Assembly (NCBI RefSeq): GCF_029892965.1
Contig: NZ_JARXWN010000004.1
Coordinates: 62,001-126,000 of the forward strand
Source of the DNA: Dysgonomonas sp. PF1-14
GTDB taxonomy: Bacteria; Bacteroidota; Bacteroidia; Bacteroidales; Dysgonomonadaceae
Direction of reading: 5' to 3'
Length of the DNA stretch: 64,000 bases
A program made the position numbers and the translations under genes. Positions within the stretch are counted from its first letter, which is position 1. Each line of letters opens with the position of its first letter. The notes beneath the pieces are model-generated. The model was given only the letters and a program-made list of their open reading frames with translations. It searched no databases and had not been told where the DNA came from. Positions 1-64,000 of the stretch are shown here, piece after piece.

Positions 1-824
1 TCTTTAAAACAAATATCGTTGTTTATTGTTTTTGCTACCAGTCTGTTGGCTGCTGCTGCGAGCGAATCGGGTACAGGGTCTGTCCACTGTTGCATATAGC
101 TGTCAATATAGCTGGTGAAATAGTTTGTCCTCCAAAAGCGGGGGTCGGTAAGGTTTATATTGTCAAAGTAATGTACTTTCCCGTACTCCTTATTAGCCAA
201 GAACTCTTTGTTGTCTTTCGGCTGAGGATAAGGCAGCGTAATGTACTCCATGCCTTTCAGAAAAATGCCTGCCCATTGTGTCCTGTGCTTTTCGATGAAC
301 GACTGTGTGTGTAATGCTAGCTTATCATCGAAATTATCGAGTTCGTCCTGTAGTTTCGGCTTTTCCTGTTCCGATGCACTGAGGAATCTTCCTTGCAGTA
401 CACTCTTTCTCATGTCTTCTTCTGCTATGTATGCAAGGTGCTGCCACAATAACTTAGTGTCCTCACTGCCCGAAACAGTATTTTTAGATGGATCTTTTTC
501 ATTGATCGACATGCGGATATCATCCTGTGTGTCACCGATCAAAAAATCTATCAGAAAAGATGGTTTTATATGCAGGAAGTATTGTCCCTGATCTATTTTT
601 CGATCGGGGTAAGCAAATATAGCTTTGCTGTCTTCCCCGACTTTCACTGAGTCGATGGCATAAGTTCCTCCCATCCAGTATTGTCCCAGATATAGGGTCT
701 TGTTTGCCTGATTAGGAATAGTCACTTCGAGACGAAACGAACCGTCCTTCTCGCCCATATTATTTTGAGCCTCCACTTTGTTGAAAAAGAGGAGGCTCAG
801 TATGATAAGAATATTATATCGCAT
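1..824 (-). CDS. secreted DUF4369/thioredoxin-like protein, C-terminus off the window
   Basis: An open frame runs on the minus strand from ATG at 824-822 to the window edge, about 274 codons without a stop in the part I translated. Residues 1-20 form a Sec signal peptide with a cleavage-like VEAQ end. The next segment (SFRLEVTIP, LYLGQYW, AIDSVKV) has the beta-strand pattern of DUF4369, the N-terminal domain of Bacteroidetes periplasmic thiol-disulfide oxidoreductases; the following helical part would fit DUF5106. The thioredoxin domain with its CxxC would lie outside the window, so the redox role is inferred. It starts 11 bp inside the end of pepP, so the two are probably co-transcribed. Confidence 0.7.
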   Translation of the reverse strand, partial: MRYNILIILSLLFFNKVEAQNNMGEKDGSFRLEVTIPNQANKTLYLGQYWMGGTYAIDSVKVGEDSKAIFAYPDRKIDQGQYFLHIKPSFLIDFLIGDTQDDIRMSINEKDPSKNTVSGSEDTKLLWQHLAYIAEEDMRKSVLQGRFLSASEQEKPKLQDELDNFDDKLALHTQSFIEKHRTQWAGIFLKGMEYITLPYPQPKDNKEFLANKEYGKVHYFDNINLTDPRFWRTNYFTSYIDSYMQQWTDPVPDSLAAAANRLVAKTINNDICFK

Positions 825-2589
825 TGGTCTTTTCTTTTAACCATTGCTTCTCGTCCTCGTTCAGCAGAGGAGAAAGGCGGTCATATACAAGTTTATGGTA
901 TTCGTTGAACCATTCGATTTCTTTTTCTGTCAATATCTCCTTCACAATAGGTGTAGTGTCTATCGGGCAGAGGGTAAGCGTTTTGAAAGAATAGAAATCG
1001 CCGAACTCGGTAGTTGTCTCATGTTGGGTCAGAATGAGGTTCTCGATACGGATGCCGTATTTGCCGGCTCTGTATATTCCCGGTTCGTTAGAGGTAACCA
1101 TGCCTATCTGCAATGTAGTCGGATTCTCATTCATACGGATATTTTGAGGTCCTTCATGCACATTAAGGAAATGTCCTATTCCATGTCCTGTACCATGCAG
1201 ATAATTCAGCCCGTTATCCCATAGTGCTTTGCGGGCTAGTATGTCGAGCTGGCTGCCTCGTGTCCCCTGTGGATAGATGGATGTAGCCAGATTGATGTGG
1301 CCTTTCAGCACCATTGTATAATCTTTTTTCATCTGTTCGGTCAGCGGGCCAACAGCTACAGTGCGGGTTATATCGGTTGTCCCGTCAAAATACTGAGCTC
1401 CCGAGTCTACAAGCAGGAATCCTTCAGGTTTTACGCTCAGTGAACTTTCGTCTGTAACATGGTAGTGTACAATGGCTCCGTTAGGTCCGTAGCCGGAAAT
1501 AGTATCGAAGCTTTCGCCTACAAAGTTGGTTTGCTGGCTTCTGTATTCTACAAGCTTAGCCGGTATCTGAATTTCTGTAACACTTCCGGTCGGAACGGTT
1601 TTTTCGAGCCACATCAGGAAGCGGACAAGTGCCACTCCGTCTTTTTCCATAGCTGTATTGAAGCCTTGTATCTCGGTTTCGTTCTTGATGCTCTTCATCA
1701 GGTCGGCAGGCGATGGCATATCTACTATACGGCATCCGTTAGGGATCGTATTGTAAAGGCGGAAAGTTACTTTATTACCATCCAGACAAACCGATGATTT
1801 TATCTTTGATACATAATCGAATATCTTTGAGTATTCGGCAATGACAACACCTTCTCCTTTCAGATATGCTGATGTTTCCGGAGTAAGTTTTTTAGGGTCG
1901 ATGAACAATACGGTTTCTTTACGCGATACATAGGCATAACTTACAGCCACCGGATTACATTTAACATCGTTTCCTCTTATATTGAAAATCCATGCGATAG
2001 TATCCAACGATGCTACAAGGAGTGATTCTGCTCCTGCTTTTTCCACATTGTCGCAAATACGGGCTATCTTTTTGTGTGTCGTTTCTCCTGTATATTTTTC
2101 AGGAAGTACGAAAATCGGATTTTGTGGTATTGCCGGCCTGTCGTGCCATATTGTGTCGAAAGGATCGTAATCACTTATTACATGCAGTCCTTTCATATTC
2201 AGTTTGTGGGTAAGGTTGAAAGCGTCTTTTGAGGCATATACACTACTGTCGATACCTACATATTCGCCTTCGCCCAGTTCCGACGTCAGCCACTCTTCCA
2301 TAGTAGGGGTCTGCGGCAGACCATCTTTGAATAACTCGATTTCGGTACCGTTTAATTCGTTTGTTGCTTGCAAAAAGTAACGCGAGTCTGTCCACAATCC
2401 GGCTTTCTGGCGTGTAACAACTACTGTTCCGGCCGATCCGGTAAAGCCGCTTATCCACTCTCTCGAAGCCCAGTGCAATGCAGGGTATTCGCTCAGATGT
2501 GAGTCTGTACTGGGAACGATAAAGGCATGGAGGCCTTTATCTTCCATGAATTGGCGCAGGGCTGTCAGTCTTTTATGTATTACACTCAT
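814..2589 (-). CDS. pepP: Xaa-Pro aminopeptidase (aminopeptidase P, M24B)
   Basis: Cytoplasmic dinuclear-metal peptidase that removes an N-terminal residue preceding proline. The 591 residues match the long, three-domain form: two creatinase-like N-terminal domains (about 1-310), the M24 pita-bread domain (about 310-530) and a short C-terminal domain. All five metal ligands are visible: Asp395 in VDSG, Asp406 in GTTDITRT, His469 in GTGHGIGH, Glu502 in EPGIY and Glu516 in RIENL. The start ATG at 2589 gives a normal N-terminus. The downstream secreted protein overlaps it by 11 bp; the bactofilin gene lies 20 bp upstream on the same strand, suggesting one operon. Confidence 0.95.
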   Translation of the reverse strand: MSVIHKRLTALRQFMEDKGLHAFIVPSTDSHLSEYPALHWASREWISGFTGSAGTVVVTRQKAGLWTDSRYFLQATNELNGTEIELFKDGLPQTPTMEEWLTSELGEGEYVGIDSSVYASKDAFNLTHKLNMKGLHVISDYDPFDTIWHDRPAIPQNPIFVLPEKYTGETTHKKIARICDNVEKAGAESLLVASLDTIAWIFNIRGNDVKCNPVAVSYAYVSRKETVLFIDPKKLTPETSAYLKGEGVVIAEYSKIFDYVSKIKSSVCLDGNKVTFRLYNTIPNGCRIVDMPSPADLMKSIKNETEIQGFNTAMEKDGVALVRFLMWLEKTVPTGSVTEIQIPAKLVEYRSQQTNFVGESFDTISGYGPNGAIVHYHVTDESSLSVKPEGFLLVDSGAQYFDGTTDITRTVAVGPLTEQMKKDYTMVLKGHINLATSIYPQGTRGSQLDILARKALWDNGLNYLHGTGHGIGHFLNVHEGPQNIRMNENPTTLQIGMVTSNEPGIYRAGKYGIRIENLILTQHETTTEFGDFYSFKTLTLCPIDTTPIVKEILTEKEIEWFNEYHKLVYDRLSPLLNEDEKQWLKEKTNAI

Positions 2590-2609
2590 ATTATTTAATA
2601 TTTAATGTA

Positions 2610-2990
2610 TTATATAATGGTTGTCGTATTCATCTCTTGTTTGTAGTGAGAATTAATATCCCCTTTTACAGCAGCGCCTATTTCTATTTCTATGGTTCCG
2701 GTCTTTACATTGCCGGTAACTGTAGATGTGGCGCGCAGGAATACGTTTTCGCTACAGAATATATTTCCGTCCACTTTTCCCAAAACCTCAATATTCGTAC
2801 ATCTGATCTCTCCGGTTATAGTACTGCTCGTTCCTACTATGATCTTTCCTTTACAGTGTATGTTACCATCTATAGAACCATCTATACGGAAATCCTCTTC
2901 GGCATTTATCTCTCCTTTTATATGTGTGCCAGCAGCAAGTATGTTGTGAGTGCTGGCCGACACAGCCATTGATTCTTTGATTTTTGCCAT
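2610..2990 (-). CDS. bactofilin (polymer-forming cytoskeletal protein)
   Basis: A 126-residue bactofilin (DUF583). Residues about 20-115 are a run of short beta-helix rungs rich in G, I, V and T (FRIDGSIDGN, GEIRCTN, GKVDGN, VTGNVKTG), with disordered tails. Bactofilins polymerise without nucleotide into filaments that scaffold envelope or cell-shape enzymes; which of these applies here is unknown. No membrane segment is present. It is the first gene of a leftward group with pepP. A TAAGTTTG box on the minus strand (3032-3039) sits about 45 bp upstream of the ATG. Confidence 0.9.
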   Translation of the reverse strand: MAKIKESMAVSASTHNILAAGTHIKGEINAEEDFRIDGSIDGNIHCKGKIIVGTSSTITGEIRCTNIEVLGKVDGNIFCSENVFLRATSTVTGNVKTGTIEIEIGAAVKGDINSHYKQEMNTTTII

Positions 2991-3157
2991 GTTCTTTTGT
3001 TGTATATTATTTTATATGTGTGTTAAGAAAACAAACTTAGTTAAAAATAAGCGAAACTTTAAATTTATTAATTAAAAATAATTTCACTTTAATAGTTTAT
3101 AACATGTATTGCTGTTTCATCTGTATAAGTGACAAAGAAGATTGTTATCTTTTTGTA

Positions 3158-3165
3158 TATCTTTG
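3158..3165 (+). promoter_or_regulatory. TATCTTTG -7 box ahead of folB
   Basis: TATCTTTG matches the Bacteroidetes TAnnTTTG -7 consensus and lies 23 bp before the folB ATG. I see no clean TTTG -33 element. Confidence 0.5.
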
Positions 3166-3188
3166 TTTCTTTAAATAACAATTAAGCT

Positions 3189-3542
3189 ATGAAGAGCTAT
3201 ATATTATTGGAAAATCTTACTTTTTATGCTAATCATGGTGTTTTTCAGCAGGAAACAATTGTCGGTAACCTTTATACAGTAAACCTGAAGCTGGAGATCG
3301 ATCTGGAAAAGCCGAGCCGGACAGATAATCTGGAAGATACAGTCAGTTATGCGGAAATATACGAACAGGTGAAAAAAGAAATGATGATTCCATCAAAATT
3401 ACTGGAACACGTTGCAGGGAGAATAATACGTAATCTGAAAAGTAATTTTCCGTTAGTGGAAACTGTGGAGATAAAAGTGTCGAAACGTAATCCGCCTATG
3501 GGTGGGCAGCTCGATTGTGCAAGTGTGGTTCTGATAGGCTAA
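3189..3542 (+). CDS. folB: dihydroneopterin aldolase
   Basis: Cytoplasmic folate-pathway enzyme that splits 7,8-dihydroneopterin into 6-hydroxymethyl-dihydropterin and glycolaldehyde. Its 117 residues are the usual size for the tunnelling-fold family. The N-terminal LENLTFYANHGVF segment carries the conserved HGV turn, and the C-terminal KVSKRNPPMGG segment carries the catalytic-lysine loop. It is 7 bp upstream of an RNA methyltransferase gene on the same strand, probably co-transcribed from the TATCTTTG box just upstream. No other folate gene is nearby. Confidence 0.92.
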   Translation: MKSYILLENLTFYANHGVFQQETIVGNLYTVNLKLEIDLEKPSRTDNLEDTVSYAEIYEQVKKEMMIPSKLLEHVAGRIIRNLKSNFPLVETVEIKVSKRNPPMGGQLDCASVVLIG

Positions 3543-3549
3543 ACAGTAT

Positions 3550-4077
3550 ATGAAAGTAAAGAAGATAACAGACCTGAACCGGATTTCGGTAGATGAATTT
3601 AAGGTTGCAGAAAAAACTCCACTTATTGTGATTCTCGATAATGTGCGGAGCCTGAATAATATAGGTTCGGTTTTCAGAACTTCGGATGCCTTTCGGGTCG
3701 AAGCTATATATCTATGTGGTATTACGGCGACACCTCCTGATGCCGAGATACACAAAACGGCATTGGGTGCGGAGGATGCTGTCGCATGGCGATATTTTGA
3801 GCATACAGAGGATGCCGTAAATGTATTGAAAGAAAGGGGGGATATAATATATGCCGTTGAGCAGGCCGAAAAAAGTATTATGTTGAATGAACTGAGGATG
3901 GATAGCACAAAACACCATGCCATAATTCTTGGTAACGAGGTGAAAGGAGTTAGTCAACAGATAGTTGATATGTGCGACTACTGTATTGAAATACCGCAGT
4001 TTGGGACAAAGCATTCTTTGAATGTTTCGGTCGCTACAGGAGTCGTTGTTTGGGAAATTTTTAAACAGTTGGTTTGA
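3550..4077 (+). CDS. TrmH/SpoU-family RNA 2'-O-methyltransferase
   Basis: SPOUT-fold methyltransferase of 175 residues without the extra N-terminal substrate-binding domain found in many relatives. Visible SpoU motifs are the N-terminal LDNVRSLNNIGSVFRT segment (motif 1), ILGNEVKGVS (motif 2, about 125-134) and IPQFGTKHSLNVSVATG (motif 3, about 149-165), which form the trefoil knot that binds S-adenosylmethionine. It would modify a ribose 2'-OH in tRNA or rRNA; the exact target cannot be read from sequence. It follows folB by 7 bp. Confidence 0.88.
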   Translation: MKVKKITDLNRISVDEFKVAEKTPLIVILDNVRSLNNIGSVFRTSDAFRVEAIYLCGITATPPDAEIHKTALGAEDAVAWRYFEHTEDAVNVLKERGDIIYAVEQAEKSIMLNELRMDSTKHHAIILGNEVKGVSQQIVDMCDYCIEIPQFGTKHSLNVSVATGVVVWEIFKQLV

Positions 4078-4094
4078 TATTGCAATATTTTTGT

Positions 4095-4102
4095 TAGTTT
4101 TG
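4095..4102 (+). promoter_or_regulatory. TAGTTTTG -7 box ahead of the DUF4301 gene
   Basis: TAGTTTTG fits TAnnTTTG; a TTGG/TTTG stretch at 4070-4077 gives a plausible -33. It lies 38 bp before the ATG at 4141. Confidence 0.4.
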
Positions 4103-4140
4103 CATGCTGGCTAAGGCACTAATTGTAACAACTCGTAACT

Positions 4141-5658
4141 ATGATAACAGAATCAGATAAACTCTCTTTAGAAGAGAAGGGTATTTCTTCGGATGCCTTT
4201 CAAAAACAGCTGGATAGTTTTAAGACCGGTTTCCCTTTTCTTGGACTGTCTTCGGCAGCATCCGTAGAAAGAGGTATCATGGTGTTGTCACCTGATGATG
4301 AAAGAAAATCTTTGAACAGTTGGGATGCATACAAGGCATCGTCAAAGAAGATTGTAAAATTTGTGCCGGCATCAGGGGCTGCAAGCAGAATGTTTAAAGA
4401 TCTGTTCGAGTTTCTGGATGCCCCTTATAATATACCTACCTCTGCATTTGAGAAGTCTTTTTTTGACGGGCTGTCTAAATTTGCATTTTATGAAGACCTC
4501 GATGCTGCCTGTCTGAAAAATGAAGGTAAAGATATTGCTACACTACTCGCGGGAGCAAATTACAAATCTATTATAAAAAATCTATTAAGTACCGAAGGAT
4601 TGAATTATGGAAGTTTGCCGAAAGGGTTGTTGAAATTTCATAAATACGCGGGCTTTTCACGAACACCTGTAGAAGAACATTTGCAAGAAGGCTTTCTATA
4701 TGCGAAAAATGACAGAGGGGAAGTAAATATTCATTTTACAGTATCTCCGGAACACAAACCTTTGTTTGAGAAACTGATTGATAGTAAGAAGAGTGCAGTT
4801 GAAACAGAATTATCTGTCACATATAATATTGACTACAGCGAACAAAAGCCCAGTACAGATACTATTGCCGCAGATGCCAATAATGAACCGTTCAGGGAAA
4901 ATGGCAAACTCGTTTTTCGTCCCGGAGGTCATGGGGCGTTAATTGAAAACCTGAATGATCTGGATGCCGATATTGTATTTATAAAAAATATAGATAATAC
5001 CGTTCCCGATAAATATAAGGAAATAGAGACCAAATACAAGAAAATACAGGCAGGCGTGCTTGTAGAGATTCAGTCTAAGGTATTTGCATATCTCAAGCTT
5101 ATAGATAGCGGTAAATACACACACGACGAATTGTTAGAGATACTTTATTTTATGCAAAATGTGCTAAATATAAAAAATCCTGACACAAAACTATTGGAGG
5201 ATGCAGAACTGGTGCTGTATCTGAAACGTAAGCTCGATCGCCCGATTCGTGTTTGTGGTATGGTTAAGAATGTTGGAGAACCCGGTGGAGGGCCGTTCCT
5301 TGCAGTTAATTCGGACGGGACGGTATCGCCGCAGATACTGGAGAGTTCTCAGATAGACATGTCTGACCCGGAGAAAAAAGAAATGTTTCAGAAAGGAACA
5401 CATTTCAATCCGGTTGATATTGTCTGTGGTATAAAAGATTACAGAGGCTATCACTTCAATCTGAAAGATTATGTCGATTATAATACCGGCTTTATATCTG
5501 TAAAATCGAAGGGTGGCAGAGAATTGAAAGCATTAGAGCTGCCTGGCTTGTGGAATGGGGCGATGTCGGACTGGAATACAGTTTTTGTAGAAGTGCCTAT
5601 CGAAACGTTCAATCCGGTAAAAACAATCAATGATTTGTTGAGAGGACGTCATTTATAG
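4141..5658 (+). CDS. DUF4301 family protein
   Basis: A 505-residue soluble protein that I recognise as the Bacteroidetes family DUF4301. Typical segments are FVPASGAASRMFKDL (about 78-92), RPGGHGALIENLNDLDADIV (about 260-280) and CGMVKNVGEPGGGPF (about 371-385). The glycine-rich loops and the ENLNDLDAD motif resemble a sugar-nucleotide/nucleotidyltransferase fold, but that is inference and no activity is established to my knowledge. No signal peptide is seen. It stands alone, with its own promoter-like box upstream. Confidence 0.82.
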   Translation: MITESDKLSLEEKGISSDAFQKQLDSFKTGFPFLGLSSAASVERGIMVLSPDDERKSLNSWDAYKASSKKIVKFVPASGAASRMFKDLFEFLDAPYNIPTSAFEKSFFDGLSKFAFYEDLDAACLKNEGKDIATLLAGANYKSIIKNLLSTEGLNYGSLPKGLLKFHKYAGFSRTPVEEHLQEGFLYAKNDRGEVNIHFTVSPEHKPLFEKLIDSKKSAVETELSVTYNIDYSEQKPSTDTIAADANNEPFRENGKLVFRPGGHGALIENLNDLDADIVFIKNIDNTVPDKYKEIETKYKKIQAGVLVEIQSKVFAYLKLIDSGKYTHDELLEILYFMQNVLNIKNPDTKLLEDAELVLYLKRKLDRPIRVCGMVKNVGEPGGGPFLAVNSDGTVSPQILESSQIDMSDPEKKEMFQKGTHFNPVDIVCGIKDYRGYHFNLKDYVDYNTGFISVKSKGGRELKALELPGLWNGAMSDWNTVFVEVPIETFNPVKTINDLLRGRHL

Positions 5659-5730
5659 CAGGTTATTAAAATGGCTCTTTTTATTTCGGTTCTGATAAAA
5701 ATAATCTTTTATTGAAAAAAATATGTTATA

Positions 5731-5763
5731 TTGTTTCTTGTAACAAAAAAAGAATTATCTTTG
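5731..5763 (+). promoter_or_regulatory. promoter TTGT-N21-TATCTTTG
   Basis: TATCTTTG at 5756-5763 with TTGT at 5731-5734, 21 bp spacing, close to the Bacteroidetes TTTG-N19-21-TAnnTTTG pattern. It leaves an untranslated leader of roughly 95 nt before the ATG at 5865. Confidence 0.55.
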
Positions 5764-5864
5764 TATTTGAATTTCGACTATGTGTCGGGATTTAAGAAAC
5801 TTGGATACCTTACTATGTTTTCGATAATTATTTGATGTTGACTGACTTTTATAAAACTACAATA

Positions 5865-8393
5865 ATGAAACTTCGATTATTTTTAGTCGTATTACTACTT
5901 TTGCCTTTATTAGTTAAAGGGCAATCTGATGTGAAATTTTACTCAAAGGGTAAGATGTATGTACAATATAAAGGCACTGAAGCTCAGAAAGGGGCTACAG
6001 AGTCTACTACATTGTATATAGACGGATCAGCAAAGTTTGTAACGGGCGCCTCTATTACCCAGAAAGGGCGTACAGAATTAACGGGTGACTTTGTAAACGG
6101 AAAAGACCCAAGTGTAGATGAGGGAGCGGCTAATCAGCTCTTTATCGGAAAAAGCAACACCGAAAATGACGGTGTAATTGCTTTTATAGGTAAGCCGGTT
6201 GATGGTAAGGCGACGTTGCAGCGAATTTATGGTGATGTTGATGTTGCCGAAGCTACATGGAGCCGAGCGCTGCAAAAGAGTTTTAACTGGATTGACTTTC
6301 CTACTATAAAGGTTGAGAAAGGCTTGCCCGGTGCTGACGATGATTGGCGTAAGGTGGGATTTGTAATGGTGGATTCATCTGCTGCTGTAGCAGTTGATTA
6401 TCTGAATGTGCCGGCTACAGATCGTTTTTCTGTAAAAGCATCTTATGATGTAAATAATGTATATCGCATGAATAGTGGTCATGCCCTGATTAGAGCTCTG
6501 TCTGCTAATACCAGCCAGCCGACATATAGTCAGGTTAACTTTGACTTTTATAAATATGATGATTCAGATCCCGGAAATATAATTGACGATGGCGCATTTG
6601 AGAATGACTATGCGTCAGAATCAGCCAGACCATTGCCTTTGGGTTCTACATTCGGTAAAACGCTTAGACAAACAGATGGTTGGAATAGATTGATGGGATT
6701 CTCACCTCCATTTAAAGAACTGGGAGCAGATTATATGTTCTATCATGTGTTGACAAAACCAAATGGTTCTAGCTTTACTTCGTATGAGGGGCCTATAGTA
6801 GATCCGTTCTTTAAAATGCAGGCTGGACGTGGATATTTCATTACAATGGAATTATCTCATGCCGACCATATGAGCAGTATTGATAAGAGATGGAATTTTG
6901 AAGGTAATAATTCGGGTATTTATCACGAGAGACGTGCCAGAGGAGGATATGTGTTTGGCCGTATGAGTTTTGAAGATTATTCGTCAAAACCAGGAGGTGT
7001 ACAGGCTGATTTCAGAAGATTTACATATGATGATGCTAACGTAAAAGCTGGAACAGACCAGTGGGGTAAGAGAGACAGGGTGGAAGTGTTGAAAACAGAA
7101 AAATTCAACGTGGAGCCTGTACAGGTAGAATTACTTAAAGGGTTGAACTTTGTAGGTAATCCGTTTATGTCTCCGATCAGTCTTAACTGTCTGTTAGGTA
7201 TTGCTTATAATGGTTATGGTGGCGATGTTGAAGGTAGCTATCCTGCGGTTCCTGATTCAGAAGCAGATGTTAAGTATGAAGTAAAACTTTTAGGTGATGG
7301 TATTTATGCCTCTACAACTGATGCCAGCGTTCAGTTGAGACCAAAATATTGGTTGATAAATCAAGCACAGGCTAAATACGATGCAACAAAAAATATATTT
7401 GAATACAGAGCGTCTTATGACTTTATCAGTAGAGATGGTGCATCTGGTGGAAATATAGAGAAATCTTCTAGTATAGTAGATCCAACTAAATATCTGATTG
7501 CTCCTATGCAGATGTTCTGCTTGCAAACAGAACAGCCTAATGGTGTCACGATTACAATGGATCCGAAACTGCGTACATTCGGTCAGACTCGCGCCCCAAA
7601 AAGTGCATCAGCAGAAAGTGCTATTATGCGTGACTGGTTTGTAGTAGAAGCACAGGATAATATAAATAATGTAGCTGACCGTACTACTGTTATATTCAGA
7701 GATGGTGCACTTGCTACATCGAAAGATTCATATGACTCAAGAAAAGGTTTGAATGATGCTTATGAAAGCGACAATCATAAATATACAGATGCAAACGGCT
7801 ATGAGTCTGAAATAAAGAGAGCAGAAGCAAGAGCTATTGTTTATACAAAATCCAGTGATAATATGACAATGTTAGGAAATGCAATTCCTAAGAAGACAAA
7901 AGAATTACCATTATTCTTTAATGCTCCTCAGGAAACACAGGAAATAACATTGAAGTTCTACGGATTGGATAATGTAGAAGCTGTACAGGGTGTGTGGCTA
8001 ATCGACAGATTGCTTGATAACAAAACAATGAAGGTAAGTCAAGGCGATGAGTATTCATTTGTTTCAAACACTACCGATAGTCAGAACTTAGTTGGAGGTA
8101 ATCGATTTATACTTCGTTTCTATCCGGATGATAGTGATGTAATAGGTGATAATGCAGAAGAAATCTCATGCTATTATAATTCATCTACTTTATATATAAA
8201 AGGCTTGAACGAAGATGACATGAACAGTGATGTTACTATTTATGACATGCAAGGTCGCCTGATGGCAAGAACAAAAGTAAATGAGGCTCCTTCTATGAGG
8301 TACTTGAAACCACTGAGTCTTGGTACATATATTCTGAAGATCACAGGTAATAGAAACTATGCAACGAAATTTGTGAATTTGCAGACTAATTAA
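5865..8393 (+). CDS. large secreted protein with T9SS type A C-terminal sorting domain
   Basis: I choose ATG at 5865 (842 aa) because it begins directly with a Sec signal peptide (MKLRLFLVVLLLLPLLVKGQ); an in-frame ATG 33 bp upstream would bury it. The body is beta-rich with no domain I recognise. The last 75 residues or so carry the type IX secretion sorting signature: LYIKGLNEDDM, VTIYDMQGRLM, LSLGTYILKITG and a final ATKFVNLQT. This predicts export through the outer membrane by T9SS and attachment or release at the surface. It is followed by a small membrane protein gene after 32 bp. Confidence 0.85.
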   Translation: MKLRLFLVVLLLLPLLVKGQSDVKFYSKGKMYVQYKGTEAQKGATESTTLYIDGSAKFVTGASITQKGRTELTGDFVNGKDPSVDEGAANQLFIGKSNTENDGVIAFIGKPVDGKATLQRIYGDVDVAEATWSRALQKSFNWIDFPTIKVEKGLPGADDDWRKVGFVMVDSSAAVAVDYLNVPATDRFSVKASYDVNNVYRMNSGHALIRALSANTSQPTYSQVNFDFYKYDDSDPGNIIDDGAFENDYASESARPLPLGSTFGKTLRQTDGWNRLMGFSPPFKELGADYMFYHVLTKPNGSSFTSYEGPIVDPFFKMQAGRGYFITMELSHADHMSSIDKRWNFEGNNSGIYHERRARGGYVFGRMSFEDYSSKPGGVQADFRRFTYDDANVKAGTDQWGKRDRVEVLKTEKFNVEPVQVELLKGLNFVGNPFMSPISLNCLLGIAYNGYGGDVEGSYPAVPDSEADVKYEVKLLGDGIYASTTDASVQLRPKYWLINQAQAKYDATKNIFEYRASYDFISRDGASGGNIEKSSSIVDPTKYLIAPMQMFCLQTEQPNGVTITMDPKLRTFGQTRAPKSASAESAIMRDWFVVEAQDNINNVADRTTVIFRDGALATSKDSYDSRKGLNDAYESDNHKYTDANGYESEIKRAEARAIVYTKSSDNMTMLGNAIPKKTKELPLFFNAPQETQEITLKFYGLDNVEAVQGVWLIDRLLDNKTMKVSQGDEYSFVSNTTDSQNLVGGNRFILRFYPDDSDVIGDNAEEISCYYNSSTLYIKGLNEDDMNSDVTIYDMQGRLMARTKVNEAPSMRYLKPLSLGTYILKITGNRNYATKFVNLQTN

Positions 8394-8425
8394 GATACAC
8401 ACAGACCTAAGTTAAAATAAAATAG

Positions 8426-8797
8426 ATGAAAACGAAACTACAAATATTGCTGTTTTTGATGTTGTCCCTTTGCTTGACTGTTGTTCCGACAGTTGTTAGC
8501 GCGGCAGATAGCGAAAAGCCTGTTACCTTTAAGGCGACAGAGGCTGAGAAATTTATGCAAGAAGAAAAAACTTCTCTTGTATATACCAAAAGTATATCAA
8601 TGATCTCGGAACAAGAAGGATTCCTGTCTGCAAGTGAAGGATGGCAAGACCCGTTCCTTCCCGAAACAGACTGGTCTAATCCCGGTAACGTAGGGGCTCC
8701 TATAGGTGATACTACATTGCCGATCATTTTCTCTATATTTGTTCTTTATCTTATATATAGGGGAGTAACAACATCCAGACGACGCAATAATCTCTAA
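8426..8797 (+). CDS. small exported protein with C-terminal PIGD membrane anchor
   Basis: 123 residues: signal peptide (about 1-26, ending VVSAAD), a polar stretch, a proline/glycine linker, then APIGDTTLP followed by one hydrophobic helix (about 94-112) and a basic tail RRRNN. In Bacteroidetes, small proteins with a P-IGD-helix end are often found just downstream of T9SS cargo genes, as here; I infer a membrane-tethered partner but know of no proven function. It ends 30 bp before the first of two hairpins. Confidence 0.65.
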   Translation: MKTKLQILLFLMLSLCLTVVPTVVSAADSEKPVTFKATEAEKFMQEEKTSLVYTKSISMISEQEGFLSASEGWQDPFLPETDWSNPGNVGAPIGDTTLPIIFSIFVLYLIYRGVTTSRRRNNL

Positions 8798-8826
8798 GAG
8801 ATAATTTTAATAAAACAATATAAAGA

Positions 8827-8859
8827 GGAGATATTTGACTTGGTTCATCAAATATCTCC
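8827..8859 (+). terminator. hairpin after the T9SS-cargo operon
   Basis: Perfect 12-bp stem GGAGATATTTGA/TCAAATATCTCC (8827-8838, 8848-8859) with a 9-nt loop, 30 bp after the stop codon. The T-tract is weak (CTTCTTT). Confidence 0.6.
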
Positions 8860-8869
8860 CTTCTTTGGA

Positions 8870-8916
8870 TCAATAAGAGCGGGTTATTTCATTGAGAAAT
8901 AACCCGCTCTTATTGA
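8870..8916. terminator. bidirectional 21-bp hairpin between convergent genes
   Basis: Perfect 21-bp inverted repeat (arms 8870-8890 and 8896-8916, loop ATTGA) centred on AGCGGGTTATTTC. It lies between the convergent + strand small membrane protein and the - strand peroxidase, so it could stop both. Confidence 0.7.
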
Positions 8917-9004
8917 TGTTTTTCCTGACAACTCTCCGGTTTGAGTTCAAATATTCGATTCTCAGAGAGTTTAGCTTTGTGCTTTTGGGAACCTTACAAG
9001 CTTC

Positions 9005-9550
9005 TTATTTTTGTTCGATCCATGAAATGATTTTATCACAGAAAGGATCTTCGCGAGGAGGTACAAATCCTAAAAGCTGTCCGTTTTCATCAATCATGAA
9101 TTTTTGGAAATTCCATTGTACTTCAGCATCTATTTTCCCATTTCCGGATTCTTCAGTAAGCCATTTGTATATAGGAGCTTTGTTATCACCTATAACATCT
9201 ACTTTGCTCATCATCGGAAACGATACATCATAGTTTAATACACAGAATGTCTTTATTTCCTCATTCGTACCTGGTTCTTGTCCGTTAAAGTTATTTGCCG
9301 GAAAGCCTACAATTACAAAATTCTTGTCTTTGTACTTCTCGTAAAGCTGTTGAAGTTTCTCATACTGAGGAGTTAAACCGCACTTGGACGCTACATTTAC
9401 CACTAGGATTTTCTTCCCTTTCAATGAAGTGAAATTGAAGTCTTTTCCATCGATATCTTTCACTTTAAAGTCATAAATACTCTTATTACTCTGTGCCATA
9501 CTGCTAATAGTTATCATACCTAGTATGATAGATAAAATCAATTTTTTCAT
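9005..9550 (-). CDS. glutathione peroxidase family, exported
   Basis: Thiol peroxidase that reduces hydroperoxides, probably using thioredoxin-like donors. I choose ATG at 9550 (181 aa) because it opens with a signal peptide (MKKLILSIILGMITISSMAQ); a longer frame adds 11 unlikely residues. Visible: peroxidatic Cys57 in NVASKCGLTPQY, then GFPANNFNGQEPG (the common FPCNQF has lost its Cys and Gln here) and the tryptophan motif WNFQKF. The export signal implies a periplasmic role, less common in this family. Convergent with the preceding operon. Confidence 0.88.
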   Translation of the reverse strand: MKKLILSIILGMITISSMAQSNKSIYDFKVKDIDGKDFNFTSLKGKKILVVNVASKCGLTPQYEKLQQLYEKYKDKNFVIVGFPANNFNGQEPGTNEEIKTFCVLNYDVSFPMMSKVDVIGDNKAPIYKWLTEESGNGKIDAEVQWNFQKFMIDENGQLLGFVPPREDPFCDKIISWIEQK

Positions 9551-9720
9551 GTTAGTATATACTATTTGTTTATTATTAAACACTTAATCTTACTATAAAG
9601 TTTTTACTATCTGAATATCTTTCAGATAGAGTAAATTCAGGTAGAATTATATTTTTCTAAATCTATAAACACTTTCTGCTATCAAAGACTTATCTTTATG
9701 TCTCAAAAAGTTGAAAGGAA

Positions 9721-10569
9721 ATGGAGTTAAGCTTGGAAATTTTCTCCCTTATTTTGTTCTTGGGAGCTTGTTTTGCCGGTCTTATTGGTTCTTTGACCGG
9801 ATTGGGGGGCGGTGTCATTGTAATTCCGCTGCTTACGTTAGGGTTTGGAGTAGATATGCGTTATGCCATCGGTGCTGCACTGGTAACTTCCATAGCTACG
9901 TCTTCCGGCGCAGCAGCAGCTTATATCAAAGAGGGTATAACAAATGTACGCATAGGTATGTTTCTGGAGATCGCAACCACTACTGGGGCTGTAATAGGTG
10001 CTATCGTAGCCATGCATCTCGATAAGGTATATATTGCGATTATCTTCGGTTGTGTACTTATTTTTTCTGCTGTGCGCTCTGTAGCAAAAAAAGACGATAA
10101 TACGGATTATGCTGCACCAGGTGACAAATTAGGCGTAAAGCTGAAGTTGAATGGTTCTTATCCTACTAAGGAAGGAAAGATTGAACAATATAATGTCCAT
10201 AATGTGATAGGAGGATACTCCCTGATGACACTTGCCGGTGTATTGTCCGGCTTGTTAGGAATTGGTTCGGGTGCGTTGAAGGTATTAGCTATGGATACCG
10301 CTATGAAGATACCGTTTAAGGTGTCGACTACTACCAGTAACTTTATGGTAGGAGTTACAGCCGCTGCCAGTGCTGTAATATACTTGCAACGTGGTTATAT
10401 AGATCCCGGATTGGCAATGCCTATCGTCGTAGGCGTATTACTTGGTGCTTTTTTCGGATCGAAGATATTGCCGAAGACAAATGTGAAGAAGCTACGTCTG
10501 CTATTCAGCGTAGTAATATTCTTCTTGGCTATATCTATGATATATAACGGTATAACAGGTAAATTGTAA
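9721..10569 (+). CDS. TauE/SafE-family anion exporter
   Basis: A 282-residue inner-membrane protein of the sulfite exporter TauE/SafE family with about eight helices in two similar halves. Each half starts with the typical glycine-rich entry: FAGLIGSLTGLGGGVIVIPLL (about 18-38) and LAGVLSGLLGIGSGALKV (about 176-193). Substrates in the family are sulfur-containing or organic anions; the actual one cannot be read. A DUF1634 gene follows after 5 bp, a frequent partner of this family. Confidence 0.9.
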   Translation: MELSLEIFSLILFLGACFAGLIGSLTGLGGGVIVIPLLTLGFGVDMRYAIGAALVTSIATSSGAAAAYIKEGITNVRIGMFLEIATTTGAVIGAIVAMHLDKVYIAIIFGCVLIFSAVRSVAKKDDNTDYAAPGDKLGVKLKLNGSYPTKEGKIEQYNVHNVIGGYSLMTLAGVLSGLLGIGSGALKVLAMDTAMKIPFKVSTTTSNFMVGVTAAASAVIYLQRGYIDPGLAMPIVVGVLLGAFFGSKILPKTNVKKLRLLFSVVIFFLAISMIYNGITGKL

Positions 10570-10574
10570 AAGGG

Positions 10575-10991
10575 ATGAAGAACATATTTTCTAAGGAATT
10601 TTGGGCAGAAAGAGATATGGAGCTTTTTATCGGTAAATTGCTTCGTTATGGTGTTATGCTGTCATGTGGAATTACCCTTCTGGGAGGAGCCATATACATA
10701 TATCAGCATCATGGGATGTCTATGGAGCAATATAAACCGATCCCTGACGGACAGACTTTTCCCGGAGTAGAGTATTATTTGCGTGAATTATCAACAATCT
10801 TTCCGCGTGTTTTAGCCCTCGATGGTGCTGCTATTATACAGTTAGGTGTATGCGTACTTATAGCTACCCCTATATTTAGGGTGGCGTTCTCGGTGGTCGG
10901 ATTTCTTATCGAACGCGACTATATGTATGTCACTATTACCCTTATCGTGTTATTTATTATCATAGCTAATATGCTATTAGGACTGCATTGA
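10575..10991 (+). CDS. DUF1634 membrane protein
   Basis: 138 residues with three predicted helices (about 24-43, 77-98, 110-133). The segment GKLLRYGVMLSCGITLLGGAIY and the later GVCVLIATPIFRVAFSV are typical of DUF1634. The family is small and mostly found beside TauE-like permeases, so a helper role in the same transporter is likely but unproven. Its stop at 10989-10991 is 2 bp from the ATG of the next gene. Confidence 0.85.
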   Translation: MKNIFSKEFWAERDMELFIGKLLRYGVMLSCGITLLGGAIYIYQHHGMSMEQYKPIPDGQTFPGVEYYLRELSTIFPRVLALDGAAIIQLGVCVLIATPIFRVAFSVVGFLIERDYMYVTITLIVLFIIIANMLLGLH

Positions 10992-10993
10992 TT

Positions 10994-12001
10994 ATGAAAA
11001 GGATTCTCTTCATATTACTCGTTTTCCTTCCTTCTTTAGCTTTTCCTCAGCCAGCAAAGGAAAAAGGATTGAATAGTATAAATAAACAGAAAGCAAAGGC
11101 TTATATTGAGTTCTTAGCTAGTGACGTTCTTGAAGGACGCGAAGCAGGAAAACTAGGAGGTCGTATAGCCGGAGAATATATAATATCTGTCCTGCGTGAA
11201 ATTGGCATAGTACCTTTCGATGATGATAATAATGGATGTACACAGCCATTTACCGCATATGCTAAAGAAAGGCAGACAAAATCCCGTTATTCAATCGATC
11301 CGGCTATTATTACAGAGTATAAAAAAGATAAGGCACACCGGAAATTAGATTTGCGGAATATACTGGGTTATATAGAGGGTAAGAATAGAAATGAAATTGT
11401 AATTATCGGTGCACACTACGACCATCTGGGAGTAGATGAATCATTGGCTGATGATAAGATATATAACGGGGCAGATGATAATGCCTCCGGTGTGTCGGCT
11501 GTATTGCAAATAGCAAAGGCTTTTGTGGAAAGTGGGCAGCAACCCGAACGGACAGTTATTTTTGCCTTCTGGGACGGGGAGGAATTAGGTTGTTTGGGAT
11601 CAGAATATTTTACCTCTAATTTTCCCGATTTGCAGATGGTAAAAGGATATCTGAACTTTGATATGATCGGACGGAATAACGATGAGTCGAAGCCGGAACA
11701 AGTGGTATATTTTTATGCAAAAGAAAAGCCTGTTTTTAAAGAATGGCTTACAAAAGATATTCGTAGTTACGGATTAAAGTTAAAACCGGATTATAAGACT
11801 TTAGATAAATCGACCGGAGGAAGTGATAATATTTCCTTTACACGAAAAGGAATTCCTGTGATTTGGTATCATACCGACGGGCACCCGGACTATCACCAAC
11901 CAAGCGACCATGCTGATGAAATAAATTGGGATAAACTTGTAGATATAACAAAAGCTGCCTACCTTAATTTCTGGAATATGGCAAACCTACCAAACTACTG
12001 A
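10994..12001 (+). CDS. M28 family zinc aminopeptidase, secreted (copy 1)
   Basis: 335 residues from ATG at 10994; an in-frame TTG two codons earlier overlaps the previous stop and is less likely. A signal peptide (about 1-20) precedes a helical cap and the M28 catalytic domain. Zinc-site motifs are visible: IIGAHYDHLG, YNGADDNASGV, FAFWDGEELG, NFDMIG and a C-terminal YHQPSDHADEI. It should be a periplasmic or surface co-catalytic zinc exopeptidase. The next gene is a paralog starting 4 bp later, so this is a tandem duplication in one operon. Confidence 0.9.
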   Translation: MKRILFILLVFLPSLAFPQPAKEKGLNSINKQKAKAYIEFLASDVLEGREAGKLGGRIAGEYIISVLREIGIVPFDDDNNGCTQPFTAYAKERQTKSRYSIDPAIITEYKKDKAHRKLDLRNILGYIEGKNRNEIVIIGAHYDHLGVDESLADDKIYNGADDNASGVSAVLQIAKAFVESGQQPERTVIFAFWDGEELGCLGSEYFTSNFPDLQMVKGYLNFDMIGRNNDESKPEQVVYFYAKEKPVFKEWLTKDIRSYGLKLKPDYKTLDKSTGGSDNISFTRKGIPVIWYHTDGHPDYHQPSDHADEINWDKLVDITKAAYLNFWNMANLPNY

Positions 12002-12005
12002 AACT

Positions 12006-12983
12006 ATGATGAAAAATAATCTCTTATTAATCTGTCTTTTATTCTCTTTGTCCGTATTTTCTCAATCACCGATAGAGAAAGGTCTGTTGTCAATAAATAA
12101 AGAGAAATCGGAACAATATATAGGTATTCTTGCCAGTGACAGCCTCGAAGGTCGGGGAGCCGGGAGATGGGGCGGAAAAGCTGCTTCCGAATATATAAAA
12201 TCAGTCTTTGAAAAGCTTGGTATAAAACCGTGGAAAAAGGAATATTTCCAATGCTTCGATGTCTCCTCTGGTGCAGACGGTTGGAATGCACATCGGAGAG
12301 AGCCATATAAAGGGTTGGAAATGCGCAATGTATTGGGGTATATAGAAGGACGTAATACGGACGAAATAGTTATAATCGGCGCACACTACGATCATCTCGG
12401 CGTTGTACCTAATTCAACCAATGACAGTATCTACAATGGAGCTGATGATAATGCTTCGGGTGTAGCTGCCGTATTGCAGGTTGCAGAGGCATTTCTGACT
12501 TCGGGTCAGCAGCCCGAGCGGACAATTATATTTGCCCTGTGGGATGCGGAAGAAATCGGGTTGATAGGATCGTTCCACTTTGTAGAAGATCATTTTGCTA
12601 ACCTTGTAATTCCCCGACAATATCCGCAGGCAATAAAAGGATATATAAATTGTGATATGATCGGACGTTCCGATATCAATAGAGTCGTAGTATATCATTC
12701 TTCGAACAAGCCCGTATTGCGTTCGTGGATAGAAGCAGGTATTGAGAAGCATAACTTGAATTTGCTACCCGAATTCAAACTTTCTGATGATGTGCCGGGT
12801 GGAAGCGATCATGCACCGTTTGACATGAAAGGAGTCCCTTATGTTTTCTATTTTACCGATTTGCATGACGATTACCATCAGCCGGGCGACCATGCTGACA
12901 AAATAAATTACGACAAAGTAACTTCCATATCTAAAATAGCTTTTCTTAACTTGTGGGAGATGGCTAATACAGCCGACTTCTGA
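12006..12983 (+). CDS. M28 family zinc aminopeptidase, secreted (copy 2)
   Basis: 325 residues, paralogous to the preceding gene throughout (EKGLLSINKEK, LASDSLEGRGAG, IIGAHYDHLGV, YNGADDNASGV, WDAEEIG, CDMIGRS, YHQPGDHADKI). It has a signal peptide of about 19 residues. Copy 1 has WDGEE where this has WDAEE; both keep the acidic pair. The start may be this ATG or the ATG directly after it. It ends exactly next to the stop codon of the convergent dprA gene, leaving no room for a terminator between them. Confidence 0.9.
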   Translation: MMKNNLLLICLLFSLSVFSQSPIEKGLLSINKEKSEQYIGILASDSLEGRGAGRWGGKAASEYIKSVFEKLGIKPWKKEYFQCFDVSSGADGWNAHRREPYKGLEMRNVLGYIEGRNTDEIVIIGAHYDHLGVVPNSTNDSIYNGADDNASGVAAVLQVAEAFLTSGQQPERTIIFALWDAEEIGLIGSFHFVEDHFANLVIPRQYPQAIKGYINCDMIGRSDINRVVVYHSSNKPVLRSWIEAGIEKHNLNLLPEFKLSDDVPGGSDHAPFDMKGVPYVFYFTDLHDDYHQPGDHADKINYDKVTSISKIAFLNLWEMANTADF

Positions 12984-14102
12984 TTATGCTAAAGTATAAA
13001 GGTTTCCGGGTGTATTTCTTATAAGCCCTTTCATCTCCATTTCCAGTAGGGTGGAGAACAGAGTATATGCAGGGATATTTAATTCCCGCGATAGTTGGTC
13101 GATGTGTAACGAATCGTTTGCGGTCAGTTTGTCGATAACGACCTGCTCTTCTGCCGAAAGTACAACAAAAAGTTCTTGCTGGCGTGGAGCTTTTTTCTTT
13201 TTAGTCGATTGAGAGTCCCAGCTCATTTGTTCGAGGAAATAGTCTACAGAGAGGAATAAATCAGCTTTGTGCGAAGCTATAAGTTTATTACAACCCTTCG
13301 AATATCTGTCGGTCATCCTTCCCGGAACAGCAAATACATCTTTGCAATATGAATTGGCTATTTCGGCTGTGATCAGTGAACCACCTTTCACGTCTGATTC
13401 CACTACAATAACGGTATCAGCCATTCCCGCAACAATGCGGTTTCTCCTGACAAAGTTGTGACGGTCGGGTTCTGTCCGGCTTGGAAATTCCGTTAAAAGC
13501 CCACCGTTGCCAATCATTTCCATCGCAGTTTGGCGGTGTACACTCGGGTATACAATGTCAAGGCCATGAGCCAGTACGCCAACGGTAGGGAAGTTGTTTT
13601 TTAGTGCCGACCTGTGTGCCTGAATATCTATTCCGTATGCCAGTCCGCTAACGATAAGTGCATCGGGTAGGGCAGATGATAGTTCCTGAAACAGATTTTC
13701 GCAAAAGCTGTTCCCGTAATTTGTGGCCTGACGTGTACCGACTATACTGATTATCTTTTCCGCATTCAGACCAGTATTTCCTTTATAATAGAGTAGGACA
13801 GGGGCATCTGAACATTCGCGCAGACGGTGTGGGTAGTTATCATCACTGATGAAAAAAGTAGATATATTATTTTTTTCTATGAAGTTTAATTCTTCTTCTG
13901 CTCTTTTGAAAACATCAGGATTGAGTATCTCATCTACAATCTTTGCCGAAAGTCCTGTTTTTGTCAGCAAGGTTTTCCTGTTCGCCTTGAAAATCTCTTC
14001 TTCATCACCGAATACGCGTAGCAGGTTGCGTGCAGTAATATCACCCACGCCCATTATCTGGGTGAGGGCTATCTGATATAGCCGTTTGTCAGTATCGCTC
14101 AT
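12984..14102 (-). CDS. dprA: DNA-processing protein DprA
   Basis: Cytoplasmic ssDNA-binding protein that hands incoming DNA to RecA during transformation; present in most Bacteroidetes even when competence is unproven. The 372 residues show an N-terminal helix-hairpin-helix-like segment (about 1-70), the Rossmann core with GLAYGIDIQAH, GVLAHGLDIVYP, GGLLTEFPS and RRNRIVAGMADTVIVVE, and a C-terminal winged-helix domain (about 310-372). Its start codon abuts the stop of lolD-like gene upstream, so both are likely one transcript. Confidence 0.95.
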   Translation of the reverse strand: MSDTDKRLYQIALTQIMGVGDITARNLLRVFGDEEEIFKANRKTLLTKTGLSAKIVDEILNPDVFKRAEEELNFIEKNNISTFFISDDNYPHRLRECSDAPVLLYYKGNTGLNAEKIISIVGTRQATNYGNSFCENLFQELSSALPDALIVSGLAYGIDIQAHRSALKNNFPTVGVLAHGLDIVYPSVHRQTAMEMIGNGGLLTEFPSRTEPDRHNFVRRNRIVAGMADTVIVVESDVKGGSLITAEIANSYCKDVFAVPGRMTDRYSKGCNKLIASHKADLFLSVDYFLEQMSWDSQSTKKKKAPRQQELFVVLSAEEQVVIDKLTANDSLHIDQLSRELNIPAYTLFSTLLEMEMKGLIRNTPGNLYTLA

Positions 14103-14780
14103 TTATACAGCCAGAGGTTGAGTACCGACAATAAGACCGTCTCTCATATGAATAGTACGGTCGGTAATAGATGCCAGATGTTCGTCGTGGGTAACGATAA
14201 TGAAGGTCTGTCCCAGTGTATCGCGTAGTTTGAAGAAAAGCTGATGAAGTTCCTCCTTGTTTTCCGTATCGAGGCTTCCCGATGGTTCGTCAGCCAGAAT
14301 AACAGCCGGATTGTTGATCAGGGCGCGTGCTACGGCAACACGTTGCTTTTCTCCGCCCGAAAGCTCGTTCGGTTTATGTTCGAGGCGCTCCGATAAGCCT
14401 AGCATATCCAGCAGTTCTTTAGCTCTGCTTTTAGCCTGTGATTCTTTTGTCTTTCCTATCAGGGCAGGAATGATTACATTTTCTAATGCGGTAAACTCCG
14501 GCAGCAGTTGGTGAAACTGAAATACAAAGCCTATATTTTTGTTGCGGAAATCAGACAAACGGGAATCATTCAAGATGCTCAAATTTTCATTGTTGATAAA
14601 GACCGTTCCCGTATCGGCTTTGTCGAGCGTCCCGATAATTTGCAGTAAGGTGGTTTTTCCTGCACCACTGGCACCTACAATAGAGACTATTTCTCCTTTG
14701 TTTACCTGGAGGTCTATTCCTTTCAGTACCATTAGTGAGCCAAAACTCTTAGTTATTCCTTCTGCCTTTATCATCCGCAT
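14103..14780 (-). CDS. lolD: LolD-type ABC transporter ATP-binding protein
   Basis: 225-residue ATPase of the MacB/LolD type, presumed to power release of outer-membrane lipoproteins with a LolC/E-like permease located elsewhere. Walker [12 protein letters not shown], signature [15 protein letters not shown], Walker [13 protein letters not shown] and the switch His in IVTHDEH are all present. Residues MR before the second Met are optional. The gene directly abuts dprA (0 bp). No permease is adjacent, so LolD versus another MacB-like exporter is not settled. Confidence 0.82.
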
Positions 14781-14845
14781 TTCTTATTAGAGAAGCAGGC
14801 TACATACAGTCAATGTCCTATATGTAACCTGTCTGTTATATTGTA

Positions 14846-16168
14846 TTATTTAATTCCGATACCGAAATAGTCGAATCCGGCATCGTTCATTTCCTGTTTA
14901 TTATAGATATTCCTTCCGTCAAAAACAACAGGCTTAGCCATTGTTTTCTTTATCACCTCCCATGTAGGCAGGCGGAATTCGTTCCATTCCGTTACCATCA
15001 ATATAGCATCGGCATCCAGTGTAGCATCATAAATATCCTTTGCGTACACTACTGTATCGCCCAAATGATGTTTTTTTGCCTCTTCCATAGCTACCGGATC
15101 ATATACCCTTACTTTGGCTCCTGCTTTGATCACCTTGTCTATCAATACGAGTGCCGGAGCTTCGCGCATATCGTCGGTTTTCGGCTTGAAGGCTAATCCC
15201 CATACGGCAATGGTTTTTCCCTTGATGTCACCGTTATAGTATTTCATCAGTTTATCGAACAGGATATTCTTCTGGAATTCGTTCACTCTTTCTACAGCCT
15301 CAAGTATCTCCATATTGTAACCGAGATTTTTAGCTGTTTTAATGATGGCTTTCACATCCTTAGGAAAGCAGCTTCCTCCATATCCGCATCCGGCATACAG
15401 GAATTTAGATCCTATACGTGCATCGGCTCCGATTCCTTTGCGTACCATGCTCACATCGGCGCCTACTATTTCGCACAGATTGGCAATGTCGTTCATAAAA
15501 CTGATACGTGTAGCCAACATGGCATTTGCCGCATATTTTATCATCTCGGCAGATGGTATGTCTGTGTATATAATGCGATAGTTGTTCAGAGTAAATGGTT
15601 TGTATAGTCTTTCCATCAGTTTTTTTGCTTCTTCCGATTCTACACCTACAACTACGCGGTCGGGCTGCATAAAGTCGGTGATAGCTGCGCCTTCTTTCAA
15701 AAATTCGGGATTGGAGGCCACATCGAAACGTAGGTCGGATTTTCCTCTTTTGTCCAGCTCCTCCTGTATTGTTTTTTTTACCAGTTTGGCAGTACCTACC
15801 GGCACAGTACTCTTGGTAACGATAACCATATACTTATTCAGGTTTTTACCTACAGTGCGTGCTACCTCCAGTACATATTTCAGATCAGCGCTTCCGTCCT
15901 CGTCTGGAGGAGTGCCAACGGCAGAGAATACGATGTCTACGTCATTCAGTATTGCACTCAGATCGGTAGTAAAGTGAAGCCGTCCTGCTTTATGGTTGCG
16001 TTCAACCATTTCATCCAGTCCGGGTTCGAAAATAGGTATAATTCCGTTTTTCAGGTTATCTATTTTTTGTTGGTCAATATCTACACAGTAAACATCTGTC
16101 CCCATTTCAGCAAAACAGGTTCCTGTAACAAGACCTACATAACCCGTACCGACAATAGCTATTTTCAT
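14846..16168 (-). CDS. ugd: UDP-glucose 6-dehydrogenase
   Basis: Oxidises UDP-glucose to UDP-glucuronate with two NAD, feeding capsule or polysaccharide synthesis. 440 residues with the N-terminal NAD fold (GTGYVGLVTGTCFAEMG), the KSTVPVGT segment, the FLKEGAAITDFMQPDRVVVG loop, and the catalytic cysteine in YGGSCFPKDV (about 260), followed by the GLAFKPKTDDMREAP hinge of the C-terminal domain. It is divergent from glf, another nucleotide-sugar gene, across a 244-bp intergenic region. Confidence 0.96.
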   Translation of the reverse strand: MKIAIVGTGYVGLVTGTCFAEMGTDVYCVDIDQQKIDNLKNGIIPIFEPGLDEMVERNHKAGRLHFTTDLSAILNDVDIVFSAVGTPPDEDGSADLKYVLEVARTVGKNLNKYMVIVTKSTVPVGTAKLVKKTIQEELDKRGKSDLRFDVASNPEFLKEGAAITDFMQPDRVVVGVESEEAKKLMERLYKPFTLNNYRIIYTDIPSAEMIKYAANAMLATRISFMNDIANLCEIVGADVSMVRKGIGADARIGSKFLYAGCGYGGSCFPKDVKAIIKTAKNLGYNMEILEAVERVNEFQKNILFDKLMKYYNGDIKGKTIAVWGLAFKPKTDDMREAPALVLIDKVIKAGAKVRVYDPVAMEEAKKHHLGDTVVYAKDIYDATLDADAILMVTEWNEFRLPTWEVIKKTMAKPVVFDGRNIYNKQEMNDAGFDYFGIGIK

Positions 16169-16221
16169 TTATTCTTTAAGTTTAATGTAAAAATGTTTGT
16201 ATTCGTTTGTTTTTCGGGGTA

Positions 16222-16229
16222 CAAAGTTA
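16222..16229 (-). promoter_or_regulatory. TAACTTTG -7 box ahead of ugd
   Basis: CAAAGTTA on the + strand reads TAACTTTG on the minus strand, 54 bp upstream of the ugd ATG. No good -33 element. Confidence 0.4.
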
Positions 16230-16334
16230 ATATTAATCTTCTAACAAGCCTAATTAATAAATCAAAAAACGGATGAAGTAACAAGCCTATTAAGTATCGG
16301 ATTATGAGAATGATGATTGTCTGTTTCATCGGAA

Positions 16335-16366
16335 TTGTATTAGTCTGCATCTTTTGCTTAACTTTG
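16335..16366 (+). promoter_or_regulatory. promoter TTGT-N20-TAACTTTG ahead of glf
   Basis: TAACTTTG at 16359-16366 with TTGT at 16335-16338; leader of about 45 nt to the ATG at 16413. Confidence 0.5.
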
Positions 16367-16412
16367 TGCCTTTTAAGAAACGATATCTCACACAGATAAT
16401 GAGCCTGACCTT

Positions 16413-17516
16413 ATGAAGAAGAAATACCTGATAGTCGGAGCCGGTTTTGCCGGAGCTGTTTTAGCAGAGCGGTTAGCCCGCAAGGGCAATTCGATGATAA
16501 CGATCATAGATGAACGTGAGCATCTTGGTGGCAATAGCTATACCGAAACGGACGAAGAAACGGGTGTAACGGTTCATAAATACGGACCTCATATCTTCAA
16601 TACAAATAACAAAGCAGTATGGGATTATGTCTGTTCTTTTTGCGAAATGATGTATTACCGCAACAGGGTAAAGATTGTTTACAAAGGCAACGTATATTCC
16701 ATGCCGATAAACCTGCACACCATTAATCAGTTTTTCGGTAAAGCATTGAATCCGAAAGAAGCACGTCTGTTTATAGACGGTTTGGCGGATAAAACAATAA
16801 CGAATCCTGCCAACTTTGAAGAACAGGCCTTATCTTTTATTGGTGAAGACCTGTATCGTGCATTCTTCTATGGTTATACTAAAAAGCAATGGGGATGCGA
16901 GCCTACAGAGTTAGCAGCATCTATACTCAAACGACTGCCTGTCCGCTTCAATTATGATGACAACTACTATGGAAGTATCTATCAGGGTATTCCGAGAGAT
17001 GGATTTACGGCAATATTTGAAAAGATGCTGGATCATCCTGCTATCGAGGTGCGTCTGAATGAGCGGTTCGATGCCGGATATGACACGAAAGAATACGATC
17101 ATATATTCTACACCGGTGCTATAGATGCGTTTTTCAACTATAAATACGGACGATTGGGTTATCGTACGGTTTACTTTGAGCGCGGAGTAGATGAAGGAGA
17201 TTATCAGGGGAATCCTGTGATCAATTATGCTGATGAAGCTATTCCCTATACACGCGTACACGAACACAAGCATTTTACCCCATGGGAAAATTTTGATAAG
17301 ACAGTGTATTTCAAAGAGTACAGTAAAGAAACTACACCTGACGATATTCCCTATTATCCGAAACGATTGGCGGAGGATATGGGAAAGCTCGAAAAGTACC
17401 AACAAAAAGTAGCTAAGCTGTCAAATTATACTTTTCTCGGACGGTTGGCTACTTATCAATACATGAATATGGATCATGTGATAGAAGAGGCTCTGAAGTT
17501 GTCCGAACGGTTTTGA
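16413..17516 (+). CDS. glf: UDP-galactopyranose mutase
   Basis: FAD enzyme that converts UDP-galactopyranose to UDP-galactofuranose for surface glycans. 367 residues, standard length. N-terminal FAD-binding GAGFAGAVLAERLA, then HKYGPHIFNTNN, the KQWGCEPTELAASILKRLPVR active-site region (about 153-174), and the C-terminal FLGRLATYQYMNMDHVI segment typical of the family. It is transcribed away from ugd; no galactofuranosyltransferase is immediately adjacent. Confidence 0.96.
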   Translation: MKKKYLIVGAGFAGAVLAERLARKGNSMITIIDEREHLGGNSYTETDEETGVTVHKYGPHIFNTNNKAVWDYVCSFCEMMYYRNRVKIVYKGNVYSMPINLHTINQFFGKALNPKEARLFIDGLADKTITNPANFEEQALSFIGEDLYRAFFYGYTKKQWGCEPTELAASILKRLPVRFNYDDNYYGSIYQGIPRDGFTAIFEKMLDHPAIEVRLNERFDAGYDTKEYDHIFYTGAIDAFFNYKYGRLGYRTVYFERGVDEGDYQGNPVINYADEAIPYTRVHEHKHFTPWENFDKTVYFKEYSKETTPDDIPYYPKRLAEDMGKLEKYQQKVAKLSNYTFLGRLATYQYMNMDHVIEEALKLSERF

Positions 17517-17576
17517 TTTTTAAATAATTTCAAACCGTATTTTATCTTTTTTCTTCTGTATATAATCCCTTTTCAC

Positions 17577-17584
17577 TACCTTTG
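17577..17584 (+). promoter_or_regulatory. TACCTTTG -7 box ahead of purL
   Basis: TACCTTTG fits TAnnTTTG, 41 bp before the purL ATG. No purine riboswitch is visible in the 109-bp gap. Confidence 0.5.
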
Positions 17585-17625
17585 TGTGCCTGTAGAATAG
17601 TCAATTATTAACTCGAATAAAAAAT

Positions 17626-20600
17626 ATGGTTTCTTTCTTTCAGACCCTTTCAAAGAGCATTATCGCCGTTCAAACAAGTTCCAGTCTTAGTAATGATTTT
17701 ATCCAGCGCCTTTCGTGGGCTTTTAGTGGTGCCACCCTGCTTGATTCTGATAAAGTTTCAGGCTTTTTTGTTGGTCCACGCAGAGAAATGATTACTCCTT
17801 GGAGTACCAATGCTGTGGAGATAACCCAGAATATGGGAATAGACGGAATTGTCCGCATCGAAGAATTTTTTGCAGTAAACAGCTCCGATGCAAGTCACGA
17901 CCCGATGTTACAGCGTATCTATGACGGGCTGAATCAGGAAGTGTTCACGATCTATAAACAACCCGATCCGATAATCGAGATTGAGGATATTTCCGCTTAC
18001 AATCAGCAGGAAGGCTTGGCGTTGAGCGAAGACGAAATCGAATACCTGAACGAAGTAAGTAGCCGTCTGGGCAGAAAGCTGACAGATAGTGAGGTTTTCG
18101 GATTCTCGCAGGTAAATTCAGAGCATTGCCGTCACAAGATATTCAACGGGGTGTTTATAATTGACGGAGAAGAAAAAGAAAGCTCGTTGTTTAAACTGAT
18201 AAAGAAAACATCGCAGACCAGTCCGAATAAACTGATTTCGGCGTACAAAGACAATGTTGCCTTTAGTCAGGGGCCTGAGATAGAACAGTTCGCTCCGGTA
18301 AATGGGGAAGAACCGAGCTACTTCGAAACCCGAAAAATAAAATCCGTAATCTCGCTGAAAGCGGAAACACATAATTTCCCTACCACAGTAGAGCCTTTCA
18401 ATGGCGCTGCTACCGGATCGGGAGGTGAGATACGCGACCGTCTGGGTGGAGGTAAGGCCTCTTTGCCAATAGCGGGAACAGCCGTTTATATGACTTCCTA
18501 TCCGCGTACTAAAGCAGGGCGAGCATGGGAAGAAACAATGCCGGAACGCCCTTGGTTGTACCAGACTCCCGAAGAGATACTGATAAAGGCATCGAACGGA
18601 GCATCCGATTTCGGGAATAAATTTGGTCAACCACTTATTTGTGGTTCATTACTTACATTCGAGCATCTCGAAAATCAGAAGAAATTTGCTTACGACAAAG
18701 TAATAATGCTTGCAGGCGGTGTAGGTTATGCAAACAAACGTGATGCGCTGAAAGGCGAACCGACACCGGGCGAGAAAGTGGTTATCCTAGGAGGAGACAA
18801 CTATCGTATCGGTATGGGTGGAGGAGCCGTTTCGTCTGTCGATACAGGTCAGTATTCGAGCGGCATAGAACTCAATGCAGTACAACGTGCCAACCCTGAA
18901 ATGCAGAAGCGTACAGCGAATGTGATCCGCGCGTTGGCAGAATCCGATAATAACCCGATTGTGTCTATTCACGATCATGGGGCAGGCGGACACTTGAACT
19001 GCTTGTCGGAACTGGTAGAAGCTACCGGAGGGAAGATTGATATATCCAAGCTGCCTATAGGTGATCCTACACTATCGTCAAAAGAAATAGTAGGGAACGA
19101 AAGCCAGGAGCGTATGGGCTTGCTGATACCTGATAGTGCTACAGAAAGAATCAAACGCATAGCTGAGCGTGAGCGTTCGCCGATGTATGTTGTGGGTGAA
19201 ACTACCAATGATATGAAATTTGTCTTCGAACAGGCTGACGGGAAACGTCCTATCGACCTCAAGTTGGAAGATTTCTTCGGCAAAGCACCGAAGACAATCA
19301 TGCGTGACGAAACGCTTGACGAAACATATGCTAACCCCGAATACGATTTGTCTAAACTGGAAGATTACATCAAAAATGTACTTCAACTGGAAGCAGTAGC
19401 TTGTAAAGACTGGCTGACAAACAAAGTAGACCGTTCGGTGACAGGCAAGGTAGCCCGTCAGCAGACACAGGGAGAAATACAGTTGCCACTGAGCGACTTG
19501 GGTGCGGTAGCTCTCGATTATAAAGGAAAAGCAGGTATTGCTACATCAATAGGACATGCGCCTCAGGCGGCTATGGTAGATCCTGCTGCCGGTTCGGTAC
19601 TGGCAATAGCCGAATCATTGACTAATATCGTATTTGCTCCTATCGAAGACGGACTGAAAGGTATATCACTAAGTGCAAATTGGATGTGGCCTTGTAAGAA
19701 TCCGGGAGAAGATGCACGTCTGTACAAAGCAGTAGAAGCCTGCTCGGAATTTGCATGCGAATTAGGCGTAAATATTCCTACGGGAAAAGACTCTTTGTCG
19801 ATGACCCAGAAGTATGGTGACGAAAAGGTCTATTCACCGGGAACAGTTATTATATCGGCTGCCGGAGAGGTGAAGAATATCCGTAAGATAGTTTCACCTG
19901 TATTGGCTTATATTAAAGGAACTTATCTGTATTATATAGACTTCTCATTCGATACATTCAAACTCGGAGGCTCTGCTTTTGCACAGACAATGAGTAAAGT
20001 AGGAGAGGAAGTGCCTACGGTAAAAGATACCGAGTATTTCAAGAATGCTTTCAATGCTGTACAGGAACTGATAGACAGAGGACTTATCCTTGCCGGACAT
20101 GACGTTTCGGCGGGAGGTATTGTAACGGCTATGCTCGAAATGTGCTTTGCTAATCCGCAGGGTGGATTGGAAGCTCGTTTGGATAAGCTGCATCATGCAG
20201 ACCTGATCAAAATACTATTCTCTGAAAATCCGGGTGTGCTGCTTCAGGTAAAACATCATCATTTGGTAGAAAAAATTCTTGACGATTACGGTATCGGTTT
20301 TGCCATTGTAGCCCGTCCGATAGAAGAACGTAAATTCGTCGTACAGAAAGATACTTTTGTACAGGAATTTAGTATAGATGAATTACGCGACGTTTGGTTC
20401 GAATCATCTTACTTGCTCGATAAAAAGCAAAGCGGTGAAAAACTGGCACTCGATCGTTTCAATAACTATAAGAATCAACCACTGCAATTCAATATAAAAC
20501 CATCGTTTACAGGCAGGTTCTCGCAGTTTAGTATCGACCCCAACAGAACAGCTCCGACCGGAATCAAAGCGGCTATTATCCGCGAAAAAGGGACGAATGG

Positions 20601-21312
20601 GGAGCGCGAAATGGCTTACTCGCTGTATCTCGCCGGATTCGATGTGAAAGACGTACACATGACTGACCTTGCTTCGGGACGCGAAACGCTGGAAGATATC
20701 AACCTGATCGTATTCTGCGGTGGATTCTCTAATTCGGACGTACTAGGTTCGGCGAAAGGTTGGGCAGGAAGCTTTATGTATAACGAAAAAGCGAAAGAAA
20801 CACTGCGCAAGTTCTATCAGCGGGGAGATACATTAAGTCTTGGAGTTTGTAACGGCTGTCAGCTGATGATGGAACTCGGGCTCGTTTACCCAGAGCATGA
20901 CGTGAAACCGAAGATGGAACACAATGCTTCACATAAATTCGAATCTACATACATTTCTGTTGAAGTTCCGCAAAATGAATCGGTAATGTTCGGTTCCCTT
21001 TCGGGTAGTAAGCTTGGTATCTGGGTTGCACATGGCGAAGGTCGTTTCTCTATGCCTAAAGCCGAATCGGAGTACAATGTTGTAGCCAAATATATATACA
21101 GCGAATATCCGGGTAACCCTAATGGATCGGACTATGATATTGCAGGTGTTGTTTCCAAAGACGGGCGTCATTTGGCTATCATGCCTCACCTCGAACGCTC
21201 GCTGTTTACATGGCAGTGTGCCTACTATCCTTTCGAGCACCGTAAAGATGATTTCACTCCTTGGATGGAAGCCTTTGTTAATGCAAGGGAGTGGGTAAAG
21301 AATATAAAGTGA
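17626..21312 (+). CDS. purL: phosphoribosylformylglycinamidine synthase
   Basis: Step four of purine synthesis: FGAR plus glutamine and ATP to FGAM. The 1228 residues are the large single-chain form, with an N-terminal PurS-like domain, a linker (FGFSQVNSEHCRH), two AIRS-like halves (LKAETHNFPTTVEPFNGAATG near 244; GHDVSAGGIVTAMLE near 825) and a C-terminal class I glutamine amidotransferase with nucleophile Cys in LGVCNGCQLM (about 1080) and PHLERS near the end. It stands alone with a strong hairpin after it. Single-gene transcription is likely. Confidence 0.97.
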   Translation: MVSFFQTLSKSIIAVQTSSSLSNDFIQRLSWAFSGATLLDSDKVSGFFVGPRREMITPWSTNAVEITQNMGIDGIVRIEEFFAVNSSDASHDPMLQRIYDGLNQEVFTIYKQPDPIIEIEDISAYNQQEGLALSEDEIEYLNEVSSRLGRKLTDSEVFGFSQVNSEHCRHKIFNGVFIIDGEEKESSLFKLIKKTSQTSPNKLISAYKDNVAFSQGPEIEQFAPVNGEEPSYFETRKIKSVISLKAETHNFPTTVEPFNGAATGSGGEIRDRLGGGKASLPIAGTAVYMTSYPRTKAGRAWEETMPERPWLYQTPEEILIKASNGASDFGNKFGQPLICGSLLTFEHLENQKKFAYDKVIMLAGGVGYANKRDALKGEPTPGEKVVILGGDNYRIGMGGGAVSSVDTGQYSSGIELNAVQRANPEMQKRTANVIRALAESDNNPIVSIHDHGAGGHLNCLSELVEATGGKIDISKLPIGDPTLSSKEIVGNESQERMGLLIPDSATERIKRIAERERSPMYVVGETTNDMKFVFEQADGKRPIDLKLEDFFGKAPKTIMRDETLDETYANPEYDLSKLEDYIKNVLQLEAVACKDWLTNKVDRSVTGKVARQQTQGEIQLPLSDLGAVALDYKGKAGIATSIGHAPQAAMVDPAAGSVLAIAESLTNIVFAPIEDGLKGISLSANWMWPCKNPGEDARLYKAVEACSEFACELGVNIPTGKDSLSMTQKYGDEKVYSPGTVIISAAGEVKNIRKIVSPVLAYIKGTYLYYIDFSFDTFKLGGSAFAQTMSKVGEEVPTVKDTEYFKNAFNAVQELIDRGLILAGHDVSAGGIVTAMLEMCFANPQGGLEARLDKLHHADLIKILFSENPGVLLQVKHHHLVEKILDDYGIGFAIVARPIEERKFVVQKDTFVQEFSIDELRDVWFESSYLLDKKQSGEKLALDRFNNYKNQPLQFNIKPSFTGRFSQFSIDPNRTAPTGIKAAIIREKGTNGEREMAYSLYLAGFDVKDVHMTDLASGRETLEDINLIVFCGGFSNSDVLGSAKGWAGSFMYNEKAKETLRKFYQRGDTLSLGVCNGCQLMMELGLVYPEHDVKPKMEHNASHKFESTYISVEVPQNESVMFGSLSGSKLGIWVAHGEGRFSMPKAESEYNVVAKYIYSEYPGNPNGSDYDIAGVVSKDGRHLAIMPHLERSLFTWQCAYYPFEHRKDDFTPWMEAFVNAREWVKNIK

Positions 21313-21325
21313 AAAATAGAGATTG

Positions 21326-21365
21326 TAAAGGTATAGGTTATACAAAGGTCTATACCTTTATTTTA
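21326..21365 (+). terminator. rho-independent terminator of purL
   Basis: Perfect 11-bp stem TAAAGGTATAG/CTATACCTTTA (21326-21336, 21350-21360) followed by TTTTA, 14 bp after the purL stop. Confidence 0.75.
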
Positions 21366-21384
21366 TAAGTATAATACATCAATT

Positions 21385-22884
21385 ATGGGTTGGAAAAATA
21401 GTGAGAATAATATTTCATTTATTTCTTTTCTGAAGGAAAAAGATCAAAGGGTAGATTGGCTAATATTATTTCTGAGCTGTCTGATTGGTTACATAGTTTT
21501 AAAAATCTGCTATCCATACCCTGCAACAATTTCCGATTCGGGTACATATGTGAATGCAGCTGCAAATAATATGTTTACCTTTTACCGCCCTTTTGGTTAT
21601 TCTGTGTATTTACAAATAATACATTCGTTTTCTTCTAGTGTACATGCATTGTTTATATCACAGATAATATTATATTTTTTGTCCACTGCGGCTTTCGCAT
21701 TCGTTATCAAATATATATATCCCCCTGCTAATAGATGGTTGTGGTATATCCTGTTATTCATGTTTGTATTCAGCCCCATCGCATTTTATATGTCCAATGC
21801 AATAATGAGCGACCTGCTGTTTACTGTAATGATATATTTCATGCTGGCAGCATTATTTTATCTGATGAAAAAACAAAGTTGGATAGCATTGGTAATTTTC
21901 CTTTTGTCATTATATTTTGCTCTACACATCAGATATTCGGCGATGATGTTTCCTGTAATTTTTATAGTTTGCTTTTTTCTTATAAAAGGTAAAATACGTT
22001 GGATAGGGATCTGCGGGATTGTTATTGTTACCTTTTTGTTCTATAATCAGGTAAAAAATGATATGCGTAAGACAATTGGATTTGCCCAGTTTTCTACCGG
22101 GTTCGACGGTTGGCAACTTGCTAATAATGCGATCCATATTATTCCATATATCGATTTGAAACCCGAACAGATAGCTGACCCCGAATTGGCAAGTGTTCAT
22201 AGTTTTGTGGTAGTCTCCAAAAACGTTATATATGAAAAGACGAGGCAAGGGCAGGTAGCTTCGGCATCGTTTATGTGGATAAATGATCAGCCCCTCAAGC
22301 AATACTTGTTTACTTATATGCAACATACACGCCAGCCTTATTCTGTTTCATGGATACGGTTGGGTAGTACAACTTACAAAAAATATGGGCAATACCTGAT
22401 AAAGAAATATCCATTGAAATTTCTTCGTTATTATTATTATCCCAATGCCAAGAGTATTTTTTATACTGACAGCAAAGAGATTATAGGTTACTACAATCCT
22501 ATCAATGTAGACGATATATTTCAATGGTATAACATACCCAAAGATGCTGAAATTGAGGCCAAACATCCAATTTATGAAGATTTTGTGGCTGAAGCATCGG
22601 CTTCATCTTATATGTTCTTGTGGGCGTTTATATTTATTCTCGGTATTATCTCTTTTATCAAAAGAAAAGAATTATTGTGGCATGATTCTATCCAGAAACA
22701 GATATTCTGGATAATTGTGATTACCGGGATGATCTATTATGGGGCCACGGTTTTTGCCAGTCCGGTTTCACTTAGGTTCTGGATTCCTGTAAATGCAGTC
22801 ATCTTCGGTCTAATGTATATTCTGGCTAATCGTTTGCTGGAAGCACGGATAAAAAAGAAAGAAAAAACAACTGACTATAACTGA
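21385..22884 (+). CDS. polytopic membrane protein, GT-C glycosyltransferase-like
   Basis: 499 residues with about ten hydrophobic helices and a soluble stretch (about 225-400). The first periplasmic loop begins with an acidic DSGTYVNAA motif, as in GT-C transferases that use polyprenyl-phosphate sugars (PMT/ArnT type), but I cannot place it in a named family. It is 5 bp upstream of a thioesterase gene, with no obvious link in role. Function is therefore only suggested by topology. Confidence 0.6.
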   Translation: MGWKNSENNISFISFLKEKDQRVDWLILFLSCLIGYIVLKICYPYPATISDSGTYVNAAANNMFTFYRPFGYSVYLQIIHSFSSSVHALFISQIILYFLSTAAFAFVIKYIYPPANRWLWYILLFMFVFSPIAFYMSNAIMSDLLFTVMIYFMLAALFYLMKKQSWIALVIFLLSLYFALHIRYSAMMFPVIFIVCFFLIKGKIRWIGICGIVIVTFLFYNQVKNDMRKTIGFAQFSTGFDGWQLANNAIHIIPYIDLKPEQIADPELASVHSFVVVSKNVIYEKTRQGQVASASFMWINDQPLKQYLFTYMQHTRQPYSVSWIRLGSTTYKKYGQYLIKKYPLKFLRYYYYPNAKSIFYTDSKEIIGYYNPINVDDIFQWYNIPKDAEIEAKHPIYEDFVAEASASSYMFLWAFIFILGIISFIKRKELLWHDSIQKQIFWIIVITGMIYYGATVFASPVSLRFWIPVNAVIFGLMYILANRLLEARIKKKEKTTDYN

Positions 22885-22889
22885 TAATT

Positions 22890-23288
22890 ATGTTATATGA
22901 ATACCCGATGAAAGTGCGCGACTATGAATGCGATGCGCAGGGAATAGTCAATAATGCCAACTATCAGCATTACTATGAAGTAGTACGCCATGAGTTCCTT
23001 GAACAACATGGACTGAATTTCTATGAGCTGCACGAACAGGGCATCGATGCTGTAGTGGTGAGTGTGTATATCCGCTATCGGCATTCGTTGCGAGGTGCAA
23101 ATGATTTCATCTGTACGGTAGATGCTATAGAACGCGAAGGCATCCGTTATATCTTTCATCAGAAGATAATTCGCCGGAAAGATAATAAAGTATGCTCTAC
23201 TGCAAAAGTAGAAGTCGCTTGTATGGTAAACGGCAAAGTGGGTAAGCCCGAATTATTCGATAAGGTATTGGGTAAGTATGTGGTGTAG
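22890..23288 (+). CDS. 4-hydroxybenzoyl-CoA/acyl-CoA thioesterase, hot-dog fold (copy 1)
   Basis: 132 residues of the YbgC/4HBT type. The N-terminal KVRDYECDAQGIVNNANYQHYYE segment contains the catalytic acidic residue (the Asp of CDAQG), and IRYRHSLRGANDF follows as in the family. It would hydrolyse a fatty-acyl or aromatic acyl-CoA thioester in the cytosol; substrate unknown. A paralog lies at 24166, with a lipase-like gene between them, suggesting a duplicated thioesterase pair in a lipid-related cluster. Confidence 0.85.
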   Translation: MLYEYPMKVRDYECDAQGIVNNANYQHYYEVVRHEFLEQHGLNFYELHEQGIDAVVVSVYIRYRHSLRGANDFICTVDAIEREGIRYIFHQKIIRRKDNKVCSTAKVEVACMVNGKVGKPELFDKVLGKYVV

Positions 23289-23301
23289 GTAAAGCTTCAG
23301 A

Positions 23302-24102
23302 GTGACAGGACAATTGCCGGGAAATAAATTGAAATACCCTGTTGTCTTAGTGCATGGAATTGCAGCAAAAGATAATAAACTGTTTTGGGGAAGAATCCCC
23401 GAAAAGTTGCGAGGTGCAGGAATAGATGTATATCTTGGCAATACGGACTCTTGGGGTGGGGTAGAAAGGAATGCTCTATTCTTGAGAAATAGGATAGATG
23501 GTATATTGGAAGAATGTGATGCTGACAAGGTAAATCTGATAGCACACTCGAAAGGAGGAATAGATTCTCGCTTTTTGATAAGCACGTTGGGGTATGCACC
23601 CAAAATCGCCAGCCTGACCACTATATCTACACCTCATCTGGGGTCGGAAATAGTCGATTATATCTTTAATAAGAAATACATTCATTCTGCATTAGCTGGG
23701 AAAATAAGCTATGCTTTGGCTAAACTATACGGTGATAAGTCACCCGACCCTCACAGGATGCTCGAAGACCTGACTTCAAAGAATATGGTGAAATTCAATG
23801 AGAAAAATGAGAATGATCAATCGGTCTATTATAGTAGTTACTATACTTTGATGAAACATAAATTCGATGATTTCTCTCATATACTTACTTATAATTTCCT
23901 CAGTAAAGAAGTTGGTCTCAGTGATGGGGTAGTCAGTATGCGGTCTTCCGCATGGGGTGAGAGTCATACATTGATCAACGGAGAGACGGGTGGTATATCC
24001 CACTCGGAGATCATAGATATAAAGAGAAAGAAAATATCGGGCATAGAAATCCCCGATGAATATTTGAAAATAGCTGCTAGGTTAATGTCCGTAGGACTTT
24101 AG
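23302..24102 (+). CDS. alpha/beta-hydrolase, lipase-like
   Basis: 266 residues from a GTG start at 23302; no ATG is available upstream of the conserved core. VVLVHGIAAKD forms the oxyanion-hole strand, and NLIAHSKGGIDSRF carries the nucleophile Ser in the G/A-HSKGG elbow, as in bacterial triacylglycerol lipases. SDGVVSMRSSAWGE and the later GGISHSEII supply candidate acid and His. There is no signal peptide, so it would act inside the cell unless exported by a partner. Sits between two thioesterase paralogs. Confidence 0.82.
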   Translation: MTGQLPGNKLKYPVVLVHGIAAKDNKLFWGRIPEKLRGAGIDVYLGNTDSWGGVERNALFLRNRIDGILEECDADKVNLIAHSKGGIDSRFLISTLGYAPKIASLTTISTPHLGSEIVDYIFNKKYIHSALAGKISYALAKLYGDKSPDPHRMLEDLTSKNMVKFNEKNENDQSVYYSSYYTLMKHKFDDFSHILTYNFLSKEVGLSDGVVSMRSSAWGESHTLINGETGGISHSEIIDIKRKKISGIEIPDEYLKIAARLMSVGL

Positions 24103-24165
24103 TTTTTATCTTTGTGAAAAGAAAGATTCGATATTTCTGATGAAAAATATAAAGAATAAAAGATA

Positions 24166-24579
24166 ATGGCACTGATATTTGAAAACAGGATGAAAGTACG
24201 CGATTACGAGTGTGATTCGCAAGGTGTAGTCAACAATGCTATCTATCTGCATTATTTTGAAGCAACAAGGCACGAACTGATGGAAAAGTGTGGGCTTCGC
24301 TTACGCGATCTTACCGAAGAGAATATTATACCCGTAGTACGCAATGTAAATATAAGCTACAGGAATTCGCTACGCGGTTCGGAGGAGTTTGTATGTACGG
24401 CAACAGCAGTGCGTGACGGACTGCGTTATTTCTTTCATCAACAAATAACCCGCGTGCCTGAGAATGTTTTGTGTGCAAGTGCTGTGATAGAAGTAGTTTG
24501 CCTGATAAACGGCAAGGTAGCCAAGCCGGATATGTTCGATAAGGTTTTTGCCGATTATATTACTTGGAAAAATAAGTAA
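24166..24579 (+). CDS. 4HBT-family acyl-CoA thioesterase (copy 2)
   Basis: 137 residues, clearly paralogous to the gene at 22890: KVRDYECDSQGVVNNAIYLHYFE, NISYRNSLRGSEEFVCTATAV, VCLINGKVAKPDMFDKVFADY. The Asp in CDSQG is kept. Same inferred reaction; the two copies differ mostly in the middle, so they may prefer different acyl chains. It is the last gene before a repeat-rich gap. Confidence 0.85.
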   Translation: MALIFENRMKVRDYECDSQGVVNNAIYLHYFEATRHELMEKCGLRLRDLTEENIIPVVRNVNISYRNSLRGSEEFVCTATAVRDGLRYFFHQQITRVPENVLCASAVIEVVCLINGKVAKPDMFDKVFADYITWKNK

Positions 24580-24608
24580 CCTTTTCTCTTCAACAAAATC
24601 GGATAGCT

Positions 24609-24666
24609 TTATCTATAAGATTTAGGTAGTTAACAGTTATCAGTTAATAAAAGGTGGTCTTTAAAC
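24609..24666. repeat. dispersed intergenic repeat, copy A
   Basis: A 58-bp block beginning TTATCTATAAGAT, containing AGTTAACAGTTATCAGTTAA, and ending GTGGTCTTTAAAC. The same order of blocks recurs at 50415-50505 with extra sequence inside. The rest of the 24580-24934 gap holds two GAAAATCGACG copies (about 24670 and 24743) and two CTGTTGACTG copies (about 24835 and 24850); I see no gene in it. Confidence 0.65.
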
Positions 24667-24934
24667 ATGAAAATCGACGGAGCTAAAATTTTGATTTTGT
24701 TGTTAGTTTTGTAAGGTTTTAGTTAAAATAGTCTCACGCAATTGAAAATCGACGACGCGAAGGCGAGTCAAAGGCGCTAAGACGCAAAGAAAAATTATAT
24801 GCAAAAGTGTCAAGTTTGTCAAGTTTTTGATAACTGTTGACTGATCACTGTTGACTGAAAAAGTGTTACCTTTGCCTTGCTTTCGCTTCGGCGATCGTTG
24901 ATTGTTCCCTTTTGTATGTAGTTAACAAAAATAA

Positions 24935-25648
24935 ATGATGAGTAAAAAAATTACAATATACGTTGTCCGTCATGGTAAGACAGTAATGAATACCCTCGAT
25001 AGGGTACAGGGTTGGTGCGATTCACCCCTTACTAAGGAAGGAATAGATGCAGCACGTTATCTCGGGTACGGATTCGGAGATATTGAGTTCCGTACAGCGT
25101 ATTGCAGCGACCTGCGACGGACATTGCAGACTACCCGGATAATACTGGGAGCAAAGGGACAGGACGATATACCTGTAATAGAACTTGCCGGACTTCGCGA
25201 AGCCTGTTTCGGCAGCTTCGAGGCCGACTTCAATCATACGATGTGGTACCATGCTGCACTGTATATGCACTACGTGTCTGTCGAAGATATGTTCAAAGAT
25301 ATTCTGGAAAAGAAGATCAGCTATAAGGAAGTACTGAATACGGTAAAACTCCTCGATAAAATGGGTATGGCCGAAGACTTTGCTCAGGTAGAAGCCCGTA
25401 CACAGGAGAGCCTGAGAGAGATAGCGGAGAACGAAATCCAATACGGAGAGGGTAATATACTTGTAGTTGCACATGGAATGAGTATTCTGGCCATGTTGCT
25501 CGGTCTGGGTGGATATGACCTGTTTGTAAAGCCTTTGAGTAACGCGGAAGTCTGTAAGGTAACTTATTCGGATGGAAAATTTATAGTGGAGTCTATGGCT
25601 GATTCTGCATATTTGGAAAAGGGTAGGGCAATAGCATCAAAACTATAA
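24935..25648 (+). CDS. histidine phosphatase family protein
   Basis: 237-residue phosphoglycerate-mutase-like phosphatase. The catalytic RHG motif is in VVRHGKTVMNT (His about 13), with the second His in LVVAHGMSIL (about 182) and an acidic residue in LREACFGSFEADF (about 89-101). The helical insertion between them (about 105-165) is longer than in cofactor-dependent mutases, pointing to a phosphatase. The substrate is unknown. The secreted nuclease gene starts 5 bp after it. Confidence 0.85.
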   Translation: MMSKKITIYVVRHGKTVMNTLDRVQGWCDSPLTKEGIDAARYLGYGFGDIEFRTAYCSDLRRTLQTTRIILGAKGQDDIPVIELAGLREACFGSFEADFNHTMWYHAALYMHYVSVEDMFKDILEKKISYKEVLNTVKLLDKMGMAEDFAQVEARTQESLREIAENEIQYGEGNILVVAHGMSILAMLLGLGGYDLFVKPLSNAEVCKVTYSDGKFIVESMADSAYLEKGRAIASKL

Positions 25649-25653
25649 ACGTT

Positions 25654-26130
25654 GTGAGACATATTCTTCTTGTATTATTATTTGTCTTCATATCATGCAG
25701 ACCTGCCGATGAGGTAACGCTCACAGGCAAGGTGGTTAGCGTGGCTGATGGAGACACTTTTACTATGCTCGTAAATGGAACGGAGCAGGTTAAAGTGCGG
25801 TTGCTTGGTATAGATGCCCCCGAAAGAGGACAAGACTACGGAACCAAATCGCGAGAGCATCTGAACAATTTGTGTTATGGTAAGACAGTTACTGTACGCA
25901 AAGATAGCGAAGACCAATACGGACGCGTTTTAGGCGTATTGTATGTAGGCGATATGAATGTGAACGAAGAAATGGTACGTAGCGGTCTGGCTTGGTATTA
26001 TCGCCACTTTGTAACTGATCTCCGTCTCGACTCATTAGAGCAGCTGGCGCGCAGTGAACGACTCAATATATGGAGCATGAAAAACCCTGTTCCTCCCTAC
26101 GAATTCAGGAAGAAGAACAGAAGAGAGTAA
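25654..26130 (+). CDS. staphylococcal-nuclease-like lipoprotein
   Basis: 158 residues from a GTG start. Residues 1-15 are a lipoprotein signal ending in FISC, so Cys15 would be lipidated and the enzyme held at the membrane. The SNase/thermonuclease core follows: VADGDTFTM, KVRLLGIDAPERGQ, YGKTVTV, QYGRVLGVLYV, with the catalytic Arg/Glu/Arg and Ca-binding Asp pattern. It would cut DNA or RNA outside the cytoplasm, perhaps for nutrient recovery. Confidence 0.86.
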   Translation: MRHILLVLLFVFISCRPADEVTLTGKVVSVADGDTFTMLVNGTEQVKVRLLGIDAPERGQDYGTKSREHLNNLCYGKTVTVRKDSEDQYGRVLGVLYVGDMNVNEEMVRSGLAWYYRHFVTDLRLDSLEQLARSERLNIWSMKNPVPPYEFRKKNRRE

Positions 26131-26144
26131 ATCTTGTGGGAGGA

Positions 26145-26594
26145 TTATTCCTTTAGCAGACGATCGAGGAATTCATCGAATTCGCGGTCGAATTTTTCCA
26201 TCAGGTCGTTATCCAGTTTCACGATAGAGTCATCGTTTATCAGCAGCAATTCCTCTATCACAACGAAGTTGTCGTCTGCATAATTCACCGAAAATGGCTT
26301 GTATAGTTCCAGTGAAGAGAATTTGTCTTCGTTGTCGAGGTATTCGGTAACTTCTGTCAGTACAGAAATAACCTGTTTCTCGCTGAGTTCGTCTACTTTA
26401 TCTATCCAGTCGAATACAACGATTTCGGCAACCTTATTCTCTTCGTCGTCATAGAATGATACCTCTCCGCTTTCCTTATCCACAGTGATAAAGATATCGG
26501 TCAGCGAGCTTCCCTTGTAATCCTTTGCCAAAGCATCGATTGCTTTCAGGAAAGTGTCTTTTATAAGCGTATAAGAGTCTCTGTTTGCACCCAT
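26145..26594 (-). CDS. acidic conserved hypothetical protein
   Basis: 149 residues, very acidic, no signal peptide or membrane helix. N-terminal helix (DSYTLIKDTFLKAIDALAKDY), then beta-hairpin-like segments and a helical C-terminus ending DRLLKE. I do not recognise the family, though the length, codon use and clean start suggest a real gene. It lies between convergent snase and divergent-to-none neighbours; cysE is on the same strand upstream. Confidence 0.6.
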   Translation of the reverse strand: MGANRDSYTLIKDTFLKAIDALAKDYKGSSLTDIFITVDKESGEVSFYDDEENKVAEIVVFDWIDKVDELSEKQVISVLTEVTEYLDNEDKFSSLELYKPFSVNYADDNFVVIEELLLINDDSIVKLDNDLMEKFDREFDEFLDRLLKE

Positions 26595-26674
26595 CTTATT
26601 TTTGTCTGGTTTATAGTTACGAAGTTAAAAAAATATATTGTTCGGCATATTATTTGCCTGCTATTTTTCTTCGG

Positions 26675-27493
26675 TCAGATATTAAAATCAAGGATATGTT
26701 CGTCCGGACTGAGCGTATTGTGAATCCTGATCTCCGAGTTTTGTTGGACAAGCGAGTAAGGTACTACGCTTTTGGTAAGCCACGCGTTTCCTCCGATCAC
26801 CGAATCGTGCCCTACTACAGTTTTTCCGCCTAGTATGGTCGCTCCGGCATATATGACGACATTGTCTTCTATGGTCGGGTGGCGTTTTTCGTTAGCCAGG
26901 CTTTTGGTTACAAATAAGGCTCCGAGTGTTACTCCCTGATATATCTTTACATTGTTGCCTATCACAGTTGTTTCGCCTATCACGATGCCTGTCCCATGGT
27001 CTATATATAGGGCGTGTCCTATCTCCGCTCCCGGATTTATATCCACCCCTACCTTAGAGTGAGCATATTCGGAAAACAATCGGGGTATTATAGGTGTTCC
27101 CATCTTATAGAATTCGTGGGAGATACGATAGACTACCTGTGCAAAGAAGCCGGGATAGGTGAGTATAACCTCTTCTATGGACTTGGCGGCAGGGTCGTTT
27201 TCGTAGTACACTCCGGCTTCTTCAAACAGCTGATCTTGTAGCTGGGGAAGATTGGAGATGAAACGATCGACCATGTCTTCGGCCTGCTTGCGGTCGAGCA
27301 GGGCAGTTATATTTTCTACCAGTACGGAGTAGAAATAATAGAGTTTTTTTTCGCGGGATTTCTCCTGATCGCATATAGGGAATAGCACACGATGAATAAG
27401 TGTATTCAGTGCATCTTCAATCTCTATTCTGTTGATCGGTAGGTGTTTTGACTCCGCTCTCAATTTATTTGCTATTTCGTAAATATTGGTCAT
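26675..27493 (-). CDS. cysE: serine O-acetyltransferase (EpsC type)
   Basis: First step of cysteine synthesis: serine plus acetyl-CoA to O-acetylserine. I take ATG at 27493 (272 aa); the longer frame adds a hydrophobic non-conserved stretch. The N-terminal helical domain (about 1-140) precedes a left-handed beta-helix of hexapeptide repeats (PGAEIGHALYIDHGTGIVIGETTVIGNNVKIY), with the catalytic His in the DHGTG loop. The C-terminal tail that binds CysK is shortened. No cysK nearby. Confidence 0.92.
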   Translation of the reverse strand: MTNIYEIANKLRAESKHLPINRIEIEDALNTLIHRVLFPICDQEKSREKKLYYFYSVLVENITALLDRKQAEDMVDRFISNLPQLQDQLFEEAGVYYENDPAAKSIEEVILTYPGFFAQVVYRISHEFYKMGTPIIPRLFSEYAHSKVGVDINPGAEIGHALYIDHGTGIVIGETTVIGNNVKIYQGVTLGALFVTKSLANEKRHPTIEDNVVIYAGATILGGKTVVGHDSVIGGNAWLTKSVVPYSLVQQNSEIRIHNTLSPDEHILDFNI

Positions 27494-27612
27494 AACTTTA
27501 ACTTTGGAGAAGACAAATGTAAGAATTAAAAACAAATAAGTGAGAAAACGAATTCTCCTAATTTTATATATGTTTTAAATCATATTTTATTGGACTAAAA
27601 AATATTAGACAA

Positions 27613-27646
27613 TTTGTATTGTGAATTATAGTTTTTGATACTTTTG
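27613..27646 (+). promoter_or_regulatory. promoter TTTG-N22-TACTTTTG ahead of gdhA
   Basis: TTTG at 27613-27616 and TACTTTTG at 27639-27646, leader of about 27 nt to the gdhA ATG. Confidence 0.6.
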
Positions 27647-27679
27647 TATAGTTAACTAACCTATTTAATAGTTTAAGAT

Positions 27680-29017
27680 ATGAAAATAGATAGCATTCTG
27701 GCAAATTTAGAGGCGAGACATCCGGGAGAATCAGAATTCTTACAAGCCGTTAAAGAAGTTCTTGTTTCTATTGAGGATGTGTATAATCAGCATCCCGAAT
27801 TCGAGAAGAACCGTATAATTGAACGCCTGGTAGAACCGGACAGAATATTCACATTCAAAGTTCCGTGGGTGGATGATAAAGGCGATATTCAGGTAAATCT
27901 GGGCTATCGGGTACAGTTTAATAATGCTATCGGGCCATACAAAGGTGGCTTGAGATTCCATGCTTCGGTAAATCTGTCTTCTCTCAAGTTTTTGGGTTTT
28001 GAGCAGACTTTCAAAAATGCACTGACTACCCTGCCTATGGGTGGTGGTAAAGGTGGTGCCGATTTTAGCCCTAAAGGTAAATCGAATGCTGAGATTATGC
28101 GTTTTTGTCAGGCTTTCATGCTTGAGCTATGGCGCAATATAGGTCCTGATACGGACGTTCCGGCAGGAGATATCGGTGTGGGCACACGCGAGATCGGTTA
28201 TCTGTATGGAATGTATAAGAAACTGGCGCGCGAAAATACGGGAACTTTCACAGGGAAAGGGCTTGAGTACGGTGGTTCACTTGTACGTCCTGAGGCTACA
28301 GGCTACGGTGCTCTTTATTTCGTAAATGAAATGTTTAAAGCTAAAAATATAGACCTGAAAGGTAAAACAGTAGCTGTTTCGGGCTTCGGGAATGTTGCTT
28401 GGGGAGCTGCTTCTAAAGCAACTGAGCTAGGGGCGAAGGTGGTTACCATATCAGGCCCTGACGGTTATGTGTATGATCCTGACGGAGTAAGTGGTGACAA
28501 GATAGAGTATATGCTCGAACTTCGCGATTCGGGTAATGACGTGGTTGCCCCTTATGCCGAAAAGTATCCGAATGCTGTATTCCATGCAGGAAAGAAGCCT
28601 TGGGTAGAAAAAGTGGATATTGCCTTGCCTTGTGCCATTCAGAACGAACTGAATGCAAAAGATGCGGAAGCTTTGATTGCTAACGGGGTGACTTGTGTGG
28701 CTGAGGTATCTAACATGGGCTGTACAGCTGAGGCAGTAGACCTGTTCCTTGAGAAGAAGGTATTATTTGCTCCGGGTAAGGCTGTAAATGCCGGTGGGGT
28801 AGCTACTTCTGGACTCGAAATGAGTCAGAATGCAATGCATATCCAATGGGGTGCAGAGGAAGTCGATCAGCGTCTACATGGTATAATGAAGAATATACAT
28901 GGACAGTGTCTGAAATTCGGTAAAGATAATAGTGGCTATATCAATTATGTTAAGGGTGCTAATGTAGCCGGATTTATGAAAGTAGCCCGGGCTATGATCG
29001 CTCAGGGAGTTGTATAA
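27680..29017 (+). CDS. gdhA: glutamate dehydrogenase (NADP-type)
   Basis: Reversible amination of 2-oxoglutarate with ammonium; main ammonium assimilation enzyme in Bacteroidales. 445 residues, the usual hexameric short form. Substrate domain: GYRVQFNNAIGPYKGGLRFH and the catalytic Lys region LPMGGGKGGADF (about 118-129); catalytic Asp in VPAGDIGVG (about 160). Coenzyme domain: VSGFGNVAWGAA (about 236-247) and the conserved AGGVATSGLEMSQNA near 372. A strong terminator follows the stop. Confidence 0.96.
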   Translation: MKIDSILANLEARHPGESEFLQAVKEVLVSIEDVYNQHPEFEKNRIIERLVEPDRIFTFKVPWVDDKGDIQVNLGYRVQFNNAIGPYKGGLRFHASVNLSSLKFLGFEQTFKNALTTLPMGGGKGGADFSPKGKSNAEIMRFCQAFMLELWRNIGPDTDVPAGDIGVGTREIGYLYGMYKKLARENTGTFTGKGLEYGGSLVRPEATGYGALYFVNEMFKAKNIDLKGKTVAVSGFGNVAWGAASKATELGAKVVTISGPDGYVYDPDGVSGDKIEYMLELRDSGNDVVAPYAEKYPNAVFHAGKKPWVEKVDIALPCAIQNELNAKDAEALIANGVTCVAEVSNMGCTAEAVDLFLEKKVLFAPGKAVNAGGVATSGLEMSQNAMHIQWGAEEVDQRLHGIMKNIHGQCLKFGKDNSGYINYVKGANVAGFMKVARAMIAQGVV

Positions 29018-29041
29018 GAATCTAATCCAACAAGGGATGTA

Positions 29042-29075
29042 AAGCCTTCGGAAATGTTATTCCGGAGGCTTTTTT
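29042..29075 (+). terminator. rho-independent terminator of gdhA
   Basis: AGCCTTCGGAA/TTCCGGAGGCT stem (one G-T pair) followed by TTTTTTGTTGG, 25 bp after gdhA. Confidence 0.8.
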
Positions 29076-29211
29076 GTTGGTATAAAAATGATGTGTGAAC
29101 TAAGTTTACTTTTATTATTTTTATAATTTCTCAAATACTTTTCATGTGTTATATAAGCTGGGTTCTGTGATGTTTTGCTTAGTTAAAGTAATTTATATAT
29201 GGCAAAAAGAT

Positions 29212-29219
29212 TATCTTTG
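29212..29219 (+). promoter_or_regulatory. TATCTTTG -7 box ahead of the glycan operon
   Basis: TATCTTTG, 44 bp before the ATG at 29264. It is the only strong -7 match before the five-gene run that ends at 35419. Confidence 0.5.
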
Positions 29220-29263
29220 CATTTGATATACAAGAATAAAAGGCTAAGCTTTAAATATTATAA

Positions 29264-30196
29264 ATGAAATTATCAGTAATAAGTCCTGTTTACAGAGCTG
29301 AAAAGATAATCCCTGTTTTGGTAGAACGGATAGAACAGGCTGTTTCTGTTATTACCAGTGAATACGAAATAATACTGGTTGAAGATAGTGGTCCCGATCA
29401 ATCATGGGCAGTTATAGAGCAAATCGCACAAACTAACGAAAGAGTAATTGGTCTTAAATTAAGCCGCAATTTTGGACAACATTATGCAATTTCTGCAGGG
29501 TTGGATAAGGCAACGGGCGACTGGATCGTTGTCATGGATTGTGATTTGCAGGATCGTCCGGAAGAGATTCCTAATTTGTACAAAAAAGCTCAGGAGGGAT
29601 ATGATGTTGTACTTGCAGAGCGTTACGAACGACAAGATACGTTCATCAAGAGATTGACCTCAGCTACTTTTTACAAAGTATTGTCTTACCTTACAGGTAC
29701 AAAGCAAGACAAAGGTGTAGCTAATTTTGGAATTTACAGCAAAGCCGTCATTAAGGCTGTTTGTTCGATGCGCGAACCAATCCGTTATTTTCCGACTATG
29801 ATAAAGTGGGTAGGGTTCAAGCAGACGAAGTTGCCGGTAGAGCACAACTCTCGTTTTGAAGGAAAGACTACTTATAATTACAAAAAACTCTTAAATCTAG
29901 CCTTAGACATTATTCTGGCTTATTCAGATAAACCGGTACGTCTTACGGTCAAGGTTGGATTAATAATCTCATTAATGGCTATTCTGGCTGCTTTCTATAC
30001 CCTTATAATGTGGATAACAGGAAACATTGCAGTGATGGGGTATACGAGCCTTATTATTTCAATCTGGTTTTTGTCAGGAATTATTATACTTACTTTGGGT
30101 ATAGTAGGATTATATGTCGGTAAAACATTTGAGGGAGTTAAGAGTCGGCCGATATATATAATCGACAAAATAGTGAATGGTGAAAATACGCACTAA
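29264..30196 (+). CDS. GT2 polyprenyl-phosphate glycosyltransferase
   Basis: 310 residues: an N-terminal GT-A domain (VISPVYRAEKIIPVLVERI, VEDSGPDQSW, VVMDCDLQDRPEE with the metal-binding DCD) and two C-terminal helices (about 232-253 and 264-288), the architecture of dolichol-phosphate-mannose-like and GtrB enzymes. These move a sugar from a nucleotide onto undecaprenyl phosphate for later transfer by a GT-C protein; the two large membrane proteins in the same operon are candidates. It leads a probable operon with wecD- and wecE-like genes. Confidence 0.88.
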   Translation: MKLSVISPVYRAEKIIPVLVERIEQAVSVITSEYEIILVEDSGPDQSWAVIEQIAQTNERVIGLKLSRNFGQHYAISAGLDKATGDWIVVMDCDLQDRPEEIPNLYKKAQEGYDVVLAERYERQDTFIKRLTSATFYKVLSYLTGTKQDKGVANFGIYSKAVIKAVCSMREPIRYFPTMIKWVGFKQTKLPVEHNSRFEGKTTYNYKKLLNLALDIILAYSDKPVRLTVKVGLIISLMAILAAFYTLIMWITGNIAVMGYTSLIISIWFLSGIIILTLGIVGLYVGKTFEGVKSRPIYIIDKIVNGENTH

Positions 30197-30207
30197 GATC
30201 AACGATA

Positions 30208-30918
30208 ATGATTGAATATTTACAATGGGATTCTGATTTTTTTGAAAAGAAAATAGGACGGATATATTGTAGCAGTAATATGCCAAAATCAGAATTGGCT
30301 GAATTACTACGCTGCGCAAAAGAGCAAAACTATGAACTTCTTTATTGTTTTGGAGACGAACATTTTTTTGTCGAAACCGAGCTCCTGAACATATATGATG
30401 GTTCTCTGGTAGATCGTAAAGTAATTTTTACGATGCATATTGAGGGAATGCCTGACGATGACTTAGCTGATATTCATGTTTTTGAAGAGACAGCATTGAA
30501 AAATGAAATGCTGGAACTCGCCTATCTGAGTGGGGGCTACTCCCGATACAAGACTGATCATCATTTTACAGACAAAGACTTTAGACACTTTTATAAAACC
30601 TGGATGCAAAACTCTATAAATGGGGCTATTGCTGATAAAGTATTTGTCGCTTATAGAGACTCATTAATTGCAGGCATGGTTACTGTAAAGAAGAGTGCGA
30701 TGGCCGGAACAATTGGACTTATCGCTACAAATGCCAATATGCATGGTAACGGGTATGGACGTAGATTAGTAAATAAGGTGAAAAGGTATTTATATGAAGA
30801 TGGCATTATGGAATTGGATGTAGCAACACAGCTCGATAATGAACCGGCCTGCCGTTTTTATAACAAATGTGGCTTCAAGGTGAAATCAATAAATAATATT
30901 TATCATTTTTGGTTATAG
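30208..30918 (+). CDS. wecD: WecD-like dTDP-fucosamine N-acetyltransferase
   Basis: 236 residues, GNAT fold. The N-terminal LQWDSDFFEKKIG, a middle RYKTDHHFTDKDFRHFYKTWMQN and the C-terminal acetyl-CoA site (GLIATNANMHGNGYGRRLV) followed by LDVATQLDNEPACRFYNKCGF match the arrangement of enterobacterial WecD, which acetylates dTDP-4-amino-4,6-dideoxygalactose. A wecE-like aminotransferase making that very sugar lies two genes downstream, which supports the substrate. Without it the call would only be GNAT. Confidence 0.72.
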   Translation: MIEYLQWDSDFFEKKIGRIYCSSNMPKSELAELLRCAKEQNYELLYCFGDEHFFVETELLNIYDGSLVDRKVIFTMHIEGMPDDDLADIHVFEETALKNEMLELAYLSGGYSRYKTDHHFTDKDFRHFYKTWMQNSINGAIADKVFVAYRDSLIAGMVTVKKSAMAGTIGLIATNANMHGNGYGRRLVNKVKRYLYEDGIMELDVATQLDNEPACRFYNKCGFKVKSINNIYHFWL

Positions 30919-30982
30919 TATTTCAATGTAGAAATATCTGCTTGATAATACTCAATATATAAAAATAACTTGAACATTCGAT

Positions 30983-32569
30983 ATGAATAACATCCTGAAA
31001 TTTGGAATCGTTTTAATAATAAATACACTTTTCTTTGTATTATGTGCTGTTCTAATACCCATCCATTTCGAAACAAACGACGATGTTGTGATGTTGTTGA
31101 TAGCATCAGGTAAATATTCAGGTACTCCTGACGCTCATCTTGTATTTATTAATTATATATATGGTTTTTTTGTTTCTTTCCTATATACCTTTTTTGAAGG
31201 TCTGGAATGGTATTCCATCATGTTCTCAATATTGCATATCATATCTTTTACTATTATAACGTGGGAGATAATAAATAAATGCAAACGAATAGCCTATAAA
31301 ATCGTTTTCATTATATTATTCTATTCCATTGCTGCCTATATTATTTTGCACTTCCAGTTTACAACCACTGCCGGCATTTGTGCTGTGGCCGGTATTGCTC
31401 TCTTAATGTCTGCCAATAAATATAAAAGATATATCGGTTTGTTTATGTTTGTAGTTGCATCCCTCATCCGGTTCGATGCAGCAATGTTGGTGTTGGTCGT
31501 TTCTTGTCCTGTATTATATTACCCCATTCATTTGAAACAAAAAGAGGGCAAGCTTAGAAACGAACTTTTATTTTTATCACTGATTGTAATACTACCGGTT
31601 GTTTGCAAGGTCACAGATCATGTAATATACAAAGCTGATAAAGACTGGGCTCATTATAAAGAATATAATTATTACAGAGGTAAAGTGAATGATAATCCCA
31701 GTCTGAATACTATAAAGGGAGGACATCCTAATCTTATAGATGTTGATTATGACCTGTTTGACCGCTTCTTTATAGATGAAAATTTTTGGGATCTGACTAC
31801 AGTGAAAGGTATGTATGAAGAAATAGGAGAATTGGGTATTGAAAAAAAAATACCCCATGTGTACCCTAATTTTGATGGATACAGGATATATATACTTCTG
31901 TTATTTCTGTTTCTTTTAGGTCAGATTTATTTAGCACGCAGAAGCTCAGATAAAATAATACTTTCTTTATCGTTCTGTCTCTTTCTGTCAGCATTGTTTT
32001 ATGTCTCTTTTACCAATCTTCTGAAAGAAAGAGTATTCTTAACCGCTTTAATAGGTTTGTTCTGGGTTCTTTTCTCTGCTGGGGGAGACGTTAAGAAATT
32101 GAAAATAGAATATTTTACTTATTCTTTTTTTATTGTATTCTTGTTCTTTTTTATTCAAAAGATGGTTGTTACCAGGTCGAATATTGATAAATTAGATTTA
32201 ATGGATCAAAACACCTTATTAAACAATGTTGAGATACCCGAAGGGGAATTTCTGATTACTTATTATGATGGTTTGAAGTTGGAAAAATATTCTCCATACG
32301 AGATATCAGATAAAGTGGGAGATACTAAGATCCTTTTTTCTGGTTGGATGGCAGGGACTCCTTTCAATCGTGAATATTTCACCTCATACAAAGATATTAT
32401 CGATAGGAATATGATATTTATAAGAAATTCAAATGATCTTCCTCAATGGAGTAGAAAGTTGAAAAAAAGTATAAAAGTGCATTATGGAACAGAAGTAGAA
32501 ATCTTAGTAGTATATGAAACTTCAAATTGTAAAATAATAAAATTAATCTCTTCCGATAAAAATAACTAA
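30983..32569 (+). CDS. polytopic membrane protein, GT-C-like
   Basis: 528 residues with about eleven helices and a C-terminal soluble part (about 395-528). After the first helix comes FETNDDVVMLLIASG then GTPDAHLVFINYIYG, an acidic first loop as in GT-C enzymes and a pattern I associate with unnamed Bacteroidetes membrane proteins. Placed between wecD- and wecE-like genes, it may transfer or polymerise a sugar. No catalytic proof is possible from sequence. Confidence 0.6.
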   Translation: MNNILKFGIVLIINTLFFVLCAVLIPIHFETNDDVVMLLIASGKYSGTPDAHLVFINYIYGFFVSFLYTFFEGLEWYSIMFSILHIISFTIITWEIINKCKRIAYKIVFIILFYSIAAYIILHFQFTTTAGICAVAGIALLMSANKYKRYIGLFMFVVASLIRFDAAMLVLVVSCPVLYYPIHLKQKEGKLRNELLFLSLIVILPVVCKVTDHVIYKADKDWAHYKEYNYYRGKVNDNPSLNTIKGGHPNLIDVDYDLFDRFFIDENFWDLTTVKGMYEEIGELGIEKKIPHVYPNFDGYRIYILLLFLFLLGQIYLARRSSDKIILSLSFCLFLSALFYVSFTNLLKERVFLTALIGLFWVLFSAGGDVKKLKIEYFTYSFFIVFLFFFIQKMVVTRSNIDKLDLMDQNTLLNNVEIPEGEFLITYYDGLKLEKYSPYEISDKVGDTKILFSGWMAGTPFNREYFTSYKDIIDRNMIFIRNSNDLPQWSRKLKKSIKVHYGTEVEILVVYETSNCKIIKLISSDKNN

Positions 32570-32582
32570 AAAATAATTAAAA

Positions 32583-33719
32583 ATGATACCATTTAATAAA
32601 CCATATCTGACAGGAAAAGAAACTCACTATATGTATCAGGCGGTACTTTCAGGGAAAATCTCGGGAAATGGGATATTTACTAAAAAATGCCAGGCTTTTT
32701 TTGAAGAACAATACAATTTTGGCAAATGCCTTTTGACAACATCTTGTACCGATGCTTTGGAGATGGCTGCTATCCTTGTCGATATACAGCCAGGCGATGA
32801 AGTGATTATTCCATCATATACATTCGTCAGTACAGCGAATGCATTTGTCTTAAGAGGGGCAAAAATTGTATTTGCAGATTCTATGGCGAATAATCCAAAT
32901 ATAGATGCAGATAAGATAGAAGCATTGATTACTCCGAAAACAAAAGCTATCGTTCCGGTACATTATGCAGGTTTTGCATGCGATATGGATAAGATAATGG
33001 AGATTGCTCGCAAACATAATCTCTATGTGGTTGAAGATGCTGCTCAGGCTATAGACAACTATTATATCAGTAAGGACGGTACTAAAAAAGCATTGGGTTC
33101 AATAGGAGATCTTGCTGCGTTCTCTTTTCACGAGACTAAAAATATTATCTCAGGAGAAGGAGGAATGCTTGTAGTGAATAATAAGAAGTTTGAGAAAAGG
33201 GCGGAAATAATCTGGGAAAAGGGAACTAACCGTTCTGCTTTCTTTAGGGGAGAAGTGGATAAATATGGATGGGCAGACATGGGTAGTTCTTTTCTGCCGT
33301 CTGAAATTATTGCTGCTTTTCTGTGGGCACAACTGGAAAATCTCGAGAATATTCAAGATAAAAGAAAACATATATGGAACATATATAACGAAGGGCTGAA
33401 AGATTATGCTTTGACTAATAATGTAAAACTACCTTTTGTCCCCGAATATTCTACTAATAATGCTCATATGTTTTATCTGATATGTAAAGACCTTGAGCAT
33501 CGTACAGGTTTAATAAATATGCTGAAGGCAAATGATGTCCTGAGTGTATTTCATTACCTGAGTCTGCATTCCAGCCCTTACTATAGTGATAAACATGACG
33601 GAAGGGTATTGCCTGAGTGTGACAGATATGCCGATACGTTATTAAGACTTCCTTTTTATTATGAGTTGACGGATGACGATCAGGCAAAAATTATTAGCTT
33701 AATAAATGAATATAAATGA
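32583..33719 (+). CDS. wecE: dTDP-4-amino-4,6-dideoxygalactose transaminase
   Basis: 378-residue DegT/DnrJ/EryC1 aminotransferase, PLP-dependent. N-terminal IPFNKPYLTGKE and LLTTSCTDALEMAAI, the PSYTFVSTANAFVLRG segment, VVEDAAQAI (PLP-pyridine Asp) and the Schiff-base Lys in SFHETKNIISGEGG. This SFHETKN form and the length match WecE/RffA rather than ArnB. It makes the 4-amino sugar that WecD acetylates. Its stop overlaps the ATG of the next gene by 4 bp. Confidence 0.9.
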   Translation: MIPFNKPYLTGKETHYMYQAVLSGKISGNGIFTKKCQAFFEEQYNFGKCLLTTSCTDALEMAAILVDIQPGDEVIIPSYTFVSTANAFVLRGAKIVFADSMANNPNIDADKIEALITPKTKAIVPVHYAGFACDMDKIMEIARKHNLYVVEDAAQAIDNYYISKDGTKKALGSIGDLAAFSFHETKNIISGEGGMLVVNNKKFEKRAEIIWEKGTNRSAFFRGEVDKYGWADMGSSFLPSEIIAAFLWAQLENLENIQDKRKHIWNIYNEGLKDYALTNNVKLPFVPEYSTNNAHMFYLICKDLEHRTGLINMLKANDVLSVFHYLSLHSSPYYSDKHDGRVLPECDRYADTLLRLPFYYELTDDDQAKIISLINEYK

Positions 33720-35419
33720 TTGGGAAGGGGCTTGTCGATAGGTATTTGACTAATGAGAAATATCTGCTGTTTCTTGGACTGTTTATTATTTCTATAGCTT
33801 TCTTACCATATTTATTATCAGGTGAAAATATATATGTTCCTATATGGGACAACCTTGATTCAAACATTGTTTGGGCTAAAATGGTATTAGCACAAGGAGG
33901 ACCTTTTTTACCTTTAGATGCTACAATCGATCAGATAATGGACGGTTTACCTCTATCTTCCTTATGCCCGGCCTATGATATTAGTTATTTGTGGTTTAAG
34001 CTTTTCGGAATGTTTTGGGGGTATGTTTTCGGTAAATATGTTGTAGCTCTGCTTGCATATTTCGGAATGTATTTCCTTTTAAAGAAATATATATTATCTA
34101 AAGATGCACCTGTTTATATTCCCATAGTAACGGCTGTTTTCTTTGCATTATTGCCATTCTGGTCGTTTTCGGCTCATGTTGCCGGCCTACCTATGACAAT
34201 TCTTGCCTTTTTAAATATCAGGAAGGGCGATTTAAGCATCAAAAACTGGCTGATACTTGTTGTGTATGCCTTTTATTCCTCGTTGGTACTGATCGGTTTT
34301 TTCTTATTATTATATATGTCTTTTCTATGGCTTTGGGATGTTATAAAACGCAGGGAGAATAGTCGGTATTTATTCTTTGCAATAGCATTTCTCAGTGTAA
34401 TGTATATTGTAAGCCATTTGCCTTTATTTTACTCCTTTATTGCAGATAATTCCTATGTCTCTCACAGAGAAGAATTTTATACATATGGTGCAACCATAAA
34501 ATATCAGATAAAGTTCTATGCAAAGAGTATAATCTATGCTGGTAATTATACCATTCAAATGCATGTTGTTACACTTGATAAATATATAAAGCTATTACTC
34601 ATATTTGCGATTATTTTGATAATAAAATTTAAGGTCAAAAATAAAATACTATTTGGAATTATTCTTTATATAATATTTTCATATATCCTGTGTATAATCT
34701 ATGGTTCTAATCAGTTTGCCGGCATTAGAAATGTATTGAATGATATTTTGCCGATTGATCTGTCGCGCGTATTATGGCTATTTCAGCTTTGCTGGTATAT
34801 TCTGCTTGCTATTTCGTTATATTATATCCATACACTTGTCAGATGGGGTAAATACGTGTGCATTGTATTCATTGTGGTGCAATCAGTTGTTTTGTTTAAT
34901 AGCCAGCAGTACAACACAGGAAAAAGTATGCCGAGTTACAAGAAGTTTTATGCAGAACAACAGTTCGAAGATATAAAGGAGTATATAGGACGCACTCCTG
35001 ATTCTTACCGTATTATCAATATCGGGCTTCATCCGGCTATAGCACAGTATAACGGTTTCTATACTGTCGATGGTTTTTCGGCAAGCTATCCTTTGACTTA
35101 CAAGCACAAGTTTAAGAAGATTATAGAGAAAGAATTAGCTAAAACGTATCAGGAGGACTCTTTCTTTAATGATTGGGGTTCGTGGTGTTATGCTTTTTTG
35201 TCGGAAATGAACTCTGCCGATTTGAATAGGTATAGAAGTAAATATCCTGTTATTCAGCATTTAGAATATGATTATGATCAACTGAAAGAAATGGGAGGGG
35301 AGTATATTATTTCAGCAGCAGAGATAAATACAGACATAAACAACCGGCTGGAGCTATTGAAGGTATTTGATGGTTATGAAACATCTCATTGGACTGTATA
35401 CTTGTACAAAGTGATATGA
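33716..35419 (+). CDS. DUF6044-like polytopic membrane protein
   Basis: 567 residues, about eleven helices, and a C-terminal soluble domain (about 400-567). The first loop VPIWDNLDSNIVWAKMV and the MDGLPLSSLCPAYDI segment resemble DUF6044 proteins, which sit in surface-glycan loci; I am moderately sure of the family. ATGA overlap with wecE shows translational coupling. The soluble end (FSASYPLTYKHKFKK) may contact the acceptor. Last gene of the operon, followed by a tRNA on the other strand. Confidence 0.62.
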   Translation: MIGKGLVDRYLTNEKYLLFLGLFIISIAFLPYLLSGENIYVPIWDNLDSNIVWAKMVLAQGGPFLPLDATIDQIMDGLPLSSLCPAYDISYLWFKLFGMFWGYVFGKYVVALLAYFGMYFLLKKYILSKDAPVYIPIVTAVFFALLPFWSFSAHVAGLPMTILAFLNIRKGDLSIKNWLILVVYAFYSSLVLIGFFLLLYMSFLWLWDVIKRRENSRYLFFAIAFLSVMYIVSHLPLFYSFIADNSYVSHREEFYTYGATIKYQIKFYAKSIIYAGNYTIQMHVVTLDKYIKLLLIFAIILIIKFKVKNKILFGIILYIIFSYILCIIYGSNQFAGIRNVLNDILPIDLSRVLWLFQLCWYILLAISLYYIHTLVRWGKYVCIVFIVVQSVVLFNSQQYNTGKSMPSYKKFYAEQQFEDIKEYIGRTPDSYRIINIGLHPAIAQYNGFYTVDGFSASYPLTYKHKFKKIIEKELAKTYQEDSFFNDWGSWCYAFLSEMNSADLNRYRSKYPVIQHLEYDYDQLKEMGGEYIISAAEINTDINNRLELLKVFDGYETSHWTVYLYKVI

Positions 35420-35485
35420 TATAGTGCTTTTCAGTGGCAGAACATAAAAAGAAACAGCTATACATCGTATAACTGTCTATCTATG

Positions 35486-35573
35486 CGGAGAGGAAGAGAT
35501 TCGAACTCTCGATACCCTTTAGGGGTATACACGCTTTCCAGGCGTGCCTCTTCAACCACTCGAGCACCTCTCC
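35486..35573 (-). tRNA. tRNA-Ser (GGA)
   Basis: Minus strand. Acceptor GGAGAGG/CCTCTCC, anticodon stem-loop CACGC-CTGGAAA-GCGTG giving GGA, a long variable arm (TATACCCCTAAAGGGTA) as in tRNA-Ser, T arm with GTTCGAATC. Discriminator G, CCA not encoded. 88 nt. Confidence 0.95.
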
Positions 35574-35694
35574 TTTTCTGGTTGAAAACTATTGTGGGTG
35601 CAAAGATAAGGGATATTTTTATTCTGACAAATTAATCTGAAATTAAGGTGTTTTTATAGTAAATTCAGTCGATTTAAGGGCATTTGTGCTACAA

Positions 35695-36361
35695 ATGAAT
35701 GCTAAAATTGACGTGATTGCAGAGGCTTGCAGAAAGAGCTCAAACGGTTGTATACCAATAGTGTTACGGCTATCAAAGGACAGAAAAAGGAAGATAATAA
35801 GACTGGGTGTCAATGTTAATCCTGACCACTGGGACGCTACAAAAAACAAGATTAAACCGAGTTGTCCTGATTATGGGTATTTAGAGAATATTATTACAGA
35901 AAGGAAATCTAAGTCCCAGAAACAGGTATTAGAGTTTCAATCCATAGGCAAAGACTATTCATTAACTCAGTTAGCAAATGCTGTAGAATAACCAACTAAG
36001 AACACCACAGTAAAAGAATATTTTGAGAAGGTCATACAGGATTAAAAACAGAGGGCAGAATCGGAAATGCCAGCCACTATGAAGCATTACGATATTCACT
36101 ACATCGGTTTGCAAAAGTATCTCAACTTCTGTTTGTAGATATTAATACCAGCTTCCTTAATAGGTATGAATCTTATCTTCGGGGTCAGGCTAACAAAGGC
36201 AATACAATCAGTAACAGGATGCGCACCCTCAGAGCTATTTATAATAAGGCTATAAAGGATAACGTTGTAAAGGTAGACAGACTACAATGTATCCAAACTC
36301 AAAGAAGTTACCCCTAAAAGGTCTATTTCTAAAGAAGATATTGTACAGGTCATTAATTTTA
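35695..36361 (+). pseudogene. degenerate tyrosine integrase fragment
   Basis: Starts like a Bacteroidetes integrase: MNAKIDVIAEACRK, RKRKIIRLGVNVNPDHWD, an arm-type DNA-binding domain. The frame then stops at 35991, and the SAM-like core-binding domain continues out of frame (IGNASHYEALRYSLHRFAKVS, FLNRYESYLRGQ, MRTLRAIYNKAIKDNVV), with a further shift near 36290 into KEVTPKRSISKEDIVQVIN. The catalytic domain (HxxR, Tyr) is missing. It is a truncated, multiply broken relic 120 bp from the 5' end of tRNA-Ser, marking an old insertion. Confidence 0.82.
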
Positions 36362-36391
36362 GTGGGGTAAGAATAGTTCTTTTTATATTAT

Positions 36392-36422
36392 TTTGTTTTT
36401 TGGTGCGAATAGACTATCTTTG
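36392..36422 (+). promoter_or_regulatory. promoter TTTG-N19-TATCTTTG
   Basis: TTTG at 36392-36395 and TATCTTTG at 36415-36422, 19-bp spacing, the best match to the Bacteroidetes sigma-ABfr consensus in the window. Leader about 75 nt to the ATG at 36505. Confidence 0.7.
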
Positions 36423-36504
36423 TTGTCGCGGATGATGATATTCGCAAAAGCCAGGCCTTAGGACAGATAATAACTCTACTAGCAACATTTATACTTATAT
36501 AATA

Positions 36505-37482
36505 ATGAAAACATTATACTCTTTCGACGAAGTTCTTGAGATTGTAAATACCAACATCAACAAAGTAGAATACAATCATCACCCGATAACGCTTTTTCAG
36601 CCGATAACATACATCCTATCTTTAGGAGGTAAACGTGTACGCCCCGCACTGGCACTGATGTCATATAACTTGTATAAAGAAAATATAGAAAAAGTCATCC
36701 CGATAGCACTGGCCATTGAGATATTCCACAATTTCACACTGTTGCACGACGACCTGATGGACAAAGCTGATATGCGCAGAGGAAAACCGGCTGTCCATAT
36801 CAAATGGAATGATAATGTTGCTGTATTATCCGGCGATGCCATGCTTATAGAAGCATATAAAGAAATAGCAAAAACAGATTCCCGATATCTGCAACAAGTT
36901 CTCGACCTGTTTTCGGTTACCGCTACCGAAATATGTTGCGGGCAGCAGCTCGATATGGAATTTGAGAAACGGATGGACGTAACGATTCCCGAATATATAG
37001 AAATGATACGTCTGAAAACAGCTGTATTACTGGGCTGTGCTCTGAAAGAAGGAGCAATAGTAGGCGGGGCTTCAGAAGAAGATGCAAACAACTTGTATGA
37101 TTTCGGAATAAATGTAGGACTAGGATTTCAACTGAAAGACGATCTGCTGGATGTTTACGGTGACAGTAAAAGTTTCGGCAAAAAGATCGGAGGAGACATA
37201 TTATGCAATAAGAAAACATTTCTGTTGATCAATGCCTTATCAGACAATAAGGCACGTACAGAATTGATCTCATGGATCGACAAAACCGATTTTGACGAAA
37301 ATGAAAAAATTACTGCTGTTACCAGAATATACGACTCTCTGGATTTGAAAAAGAAATCGGAGAACCTCATAGCCGAATATTACCACAAGGCTGTAGCATG
37401 CCTTGACAAAGTAAGTATAGAAAAAGAAAAAAAGACTGAATTATATAATCTCGCAGAAAATCTGATGTCACGGATTTCCTGA
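36505..37482 (+). CDS. trans-polyprenyl diphosphate synthase
   Basis: 325-residue isoprenyl diphosphate synthase that adds IPP units to an allylic diphosphate, making the quinone side chain or a shorter prenyl chain. The first Asp-rich motif is LLHDDLMDKADMRRG (about 89-103), the second QLKDDLLDVYGD (about 212-223); GGKRVRPALALM binds IPP. Residues just before the first motif (FHNFTL) set chain length but are not enough to name the product. It leads an operon with an unknown gene and tatD. Confidence 0.9.
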   Translation: MKTLYSFDEVLEIVNTNINKVEYNHHPITLFQPITYILSLGGKRVRPALALMSYNLYKENIEKVIPIALAIEIFHNFTLLHDDLMDKADMRRGKPAVHIKWNDNVAVLSGDAMLIEAYKEIAKTDSRYLQQVLDLFSVTATEICCGQQLDMEFEKRMDVTIPEYIEMIRLKTAVLLGCALKEGAIVGGASEEDANNLYDFGINVGLGFQLKDDLLDVYGDSKSFGKKIGGDILCNKKTFLLINALSDNKARTELISWIDKTDFDENEKITAVTRIYDSLDLKKKSENLIAEYYHKAVACLDKVSIEKEKKTELYNLAENLMSRIS

Positions 37483-37513
37483 TAATAAGCAAAGTAACGC
37501 ACACTACAAATTT

Positions 37514-38221
37514 ATGCCATACAGAAGACTACCTAACACCGACAATGCCAGGATAAGAGCATTGAAAACGGCAATAGAGAAAAATAACACCCTATTTGGG
37601 GAAGGTGTTATCTCTCTCAATATACAGAATATGGAACTCATGCTCCGCAATTTTGAGAATGCCCAGTACCGTTACAGGGAAAGCCTTGAAACACAGGCCG
37701 CAGCCAATCGTAAGTTCCAGAAGCTGATAAAAAACGCAAGATTGTATATCTCCCATTTTATTCAGGTACTCAATTTCTGTGTTATCCGAAATGAAATAAA
37801 GAAAGAACAAAAACAGCTCTATGGTCTCGATCCCGATAATTTTTCGGTGCCCGACCTCACCAGTAATGATTCTTTGCTATATTGGGGCGAAAATATTATT
37901 AAGGGGGAGCAGGCTCGTTTAGTACAAGGAGGTGTCCCTGTATATAATCCGACAATAGCACGCGTAAATGTTGCTTTCTCTCAGTTTAAAGATGCGTACT
38001 TTACACAAAAAACATATCAGAATACTACTACCCGTCAACTGGATACGCTTAGCGAACAAAGAGACGACATAGATGCCACACTCACTGTGTTGTGGAATCA
38101 GATAGAAGCTGCATTTGCCAGCCTGCCTAGTAAGGAACGACTGGAACGGTGTAAAGAATACGGAGTGGTCTACTACCTCCGCAAAGAAGAGAAAAAGAAA
38201 ATAGAAAGTGAGAATAATTGA
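37514..38221 (+). CDS. conserved hypothetical protein, helical
   Basis: 235 residues, soluble, mostly alpha-helical with likely coiled-coil parts (about 35-75 and 175-235). Opens MPYRRLPNTDNARI; ends in a lysine-rich helix. I know similar proteins only as unnamed Bacteroidetes hypotheticals. Its end overlaps the GTG start of tatD by 14 bp, so the two are coupled. No function can be stated. Confidence 0.65.
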   Translation: MPYRRLPNTDNARIRALKTAIEKNNTLFGEGVISLNIQNMELMLRNFENAQYRYRESLETQAAANRKFQKLIKNARLYISHFIQVLNFCVIRNEIKKEQKQLYGLDPDNFSVPDLTSNDSLLYWGENIIKGEQARLVQGGVPVYNPTIARVNVAFSQFKDAYFTQKTYQNTTTRQLDTLSEQRDDIDATLTVLWNQIEAAFASLPSKERLERCKEYGVVYYLRKEEKKKIESENN

Positions 38222-38981
38222 TACTCATTCGCATATTTATGCAGAAGAATTCGATGCCGATCTAAGTGAGGTAATAACTCGCGCAAAATCCGCAGGAGTA
38301 GAAAGAATACTGATGCCGAACATCGACATAGAATCGATAGACAGGCTACATCGTGTAGCTGGAGATTATGAGGGTTATTGCATCCCTATGATGGGGCTAC
38401 ATCCCACCAGTGTAGGTGAAGACTGGCGCAATCAGCTCAACGTCATTAAACAACAGTTGACAAAACGGTCTTACATAGCTGTCGGCGAAATTGGCATAGA
38501 TCTCTACTGGGACAAAACCTTTGAAAAAGAACAAAAAGAAGCATTTGAAGAACAGCTCAGATGGAGTATCGATTACGATCTTCCGGTAGCAATACATTCC
38601 CGCGATGCCATCCCCGAATGTATCGCATGTATCAGAAATGTAGGGGTGGAAAGGTTAAAAGGTGTATTCCACAGCTTCGGTGGGACAGAAGAGGAACTGA
38701 GAGAAATCCTCAACCTGCAAAACTTCCTATTGGGTATCAATGGTGTTGTCACATTTAAGAATTCAACTTTGTCCACAGTACTTAAACAGACCGACCTGTC
38801 ACACATCATCATTGAGACCGATGCGCCTTATCTGGCACCAATGCCCTATCGTGGCAAGAGGAATGAGCCGTCTTATACTGTAAAAGTAGCTGAAAAGTTA
38901 AGTGAGATATATAATGTAAGCATTGAAGAGATCGGAAGAATAACGACAGATAATACAGTAAAACTATTTAGTGTATCTTAA
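38208..38981 (+). CDS. tatD: TatD-family metal-dependent DNase/hydrolase
   Basis: 257-residue TIM-barrel hydrolase with 3'-5' exonuclease activity in studied relatives. Starts at GTG 38208, fixed by the conserved start MRIIDTHSHIYAEEFD (two metal His). Later metal and active-site residues: VGEIGIDLYWD (Glu), PVAIHSRDA (His), FHSFGGT (His) and IIETDAPYLAP (Asp). The start is inside the previous gene's last 14 bp. Confidence 0.92.
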   Translation: MRIIDTHSHIYAEEFDADLSEVITRAKSAGVERILMPNIDIESIDRLHRVAGDYEGYCIPMMGLHPTSVGEDWRNQLNVIKQQLTKRSYIAVGEIGIDLYWDKTFEKEQKEAFEEQLRWSIDYDLPVAIHSRDAIPECIACIRNVGVERLKGVFHSFGGTEEELREILNLQNFLLGINGVVTFKNSTLSTVLKQTDLSHIIIETDAPYLAPMPYRGKRNEPSYTVKVAEKLSEIYNVSIEEIGRITTDNTVKLFSVS

Positions 38982-38992
38982 CTTATATCACT

Positions 38993-39175
38993 ATGTACCG
39001 TCTGATAGTATTGTCATTAGCAGCCATTCTCCTGTCTGCCTGTGGCAACAAAGTAAACACAGATAAGCCTACAGGGACAAAGCCTCTTACTCTTACTGAT
39101 TCTACCGAACAGACGATACAATATACGGATGTGCAACTCGAAGCATACCTCGATAGTATAGGACAACTACCCTAA
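38993..39175 (+). CDS. small lipoprotein
   Basis: 60 residues. Signal peptide with lipobox LLSAC, so Cys17 would be lipidated; the mature part is a short polar threonine-rich chain ending LDSIGQLP. No known domain. It follows tatD by 11 bp and is probably in the same transcript. Confidence 0.62.
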   Translation: MYRLIVLSLAAILLSACGNKVNTDKPTGTKPLTLTDSTEQTIQYTDVQLEAYLDSIGQLP

Positions 39176-39242
39176 TTGCCGTCAACTGAGGAGGTGTGTC
39201 ATTATCTCGATTCGGCTTTCCATGCCGTTGATTAGTAGCAGT

Positions 39243-39773
39243 TTAGTATTTTGAGGGAATGTAATTTATGAGTTTTCCCAGTTTTCTTATATATACAAGC
39301 AGAAAGTATAGCGGGATGATACCAAACAGGCAGAATGAGCAATCGATCAGTTGCCAGTAGAAAGGAATGCCTCTAACAGCTCCGCAAATAAGTGCCAAAG
39401 GGACTACTCCTATGCAGGCAACCATGCCGAAGTACACGACCCAGATATTCGTTACGGGCTTGAAATATACTCCCAGAAATGCGATACCTATCACGATATG
39501 TGAAAATGCAAGCCAATCTGTTCCGTAAGCCAGAAACGGATAATCCCTGTTTGTGTTGACTACCCCTTCGGCTACAGTAGCTATCCAGAATTTCAACCCA
39601 TCGTAACTGGTGGGGGATGCGCCGATCTCTATTCCCAATATATCGCATGCGATCCGTATTTCGGTTTCGAGTGGAAAGGCTGTTATTCCCCAGAAGAAAA
39701 GGGCGAATATATAAAATACGGTCAGAGCTTTGATTCTGAATACCAGTTCTTTCTCTTGTAGTTGCTTTTCCAT
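39243..39773 (-). CDS. hypothetical four-helix membrane protein
   Basis: 176 residues, four hydrophobic helices (about 14-34, 85-103, 108-133, 143-162) with a loop containing TSYDGLKFWIATVAEGVVNT between the first two. No family recognised. It starts 2 bp after the end of mtgA on the same strand, so it is probably the second gene of that operon. Confidence 0.6.
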   Translation of the reverse strand: MEKQLQEKELVFRIKALTVFYIFALFFWGITAFPLETEIRIACDILGIEIGASPTSYDGLKFWIATVAEGVVNTNRDYPFLAYGTDWLAFSHIVIGIAFLGVYFKPVTNIWVVYFGMVACIGVVPLALICGAVRGIPFYWQLIDCSFCLFGIIPLYFLLVYIRKLGKLINYIPSKY

Positions 39774-39775
39774 AA

Positions 39776-40510
39776 CTATTTCTTTTTTGTGTTTTTACTT
39801 TTCTTTTCTTTTTTAAGGGCAGATTCTTTGTCAAAATCCACAGGATTTACTTTCCCCATCAAATCCAGTATTTTAGCCTGTCTTTTCAATATGTATCCCG
39901 ATGGTTTTGCTGAGTTGAAACGTATCGGGTTGGGTAGCGTAGCTGCAATGAGTGCGCTCTCTGCTGCTGTCAGTTTTTTCGCCGGTTTATGGAAATGGGC
40001 TTGTGCTACAGCTTCTGCCCCGTATATATTTTCTCCCATTTCTATCGAATTGAGGTACACTTCCATGATGCGTTCCTTTCCCCATATCAGTTCTATAAGG
40101 AATGTGTAGTAAGCTTCGAGTCCTTTGCGGATGTATGACCTGCCCGACCATAGGAAAATGTTTTTAGCCGTTTGTTGGCTGATAGTGCTGGCTCCCCGCT
40201 GACGTTTTCCTTTTTCAGCCTCTTCCATTGCTTTTTCTATCTGATTGAAGTCGAATCCCGAATGGTCGAGAAATAGATTATCTTCGGAGGCAACCACAGC
40301 TAAAGGTAAATTCTTGGAAATATCTTCTATCGGTACCCATTTGTGCTTACACACTACTGTTTTACCTGAGAATAGTTGACCGGTATTGTTCCATACCATC
40401 AATGGAGTATAATATACAGGAATAAACTTGGTGAGGACTACCTGCAGGATGCTGAATAGGAAGAAAAATATAACAAACCGCCTGAACCATTTAAAGATAG
40501 CCTTAGCCAT
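39776..40510 (-). CDS. mtgA: monofunctional peptidoglycan glycosyltransferase
   Basis: 244 residues from ATG at 40510; a longer frame would need a GTG at 40540. One N-terminal helix (about 9-28) anchors a GT51 domain in the periplasm. GT51 motifs: [13 protein letters not shown] (catalytic Glu), [46 protein letters not shown] and [20 protein letters not shown]. It polymerises lipid II into glycan strands. The C-terminus is basic and lacks a transpeptidase domain. Confidence 0.93.
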
Positions 40511-40688
40511 ATCGTTGCTGAAAATCAATTTTACATCCACTTTGTTTTACAAAGTAAAAGTAATTATAAATATTGGATTTTCACTATTTATAGCTGATTA
40601 TTATTTATGGTAATATGTTTAATAAAATAGTTCATTTATTACCTACATAACTCTTATCCAAGTTTAATTTTTTGAGTCTGCCTTAGAA

Positions 40689-41158
40689 CTAACGCGCACT
40701 CCCGTGCTTGTTTTTCATTTTGGCATTGCCCAAAACGAAACAAAAGGCTAGTGCTCCGCTCCTCAGCGACCTGTCAACGGCTTGCCGGCTGAAGGGGACA
40801 AACGGGCTATCGCCCCATCCCCTTCTACGCCGCCTGCACCGGACAGGTGCCCGCTTGCGGAGCTAATGCACAGAGTCGCAATGCGCTGACAGGGTAGGGT
40901 GATCGTCTCCAAATCATGCGTCAGCCCGCGCCGTTAGCTTTATGGACGGGGTACCCGTAGGGGGAGAAAGGCGTGAAACGAAAACGTGTTTGAGCTTATT
41001 AACAGATTCGTATTGCACAAAGCTATGAGCGAGTTTTTTCGTTTAGCCTTTGAGCCCTTTTACGGGTCGTCCTATGAAGCGGGGCGCAAAAGACTTTTTG
41101 ATTCCTTTTGGGGCTTAGGCCAAAAGGAATGCAAGCAATTTTTAATTGCGCGCAGTAG
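40689..41158. repeat. 470-bp G+C-rich MITE-like intergenic element
   Basis: In the 890-bp gap between mtgA and the lyase gene. Outer ends are imperfect inverted repeats (CTAACGCGC at 40689 versus CTACTGCGCGC read inward from 41158), followed on both sides by TGCTTG and then by a palindrome flanked by CATT/ATTC: TTTTGGCATTGCCCAAAA (40718-40734 region) and CCTTTTGGGGCTTAGGCCAAAAGG (41104-41127). The middle is clearly richer in G+C than the flanks and has no plausible ORF. Flanking parts of the gap (40541-40688, 41159-41431) are A+T-rich without visible genes. Confidence 0.6.
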
Positions 41159-41419
41159 TAAATAAACCAACATATAAATTAATCTGACTATTGATTCCCA
41201 TTCTTTACCAGATCATCTTTATAAATAAAAATGACATAAGGAAAGTAAAAAACACTATAAAGCTTGTGTGTTTCGTTTAATTAATCTTATATTTGTGAAA
41301 AGTGGTTGGGGTGACAATCATTTTGTCATAAAAATAGTCCGTTGAGATAACGAGTCACCTATTGATATGATTTTATTTTCCGGAAAAACAGATTACGATA
41401 TAATATTATCTAAGTTTAA

Positions 41420-42820
<1,401 letters not shown>

Positions 42821-42851
42821 TGTAAATTATATATATGTGTGCTAAAAAAAG

Positions 42852-42882
42852 ACGGGACTAAGCTCATTGAGTTTAGTCCCGT
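42852..42882. terminator. bidirectional terminator
   Basis: ACGGGACTAA/TTAGTCCCGT stem (42852-42861, 42873-42882), extended inward by four more pairs, with A-run on the left and T-run on the right. Serves the convergent lyase gene and the H1-like gene. Confidence 0.8.
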
Positions 42883-42900
42883 TATCTTTTGTATGCATGC

Positions 42901-43074
42901 TTATTTTGATGCGTCGATAGATTTTTTGCGGAAATCTTTCAAAGCTTTTTCTATTTCAAGAGAAATTTTTCTTGCGCGTTGTCCCGCAGCTTTGTTTCCG
43001 TTTTCAACCTGAGCAGCAGCATCTTTAGCAAAGTCTGCAAAATTTTGATTTAATTTTTCTACTAAATTTTTCAT
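42901..43074 (-). CDS. histone H1-like 57-residue protein (copy 1)
   Basis: A 57-residue lysine- and alanine-rich frame: MKNLVEKLNQNFADFAKDA, QVENGNKAAGQRARK, FRKKSIDASK. This is the Bacteroidetes histone H1-like family, thought to bind DNA; the role is inferred from composition and family. A nearly identical-length paralog is at 61093. TATCTTTG on the minus strand lies 27 bp upstream of the ATG. Confidence 0.85.
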   Translation of the reverse strand: MKNLVEKLNQNFADFAKDAAAQVENGNKAAGQRARKISLEIEKALKDFRKKSIDASK

Positions 43075-43100
43075 GTTCTTATCAATTTTAAAAATTTATA

Positions 43101-43108
43101 CAAAGATA
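43101..43108 (-). promoter_or_regulatory. TATCTTTG -7 box ahead of H1-like copy 1
   Basis: CAAAGATA on the + strand; 27 bp upstream of the minus-strand ATG. Confidence 0.55.
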
Positions 43109-43300
43109 ATCTACATTACAAAACATACAAGCCTATTCAAAAGTTTTAATTTATGCGAAAATTGTTTCTGATTTCTATCTTTTTCGTTAATAGCCTGTTG
43201 TGTGATCCTATTCTTTAGTTAATCGATAACAAAATAAATAAAGAAAGGTGTCCTGTGGATAATAGGGAGGCTATCTTTTATATTTTCCGCTGCTAATGGT

Positions 43301-43308
43301 TATCTTTG
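43301..43308 (+). promoter_or_regulatory. TATCTTTG -7 box ahead of the phosphatase gene
   Basis: TATCTTTG, 28 bp before the ATG at 43337. Confidence 0.5.
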
Positions 43309-43336
43309 TTCGGTCATAAATCTATACTAATATCCC

Positions 43337-44386
43337 ATGAAGAAAGCAATCAGTATTTTATCAATCGTTTTGTTGTGCTCTGTGGCGCTGGCTTCGGCAC
43401 AAGCTGATAAAGGAAACAGTCCGGTATTTAAAGTCCTTCAGTTCAATGTCTGGCAGGAAGGTACTATTGTACCCGGTGGTTACGATGCTATTGTAGACCA
43501 GATCATCGCTTCGGAGGCTGATTTTGTAACATTGAGCGAAGTTCGCAACTATAACAATACACGCTTCTGCGACCGTATTGTCAGTTCATTGAAAGAAAAA
43601 GGGCATACATTCTATTCATTTTATAGCTACGATACAGGGTTGCTGTCACGATATCCCATTACAGATTCCACTACAGTGTTTCCCTGTGTGAACGATGCCG
43701 GAAGTGTTTACCGTGCACTCATCGATATGGAAGGGCAGAAGGTTGCTCTCTATACAGCCCATCTCGATTACCGTAACTGCACGTATTATGATGTGAAAGG
43801 TTATGATGGCTCTACATGGAAGAAACGTCCGCCGATGACAGATATAGATTCTATTATGATGGATAATGTGAAATCGAAGCGGGATAATGGCATAATGGCT
43901 TTTCTCGATTATGCCGAAAAGGACAGGAGTGAAGGGCGTATCGTTATTCTGGGTGGTGACTTCAATGAGCCTTCATTTCAGGACTGGACAAAGGAAACTG
44001 TACACATGTTCGATCGAAATGGTTTGATCATCCCTTGGACGGTGAGTACAATGCTTGCCGCTTATGGGTACATGGACACATACAGAGAATTGTTCCCCAA
44101 TGCGGTTACCCATCCGGGAATAACATATCCGTCAGATAATCCGTTGATGGCTGTCTCCAAACTATCGTGGACACCCGATGCTGACGAACGCGAACGTATC
44201 GACTTTATTTACTATGCACCCCATAGAGGGCTAAAGTTGCAAGATGCTGTTGTATGGGGACTTGATGGCTCTGTATGCCGTCATCAGCGGGTGAAGGATA
44301 ACACGCAAGATCCGTTCAAAGTAGGGGAGGGTATCTGGCCTAGTGACCACAAAGCCCTGTTAGTTACTTTCAGTCTGGATAAGTGA
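43337..44386 (+). CDS. secreted endonuclease/exonuclease/phosphatase family protein
   Basis: 349 residues with a signal peptide (about 1-22, ending ASAQ). The EEP fold motifs are seen in order: LQFNVWQEG (Asn), LSEVRNYNN (metal Glu), TAHLDYRN, LGGDFNEPS (Asp/Asn) and IWPSDHKALLVTF (catalytic Asp/His). Such exported proteins act as phosphodiesterases or phosphatases on unknown substrates outside the cytoplasm; DNase activity is not assured. It has its own promoter-like box and ends in a clean terminator. Confidence 0.88.
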   Translation: MKKAISILSIVLLCSVALASAQADKGNSPVFKVLQFNVWQEGTIVPGGYDAIVDQIIASEADFVTLSEVRNYNNTRFCDRIVSSLKEKGHTFYSFYSYDTGLLSRYPITDSTTVFPCVNDAGSVYRALIDMEGQKVALYTAHLDYRNCTYYDVKGYDGSTWKKRPPMTDIDSIMMDNVKSKRDNGIMAFLDYAEKDRSEGRIVILGGDFNEPSFQDWTKETVHMFDRNGLIIPWTVSTMLAAYGYMDTYRELFPNAVTHPGITYPSDNPLMAVSKLSWTPDADERERIDFIYYAPHRGLKLQDAVVWGLDGSVCRHQRVKDNTQDPFKVGEGIWPSDHKALLVTFSLDK

Positions 44387-44392
44387 AAAAAG

Positions 44393-44423
44393 AGAGCGAA
44401 AGATGATTGCCATCTTTCGCTCT
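44393..44423. terminator. bidirectional terminator
   Basis: Perfect 13-bp stem AGAGCGAAAGATG/CATCTTTCGCTCT with a 5-nt loop, between convergent genes, A-run left and TTGTTTGT right. Confidence 0.8.
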
Positions 44424-44450
44424 TGTTTGTATATATATCTGTTTATCTGT

Positions 44451-45053
44451 TTATTTAAAAACTAATACCCTGTCCTCAAGTGGTTGGAATTCCTTTGGTC
44501 CGGCTTCACCATTAGGAGTACCGAATGGCATTTGTGCGATCAGTTTCCATTTCGGGCTAATGTTCCATGTTTTTGCCACTTCCTCGTCTATTATCGGGTT
44601 GTAGTGTTGTAGCGAAGCTCCGAATCCGGCTTCTTCAAGAAGTGTCCATATGGTGAACTGATGCATAGCCGATGTTTGTTGCGACCATTTAGGAAAATTT
44701 TCACTGTATGAAGGGAATGCGTTTTGCAAACCTTCTACCACACTTTCGTCTTCGTAATACAATACTGTGCCGTATCCTGCTGCAAAAGCATTGTCTATTT
44801 TAGCTTCAGTAGCCGGAAACGCTTCTGCCGGAACCATCTTTCTCAATGTTTCTTTCACTATGTTCCACAGTTTTTTATGATTATCCCCTAACAGGAGAAC
44901 TACTCTGGTAGATTGTGAATTGAATGCCGACGGTACGTGAAGTACTGCAAAATCAATAATTTCTTTTATTTCGTTATCCGAGATAGGGCTTTTATCGTTT
45001 ATGCTGTAATATGTTCTGCGCTTCTCGATTGCCTGTTTTAGATCTTTTTTCAT
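44451..45053 (-). CDS. nitroreductase family protein
   Basis: 200-residue FMN enzyme of the oxygen-insensitive nitroreductase fold, subgroup like yeast Frm2/YdgI-type. Visible: N-terminal KRRTYYSINDKSPIS (FMN Arg), HVPSAFNSQSTRVVLLLG, the GYGTVLYYED segment and EEAGFGASLQHYNP. It would reduce nitro compounds or quinones with NAD(P)H in the cytoplasm. Transcribed alone. Confidence 0.88.
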   Translation of the reverse strand: MKKDLKQAIEKRRTYYSINDKSPISDNEIKEIIDFAVLHVPSAFNSQSTRVVLLLGDNHKKLWNIVKETLRKMVPAEAFPATEAKIDNAFAAGYGTVLYYEDESVVEGLQNAFPSYSENFPKWSQQTSAMHQFTIWTLLEEAGFGASLQHYNPIIDEEVAKTWNISPKWKLIAQMPFGTPNGEAGPKEFQPLEDRVLVFK

Positions 45054-45230
45054 AATGCTAAGTTTTTATGTTAAATAATTATTGTTAGTTTGATATGTTA
45101 ACGACAAAGTAAGTGGAAAAGTTTTGATTATATGTATAAAAAAAATAATAGTTATGTCTTCAAATATCTATATATCTAAGTATTTCGTACATTTGTGGCA
45201 GATTAGGTAGAAAGTAAACTAAAATATTAT

Positions 45231-45890
45231 ATGTTGTTTTCAGGTGTTATTTTTGATTTTAACGGTACATTATTCTGGGATACAAAATTGCATAATAAGG
45301 CATGGGACATCTTCCTGACCCGCCATGACCTGTTCTTGTCCGATGAGGATAAATTCAACAAGATGCACGGGAAAAATAACAAGGATATATTTCTCTCCCT
45401 GTTCGATGAATCGCTTACCGATACCCAGATACAGAAATATATACTCGAAAAAGAAGGATTATATCAGGAACTATGCCTGCAAACCGATATGCTGATGGCA
45501 CCCGGTGCAGAGGAGTTTCTCAATTACCTGAAAGATCATCATATACCATTTACCATTGCTACTGCATCGGGCAAGGAGAATCTTGATTTTTATTTTGATC
45601 ACTTACCGCTTTCGCGCTGGTTCGAATATGATAAGGTAGTTTACAATAATGGCAAGATAAAGGGTAAGCCCGATCCACAGATATATCAGATAGCAATGTC
45701 TGTGATAAATAAAAAACCGGAAGAGGTAATTATATTTGAAGATGCAGTTGCCGGATTGCAGGCTGCACGAAATGCCGATGCCGGTAAAATCATTGTAGTC
45801 GATTCTAATGATGACGATTATACTGACTGGTCTGATTGCCAGATAATAAAGAGCTTCAACGAAGTGGACAAATCTCAACTTAAGTACTGA
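45231..45890 (+). CDS. HAD-superfamily hydrolase, beta-phosphoglucomutase-like
   Basis: 219 residues with cap domain (about 17-85). Motif I is FDFNGTLFWDT: the usual second Asp is Asn, a DxN variant found in a HAD subgroup, which could lower phosphatase activity or shift it. Motif II is IATASGKE, motif III the Lys in KGKPDP, motif IV IIFEDAVAGLQAA. The methyltransferase gene starts 4 bp after it. The substrate is unknown. Confidence 0.85.
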   Translation: MLFSGVIFDFNGTLFWDTKLHNKAWDIFLTRHDLFLSDEDKFNKMHGKNNKDIFLSLFDESLTDTQIQKYILEKEGLYQELCLQTDMLMAPGAEEFLNYLKDHHIPFTIATASGKENLDFYFDHLPLSRWFEYDKVVYNNGKIKGKPDPQIYQIAMSVINKKPEEVIIFEDAVAGLQAARNADAGKIIVVDSNDDDYTDWSDCQIIKSFNEVDKSQLKY

Positions 45891-45894
45891 AACG

Positions 45895-46818
45895 ATGGAG
45901 AATACCCCCAATAAAATTCATACAAGTATTTGTCCCGTTTGTGGAAGTAAAGAAATAGCTCCTTTCCTTTCTTGTAAAGATAATCTGACCACACAGGAAG
46001 TTTTCGATATCTGTAAATGTCCTGTCTGTGGCTTTGCATTTACACAGGATTTTCCGTCTGAAAAAGAAATCGGAAAATACTACGAAGCTACGGCTTATGT
46101 GTCTCATTCCGATACCCATAAAGGAATCATTAATACGCTTTATCATTGGGCTCGTAAAGTCGCATTGAAGTCGAAAGCCAAAATGGTGGCAAGCTATGCC
46201 GATAATCGTAAAGGTATGCTGTTGGATATAGGTTCGGGTACAGGGTATTTCCTGAACAAAATGAAGGAGCAAAAATGGATAGTGACCGGTATAGAAAAAT
46301 CGGATGCGGCAAGGCAATATACAAAACAGAAATTCGATATAGATTGTCAACCGTCCGAATATTTGTACGAGATACCATGCAAGACGAAAGATGTTATAAC
46401 CATGTGGCATGTACTGGAACATCTGGAACACCTGAACAGTGTACTCGACCATATACAGGGAATATTGAAGAATGACGGTACACTGATCATAGCACTGCCG
46501 AATAAAGATTCGTATGACGCTGCCCACTACAAAGAATATTGGGCTGCGTACGATGTGCCGCGCCATTTGTGGCATTTCTCTCCCTCCGATTTCGAACATC
46601 TGGCTAACAGGCATCAGTTTGAAGTGGTAGATACCAAACCTATGTATTTCGATGCTTTCTATATATCCATGCTCAGCGAGCAAAATAAAGGAACTACTCT
46701 GGGAAGCCTTGTCGGATTGATAAAAGGAGGTATCTACTTCCTGAAAAGTCTCGGTAATAAAGAGAGATGCAGTTCACTGACATATATTCTGAAGAAAAAA
46801 GAAATAAAACAAAAATAA
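45895..46818 (+). CDS. class I SAM methyltransferase with zinc-ribbon N-terminus
   Basis: 307 residues. N-terminal CPVCGSKEIAPFLSC and CPVCGFAF give two CxxC pairs (about 12-15 and 42-45), a zinc ribbon. The Rossmann core follows with motif I LLDIGSGTGYFLNKM (about 104-118), then ITMWHVLEHLEH and NDGTLIIALPN. This UbiE/UbiG-like architecture is common in polysaccharide loci. Two bp separate it from the YfhO gene downstream; coupling to envelope synthesis is inferred. Confidence 0.85.
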   Translation: MENTPNKIHTSICPVCGSKEIAPFLSCKDNLTTQEVFDICKCPVCGFAFTQDFPSEKEIGKYYEATAYVSHSDTHKGIINTLYHWARKVALKSKAKMVASYADNRKGMLLDIGSGTGYFLNKMKEQKWIVTGIEKSDAARQYTKQKFDIDCQPSEYLYEIPCKTKDVITMWHVLEHLEHLNSVLDHIQGILKNDGTLIIALPNKDSYDAAHYKEYWAAYDVPRHLWHFSPSDFEHLANRHQFEVVDTKPMYFDAFYISMLSEQNKGTTLGSLVGLIKGGIYFLKSLGNKERCSSLTYILKKKEIKQK

Positions 46819-46819
46819 A

Positions 46820-49330
46820 ATGATCAACAAAGAAGAATCCTTATTGAAATCCTTGTTGCCGCATGTGTGTGCAATCATTGCTTTTCTGGCGATAACGCTG
46901 ATATACTTTAGTCCGGTGTTCGAAGGTAAAGTATTATCACAGCACGATGTGAAACAATTTCAGGGAGCATCGCAGGAATTACGCGAATACTATGAAAACG
47001 AAGGAGAATCTTCGGCATGGACAGGATCTATGTTTTCGGGTATGCCTGCCTATCAGATAGGTATCTGGGGAGGCAGTCCTAATTTCCTCGATTATCTGGA
47101 AAAACCATATAAAGCATTGGGGAATAATACGGCAGGGCCTGTTTTTGCCGCTATGCTGATGGCATATATCCTGTTTTGCGTTATGGGTTTCTCCCCTGTT
47201 GTATCGGCATTGGGGGCAATAGCCTATTCGTTGTCGTCTTATAATATTATCATTTTGGAGGCCGGACACGTCACCAAAGCATGGGCGCTGGCCTATATGC
47301 CGCTGATAGTGGCGGGGGTGATGGCGCTGTTCAGGGAGAAGATATTGCTGGGCGGGCTGCTGATGGCGCTCGGACTGGCTCTGCAAATAAAGAATAATCA
47401 CTTGCAGATAACATATTATACAGGCATATTCTGTGCCATACTGTTTATCGGATATGCGGTAGAGCGCATTTCGAAAAAAGATATAAAATCCCTGTTGAAG
47501 GCTTCGGGTGTTATGGTTGTTGCTTTGATACTTGCCGCCGCCTGTAATATGGGGAATATATATGCCAATCTGGAAATGGCGCGTGAAAGTACGCGCGGCA
47601 AATCGGAACTGACTACACAGTCGGCTTCGGACAAGCAGTCGACCGGACTGGATAAGGATTATGCTTTTGCATGGAGTTATGGTAAGGCTGAGACATTCTC
47701 GCTGATGATTCCGAATATTCATGGAGGGGCTTCGGGTGGAATGCTGGATAAAGATTCACACCTGTACAAAGAAATGGTAAAGCAAGGCTATGGCTCACAG
47801 GTCAGCCCTAAAGGCGTACAGGCATATACTTACTGGGGTGCACAGCCATTTACCTCAGGCCCTGTATATTTCGGGGTTATCATCTGCTTCCTGTTCCTGC
47901 TGGGAATGATCGTTATTCGCAGCAATATGAAATGGTGGCTTCTGGGTGTTACTGTTTTGTTTATATTCCTGTCGTGGGGTAAAAACATGGAATGGTTTAA
48001 TGACCTGTTTTTCTATCACTTCCCATTATACAGTAAATTCCGCGCCGTATCTACGGCTCTGGTCATTCCTGCGCTTACTATGGTAATGGTAGCCGTATGG
48101 GGACTTAAAGAGTTTTTCTCGGGTGAAGTAGATAAAAATAAACTGACGAAAGCACTATATATTTCGCTTGGAATTACCGGTGGTTTATGCTTGTTCTTCT
48201 GGGCTGTACCGGGCTTCATGTTCAATTTTACAGCCGATTCGGATGCCGCATGGCGCGGACAGATGCCCGACTGGTTTTACACTGCGCTGATAGCCGACCG
48301 TAAAGACCTGTTGTCGTCTGATGCCTTGCGTTCGCTAGTCTTTGTGCTGTTGGCTGGAGCTGTTCTGTTCTTCTCGCTTCGTTCGTCTATGGAGATGAAG
48401 AAACTAGGCTTGTACTCTGTTCTCGGCGTTATAGTTCTTGTATTAGCAGACCTCTGGATGGTAGATACTCGTTATCTGGACAGTTCCAACTTTGTGAGCA
48501 AGAGTACTTATCAGACCGAAACATTCCCTCAGACGGTAGCTGATAAAGCTATCTTGCAGGATAAGGATGTATCGTACAGAGTGCTGAATCTGAACAATCC
48601 GTTTCAGGAATCGAATACGTCTTACTATCATAAGTCGATCGGCGGATACCATGCTGCCAAGCTGAAACGTTATCAGGAACTGATTGAGAACAGGCTCGAT
48701 AAAGAAATCAACCATGTGATCAATACTTTTTCTTCACAAAATCCCGATACTATTATGGCATCATTTGCGGCTACTACCGGCCTGAACATGCTGAATACAA
48801 AATATATAATATATCATCCTGAACAACCGCCATTGCCTAATCCGTTTGCGATGGGTAATGCCTGGTTTGTACAGGAATACAAGATGGTGAATAATGCGGA
48901 TGAGGAACTGGCTGCTCTGAATACATTGAATCCGTTGCAAACGGCAGTTGTAGACAAACGTTTCGAAGGACAGTTGTCCGGTCTGACAATCGCCACCGAT
49001 TCAACAGCTACGATAGAACTGACCGAATATAAGCCAAATATGCTTAAATACAAGTCGAAAGCGGTGGGTGAGCAATTGGCTGTACTCTCCGAAGTGTATT
49101 TCTCGGATGGTTGGCAAGCCTATGTAGACGGAAAGGAAGCGCCGCATTTTCGTGCTGACTGGACGTTGCGTGCAATGCGCGTTCCGGCAGGAGAGCACGA
49201 AATTGTATTCAAGTTTGAACCGAAAGCTTACGATACAAGCCGTATGGTGGCTACAGCATCGTCGGGCATACTCATCTTATTGCTGATAGGTATGCTGATA
49301 ATGCCTTTTGTAAAGAAAAAAGAAGAATAG
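46820..49330 (+). CDS. YfhO-family membrane protein
   Basis: 836 residues, about twelve helices plus a long C-terminal periplasmic part (about 545-805). YfhO family proteins are GT-C-like and involved in glycosylation of cell-envelope polymers in Gram-positives; in Bacteroidetes they are common but uncharacterised. Early motif VLSQHDVKQFQGASQELREYY carries the acidic first loop. The last stretch (ALSEVYFSDGWQAYVDGKE, RAMRVPAGEHEIVFKF) is the usual family ending. Confidence 0.85.
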   Translation: MINKEESLLKSLLPHVCAIIAFLAITLIYFSPVFEGKVLSQHDVKQFQGASQELREYYENEGESSAWTGSMFSGMPAYQIGIWGGSPNFLDYLEKPYKALGNNTAGPVFAAMLMAYILFCVMGFSPVVSALGAIAYSLSSYNIIILEAGHVTKAWALAYMPLIVAGVMALFREKILLGGLLMALGLALQIKNNHLQITYYTGIFCAILFIGYAVERISKKDIKSLLKASGVMVVALILAAACNMGNIYANLEMARESTRGKSELTTQSASDKQSTGLDKDYAFAWSYGKAETFSLMIPNIHGGASGGMLDKDSHLYKEMVKQGYGSQVSPKGVQAYTYWGAQPFTSGPVYFGVIICFLFLLGMIVIRSNMKWWLLGVTVLFIFLSWGKNMEWFNDLFFYHFPLYSKFRAVSTALVIPALTMVMVAVWGLKEFFSGEVDKNKLTKALYISLGITGGLCLFFWAVPGFMFNFTADSDAAWRGQMPDWFYTALIADRKDLLSSDALRSLVFVLLAGAVLFFSLRSSMEMKKLGLYSVLGVIVLVLADLWMVDTRYLDSSNFVSKSTYQTETFPQTVADKAILQDKDVSYRVLNLNNPFQESNTSYYHKSIGGYHAAKLKRYQELIENRLDKEINHVINTFSSQNPDTIMASFAATTGLNMLNTKYIIYHPEQPPLPNPFAMGNAWFVQEYKMVNNADEELAALNTLNPLQTAVVDKRFEGQLSGLTIATDSTATIELTEYKPNMLKYKSKAVGEQLAVLSEVYFSDGWQAYVDGKEAPHFRADWTLRAMRVPAGEHEIVFKFEPKAYDTSRMVATASSGILILLLIGMLIMPFVKKKEE

Positions 49331-49360
49331 TAGATATATGCGATTTGTTGTCGTTTCATT

Positions 49361-49483
49361 AGTTGCCTCCACTTTTAAGTGGAGGATAGAGTGGAAATGT
49401 AGCGAAAGGCTTTAGCCAAAACGATTCGACTAAAGTCTTTGCCTATTCGACCTATTATTCACGACTTAAAAGTCGTGGCAACT
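49361..49483. repeat. REP/BIME-like palindrome cluster
   Basis: AGTTGCC (49361-49367) and GGCAACT (49477-49483) form an inverted frame around four small palindromes: CCTCCACTT/AAGTGGAGG (49366-49385), GGCTTTAGCC, GACTAAAGTC and CACGACTT/AAGTCGTG (49460-49477). Each has an ACTT/AAGT-type core. It occupies the gap between YfhO and the glycosyltransferase. Confidence 0.7.
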
Positions 49484-49501
49484 CATAACTAAAAATAGTA
49501 A

Positions 49502-50407
49502 ATGAAGTTTTCCGTTATATTTTGTACTTACAACAGAGAGAAATACATCTATAATGCTATGAAAAGCATTGCAGAACAGGATTTTTCCCGTCAGGACTAC
49601 GAAATAGTTCTGGTGAACAATAATAGTACAGACAGTACGGAAAGTATATGCCGACAATTTGAGTCGGATTATCCGCAGGTTGTATTCCGCTACTTTGTGG
49701 AGACGAATCAGGGATTGTCTTACGCCCGAAATCGTGGGGTAGAGGAGAGTAGGGGAGATATACTCGTATTTGTAGACGATGATGCTACGGTCTTCGATCG
49801 TTATTTGTCTTCCATAGCTTCGTTTTTCGATTCTCATCCTGAAGTGAATGCTTGTGGCGGACCTATTGTTCCCGTATATGAAGTGGACAAACCCCGATGG
49901 CTGTCGCATTATACCGAACAGCTTATAGGTGGAGCATTGTATGAAGGTGATAAAGTTAAACCTTTCCGAAACGGTAAATATCCCGGAGGGGGTAATTCGG
50001 CTTTCAGGAAAGAAGTATTCGAGCGATACGGGCTATTCAACGTAGAACTTGGGCGTAAAGGTACGGGGCTGATAGGTGCGGAGGAAAAAGACCTGTATGA
50101 CAGGCTTACGCGAGGTAATGAAGCATTTTATTACCTGCCGCAGATGGGAATACATCACTACATTCCCGAAAAGAAACTGACCGAAGCGCACTTCATAGAG
50201 TTAACTTATTCGATAGGAAAAAGTGAGCGTATCCGCACGAAAGCTGTTTCGGAGAAGTCATACAAAAATCGTATCTTGTCGGAGTGCAAGAAGTGGGCGG
50301 GTTCGTTAGTGCTTTTCGTAGGTTATACTTTAATGCTATCACCTGCAAAAGGATGGAAATTACTCCAGTTCCGATGGCATGTGACAAAGGGCTTGTTAGG
50401 AAAGTAA
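49502..50407 (+). CDS. GT2 family glycosyltransferase
   Basis: 301 residues, GT-A fold. SVIFCTYNREKYI at the start, VLVNNNSTDSTE, the nucleotide and metal site VFVDDDATVFD (DDD), CGGPIVPVYE, PGGGNSAFRKEVFERYG, and IGAEEKDLYDRL, the acidic catalytic motif near the end of the domain. It probably extends a surface glycan. No transmembrane anchor except a weak C-terminal hydrophobic segment (about 262-280). Confidence 0.87.
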   Translation: MKFSVIFCTYNREKYIYNAMKSIAEQDFSRQDYEIVLVNNNSTDSTESICRQFESDYPQVVFRYFVETNQGLSYARNRGVEESRGDILVFVDDDATVFDRYLSSIASFFDSHPEVNACGGPIVPVYEVDKPRWLSHYTEQLIGGALYEGDKVKPFRNGKYPGGGNSAFRKEVFERYGLFNVELGRKGTGLIGAEEKDLYDRLTRGNEAFYYLPQMGIHHYIPEKKLTEAHFIELTYSIGKSERIRTKAVSEKSYKNRILSECKKWAGSLVLFVGYTLMLSPAKGWKLLQFRWHVTKGLLGK

Positions 50408-50414
50408 GAAAAAT

Positions 50415-50505
50415 TTATCTATAAGATACATTCAGTTAACAGTCATCAGTTAACAACCAACGGTCACAGGAGTGTTGTGCATGTAATGATAAGTGGTCTT
50501 TAAAC
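50415..50505. repeat. dispersed intergenic repeat, copy B
   Basis: Same order as copy A at 24609: TTATCTATAAGAT, AGTTAACAGTCATCAGTTAA, then GTGGTCTTTAAAC, with about 33 extra bp before the last block. Part of a 370-bp gene-free gap. Confidence 0.65.
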
Positions 50506-50518
50506 TCAGTTAATAACA

Positions 50519-50752
50519 AAAAGTAATGAAAAGTAAAAATGGTGCAAATCCGTTACTTTCGTTACTTTTTAGTTAAAATCCACTTCACCCCAGCCCTCTC
50601 CAACGGGAGAGGGAGCTGCAAAGCCCTGAAAAGTAGATGTTTCTCTTATGAGAGAAGAGACTCTTCCCTATGGTCAGAGTGACATGGAGAATAAAAGTAA
50701 TGAAAAGTAAAAACAATGAAATTCGTTACATTCGTTACATTTTAGTTAAAAT
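50519..50752. repeat. 60-bp direct repeats flanking a hairpin
   Basis: Copies at 50519-50579 and 50693-50752 share AAAAGTAATGAAAAGTAAAAA, CGTTAC.TTCGTTAC and TTTAGTTAAAAT. Between them a perfect hairpin CCCTCTCC/GGAGAGGG (50594-50613). Confidence 0.7.
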
Positions 50753-50777
50753 TTTACTTAACGAATAAAGGATTATT

Positions 50778-51371
50778 ATGGCAAAGAAAGATAAGAAGGG
50801 AAATGTGACGGCAGTTATAGTAATCGTTGTAGGTATCCTTGTGCTGCTTTTTTTCCTGAAAGGAACGATCTATAAAGGTGTCGTAAAGTACGAAGATGCA
50901 GGAGGCAGGAAAAGCTATGAATTGAAGATGGGTAGCCTGACTACTTATATCGATCAAAGTCTACCTAATGATGAGACCTTAGATGCCACTATAACGATAG
51001 ACCGCATTGTAGATTTATCACAGTTAATAACAACTAAGGCTCTTAATTTTTCAACGGACTATCCGGATAGTGACCCGCAGAAAGCTTTTGAAAATGGTGG
51101 GGCCAATTGTGTAGGTTATGCTGCTTTTATGGCGGCTACAGGTAATTATCTGATCAAACGTTTCGGTCTGGAGAAAGAGTGGGAGGCTAAGCCAAAGAAA
51201 GGAAAATTGTACCTGTTTGGTAATAATATGCATAAAAATGCAAAGAGCGGATGGTTTAAAGACCATGACTTTGTTGTTTTCAGGAATAAGAACACCAAAG
51301 AAGAAATATATACAGACCCCACAGCTTACGAGTATTTTGGTGTAAGCAGAGTGGATAAACGCCAGAAATAG
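50778..51371 (+). CDS. membrane-anchored protein with Cys-His-Asp triad
   Basis: 197 residues: basic N-terminus, one helix (about 11-28), then a soluble outer domain. GGANCVGYAAFM puts Cys111 at a helix start, KDHDFVVF gives His163 on a strand, and IYTDPTAY gives Asp180, the order and spacing of a transglutaminase-like cysteine peptidase fold. I do not recognise a named family. Ends 15 bp before queG. Confidence 0.7.
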   Translation: MAKKDKKGNVTAVIVIVVGILVLLFFLKGTIYKGVVKYEDAGGRKSYELKMGSLTTYIDQSLPNDETLDATITIDRIVDLSQLITTKALNFSTDYPDSDPQKAFENGGANCVGYAAFMAATGNYLIKRFGLEKEWEAKPKKGKLYLFGNNMHKNAKSGWFKDHDFVVFRNKNTKEEIYTDPTAYEYFGVSRVDKRQK

Positions 51372-51386
51372 GATTCTGTTGATACA

Positions 51387-52310
51387 TTGATTACTTCGAC
51401 GCAAATAAAAGAATATGCCCGTAGTCTGGGGTTTGATGCCTGCGGTATCTGTAAAGCCGAGCCGGTAGATACGGATAATCAACAGCGTTTTCGGGACTGG
51501 CTGGGTTCTTCCTATCAGGCTGATATGGTTTATATGGCTCGCAATGACGATAAGCGGCTCGATCCTACGCTGTTGGTTGAGGGGGGGCGTTCAATCATTT
51601 GTGTAGCTCTTAACTACTATCCCGATAGAAAGCAGCCGGAAGGTTATCCGCAGTTTGCATACTACGCCTATGGAAAAGACTACCACGATGTGGTAAAGGT
51701 CAAACTCCAACAACTCTTTGACTACATCCGTTTGGTTGAACCATCGGCAGGAGGGCGTTCGTTTGTAGATACTGCCCCTGTATTGGAGCGTTATTGGGCG
51801 GCAAAGGCGGGGTTGGGTTTTATCGGGAAGAACTCTTTGCTGATCATTCCTAAAATGGGATCATTCTTCTTTTTGGGAGAATTGATCGTCAATCTGGAGT
51901 TAGAGTACGATACACCTTTGAATTTGTCGTGTGGTCGCTGTACCCGTTGTTTGGACGCCTGTCCTACGAAGGCTATTGTGCAGGCGGAGGTTGTGGATGC
52001 GAATAAGTGTATTTCATATCAGACGATAGAGAATAAAGGGGAGCTATCGGCATCAGTAATTCCTTATCTGAGCAATCGCTTTTATGGCTGCGATATTTGC
52101 CAACTGGTTTGCCCTTGGAACAGGTATTCTCGCCCTCATAGTACAAAGGAATTTGATCCGTCTCAGGCATTCCTCGATTTGTCTTACGATAAGCTGGAGA
52201 ATCTGACCGAAGAAGAGTACAGGCAAATATTTAAAGGCTCAGCTGTAAAAAGGGCTAAATTCGGTGGTCTGAAAAGGAATCTAGAGGCATTGAAGCAGAA
52301 TAGAGAATAA
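51387..52310 (+). CDS. queG: epoxyqueuosine reductase
   Basis: Last step of queuosine synthesis in tRNA: reduces epoxyqueuosine using cobalamin and iron-sulfur clusters. 307 residues; TTG start at 51387, no ATG nearby. Conserved ARSLGFDACGICKA, RYWAAKAGLGFIGKNS, and two 4Fe-4S sites: CGRCTRCLDACPTKAI and YGCDICQLVCPWN. Slightly shorter than forms with the extra C-terminal HEAT domain. Confidence 0.93.
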   Translation: MITSTQIKEYARSLGFDACGICKAEPVDTDNQQRFRDWLGSSYQADMVYMARNDDKRLDPTLLVEGGRSIICVALNYYPDRKQPEGYPQFAYYAYGKDYHDVVKVKLQQLFDYIRLVEPSAGGRSFVDTAPVLERYWAAKAGLGFIGKNSLLIIPKMGSFFFLGELIVNLELEYDTPLNLSCGRCTRCLDACPTKAIVQAEVVDANKCISYQTIENKGELSASVIPYLSNRFYGCDICQLVCPWNRYSRPHSTKEFDPSQAFLDLSYDKLENLTEEEYRQIFKGSAVKRAKFGGLKRNLEALKQNRE

Positions 52311-52340
52311 TATTTATACTGATTTTACGTTTTATATAAG

Positions 52341-52811
52341 ATGAAAATACTTAAACATATATTATTGACAGGGCTGATTGTCTCGCTTTTCTGCGGTTGT
52401 GGAAAGGATGAGGAAGAGAATATTATTCCGGTTTATCCTGTTAATTTTAAGATAAATCTGGTTGTAGATAATGTTTTGCGAACACCCGGTAGCTATAAGG
52501 AATATGTAAAAGGCAGTTATCCGATACTTGCAGGTGAATCGCTGGGTTATGCAGGATTAATCGTTGTAAATAGTATATATGCCACTAATACGCCTGATCT
52601 ATTTGCATTTGACCTGAGTTGTCCTAATGAGAAGATGGCTCACATTCGGGTGAAAGGTTCTGGCAACTTCACCGCTACATGCGAAAAGTGTGGAAAAGTT
52701 TATGACTTGATGTCTAATGGTCGGATAACGGATGGGTCTTCTAAGCTCCATCTTCAAAGATATAGAGTAGTATCGACAGCTGAAGCCGATGTTTTTTATG
52801 TAACGCGCTAA
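52341..52811 (+). CDS. lipoprotein with Rieske-like fold lacking the histidines
   Basis: 156 residues. Signal with lipobox FCGC, so Cys20 would be lipidated. The C-terminal half has FDLSCPNE then TATCEKCGKVYDL and GRITDGSSKLHLQRYRV, the spacing of Rieske-like domains common in Bacteroidetes, but the His ligands of a 2Fe-2S Rieske centre are replaced. A cluster or a zinc site with three Cys is possible; function unknown. Confidence 0.65.
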   Translation: MKILKHILLTGLIVSLFCGCGKDEEENIIPVYPVNFKINLVVDNVLRTPGSYKEYVKGSYPILAGESLGYAGLIVVNSIYATNTPDLFAFDLSCPNEKMAHIRVKGSGNFTATCEKCGKVYDLMSNGRITDGSSKLHLQRYRVVSTAEADVFYVTR

Positions 52812-52827
52812 TTTTGCTTGTTAAACC

Positions 52828-52858
52828 TTGCAGGATGTAAAAACATTTTTTACATTTG
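52828..52858 (+). promoter_or_regulatory. promoter TTGC-N19-TACATTTG of the tRNA pair
   Basis: TACATTTG at 52851-52858 with TTGC at 52828-52831; the tRNA-Gly starts 63 bp on. Confidence 0.55.
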
Positions 52859-52920
52859 CACTCGCTAAAAGGGAATGGGGCAGGGCGCTGTCCGTAATAG
52901 ATTCTCTGGCAGTAAGATTT

Positions 52921-52993
<73 letters not shown>

Positions 52994-53001
52994 CATAGGC
53001 T

Positions 53002-53085
53002 GCTCGGATGGTGGAATGGTAGACACGCAAGACTTAAAATCTTGTGACCATTACGGTTGTGCGGGTTCAAGTCCCGCTCCGAGTA
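53002..53085 (+). tRNA. tRNA-Leu (TAA)
   Basis: Acceptor GCTCGGA/TCCGAGT (G-T end pair), anticodon stem-loop CAAGACTTAAAATCTTG with TAA, long variable arm (TGACCATTACGGTTGT), T arm GCGGGTTCAAGTCCCGC. 84 nt, CCA not encoded. Confidence 0.93.
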
Positions 53086-53100
53086 CTTTTAAAAGTAGGT

Positions 53101-53133
53101 AAACCGCTATTAATCAAATGATTGTAGCGGTTT
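53101..53133 (+). terminator. terminator after the tRNA pair
   Basis: AAACCGCTA/TAGCGGTTT stem followed by TGTTTTTG, 16 bp after tRNA-Leu. It is also the left edge of the accessory region. Confidence 0.7.
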
Positions 53134-53211
53134 TGTTTTTGTGCTACTGTAACATTGCTGTAACTTTTGTGATTTTTGAAGGCTCTTCTTTCTTTGATGG
53201 TATGTATAATC

Positions 53212-53793
53212 TTAAAAAAAGAAATTATAATCATTGTATTTTTCAAGGCATTTTAATTTTCCATCTGACCGAACACAAATAATTTCACGTTCCATATTAT
53301 TAATATCGAAATGAAAAAAATAAACAGAATAAGGATTTGCTATAAAATCTTTACTTTCCCTATCAGACATCATTTGACTTAAATCATCTAAGGAAAATTT
53401 TGCATCTTGTCTTAATTGAATACTTGTCGTTTTATATTTATTATATAAATAGTCAATGCACAAAAATATTGCAGCATCTCTATCTATATAAGAAGCATTA
53501 CTTCTTTTTAAAATCTTTTTAATTCGTTTTCCAATCTTAGACCAAGCCTCAATATTCTTTTCTATTTTATCTCCCATCAAAAATAGTGACCCTAATCCTG
53601 TGAATATAGCCCATAATAATATAAAATCAGCACCTTTTCCCAGATTTACAGACTTTATATCATATTCTTTGTCTATAGATTCGAAATCTCTTTTTAAAAG
53701 TTCGAAGTCTTTAGATTCAGCCATTAATTTACTTATATCTTCATTCATCATGTCTTCAGATGAAATGTCCTTTGGTAGAAAAATAATTTCCAT
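53212..53793 (-). CDS. hypothetical protein, A+T-rich, island left end
   Basis: I choose ATG at 53793 (193 aa) because a TATATTTG promoter box lies at 53817-53824 (minus), between it and the longer TTG start. Mostly helical, one possible weak hydrophobic stretch (ADFILLWAIFTGLGSLFLMG, about 54-73), then a basic segment and an acidic C-terminus. No family recognised. A+T-rich codon use unlike the housekeeping genes suggests acquisition. Confidence 0.6.
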   Translation of the reverse strand: MEIIFLPKDISSEDMMNEDISKLMAESKDFELLKRDFESIDKEYDIKSVNLGKGADFILLWAIFTGLGSLFLMGDKIEKNIEAWSKIGKRIKKILKRSNASYIDRDAAIFLCIDYLYNKYKTTSIQLRQDAKFSLDDLSQMMSDRESKDFIANPYSVYFFHFDINNMEREIICVRSDGKLKCLEKYNDYNFFF

Positions 53794-53816
53794 AAAATAC
53801 CATTTTATATCTCCCA

Positions 53817-53824
53817 CAAATATA
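53817..53824 (-). promoter_or_regulatory. TATATTTG -7 box
   Basis: CAAATATA on the + strand, 24 bp upstream of the minus-strand ATG at 53793. It decides the start of that gene. Confidence 0.5.
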
Positions 53825-53829
53825 ATCAA

Positions 53830-54415
53830 TTAGTAAAGGTGAAGATATTTATTTGACTATAAAATAAATATTTAAGTCTCGGATACAGGGGGCTATAAAA
53901 AATGACTGTGATAGGGGGCTATTTTTCAACAGGTGGATGCTCACTTAATAAATATATAGTGAAAATTATCGTTTCTTGAACAAAAACGTTTAAAAAGTGC
54001 CTGATTTATGCCTTTTATTGGATAAATTGGTAGGAAATAGATATTATTCTAAAAATAGTGAGGAGTACACCAAATCACTTTTTGTTCTTGTGTAATTAAT
54101 TCAATATCAAATAATTAAAATTATAGTAAAAGTAGTGCTACGAGAGGAATTATAACCAATTTTACCTCAAAAAACCACCCCCCCAGACACGTTATATATA
54201 ATTTTTTTTCTGATTTTTATTAAAAATTCAATTTAATAATTTGATTACTAGGAGTTTGCGTGTGAAATAATTTGCGAAATTTACTTTTTCAAAATTATTT
54301 CATTTTTGCACCTAAAATATATCTTTTAAAAGCCTGAAAACGTTTCATTTAAATATTTGTTTGTCAGTGTCTTGCAGTATTATCTTTGTGGTGTAAACAT
54401 TAAAAAAACAACAAC
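53830..54415. other. 586-bp A+T-rich gap
   Basis: No gene seen. It has two copies of AGGGGGCTAT about 25 bp apart (53887-53925), a run of seven C after CCA (about 54178), and long A+T tracts. The last 60 bp carry the promoter of the HTH gene. Confidence 0.5.
54356..54388 (+). promoter_or_regulatory. promoter TTTG-N21-TATCTTTG of the HTH gene
   Basis: TTTG at 54356-54359 and TATCTTTG at 54381-54388, about 28 nt before the ATG at 54416. Confidence 0.65.
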
Positions 54416-54715
54416 ATGCAAGCAACGGCGATGAACGTACCAATGGTATTAGTACCACAAATATTTCTTGATGAAATAATGGAAAAGATTGAAAGTTTAC
54501 AATCATTTCTTAGTAAAAAATTAGAGGGAAATTCTGATTTGGAATGGATAGAATCGGATAGGGCTAGAAAAATTTTTGGGGTATGTAAAAAGACATGGCA
54601 AACCTACAGAGATAGAAGGGTCATTTCATTTAGCCAATTCGGCCGAAAAATTTATATACATAAGAATGACCTTAATAATTTCATGGAAGAACATAAAGTA
54701 AAATCGAGGAGGTAA
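54416..54715 (+). CDS. excisionase-like helix-turn-helix protein
   Basis: 99 residues. Short helical N-terminus, then a MerR/excisionase-type HTH (about 42-93): LEWIESDRARKIFGVCKKTW, RVISFSQFGRKIYIHKNDLNNF. Such small HTH proteins stand at the start of Bacteroidetes mobile-element modules and control excision or replication genes. The next gene starts 4 bp after its stop. Confidence 0.8.
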   Translation: MQATAMNVPMVLVPQIFLDEIMEKIESLQSFLSKKLEGNSDLEWIESDRARKIFGVCKKTWQTYRDRRVISFSQFGRKIYIHKNDLNNFMEEHKVKSRR

Positions 54716-54719
54716 TACG

Positions 54720-55685
54720 ATGTTTGATGGAATAAGATTAAGAAAAAAGCTTGGAAACAAAGCTCCGAACCTTGACCTCTTGGATGTAAAAGCAACATAC
54801 TATGATACAGGATGGGACTATTATATTGTTCACGGTCTCTGTTCTTTTGATATAGAGCTTAGATGGAATTCTAATTGCAGAGTTATTGAAATATGGGGCA
54901 ACCCTCTCTATTTTCAGCAAGGTCATAATTTCACGGCAGATATAAAGATTTTTCAGGAAGCTATTAAAAGCATAGAAAAAATTATAGAGATAGACCTGCA
55001 AGAAGCGACTGTGACCCAAATTGAATATGGGAAAACATTCGAAGTAATTCTAAAACCTTCGCTGTATATCAGTGGGCATTTAGGTAATGACGGTCTATGT
55101 ATGTGGGAAAAAGAATGTGATAGTGGAGCAATTAGGCATTTTGATGATAACAAGGAAAAGATACATATAAAACTCTATGATGTAGGAAAAAACATTAGGG
55201 ATAAACATAGAAAATCTACACTGCATCTTGTCAAAGAAGCTGGTTGGAAAAAAGACCATAATTATATAAGATTTGAAGTGGTCTATAAATCTCCTGAGTT
55301 GTTAAATAACCAAAAACCACTCCTTTATAAAGACTTATTTACAGACAGGATGTTAGATGTTTTCAATGAAGACCTATACTGTCAATATAACAGAATAACT
55401 AAAAAACAAACTTTAGATATTCCAAAAACTAAAAAAGAATTGGGCACAGGAAGCATTATTTTGCATGTATTGGCAGAATCTTTATTGGAATAGGGTGTAA
55501 GTTTGAAAAGGACGCTATTTGCGAAGATAAATTCCTTTCCTGACGCCTTGCTGTCACCTGCGGATAAATCTGCCCGTAAAAGAGAAGTAAATAAGCTATT
55601 GGAGGGTATAAAGACCAGCGTCATGTCCGCTTTTGATTTATCACTGAGATTAGAACGTTCACTTTTGCAAAATACTTCTTTATAA
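54720..55685 (+). pseudogene. replication-protein-like gene split by an in-frame amber codon
   Basis: The first frame (54720-55493, 257 aa) opens MFDGIRLRKK and has VTQIEYGKTFEV, IHIKLYDVGKNIRDKHR and YIRFEVVYKSPELL, a pattern I associate with phage/plasmid gpII/X-type rolling-circle replication proteins of Bacteroidetes. After TAG at 55491-55493 the same frame stays open for 63 more codons (SLKRTLFAKI, LLSPADKSARKREVNKLLE) to TAA at 55685, so the intact protein would be about 321 residues. It is either a premature stop or amber readthrough. The replication role is only moderately supported. Confidence 0.6.
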
Positions 55686-55707
55686 GTAGAAAAAAGATAA
55701 GAATTCT

Positions 55708-55715
55708 TACATTTG
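55708..55715 (+). promoter_or_regulatory. TACATTTG -7 box of the abortive-infection gene
   Basis: TACATTTG just 20 bp before the ATG at 55735, so the gene can be expressed without the upstream module. Confidence 0.5.
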
Positions 55716-55734
55716 TATAAATAGTCTTTTGAAA

Positions 55735-56760
55735 ATGGGAAATATAAAGAAGTCTGATTCATTAGTTAGAATAGTTGTAATATCAATTATAATCTGTTTA
55801 GTAATATGGAGTGGTGGTTTATTCTTAACACATTGGTTCGCTAATACATTCTTTACTTCGTTAGGGAATGAAAGCATAAACAACCCTGCATTGTTGGGAG
55901 ATAGTTCAGGAGTTGTAAACGCTCTAATTTCAGCTTTTGCTTTTGCGGGTGTTATTGTAGCTATTATCATGCAAAGAAGTGAACTTCGATTACAACGAGA
56001 AGATTTAGAACTCCAACGAGAAGAATTGAAAAATACGACTAAAGAACTATCCTTACAACGGGAAGAATTCGAAATTCAGAATAAGACCTTGCAACTACAA
56101 CGATTTGAAAATACATTTTTTCATATGATGAGCCTGCAACAAGAATTAATAAATAATCTACATTTTACATGTACAGTTTTTGCTCCATACGAAAAAGAAG
56201 TTTCTTTTTATGCTGAGCCTGTAGTAAGAGAAGAAATTATTGATAAAGAAATTGAAGGGAGAGAAAGCTTTTATTTTTTATATGAAAAGGCAATATTAAG
56301 CTTCGGAAATAATCAATATAGGGATGGCTTGAAGAATATTATTTATTGTGTTGTCAAACCAGTGACAGATACATATTTTAGTGACCTCTATTGTAACCTA
56401 AAAGAACCTAAATTATTAGACCATTATTTCAGGCATCTATTTAGTATAATTGCATTTGTAGATACACAAAGCATTTTAGAAGAAAATGAAAAAGGAATAT
56501 ATGTAAATATGATAAGAAATACTTTTTCTCCATATGAGAGTGTCTGGATTTTTTACAATAGCCTCTCAAATAGCAGGGGCTTAGGTGACAAAGCTTTAAT
56601 AGAGAAGTACAGACTCTTATCTACTTTAAGAGAAGAACTATTAGTCAACCGAGGACATAAATATAATTACCATCCATCTGCATATTTAGAAAAAGTTAGA
56701 TTGACAGAAGATATTATTCTGAAATGGCAGAAGGGAAAAGAGGAATATCGTCTTGATTAA
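55735..56760 (+). CDS. PutAbiC-like phage abortive infection protein
   Basis: 341 residues from ATG at 55735 (a TTG two codons earlier is less likely). Two N-terminal helices (about 9-29 and 58-77), a coiled coil with repeats of LQREELxx type (LRLQREDLELQREEL, LSLQREEFEIQNKTLQLQ, about 83-121), then RFENTFFHMMSLQQELINNL, the hallmark of the putative phage abortive infection family (Lactococcus AbiC relatives). A membrane-bound sensor/effector that limits phage is inferred; no test exists here. It follows the replication-like gene in the island. Confidence 0.75.
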   Translation: MGNIKKSDSLVRIVVISIIICLVIWSGGLFLTHWFANTFFTSLGNESINNPALLGDSSGVVNALISAFAFAGVIVAIIMQRSELRLQREDLELQREELKNTTKELSLQREEFEIQNKTLQLQRFENTFFHMMSLQQELINNLHFTCTVFAPYEKEVSFYAEPVVREEIIDKEIEGRESFYFLYEKAILSFGNNQYRDGLKNIIYCVVKPVTDTYFSDLYCNLKEPKLLDHYFRHLFSIIAFVDTQSILEENEKGIYVNMIRNTFSPYESVWIFYNSLSNSRGLGDKALIEKYRLLSTLREELLVNRGHKYNYHPSAYLEKVRLTEDIILKWQKGKEEYRLD

Positions 56761-56846
56761 ATGAATTTTATCGGCTATAAAAATTATCTGTTAATTTAGT
56801 AGCGAAAATATGTTAAATCAATATAGATTTAATTGCTAAAGTTGAT

Positions 56847-57002
56847 ACTCGATCATACAATTTCTACTGTCAGATGAAATTCAACCTCAAAATACATTTT
56901 TTTCTTTCAAATCCCCTCCCCAAAAGCCCTTAGAGGGCGTTTGAAAGAGAAAAATGTTGTCAGATTAGCTGAAACTTATTTTGAGTGTCTGTAAGATCGA
57001 GT
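56847..57002. repeat. 156-bp element with inverted ends
   Basis: Ends ACTCGATCATACA (56847-56859) and TGTAAGATCGAGT (56990-57002) are inverted with 12 of 13 matches. Inside, CATTTTTTTCTTTCAAA (56895-56911) pairs with TTTGAAAGAGAAAAATG (56940-56956). It fills much of the 335-bp gap after the abortive-infection gene. No clear target duplication. Confidence 0.65.
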
Positions 57003-57075
57003 CCCATTTTTTACAATTTAATAGATAGTGTTTTGCGTTTGCCCTATTCTATTTATATCTCATTAGACAACTTTT

Positions 57076-57785
57076 TTACTGGCTGAATGACTTATTTATG
57101 TATTTGTCTGGCTCACTTCTAAGTAGATTGAGCCATTCGGAATACATTTCCTCTGGCATACGCCGATAGCCTGATTTATGAAGCTCGATATATAAAGATT
57201 CCATTTCGGAATGCATATTTTTAATATTTCATTAGTAAAAAGGGCTTCTGGACTTTTCAGGTTTTGGGCTTTCATCAACGAATGGATATAGTGCTTTTGA
57301 GCTTCGGCTTTTGTCAGGATAGCATTTACATTTGTGGGATGGTATTCTAAAACCTTATTACAGCATTTGATAACAAATTCGGGATTGTCTTTACCATATT
57401 TGTGTTGATAGCCCTGCGCTAAATCTACAAGGCAATTGGCTACGGCTTGTTTGTTGCTAAGTGTATCCATATATAAGCCGTTTCGTATAGCATCAATAGT
57501 TACATATCCCGAAGCGATTATCCATGCGTCAATCGGGAATGTCCCGCTTGTTAGTTCCGTATTATACCAGCCTTTATTTTCAGAGAATAATTTAATATAG
57601 ATATGATTAGGTGCAAAGGCTAGATTACAGGGTATATTTAGTTCATCAGCCAGTATTTTGTATAAATAAGGCAATGAATGACAGTTGCCTGTACCCGTTT
57701 CCAATAGTTTAGACACAAGCATCTTTGACCAATCAGATTGACCTAAAGGGTCTTCAAAATCGTAGGTATAGGGGGGTATGTACAT
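57076..57785 (-). pseudogene. transglutaminase-like protein, truncated and frameshifted
   Basis: Frame from 57785 shows the transglutaminase core GTGNCHSLPYLYKI (catalytic Cys) and FAPNHIYIKLF (His). Relatives carry a signal peptide and about 100 more N-terminal residues, absent here; stops lie just upstream. Near the end a short T-run (57218-57222, five bases) is one base too short: in the other frame the reading continues MHSEMESLYIEL, RMPEEMYSEWLNLLRSEPD to TAA at 57076-57078. So it is a remnant, or the shift is a sequencing error. Confidence 0.7.
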
Positions 57786-57809
57786 AAAAATATGATGAAT
57801 CTACGGGAA

Positions 57810-58796
57810 TTAGTGTCGTATCTGTAAGTACTTTACTTTAAATATGGCTGCATGTTTTGTAATTATATCTTTATCCTTACCTATATAAGAAATCAAATTA
57901 CCCTTTGAAAACTCTTTTGCTAGATGTACCAATAGCCTATACTTTTGATTTACTTTCTCGATATCAAATTTTTCATCGTTAAAAGCAACTTCTGTATTCA
58001 AAACGGCATTTTTAAAATACAAAGGAATTTCATCCTTAAGCATCGTATTAATATAATCACATGATTCTTCAAAAGCATTATAGGATAAGTCATTTTTTTC
58101 CTTTTTATGAAAATCAATAAACCATTTGCTCGTTATTTTTCCTTGTCCTTCCCATTGATAATAACTGCCAGACATAGGCAAAGTTATATTTTTAAAATCA
58201 TTTTTTATTGCATTTTGTAACCACTGCCTATATAGCTCGTAAACTTCATCAACTACAGTTTGATTACCATTTAAGTTAATCACTTCGTTTTTATCTGTCA
58301 GTTTGGGTAAAATGGGAGGATAGCCAATCAATAACATTTTGGAAAATGTATAAAGAGCTTCTATTTGAATATTAAACGGTTCAATATAGATTCTACTTAA
58401 GTCTGGAGAATTTATTTTATAAGATTTGCCACTTTTTGTTGTATCGCCCTGAAAACTTAATAATTCTTCCAAAATTTCGATTTTTTGAGAATAAGAATAA
58501 CCTGAAAAAACATCTCTATCTTCAATTAAAGAGCCATATTTTGCCTTTGCAATAGAATCCACATGGGTAACAGCCTTTAATTCCAAACAATATCTACCAT
58601 TTAAAGATACTTTCTTTACAAAATAGTTGTATTCTATGTCTGGTAAATTATTGATTAAAACTTTTGTGGTATCGCCTCTTTCATCCATTAGTTTTAGTAA
58701 AAACTCCCTCTTTAGTGAATCAGCATATTCAGTATTCTGAGAGAAAGCAATCAAAGTAATTACTAATGAAATAATTATAATAATAAAGCGGTGCAT
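57810..58796 (-). CDS. secreted hypothetical protein
   Basis: 328 residues with a signal peptide (MHRFIIIIISLVITLIAFSQ). The mature part is helical and polar, with no domain I know; IKNDFKNITLPMSGSYYQWEGQGKIT near the middle is the most distinctive segment. It shares direction with three other genes of unknown role, 59-183 bp apart, so these may be one transcript or separate ones. Function unknown. Confidence 0.65.
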   Translation of the reverse strand: MHRFIIIIISLVITLIAFSQNTEYADSLKREFLLKLMDERGDTTKVLINNLPDIEYNYFVKKVSLNGRYCLELKAVTHVDSIAKAKYGSLIEDRDVFSGYSYSQKIEILEELLSFQGDTTKSGKSYKINSPDLSRIYIEPFNIQIEALYTFSKMLLIGYPPILPKLTDKNEVINLNGNQTVVDEVYELYRQWLQNAIKNDFKNITLPMSGSYYQWEGQGKITSKWFIDFHKKEKNDLSYNAFEESCDYINTMLKDEIPLYFKNAVLNTEVAFNDEKFDIEKVNQKYRLLVHLAKEFSKGNLISYIGKDKDIITKHAAIFKVKYLQIRH

Positions 58797-58852
58797 ACTT
58801 ATTAATTTTTCTTATATATTCAAAGTCTATAGTAGCAACAAATCCATATTGT

Positions 58853-59923
58853 TTATTGCAGCTCTTCAAGTATCTTCTTTAATCCAGAGTCTGCATCTTC
58901 AGGAATACCATTTCTTGTATAATCAGCAGGAACGGTATATTCTTCAATTAATAACCCGTTAATAATTCTTACATAAGTAATATTATCTATCTTGAACTCA
59001 GTAAAACCGGGTAAAAGTGTATCTTCTTTTTCCTCTCCGTGTTGTATCATATAAATACCGGTGAGCCAGTCTGCGTAAACTTTGATGTTATCAATGCCCG
59101 TTGGAAATAACTCATCCAAAGGCACTTCAAAACGAGTGACTTCATAGAAACCTGTACCAGTCCTTAACCCTACCTGAGCAAGATATACTTTATTTTTTTC
59201 AACAGTCCAGATGCAATCGGGCGCACCACTTTTTTCAAAGTTCTCCCAGTTATAGGGCCACTTCATATGGTCGTTGCCAAAATATCCCAAGATGGGACTG
59301 AATCCCTTACGGGTAATAAATCGGCCACTTTTATCACCATTCGATATTTTATCTTCACTCGATAGCCTGAAATAGTAAGAAATATAATTCTGGTTAAGGT
59401 ACAGCATAGAATATTTACGCATCAATTCATGATTTGTAGTATCTTTCTCTGATAAATTCTGTATTTTCTTAAAATCTTTTTCGGTGATAACCTGTTCATC
59501 TATAACCTCTCCATATCTTATATAAAAATAATATGATTGTTTTTCTGTAGAACATTGGAGGACTCCGCTAAACCAGTCAGCAAGAACTCTTCCTCCCGGA
59601 ATGATTGTATCTGATATTGATTTAATGTCGTATTTTTCAGGTTTGTAAATATCATCTCTTACTTTTATTTCGTTTAAGAGGAATTTGTTGTCCTTTATTT
59701 CCCATGTCGCAATATGTCCTCTATAGTTAGCTGTGCTCAGCATTGTAAATGGATATTTTATATCATTCTGTTGAAAATAGGTTTGCAGTGGGGAAGGATG
59801 TCCCCAACCTGTATACAATGAAATCTTTTTCCCGTTGTATATCAGTTGATCCGGCACTTGTTCTGTTGCGCCGATTATTAATGCGTAAGTGAACAGTAAT
59901 AATATTAAAAGTATTTTTCTCAT
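58853..59923 (-). CDS. secreted protein with an internal two-fold repeat
   Basis: 356 residues with a signal peptide (about 1-19). Residues about 45-123 and 209-291 look like two copies of one unit: each has LxxYF, a following KYPF/KWPY, W-x-[IV]-x-x-[ND]-K, and ends in VxADWxxG (VLADWFSGVL, VYADWLTGIY). No family recognised. The units suggest a duplicated binding domain. Confidence 0.65.
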   Translation of the reverse strand: MRKILLILLLFTYALIIGATEQVPDQLIYNGKKISLYTGWGHPSPLQTYFQQNDIKYPFTMLSTANYRGHIATWEIKDNKFLLNEIKVRDDIYKPEKYDIKSISDTIIPGGRVLADWFSGVLQCSTEKQSYYFYIRYGEVIDEQVITEKDFKKIQNLSEKDTTNHELMRKYSMLYLNQNYISYYFRLSSEDKISNGDKSGRFITRKGFSPILGYFGNDHMKWPYNWENFEKSGAPDCIWTVEKNKVYLAQVGLRTGTGFYEVTRFEVPLDELFPTGIDNIKVYADWLTGIYMIQHGEEKEDTLLPGFTEFKIDNITYVRIINGLLIEEYTVPADYTRNGIPEDADSGLKKILEELQ

Positions 59924-59979
59924 ATTCTTCGTGTTTCAAATAGTATATGTACAAATATATAAATTAAAGTAATGTATTA

Positions 59980-60921
59980 TCACCTTGAAATGTATATCCA
60001 CTCAATATGCTTGCGTTTCAAAAAATCTTTATATTCATCAGAATAATAATCTTCTTCGTTGAAATCAACAGGTTCGAAATTGTGGGGCCCTTCTTGCATC
60101 GCTTGCATCTCTTTTGCAAATTGTTCATATTCTGCCTTCAGTAGCATTAATTTCTGCTTTGTATCAACAGATGCCTTTTGCAGATATTCCTGATATGTAG
60201 ATAATATAATTCCCGAGATATCATCAGGATGGTCTATCCCCTGATTATTGAACCATAATTGTAATCGTGAACCTCCCCATAATCCCCAATTATTGCGTAA
60301 CCACCTTCCCAGACCAAAGTGAAAATCCGCTGTGCTGTCGGCATTCTTTATCATAGACTTTACAGTATCATTGAGTAGCCTGTCCAATGCCGGTAAACAG
60401 TCGTTCAGGTTTTCTGGTATGTAAACTCCGTCTATAGAATCTGCCCGAATGTTATTCTCGTACCGTATTTTACGCTCTTTTGATATAGAGTCATGATATA
60501 ACCGGATTTTATTACATTCTGTATCAATATCGAAATTCCGGTTTAGCAGGTGTCTCTTGTAAGATAATAAAATCAGATAATCCCTATCTTCATAAGAGTC
60601 TATGCCTTTTGTCCTGAAATAACAACATAAACGGCTGGACTCTTGCTCGGCCCATTCACTAAAGACAGATATCCCCATAATACGTTTTAATTCAATATCC
60701 CTTGCATCACTTAACAGCTGCTTCGGTTGTATCCCCAGTATCTTATCCAATTCTTTATTACATTCATATATATTGGATGGAATATAAAATCCATTTTTTG
60801 AAATACTATCATTGAGAACTTCAGAGCAATACCTATTATCAGGTAATAATATATCATCACTTTGGGAGTAGCACATAAATGTTATAGACCACAGGATTAA
60901 TAGAGAAAAGTATCTTTTCAT
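59980..60921 (-). CDS. secreted protein with two DUF6794-like repeats
   Basis: 313 residues, signal peptide about 1-19. Unit one (about 44-127) has GFYIPSNIYECNKELDKIL and FRTKGIDSYEDRDYLI; unit two (about 165-250) has GVYIPENLNDCLPALDRLL, FHFGLGRWLRNNWGLWGG and FNNQGIDHPDDISGIIL. The GLWGG-type centre is the DUF6794 hallmark and is lost in unit one. The family is found in Bacteroidetes accessory regions; immunity-like roles are only speculation. Confidence 0.68.
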   Translation of the reverse strand: MKRYFSLLILWSITFMCYSQSDDILLPDNRYCSEVLNDSISKNGFYIPSNIYECNKELDKILGIQPKQLLSDARDIELKRIMGISVFSEWAEQESSRLCCYFRTKGIDSYEDRDYLILLSYKRHLLNRNFDIDTECNKIRLYHDSISKERKIRYENNIRADSIDGVYIPENLNDCLPALDRLLNDTVKSMIKNADSTADFHFGLGRWLRNNWGLWGGSRLQLWFNNQGIDHPDDISGIILSTYQEYLQKASVDTKQKLMLLKAEYEQFAKEMQAMQEGPHNFEPVDFNEEDYYSDEYKDFLKRKHIEWIYISR

Positions 60922-61057
60922 AATATCAGTATTATAACCTTATAAAGGTATTGAAATCAATCTATAAGTTAGAGGCTATTATCGTCTTATTTCCATAAAA
61001 TATGATTTCTTCTTTTTATGTATATGTGCATTGAATAATACTTCCAAAAACAAAATA

Positions 61058-61065
61058 TATCTTTG
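61058..61065 (+). promoter_or_regulatory. TATCTTTG -7 box of H1-like copy 2
   Basis: TATCTTTG, 27 bp before the ATG at 61093, the same distance as in copy 1. Confidence 0.55.
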
Positions 61066-61092
61066 TGTCTCAAATTTAAAATGAATATACAA

Positions 61093-61266
61093 ATGAAAAA
61101 TCTAGTAGAAAATCTAAATCAGTTAATTGCAGACTTTACAAAAGATGCAGCATTACAAGTTGAAAATGGAAATAAAGCCGCTGGAACTCGTGCTCGTAAA
61201 GCATCTTTAGCAATCGAAAAAGCTTTGAAAGAATTCCGTAAGAAATCTATTGAGGCATCAAAATAA
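61093..61266 (+). CDS. histone H1-like 57-residue protein (copy 2)
   Basis: 57 residues, same length as copy 1: MKNLVENLNQLIADFTKDA, QVENGNKAAGTRARKAS, FRKKSIEASK. I start at 61093 by matching copy 1; an in-frame ATG lies 12 bp upstream. It differs from copy 1 at about a dozen positions. A stable hairpin follows the stop. Confidence 0.85.
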   Translation: MKNLVENLNQLIADFTKDAALQVENGNKAAGTRARKASLAIEKALKEFRKKSIEASK

Positions 61267-61279
61267 TATGTGTTTTTTG

Positions 61280-61307
61280 AAAACGGTATGAACTTTCATA
61301 CCGTTTT
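61280..61307 (+). terminator. terminator of H1-like copy 2
   Basis: Perfect 12-bp stem AAAACGGTATGA/TCATACCGTTTT, loop ACTT, then AATTTTAT. Confidence 0.8.
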
Positions 61308-61344
61308 AATTTTATATTTCCACTAAATGAGAATCACTTCCAAT

Positions 61345-61782
61345 CTATTTAATACCACTTATTGATTTGAGGTATCTAAGGCTTTCTGAATATTTTTGTA
61401 GACGCGTAAAATCATCTTCTGTTATTTTAGGAAGGCGGGATGCATCCATATTATCAGTCAAATCTGCAATTTTAACAGCAGTTGCCACTGAATTCTCGCC
61501 TATCTTTTCAATATAGCCTTCGTAAGGTGTATCCACTTTTCGGGTAAGTATACGAAGAATGAGAACCAGATGTTTAGGAATTCCAGCTTCAACGAGATCT
61601 TCAAAAGTAACAGATGTATCTTCCACAACATCGTGTAACACAGCAACGATACGTTCTTCTGTTGAGGAAACCCGACCCATTACTCTTAAAGGATGAAAGA
61701 TGTATGGCGCTCCGGTTTTATCTGTCTGACCAAAATGAGCATTTACTGCTATCTGAATAGCTTTTTCAAGTATTTCTTGCAT
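61345..61782 (-). CDS. small HD-domain (p)ppGpp hydrolase-like protein
   Basis: 145 residues from ATG at 61782; the longer frame adds a poor hydrophobic start. Family resembles MESH1/SAH hydrolases: AVNAHFGQTDKTGAPYIFHPLRVM, VLHDVVEDTSVTFEDL (HD and ED) and AVKIADLTDNMD near the end. Such enzymes remove the 3'-diphosphate from ppGpp or related nucleotides. No synthetase gene is seen. It sits 92 bp from the integrase. Confidence 0.82.
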   Translation of the reverse strand: MQEILEKAIQIAVNAHFGQTDKTGAPYIFHPLRVMGRVSSTEERIVAVLHDVVEDTSVTFEDLVEAGIPKHLVLILRILTRKVDTPYEGYIEKIGENSVATAVKIADLTDNMDASRLPKITEDDFTRLQKYSESLRYLKSISGIK

Positions 61783-61874
61783 ATGGTAAAGATAATGATT
61801 ATTTAGTTCTGTAATCGTTGATAAATAAAAATACAGCAAGAATAATCTTGCTGTATTCATTAAAATATATTTTG

Positions 61875-63060
61875 TTATAACTTCTTTTTAAGTCTCCGTG
61901 CGAGATTAGCCATGTCATAACTAATTTTCTCATTTATTATGCGTGCATAAATCTGGGTAGTCTGAACGTTGGTATGCCCCAGCATCTTAGAAACAGATTC
62001 TATCGGAACTCCTTTTGATAAAGTTACCGTTGTGGCAAATGTATGACGTGCAAGATGAAAGGATAATGATTTATCAATACCACATAAATTAGCAATCTCC
62101 TTCAGATATTCGTTCATTTTCTGATTGCTCATTATGGGTAAGATTTTATTACTATCTAATTCATCTTTATACTTAGCCAGTATTTTCCTTGGTATTTCAA
62201 GTAGAGGAACATTCACGTTAATATTCGTCTTCTCCCTTTTTGTCATAATCCAAACTTTATTATCAAAACCCAGCTGGATATCTTCCTGTCTCAAATTCTT
62301 TATATCAATATAAGCTAAGCCGGTAAAGCATTGAAAAACGAAAGTATCTCTAACTTTTATTAGTCTATCACTATCTACCTTTTCCTCCAGCTTGCAATTA
62401 AGAATAGCGTTTAGCTCGTACTCCTCCAAATATACAGGATCATTAGATTTACCTTTTTTAGGTCTGAATGTTATATAAGGATCATAAGTACAATAACCTC
62501 TATTGATAGCCTCTCTGATATATCCATGTAATAAGGAGTGTCTTTTATAGGCTGTAGGCTCAGCTAATCCGTTATCTTTCAAATGAGCGTCAAAGTCTAT
62601 TACATTGATATAGGTAAAGTCAGAGAACGTTTTAAAACGTCCGAAACCCTCTATTTGATTTATTAGAGCTTTATTTTGAGCTAATACAGTCATAGACGGA
62701 TTACGTCTCTTTAATTCACTTTGGATAAAGGAAATGACAGATAGAGTATTTTCCTCCGCTTTATTCCACTTATGTACATCCTCAATAGACCTACACTCAT
62801 CCGAAAGAGCGAAAGCCTCTATATCTCTAAATATTTTATCTAGTTGTCCGTTCTTTGCAATCTTATTAGGATGCTGTACTATGTAGCCTCTTTCTCCTTT
62901 ATCTTGCTTAAACTGTTTTGCGGTTACTTCTATGCCGGTAGAAATATATCTTTTTTCTACTGATTGAGTCGTATATGTATAGCTCTATAACTCCCTGTTT
63001 ATTTGAGGTGTTAGCTACTCCTTTTCTATCAAAAACCAGCTTAATTTTTAGACTATCCAT
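61875..63060 (-). pseudogene. tyrosine integrase with one-base frameshift in an A-run
   Basis: ATG at 63060 gives MDSLKIKLVFDRKGVANTSN; the frame stops after the A-run at 62951-62956 (six T on +). One A fewer would join SRKRYISTGIEVTAKQF and continue in frame through the core-binding domain to 61875 (about 395 codons). The catalytic domain has HLARHTFATT and LGHTNVQTTQIYAR with Tyr; TGLAYIDI has Ala where Arg I is expected, as in many Bacteroidetes relatives. It lies 163 bp from the 3' end of ssrA. The shift may be real, programmed, or an error. Confidence 0.85.
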
Positions 63061-63086
63061 TTTTCTACCTGTTTTTCTACCAAAGG

Positions 63087-63094
63087 CAAATATA
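63087..63094 (-). promoter_or_regulatory. TATATTTG -7 box of the integrase
   Basis: CAAATATA on the + strand, 27 bp upstream of the integrase ATG. Confidence 0.5.
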
Positions 63095-63194
63095 GTAGAA
63101 AACTTTAGCTTTTTCTTGCTTTTCGGATATTTTTTGTGCTTTCGATTGCTTTCCTAAGTTATTGAAATAGTAGGATTAATGTATAGAAATGAAA

Positions 63195-63216
63195 AAACCG
63201 CCTTTACAAGCGGTTT
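63195..63216 (-). terminator. terminator of ssrA
   Basis: AAACCGC/GCGGTTT stem, with a run of T (A on +, 63192-63197) on the downstream minus side, 7 bp after the tmRNA end. Confidence 0.7.
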
Positions 63217-63222
63217 AAAAAG

Positions 63223-63618
63223 TGGAGCTGGAGGGAGTTGAACCCTCGTCCAAACAAGGAACTAATCTGCTTTCTACATGCTTATCTTTGCTTTTATTTT
63301 CGTGAATGAGCAAGACCAAAGCCACCAACTCAAACCTTAGCTTCTTTAGTTTCAGATAAGAGCCAAAGCCTCTCCTATCCTATCTCCGATTTGCCTGCAC
63401 CACCTGATCGGCACGCTTCGAAGCCACAGCTTCCGGGTGATGTCTTGTCCCTACACCTGTGCAGGGATTAAGCTAGAATCTACTATACTTCGATTAAGCA
63501 GCAAGAGCGTAATTGTTATTGCCAGTTAAATTTTTGACGTCTGAGATTATAGTGCCAGCCGACTACGCACTGCATGCTTACAAACCACTTCATCTCGCTG
63601 TCAAAGCCAGTCAGCCCC
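63223..63618 (-). ncRNA. ssrA: transfer-messenger RNA (tmRNA)
   Basis: Minus strand. tRNA-like ends GGGGCUG/CAGCUCC with a T arm GAGGGTTCAACTCCCTC; the mRNA-like part encodes a tag ending GNNNYALAA then TAA (resume codon probably GGC), the Bacteroidales form. About 396 nt. It frees stalled ribosomes and marks the unfinished protein for degradation. Its 3' end is a common integration site and an integrase lies next to it. Confidence 0.95.
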
Positions 63619-63677
63619 ATGAATTATCAATATCCAATAAACTTACAAAAGAAGATATTAAATATGATTTTAAGTGA

Positions 63678-63685
63678 CAAAGATA
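63678..63685 (-). promoter_or_regulatory. TATCTTTG -7 box of ssrA
   Basis: CAAAGATA on the + strand, 60 bp upstream of the mature tmRNA 5' end, which would be made by RNase P. Confidence 0.5.
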
Positions 63686-63856
63686 ATCAAATTTTATTTC
63701 CCTGTACTGCTACAATTCAGATTAATTTGTCTAACCCTATTTTCCATATAGATAAAGTTCCCGGAAAAAGATAACAGAAAAGAGAAATTTCATCTGCTCT
63801 TTTCGCTTTTTGTCGTTTTATATCTAACAGGGCAAAATTACTTATGGAAAAATCCA

Positions 63857-63864
63857 TATATTTG
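63857..63864 (+). promoter_or_regulatory. TATATTTG -7 box ahead of the last gene
   Basis: TATATTTG fits TAnnTTTG, 33 bp before the ATG at 63898. Confidence 0.45.
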
Positions 63865-63897
63865 CCTCTAATTACAAAACAACTCAATACACAGAGT

Positions 63898-64000
63898 ATG
63901 ACAATATTCCATTCGCAATTTGAAGAAATCCGAAAACTGATAACCTATGAAGATTTCTCACTCCTTACCAAAAGAGTTATAGACCTCACTTTGGATACAG
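63898..64000 (+). CDS. start of a gene cut by the window edge
   Basis: ATG at 63898 opens a frame that stays open to the edge (34 codons): MTIFHSQFEEIRKLI, LLTKRVIDLTLDT. It has the look of an ABC transporter ATPase N-terminal stretch found in Bacteroidales, but too little is present to be sure. Confidence 0.4.
   Translation, partial: MTIFHSQFEEIRKLITYEDFSLLTKRVIDLTLDT

Follow-up and report, generated by a model that had tools for sequence, protein, structure and literature searches.

The window, the whole stretch of DNA that was analysed (64,000 nucleotides of Dysgonomonas sp. PF1-14), contains a gene-free element in the 891 bp that separate two divergent genes. The minus-strand neighbour (39776–40540) presumably encodes an mtgA-type transglycosylase, and the plus-strand neighbour (41432–42820) a protein that we take to be tryptophanase (tnaA).

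The locus and its G+C-rich core

The stretch 40689–41158 stands out by its base composition, with 52.8% G+C as compared to 38.9% for the whole window, 20.9% immediately to its left and 26.7% immediately to its right, and none of 6,353 segments of 470 bp, taken in 10-base steps, reaches its value. The sharp rise in G+C described in an initial annotation of this DNA is borne out, and the matching inverted ends described there correspond to two halves that are inverted copies of each other: the left half aligns locally to the reverse complement of the right half with a score of 32, whereas 300 shuffles averaged 12.3 and never exceeded 20. The palindromes noted beside both ends are also present, at about the positions of the A/T-stem hairpins in Table 1, and the longest stop-free run in the element is 62 codons, in agreement with the earlier view that it holds no trustworthy ORF. 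Both strands fold well (z-scores of -5.5 and -5.7, with none of 100 shuffles as good). A repeat search of the region reported neither an inverted pair nor a direct repeat; it missed the inverted pair because the ends of the element are imperfect and gapped.

When copies of the element are aligned in one orientation, homology runs beyond 40689–41158, out to terminal inverted repeats (TIRs). The 470-bp borders first proposed hold for the G+C-rich core, but the mobile unit really spans 40590–41201 (Table 1). The upstream neighbour gene was found in 11 of 25 genomes, the own genome included. One of these (G011) has kept both neighbours, with about 265 bp between them versus 891 bp here, and no element was seen in it; the other nine are uninformative on the empty site, because no tnaA was found in the stretch examined.

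Table 1. Features of the element, in positions of the window
Feature	Position	Strand	Basis or remark
Left flank TATTT, probable target-site duplication	40585..40589	.	4/5 bases match the right flank
Whole element, 612 bp, MITE with IS982-type ends	40590..41201	.	Copy alignment, end consensus, element-free G011 junction
Left terminal inverted repeat, degenerate, ATAGCTGATTATTATTTATGG...	40590..40630	+	Copy alignment
Left structured module, reading from centre outwards, borders approximate	40692..40865	-	Homologous left modules of relatives in alignment A1
Small hairpin GCAC-TCCC-GTGC, outer end of left module	40696..40707	-	
A/T-stem hairpin of left module (left palindrome)	40712..40741	-	Resembles four Microviridae records
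Right structured module, reading from centre outwards	40935..41155	+	Alignment A1 row L001:1786-2006, covariation
A/T-stem hairpin of right module (right palindrome)	41101..41130	+	
Terminal hairpin GCAATTTTTAATTGC of right module	41135..41149	+	
Right terminal inverted repeat, degenerate, reverse complement ATGGGAATCAATAGTCAG...	41161..41201	-	Copy alignment
Right flank TCTTT, probable target-site duplication	41202..41206	.	Similar to the left flank

Copies, terminal repeats and an insertion sequence with the same ends

In the own genome, 49 matching pieces could be merged by hand into 40 places with whole or partial copies, which is a lower bound (40 of 60 candidates were scored). Matches to the element were found in 20 of 61 genomes, i.e. 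17 of the 25 of the genus, two of the family and, weakly, one of the order. The TIR core has 61 matches at up to 2 mismatches in the own genome, versus 2 for a reversed control pattern; it is present in four of the five relatives first tested (none in G005), and then in 14 of 21 further genomes. The gene-free stretches bounded by pairs of TIRs measure between 43 and about 900 bp; for many TIR cores there is no second end. Exact 5-bp duplications flank 23 of 58 non-redundant TIR pairs from the own genome and relatives (at most 4 mismatches over both ends, less than 1,000 bp), as compared to 2.5 on average and at most 8 in 2,000 permutations, which treat the copies as unrelated; chance may account for a few of the short pairs that have 3 mismatches. 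The remaining 35 pairs have no exact 5-bp duplication, and lengths of 1–4 and 6–10 bp show no excess among the 58 pairs. The genome-wide search for copies and target duplications that the initial annotation proposed thus yields about 40 places, and duplications that are frequent in the family. The window copy itself has eroded ends, with by eye about 6 mismatches in 15 positions on the left and 5 in 18 on the right, and its own duplication is imperfect (TATTT versus TCTTT).

Among 31 own copies that were checked, none lies inside an ORF of at least 90 codons and two (L010 and L068) overlap an ORF end; the flanking genes are in tandem for 16 copies, divergent for 11 and convergent for 4. Numerous copies share the right half alone, from about position 40902, and in most of 17 that were aligned its left side is joined to another palindrome, so there are two architectures under one kind of end. 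The second combines the right module with a left palindromic stretch, TTACTAGTTACTTCGCCCTTTGGGCAGTTACAAGTTACAAGT, in place of the left module (loci L020, L022–L024, L026, L028–L030, L061, L062, L066 and L068). Nested, adjoining and very short (43–65 bp) TIR–TIR elements with the same ends were also seen (L077 1–170, L095 2453–2924, L078 445–487, L080 493–549 and L103 3799–3863), suggesting that the ends alone may suffice for movement.

A candidate for the source of the transposase was found among the lone TIR ends of relatives. This insertion sequence (L174, in genome G036) is 1,065 bp long, has the same TIRs (0 and 1 mismatches) and is flanked by the duplication TAATT. Its open frame of 314 codons (303 residues from the first ATG) encodes a transposase that matches the NCBIfam IS982 model NF033520 with an E-value of 2e-31 and 109 bits, below the curated cut-off of 130, and the Pfam domain DDE_Tnp_1_3 (PF13612) with 28 bits at a cut-off of 27. 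Relatives of this transposase occur in 8 of the 61 genomes, while the own genome has no match at E 1e-20; relatives on plasmids are at best less than 60% identical, and plasmid records gave no match to the element itself. Seven copies of the insertion sequence have both ends, including the internally deleted L187; four are flanked by exact 5-bp duplications (L174 and L182, TAATT; L183, ATATA; L186, TAATC) and three are not. Autonomous copies with these ends are L174, L182, L183 and L184, all in related genomes.

Other candidate partners were tried and rejected. None of the 30 PF01609 transposase matches that were scanned, out of 73 in the genus, lies inside a TIR pair (at most 2 mismatches), no TIR pair surrounds any of the eight PF01609 loci of the own genome, and the nearest own-genome PF01609 protein is 27% identical to that of L174. 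The lone TIR ends of the own genome were considered as hidden autonomous copies, and the 20 regions inspected contain no transposase between two TIRs. An IS200/IS605-like reading, to which the subterminal palindromes might point, was set aside because of the 5-bp duplications, and the DDE transposase of the partner also argues against it.

Taken together, the ends, the 5-bp duplications and the same-ended insertion sequence in relatives point to a MITE mobilized in trans by a transposase of the IS982 type. The element is 612 bp long, non-coding, dispersed over about 40 places and bounded by TIRs, its family shows an excess of 5-bp duplications, an autonomous insertion sequence shares its ends and one relative lacks it; the earlier suggestion of a non-autonomous mobile element is upheld by these data. 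We consider it very probable that it is a MITE-like non-autonomous transposon, with an inverted cargo of folded modules, on which an IS982-type transposase acts. Its mobility is well supported by these sequence comparisons. The DDE transposase encoded in related genomes by an L174-type insertion sequence would act on the TIRs in trans, and the element would insert into A/T-rich intergenic DNA with duplication of 5 bp (NAWTN by eye). In the own genome, movement has presumably ended. By eye, the interior of the element has no similarity to that of the insertion sequence, implying that it did not plainly arise from it by deletion.

The folded modules and their distribution

The cargo consists of two homologous modules of about 220 nucleotides that face outwards, each predicted to form a long irregular hairpin, then the A/T-stem hairpin and then a small terminal hairpin. 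Left modules read on the minus strand and right modules read on the plus strand align together, from which it follows that the interior is an inverted dimer with both units reading from the centre outwards. This alignment, called A1, holds 26 modules, chosen from 59 distinct ones found with a hand-made expression, and has a mean column identity of 68%. Consensus structures of 24 element cores (27 minus L004, L032 and L052, with badly trimmed starts) have z-scores of -9.6 to -18.1 relative to column shuffles on both strands (30 shuffles each).

In alignment A1, 26 of the 40 pairs have changed on both sides with pairing kept. Paired cells amount to 94.6%, versus 78.1% in shuffled alignments, and 184 cells with a double change are still paired, versus 57; none of 500 shuffles was as high in either measure, although the pairs were taken from this alignment itself, which favours the paired-cell measure, and its sequences are related. 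A weaker measure, the number of further pair types, gave 58 versus 53.1 and was reached by 16 of 500 shuffles. With partners slid out of register as a control, pairing falls to 38–52%. Stems are replaced wholesale between species, while GGGnACC and GGTCG are invariant, and pairing is maintained across species, whether by selection or by conversion between copies. The locus is thus neither single-copy nor without conserved pairing. In four further loci (L206, L211, L214 and L221) a possible pseudoknot was noticed by eye, in which the loop of the A/T-stem hairpin contains ATCAAG or GTCAAG, matching CTTGAT or CTTGAC(C) ahead of that hairpin; the two putative partners change together.

The covariance search suggested in the initial annotation also gave matches outside the genus. 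With a covariance model built from the module, and at E 0.001 (with stricter filters and five candidates scored per genome), matches were obtained in 22 of the 395 genomes of the class, 20 of them outside the genus; 11 of these 20 score above 40 bits, with a best E-value of 4e-19, and the weaker nine may include chance matches. The apex CTGTYTGA...GAGTT was recognized by eye in 14 of 17 readable stretches from this search, which leave out L231 at a contig edge, and is absent in L207, L228 and L214. The right module of the window has a longer apical loop, GTGTTTGAGC...GAGCGAGTT, and its left module has no apical motif. Inverted halves were seen by eye upstream of the modules in L207 and L208. 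In L209 and L215, two species of one genus carry the module at apparently the same place, before the same gene start; here the inner stem has been exchanged yet is still paired, suggesting selection or conversion between copies.

The exact apical motif CTGTTTGAGCGNAGCGAGTTY was found in at least 117 stretches of genome contigs, where about one is expected at random. The titles of these records include Flavobacterium, Bacteroides and Flammeovirga, and also Haemophilus, Variovorax, Lachnospiraceae, Desulfobulbaceae and Patescibacteria. Among the matches listed, 81 of 109 distinct sites lie in a stem context (8 or more of the 10 flanking bases complementary), as compared to a permutation mean of 3.5 and a maximum of 10, and 18 of 112 sites have an opposite-strand partner within 700 bp on the outward side, versus none on the inward side. 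Two inverted exact motifs are present in five listed loci, all facing outwards, and in L238 one strand carries two of them. Hairpins bearing the motif form outward inverted pairs in Haemophilus (L257, L266 and L300), Variovorax (L241) and Bacteroides (L298), each with a second, A/T-stem hairpin after the motif hairpin, as in the family of the window. The module model, run on 80 of the listed motif loci, gave 30 matches at E 0.1 or lower. All matches below 1e-5 have titles of Bacteroidota, and none of the Haemophilus and Variovorax loci among these 80 was matched. The cross-phylum likeness therefore extends to the motif and the outward pairs, short of homology of the whole fold. The local element of Haemophilus was found at 3–4 sizeable places in each of three genomes, and most of these places match both strands, implying that it is self-complementary.

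Nature of the cargo and comparison with known systems

The covariation seen in the module is that expected of a structured RNA, and would equally fit single-stranded DNA. The structured RNA locus proposed initially therefore stands as far as pairing kept through many compensatory changes is concerned, but RNA is not separated from single-stranded DNA, and we regard the two as about equally likely candidates for the folded strand. Tentatively, and with somewhat less than even confidence, we suggest that the cargo could be a folded RNA or single-stranded DNA, specific to one strand, to which a factor would bind near the apex; it may be older than the IS982-type ends and travel independently of them.

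The modules could be a transcribed structured RNA, cis-acting or small, for which the TIRs are merely the vehicle. This possibility, which we find somewhat doubtful, is consistent with the compensatory changes in the stems, with an apical sequence that is kept while the flanking stems change, and with an excess of GU over AC that is larger on the outward strand in both halves (105:5 versus 18:12 on the other strand in the left half, and 133:3 versus 53:14 in the right half). However, GU is allowed in the structure prediction and the excess rests on few columns; it vanishes when helices are built from Watson-Crick pairs only: over the entire element, read on its plus strand, GU and AC are then nearly equal in number (10:11, 19:11 and 17:12). 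Across phyla the strand bias (GT:AC of 5:1, p 0.22) is not significant, the copies occur in all orientations relative to their flanking genes, and Rfam 15 has no match to the element or the module, also when a loose threshold was tried with the element. A literature search, with most subscription papers outside its coverage, gave nothing that points to the module, and the apical-motif strings were found in none of the papers searched.

Equally doubtful is the view that the fold acts in single-stranded DNA during replication, transfer or transposition, like the recognition site of a nicking or priming enzyme. Both strands fold well, and the commonest apical core, GC-GNA-GC, is of a kind that we take to be an unusually stable DNA mini-hairpin. 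In addition, the left 106 bases of the element match 4 of 50,697 phage records at E 0.1 or lower, all of them Microviridae, which are single-stranded DNA phages, and each by one hairpin. In these records (MT135430.1, MG945831.1, MT135370.1 and MH572371.1) the hairpin, resembling that of the left module, lies outside annotated genes, and GGCTAGTG stands beside it in the three that were inspected whole. The whole element has one match in the phage records, at E 1e-5. On the other hand, its right end has none there, and of the four Microviridae stretches only that in L398 fits the module model well (E 4e-8; L396, 8e-4). A microvirus-type hairpin pattern had no matches in IMG/VR, and the module also matches contigs of tailed, double-stranded DNA phages, such as L410, where it follows the major head gene at E 4e-5 on a piece with tailed-phage head genes. 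This piece is one of four contigs (L407–L410) obtained with a looser hairpin pattern, three of which, of 4–5.5 kb, had been considered as Microviridae; by protein families L409 and L410 are pieces of tailed phages, while L408 gave no protein family match. The apical motif itself is present in eight viral contigs, in phage or host DNA.

The modules might also be REP- or REPIN-like repeats that were moved by a RAYT (Y1) transposase and later captured by IS982-type MITEs. They resemble REPINs by the inverted pairing of folded units, and divergent Y1 proteins, read as RAYT-like, are present in many of the module-bearing genomes searched. We nevertheless hold this origin to be improbable, as the model found no module at 38 Y1 loci (one hit, E 0.63) and no RAYT-like hit was obtained in 117 listed motif loci. 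The module is also several times longer than a REP (20–40 bp according to PMC3733652), and the Haemophilus influenzae REPs shown in PMC2817692 differ from it. Bidirectional transcription terminators are similarly improbable: hairpins do lie near both ends of the element and the module follows a head gene in L410, but convergent genes flank only 4 of 31 copies, the genes on either side of the window copy are divergent, the terminal hairpin has no U-run after it, and the module is larger and more conserved than a terminator needs to be.

A broader and more novel reading, which falls just short of being probable, is that the modules belong to a so far undescribed family of folded elements found throughout bacteria, and that these work in a strand-specific way as RNA or single-stranded DNA structures. 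They would often be arranged as outward dimers, as in the class of the window, Haemophilus, Variovorax and others, commonly with CTGTTTGAGCGNAGCGAGTTY, and may be carried by phages; MITEs with IS982-type ends would have taken them up and multiplied them in this genus and family. Should the motif shared across phyla point to true homologues, this would be a very widespread folded element without a family entry in Rfam 15, and the partner protein of the module would become a concrete question.

MITEs are usually viewed as deleted transposons with meaningless middles. The vehicle described here is ordinary, a MITE with IS982-type ends, whereas its cargo is unusual, conserved and folded: the conserved part is the middle, in which the sequence turns over while pairing and the mirror-image dimer are retained from species to species, and other orders of the class have the module too. 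With respect to the IS982 family, the partner insertion sequence shares the ends of the element and its DDE transposase matches the IS982 model, but the element itself is gene-free and L174 remains under the NCBIfam cut-off. The minisatellite-bearing MITE of Porphyromonas gingivalis (PMC4596501) is reportedly a small gene-free transposon as well. REP, BIME and REPIN sequences associated with RAYT are also folded, partly alternating in orientation, intergenic and dispersed (PMC2817692); the element differs from them by its TIRs, its 5-bp duplications and its units of about 220 nucleotides, and no RAYT was found nearby. MITECca01, an IS982-derived MITE of Cardinium, is also non-autonomous, with IS982-type ends and many, mostly intergenic copies (PMC9769881). 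It is about 240 bp long, keeps some sequence of the parental insertion sequence and is described from one strain, whereas the present element has an inverted dimer of folded units as its interior and extends through a genus and further.
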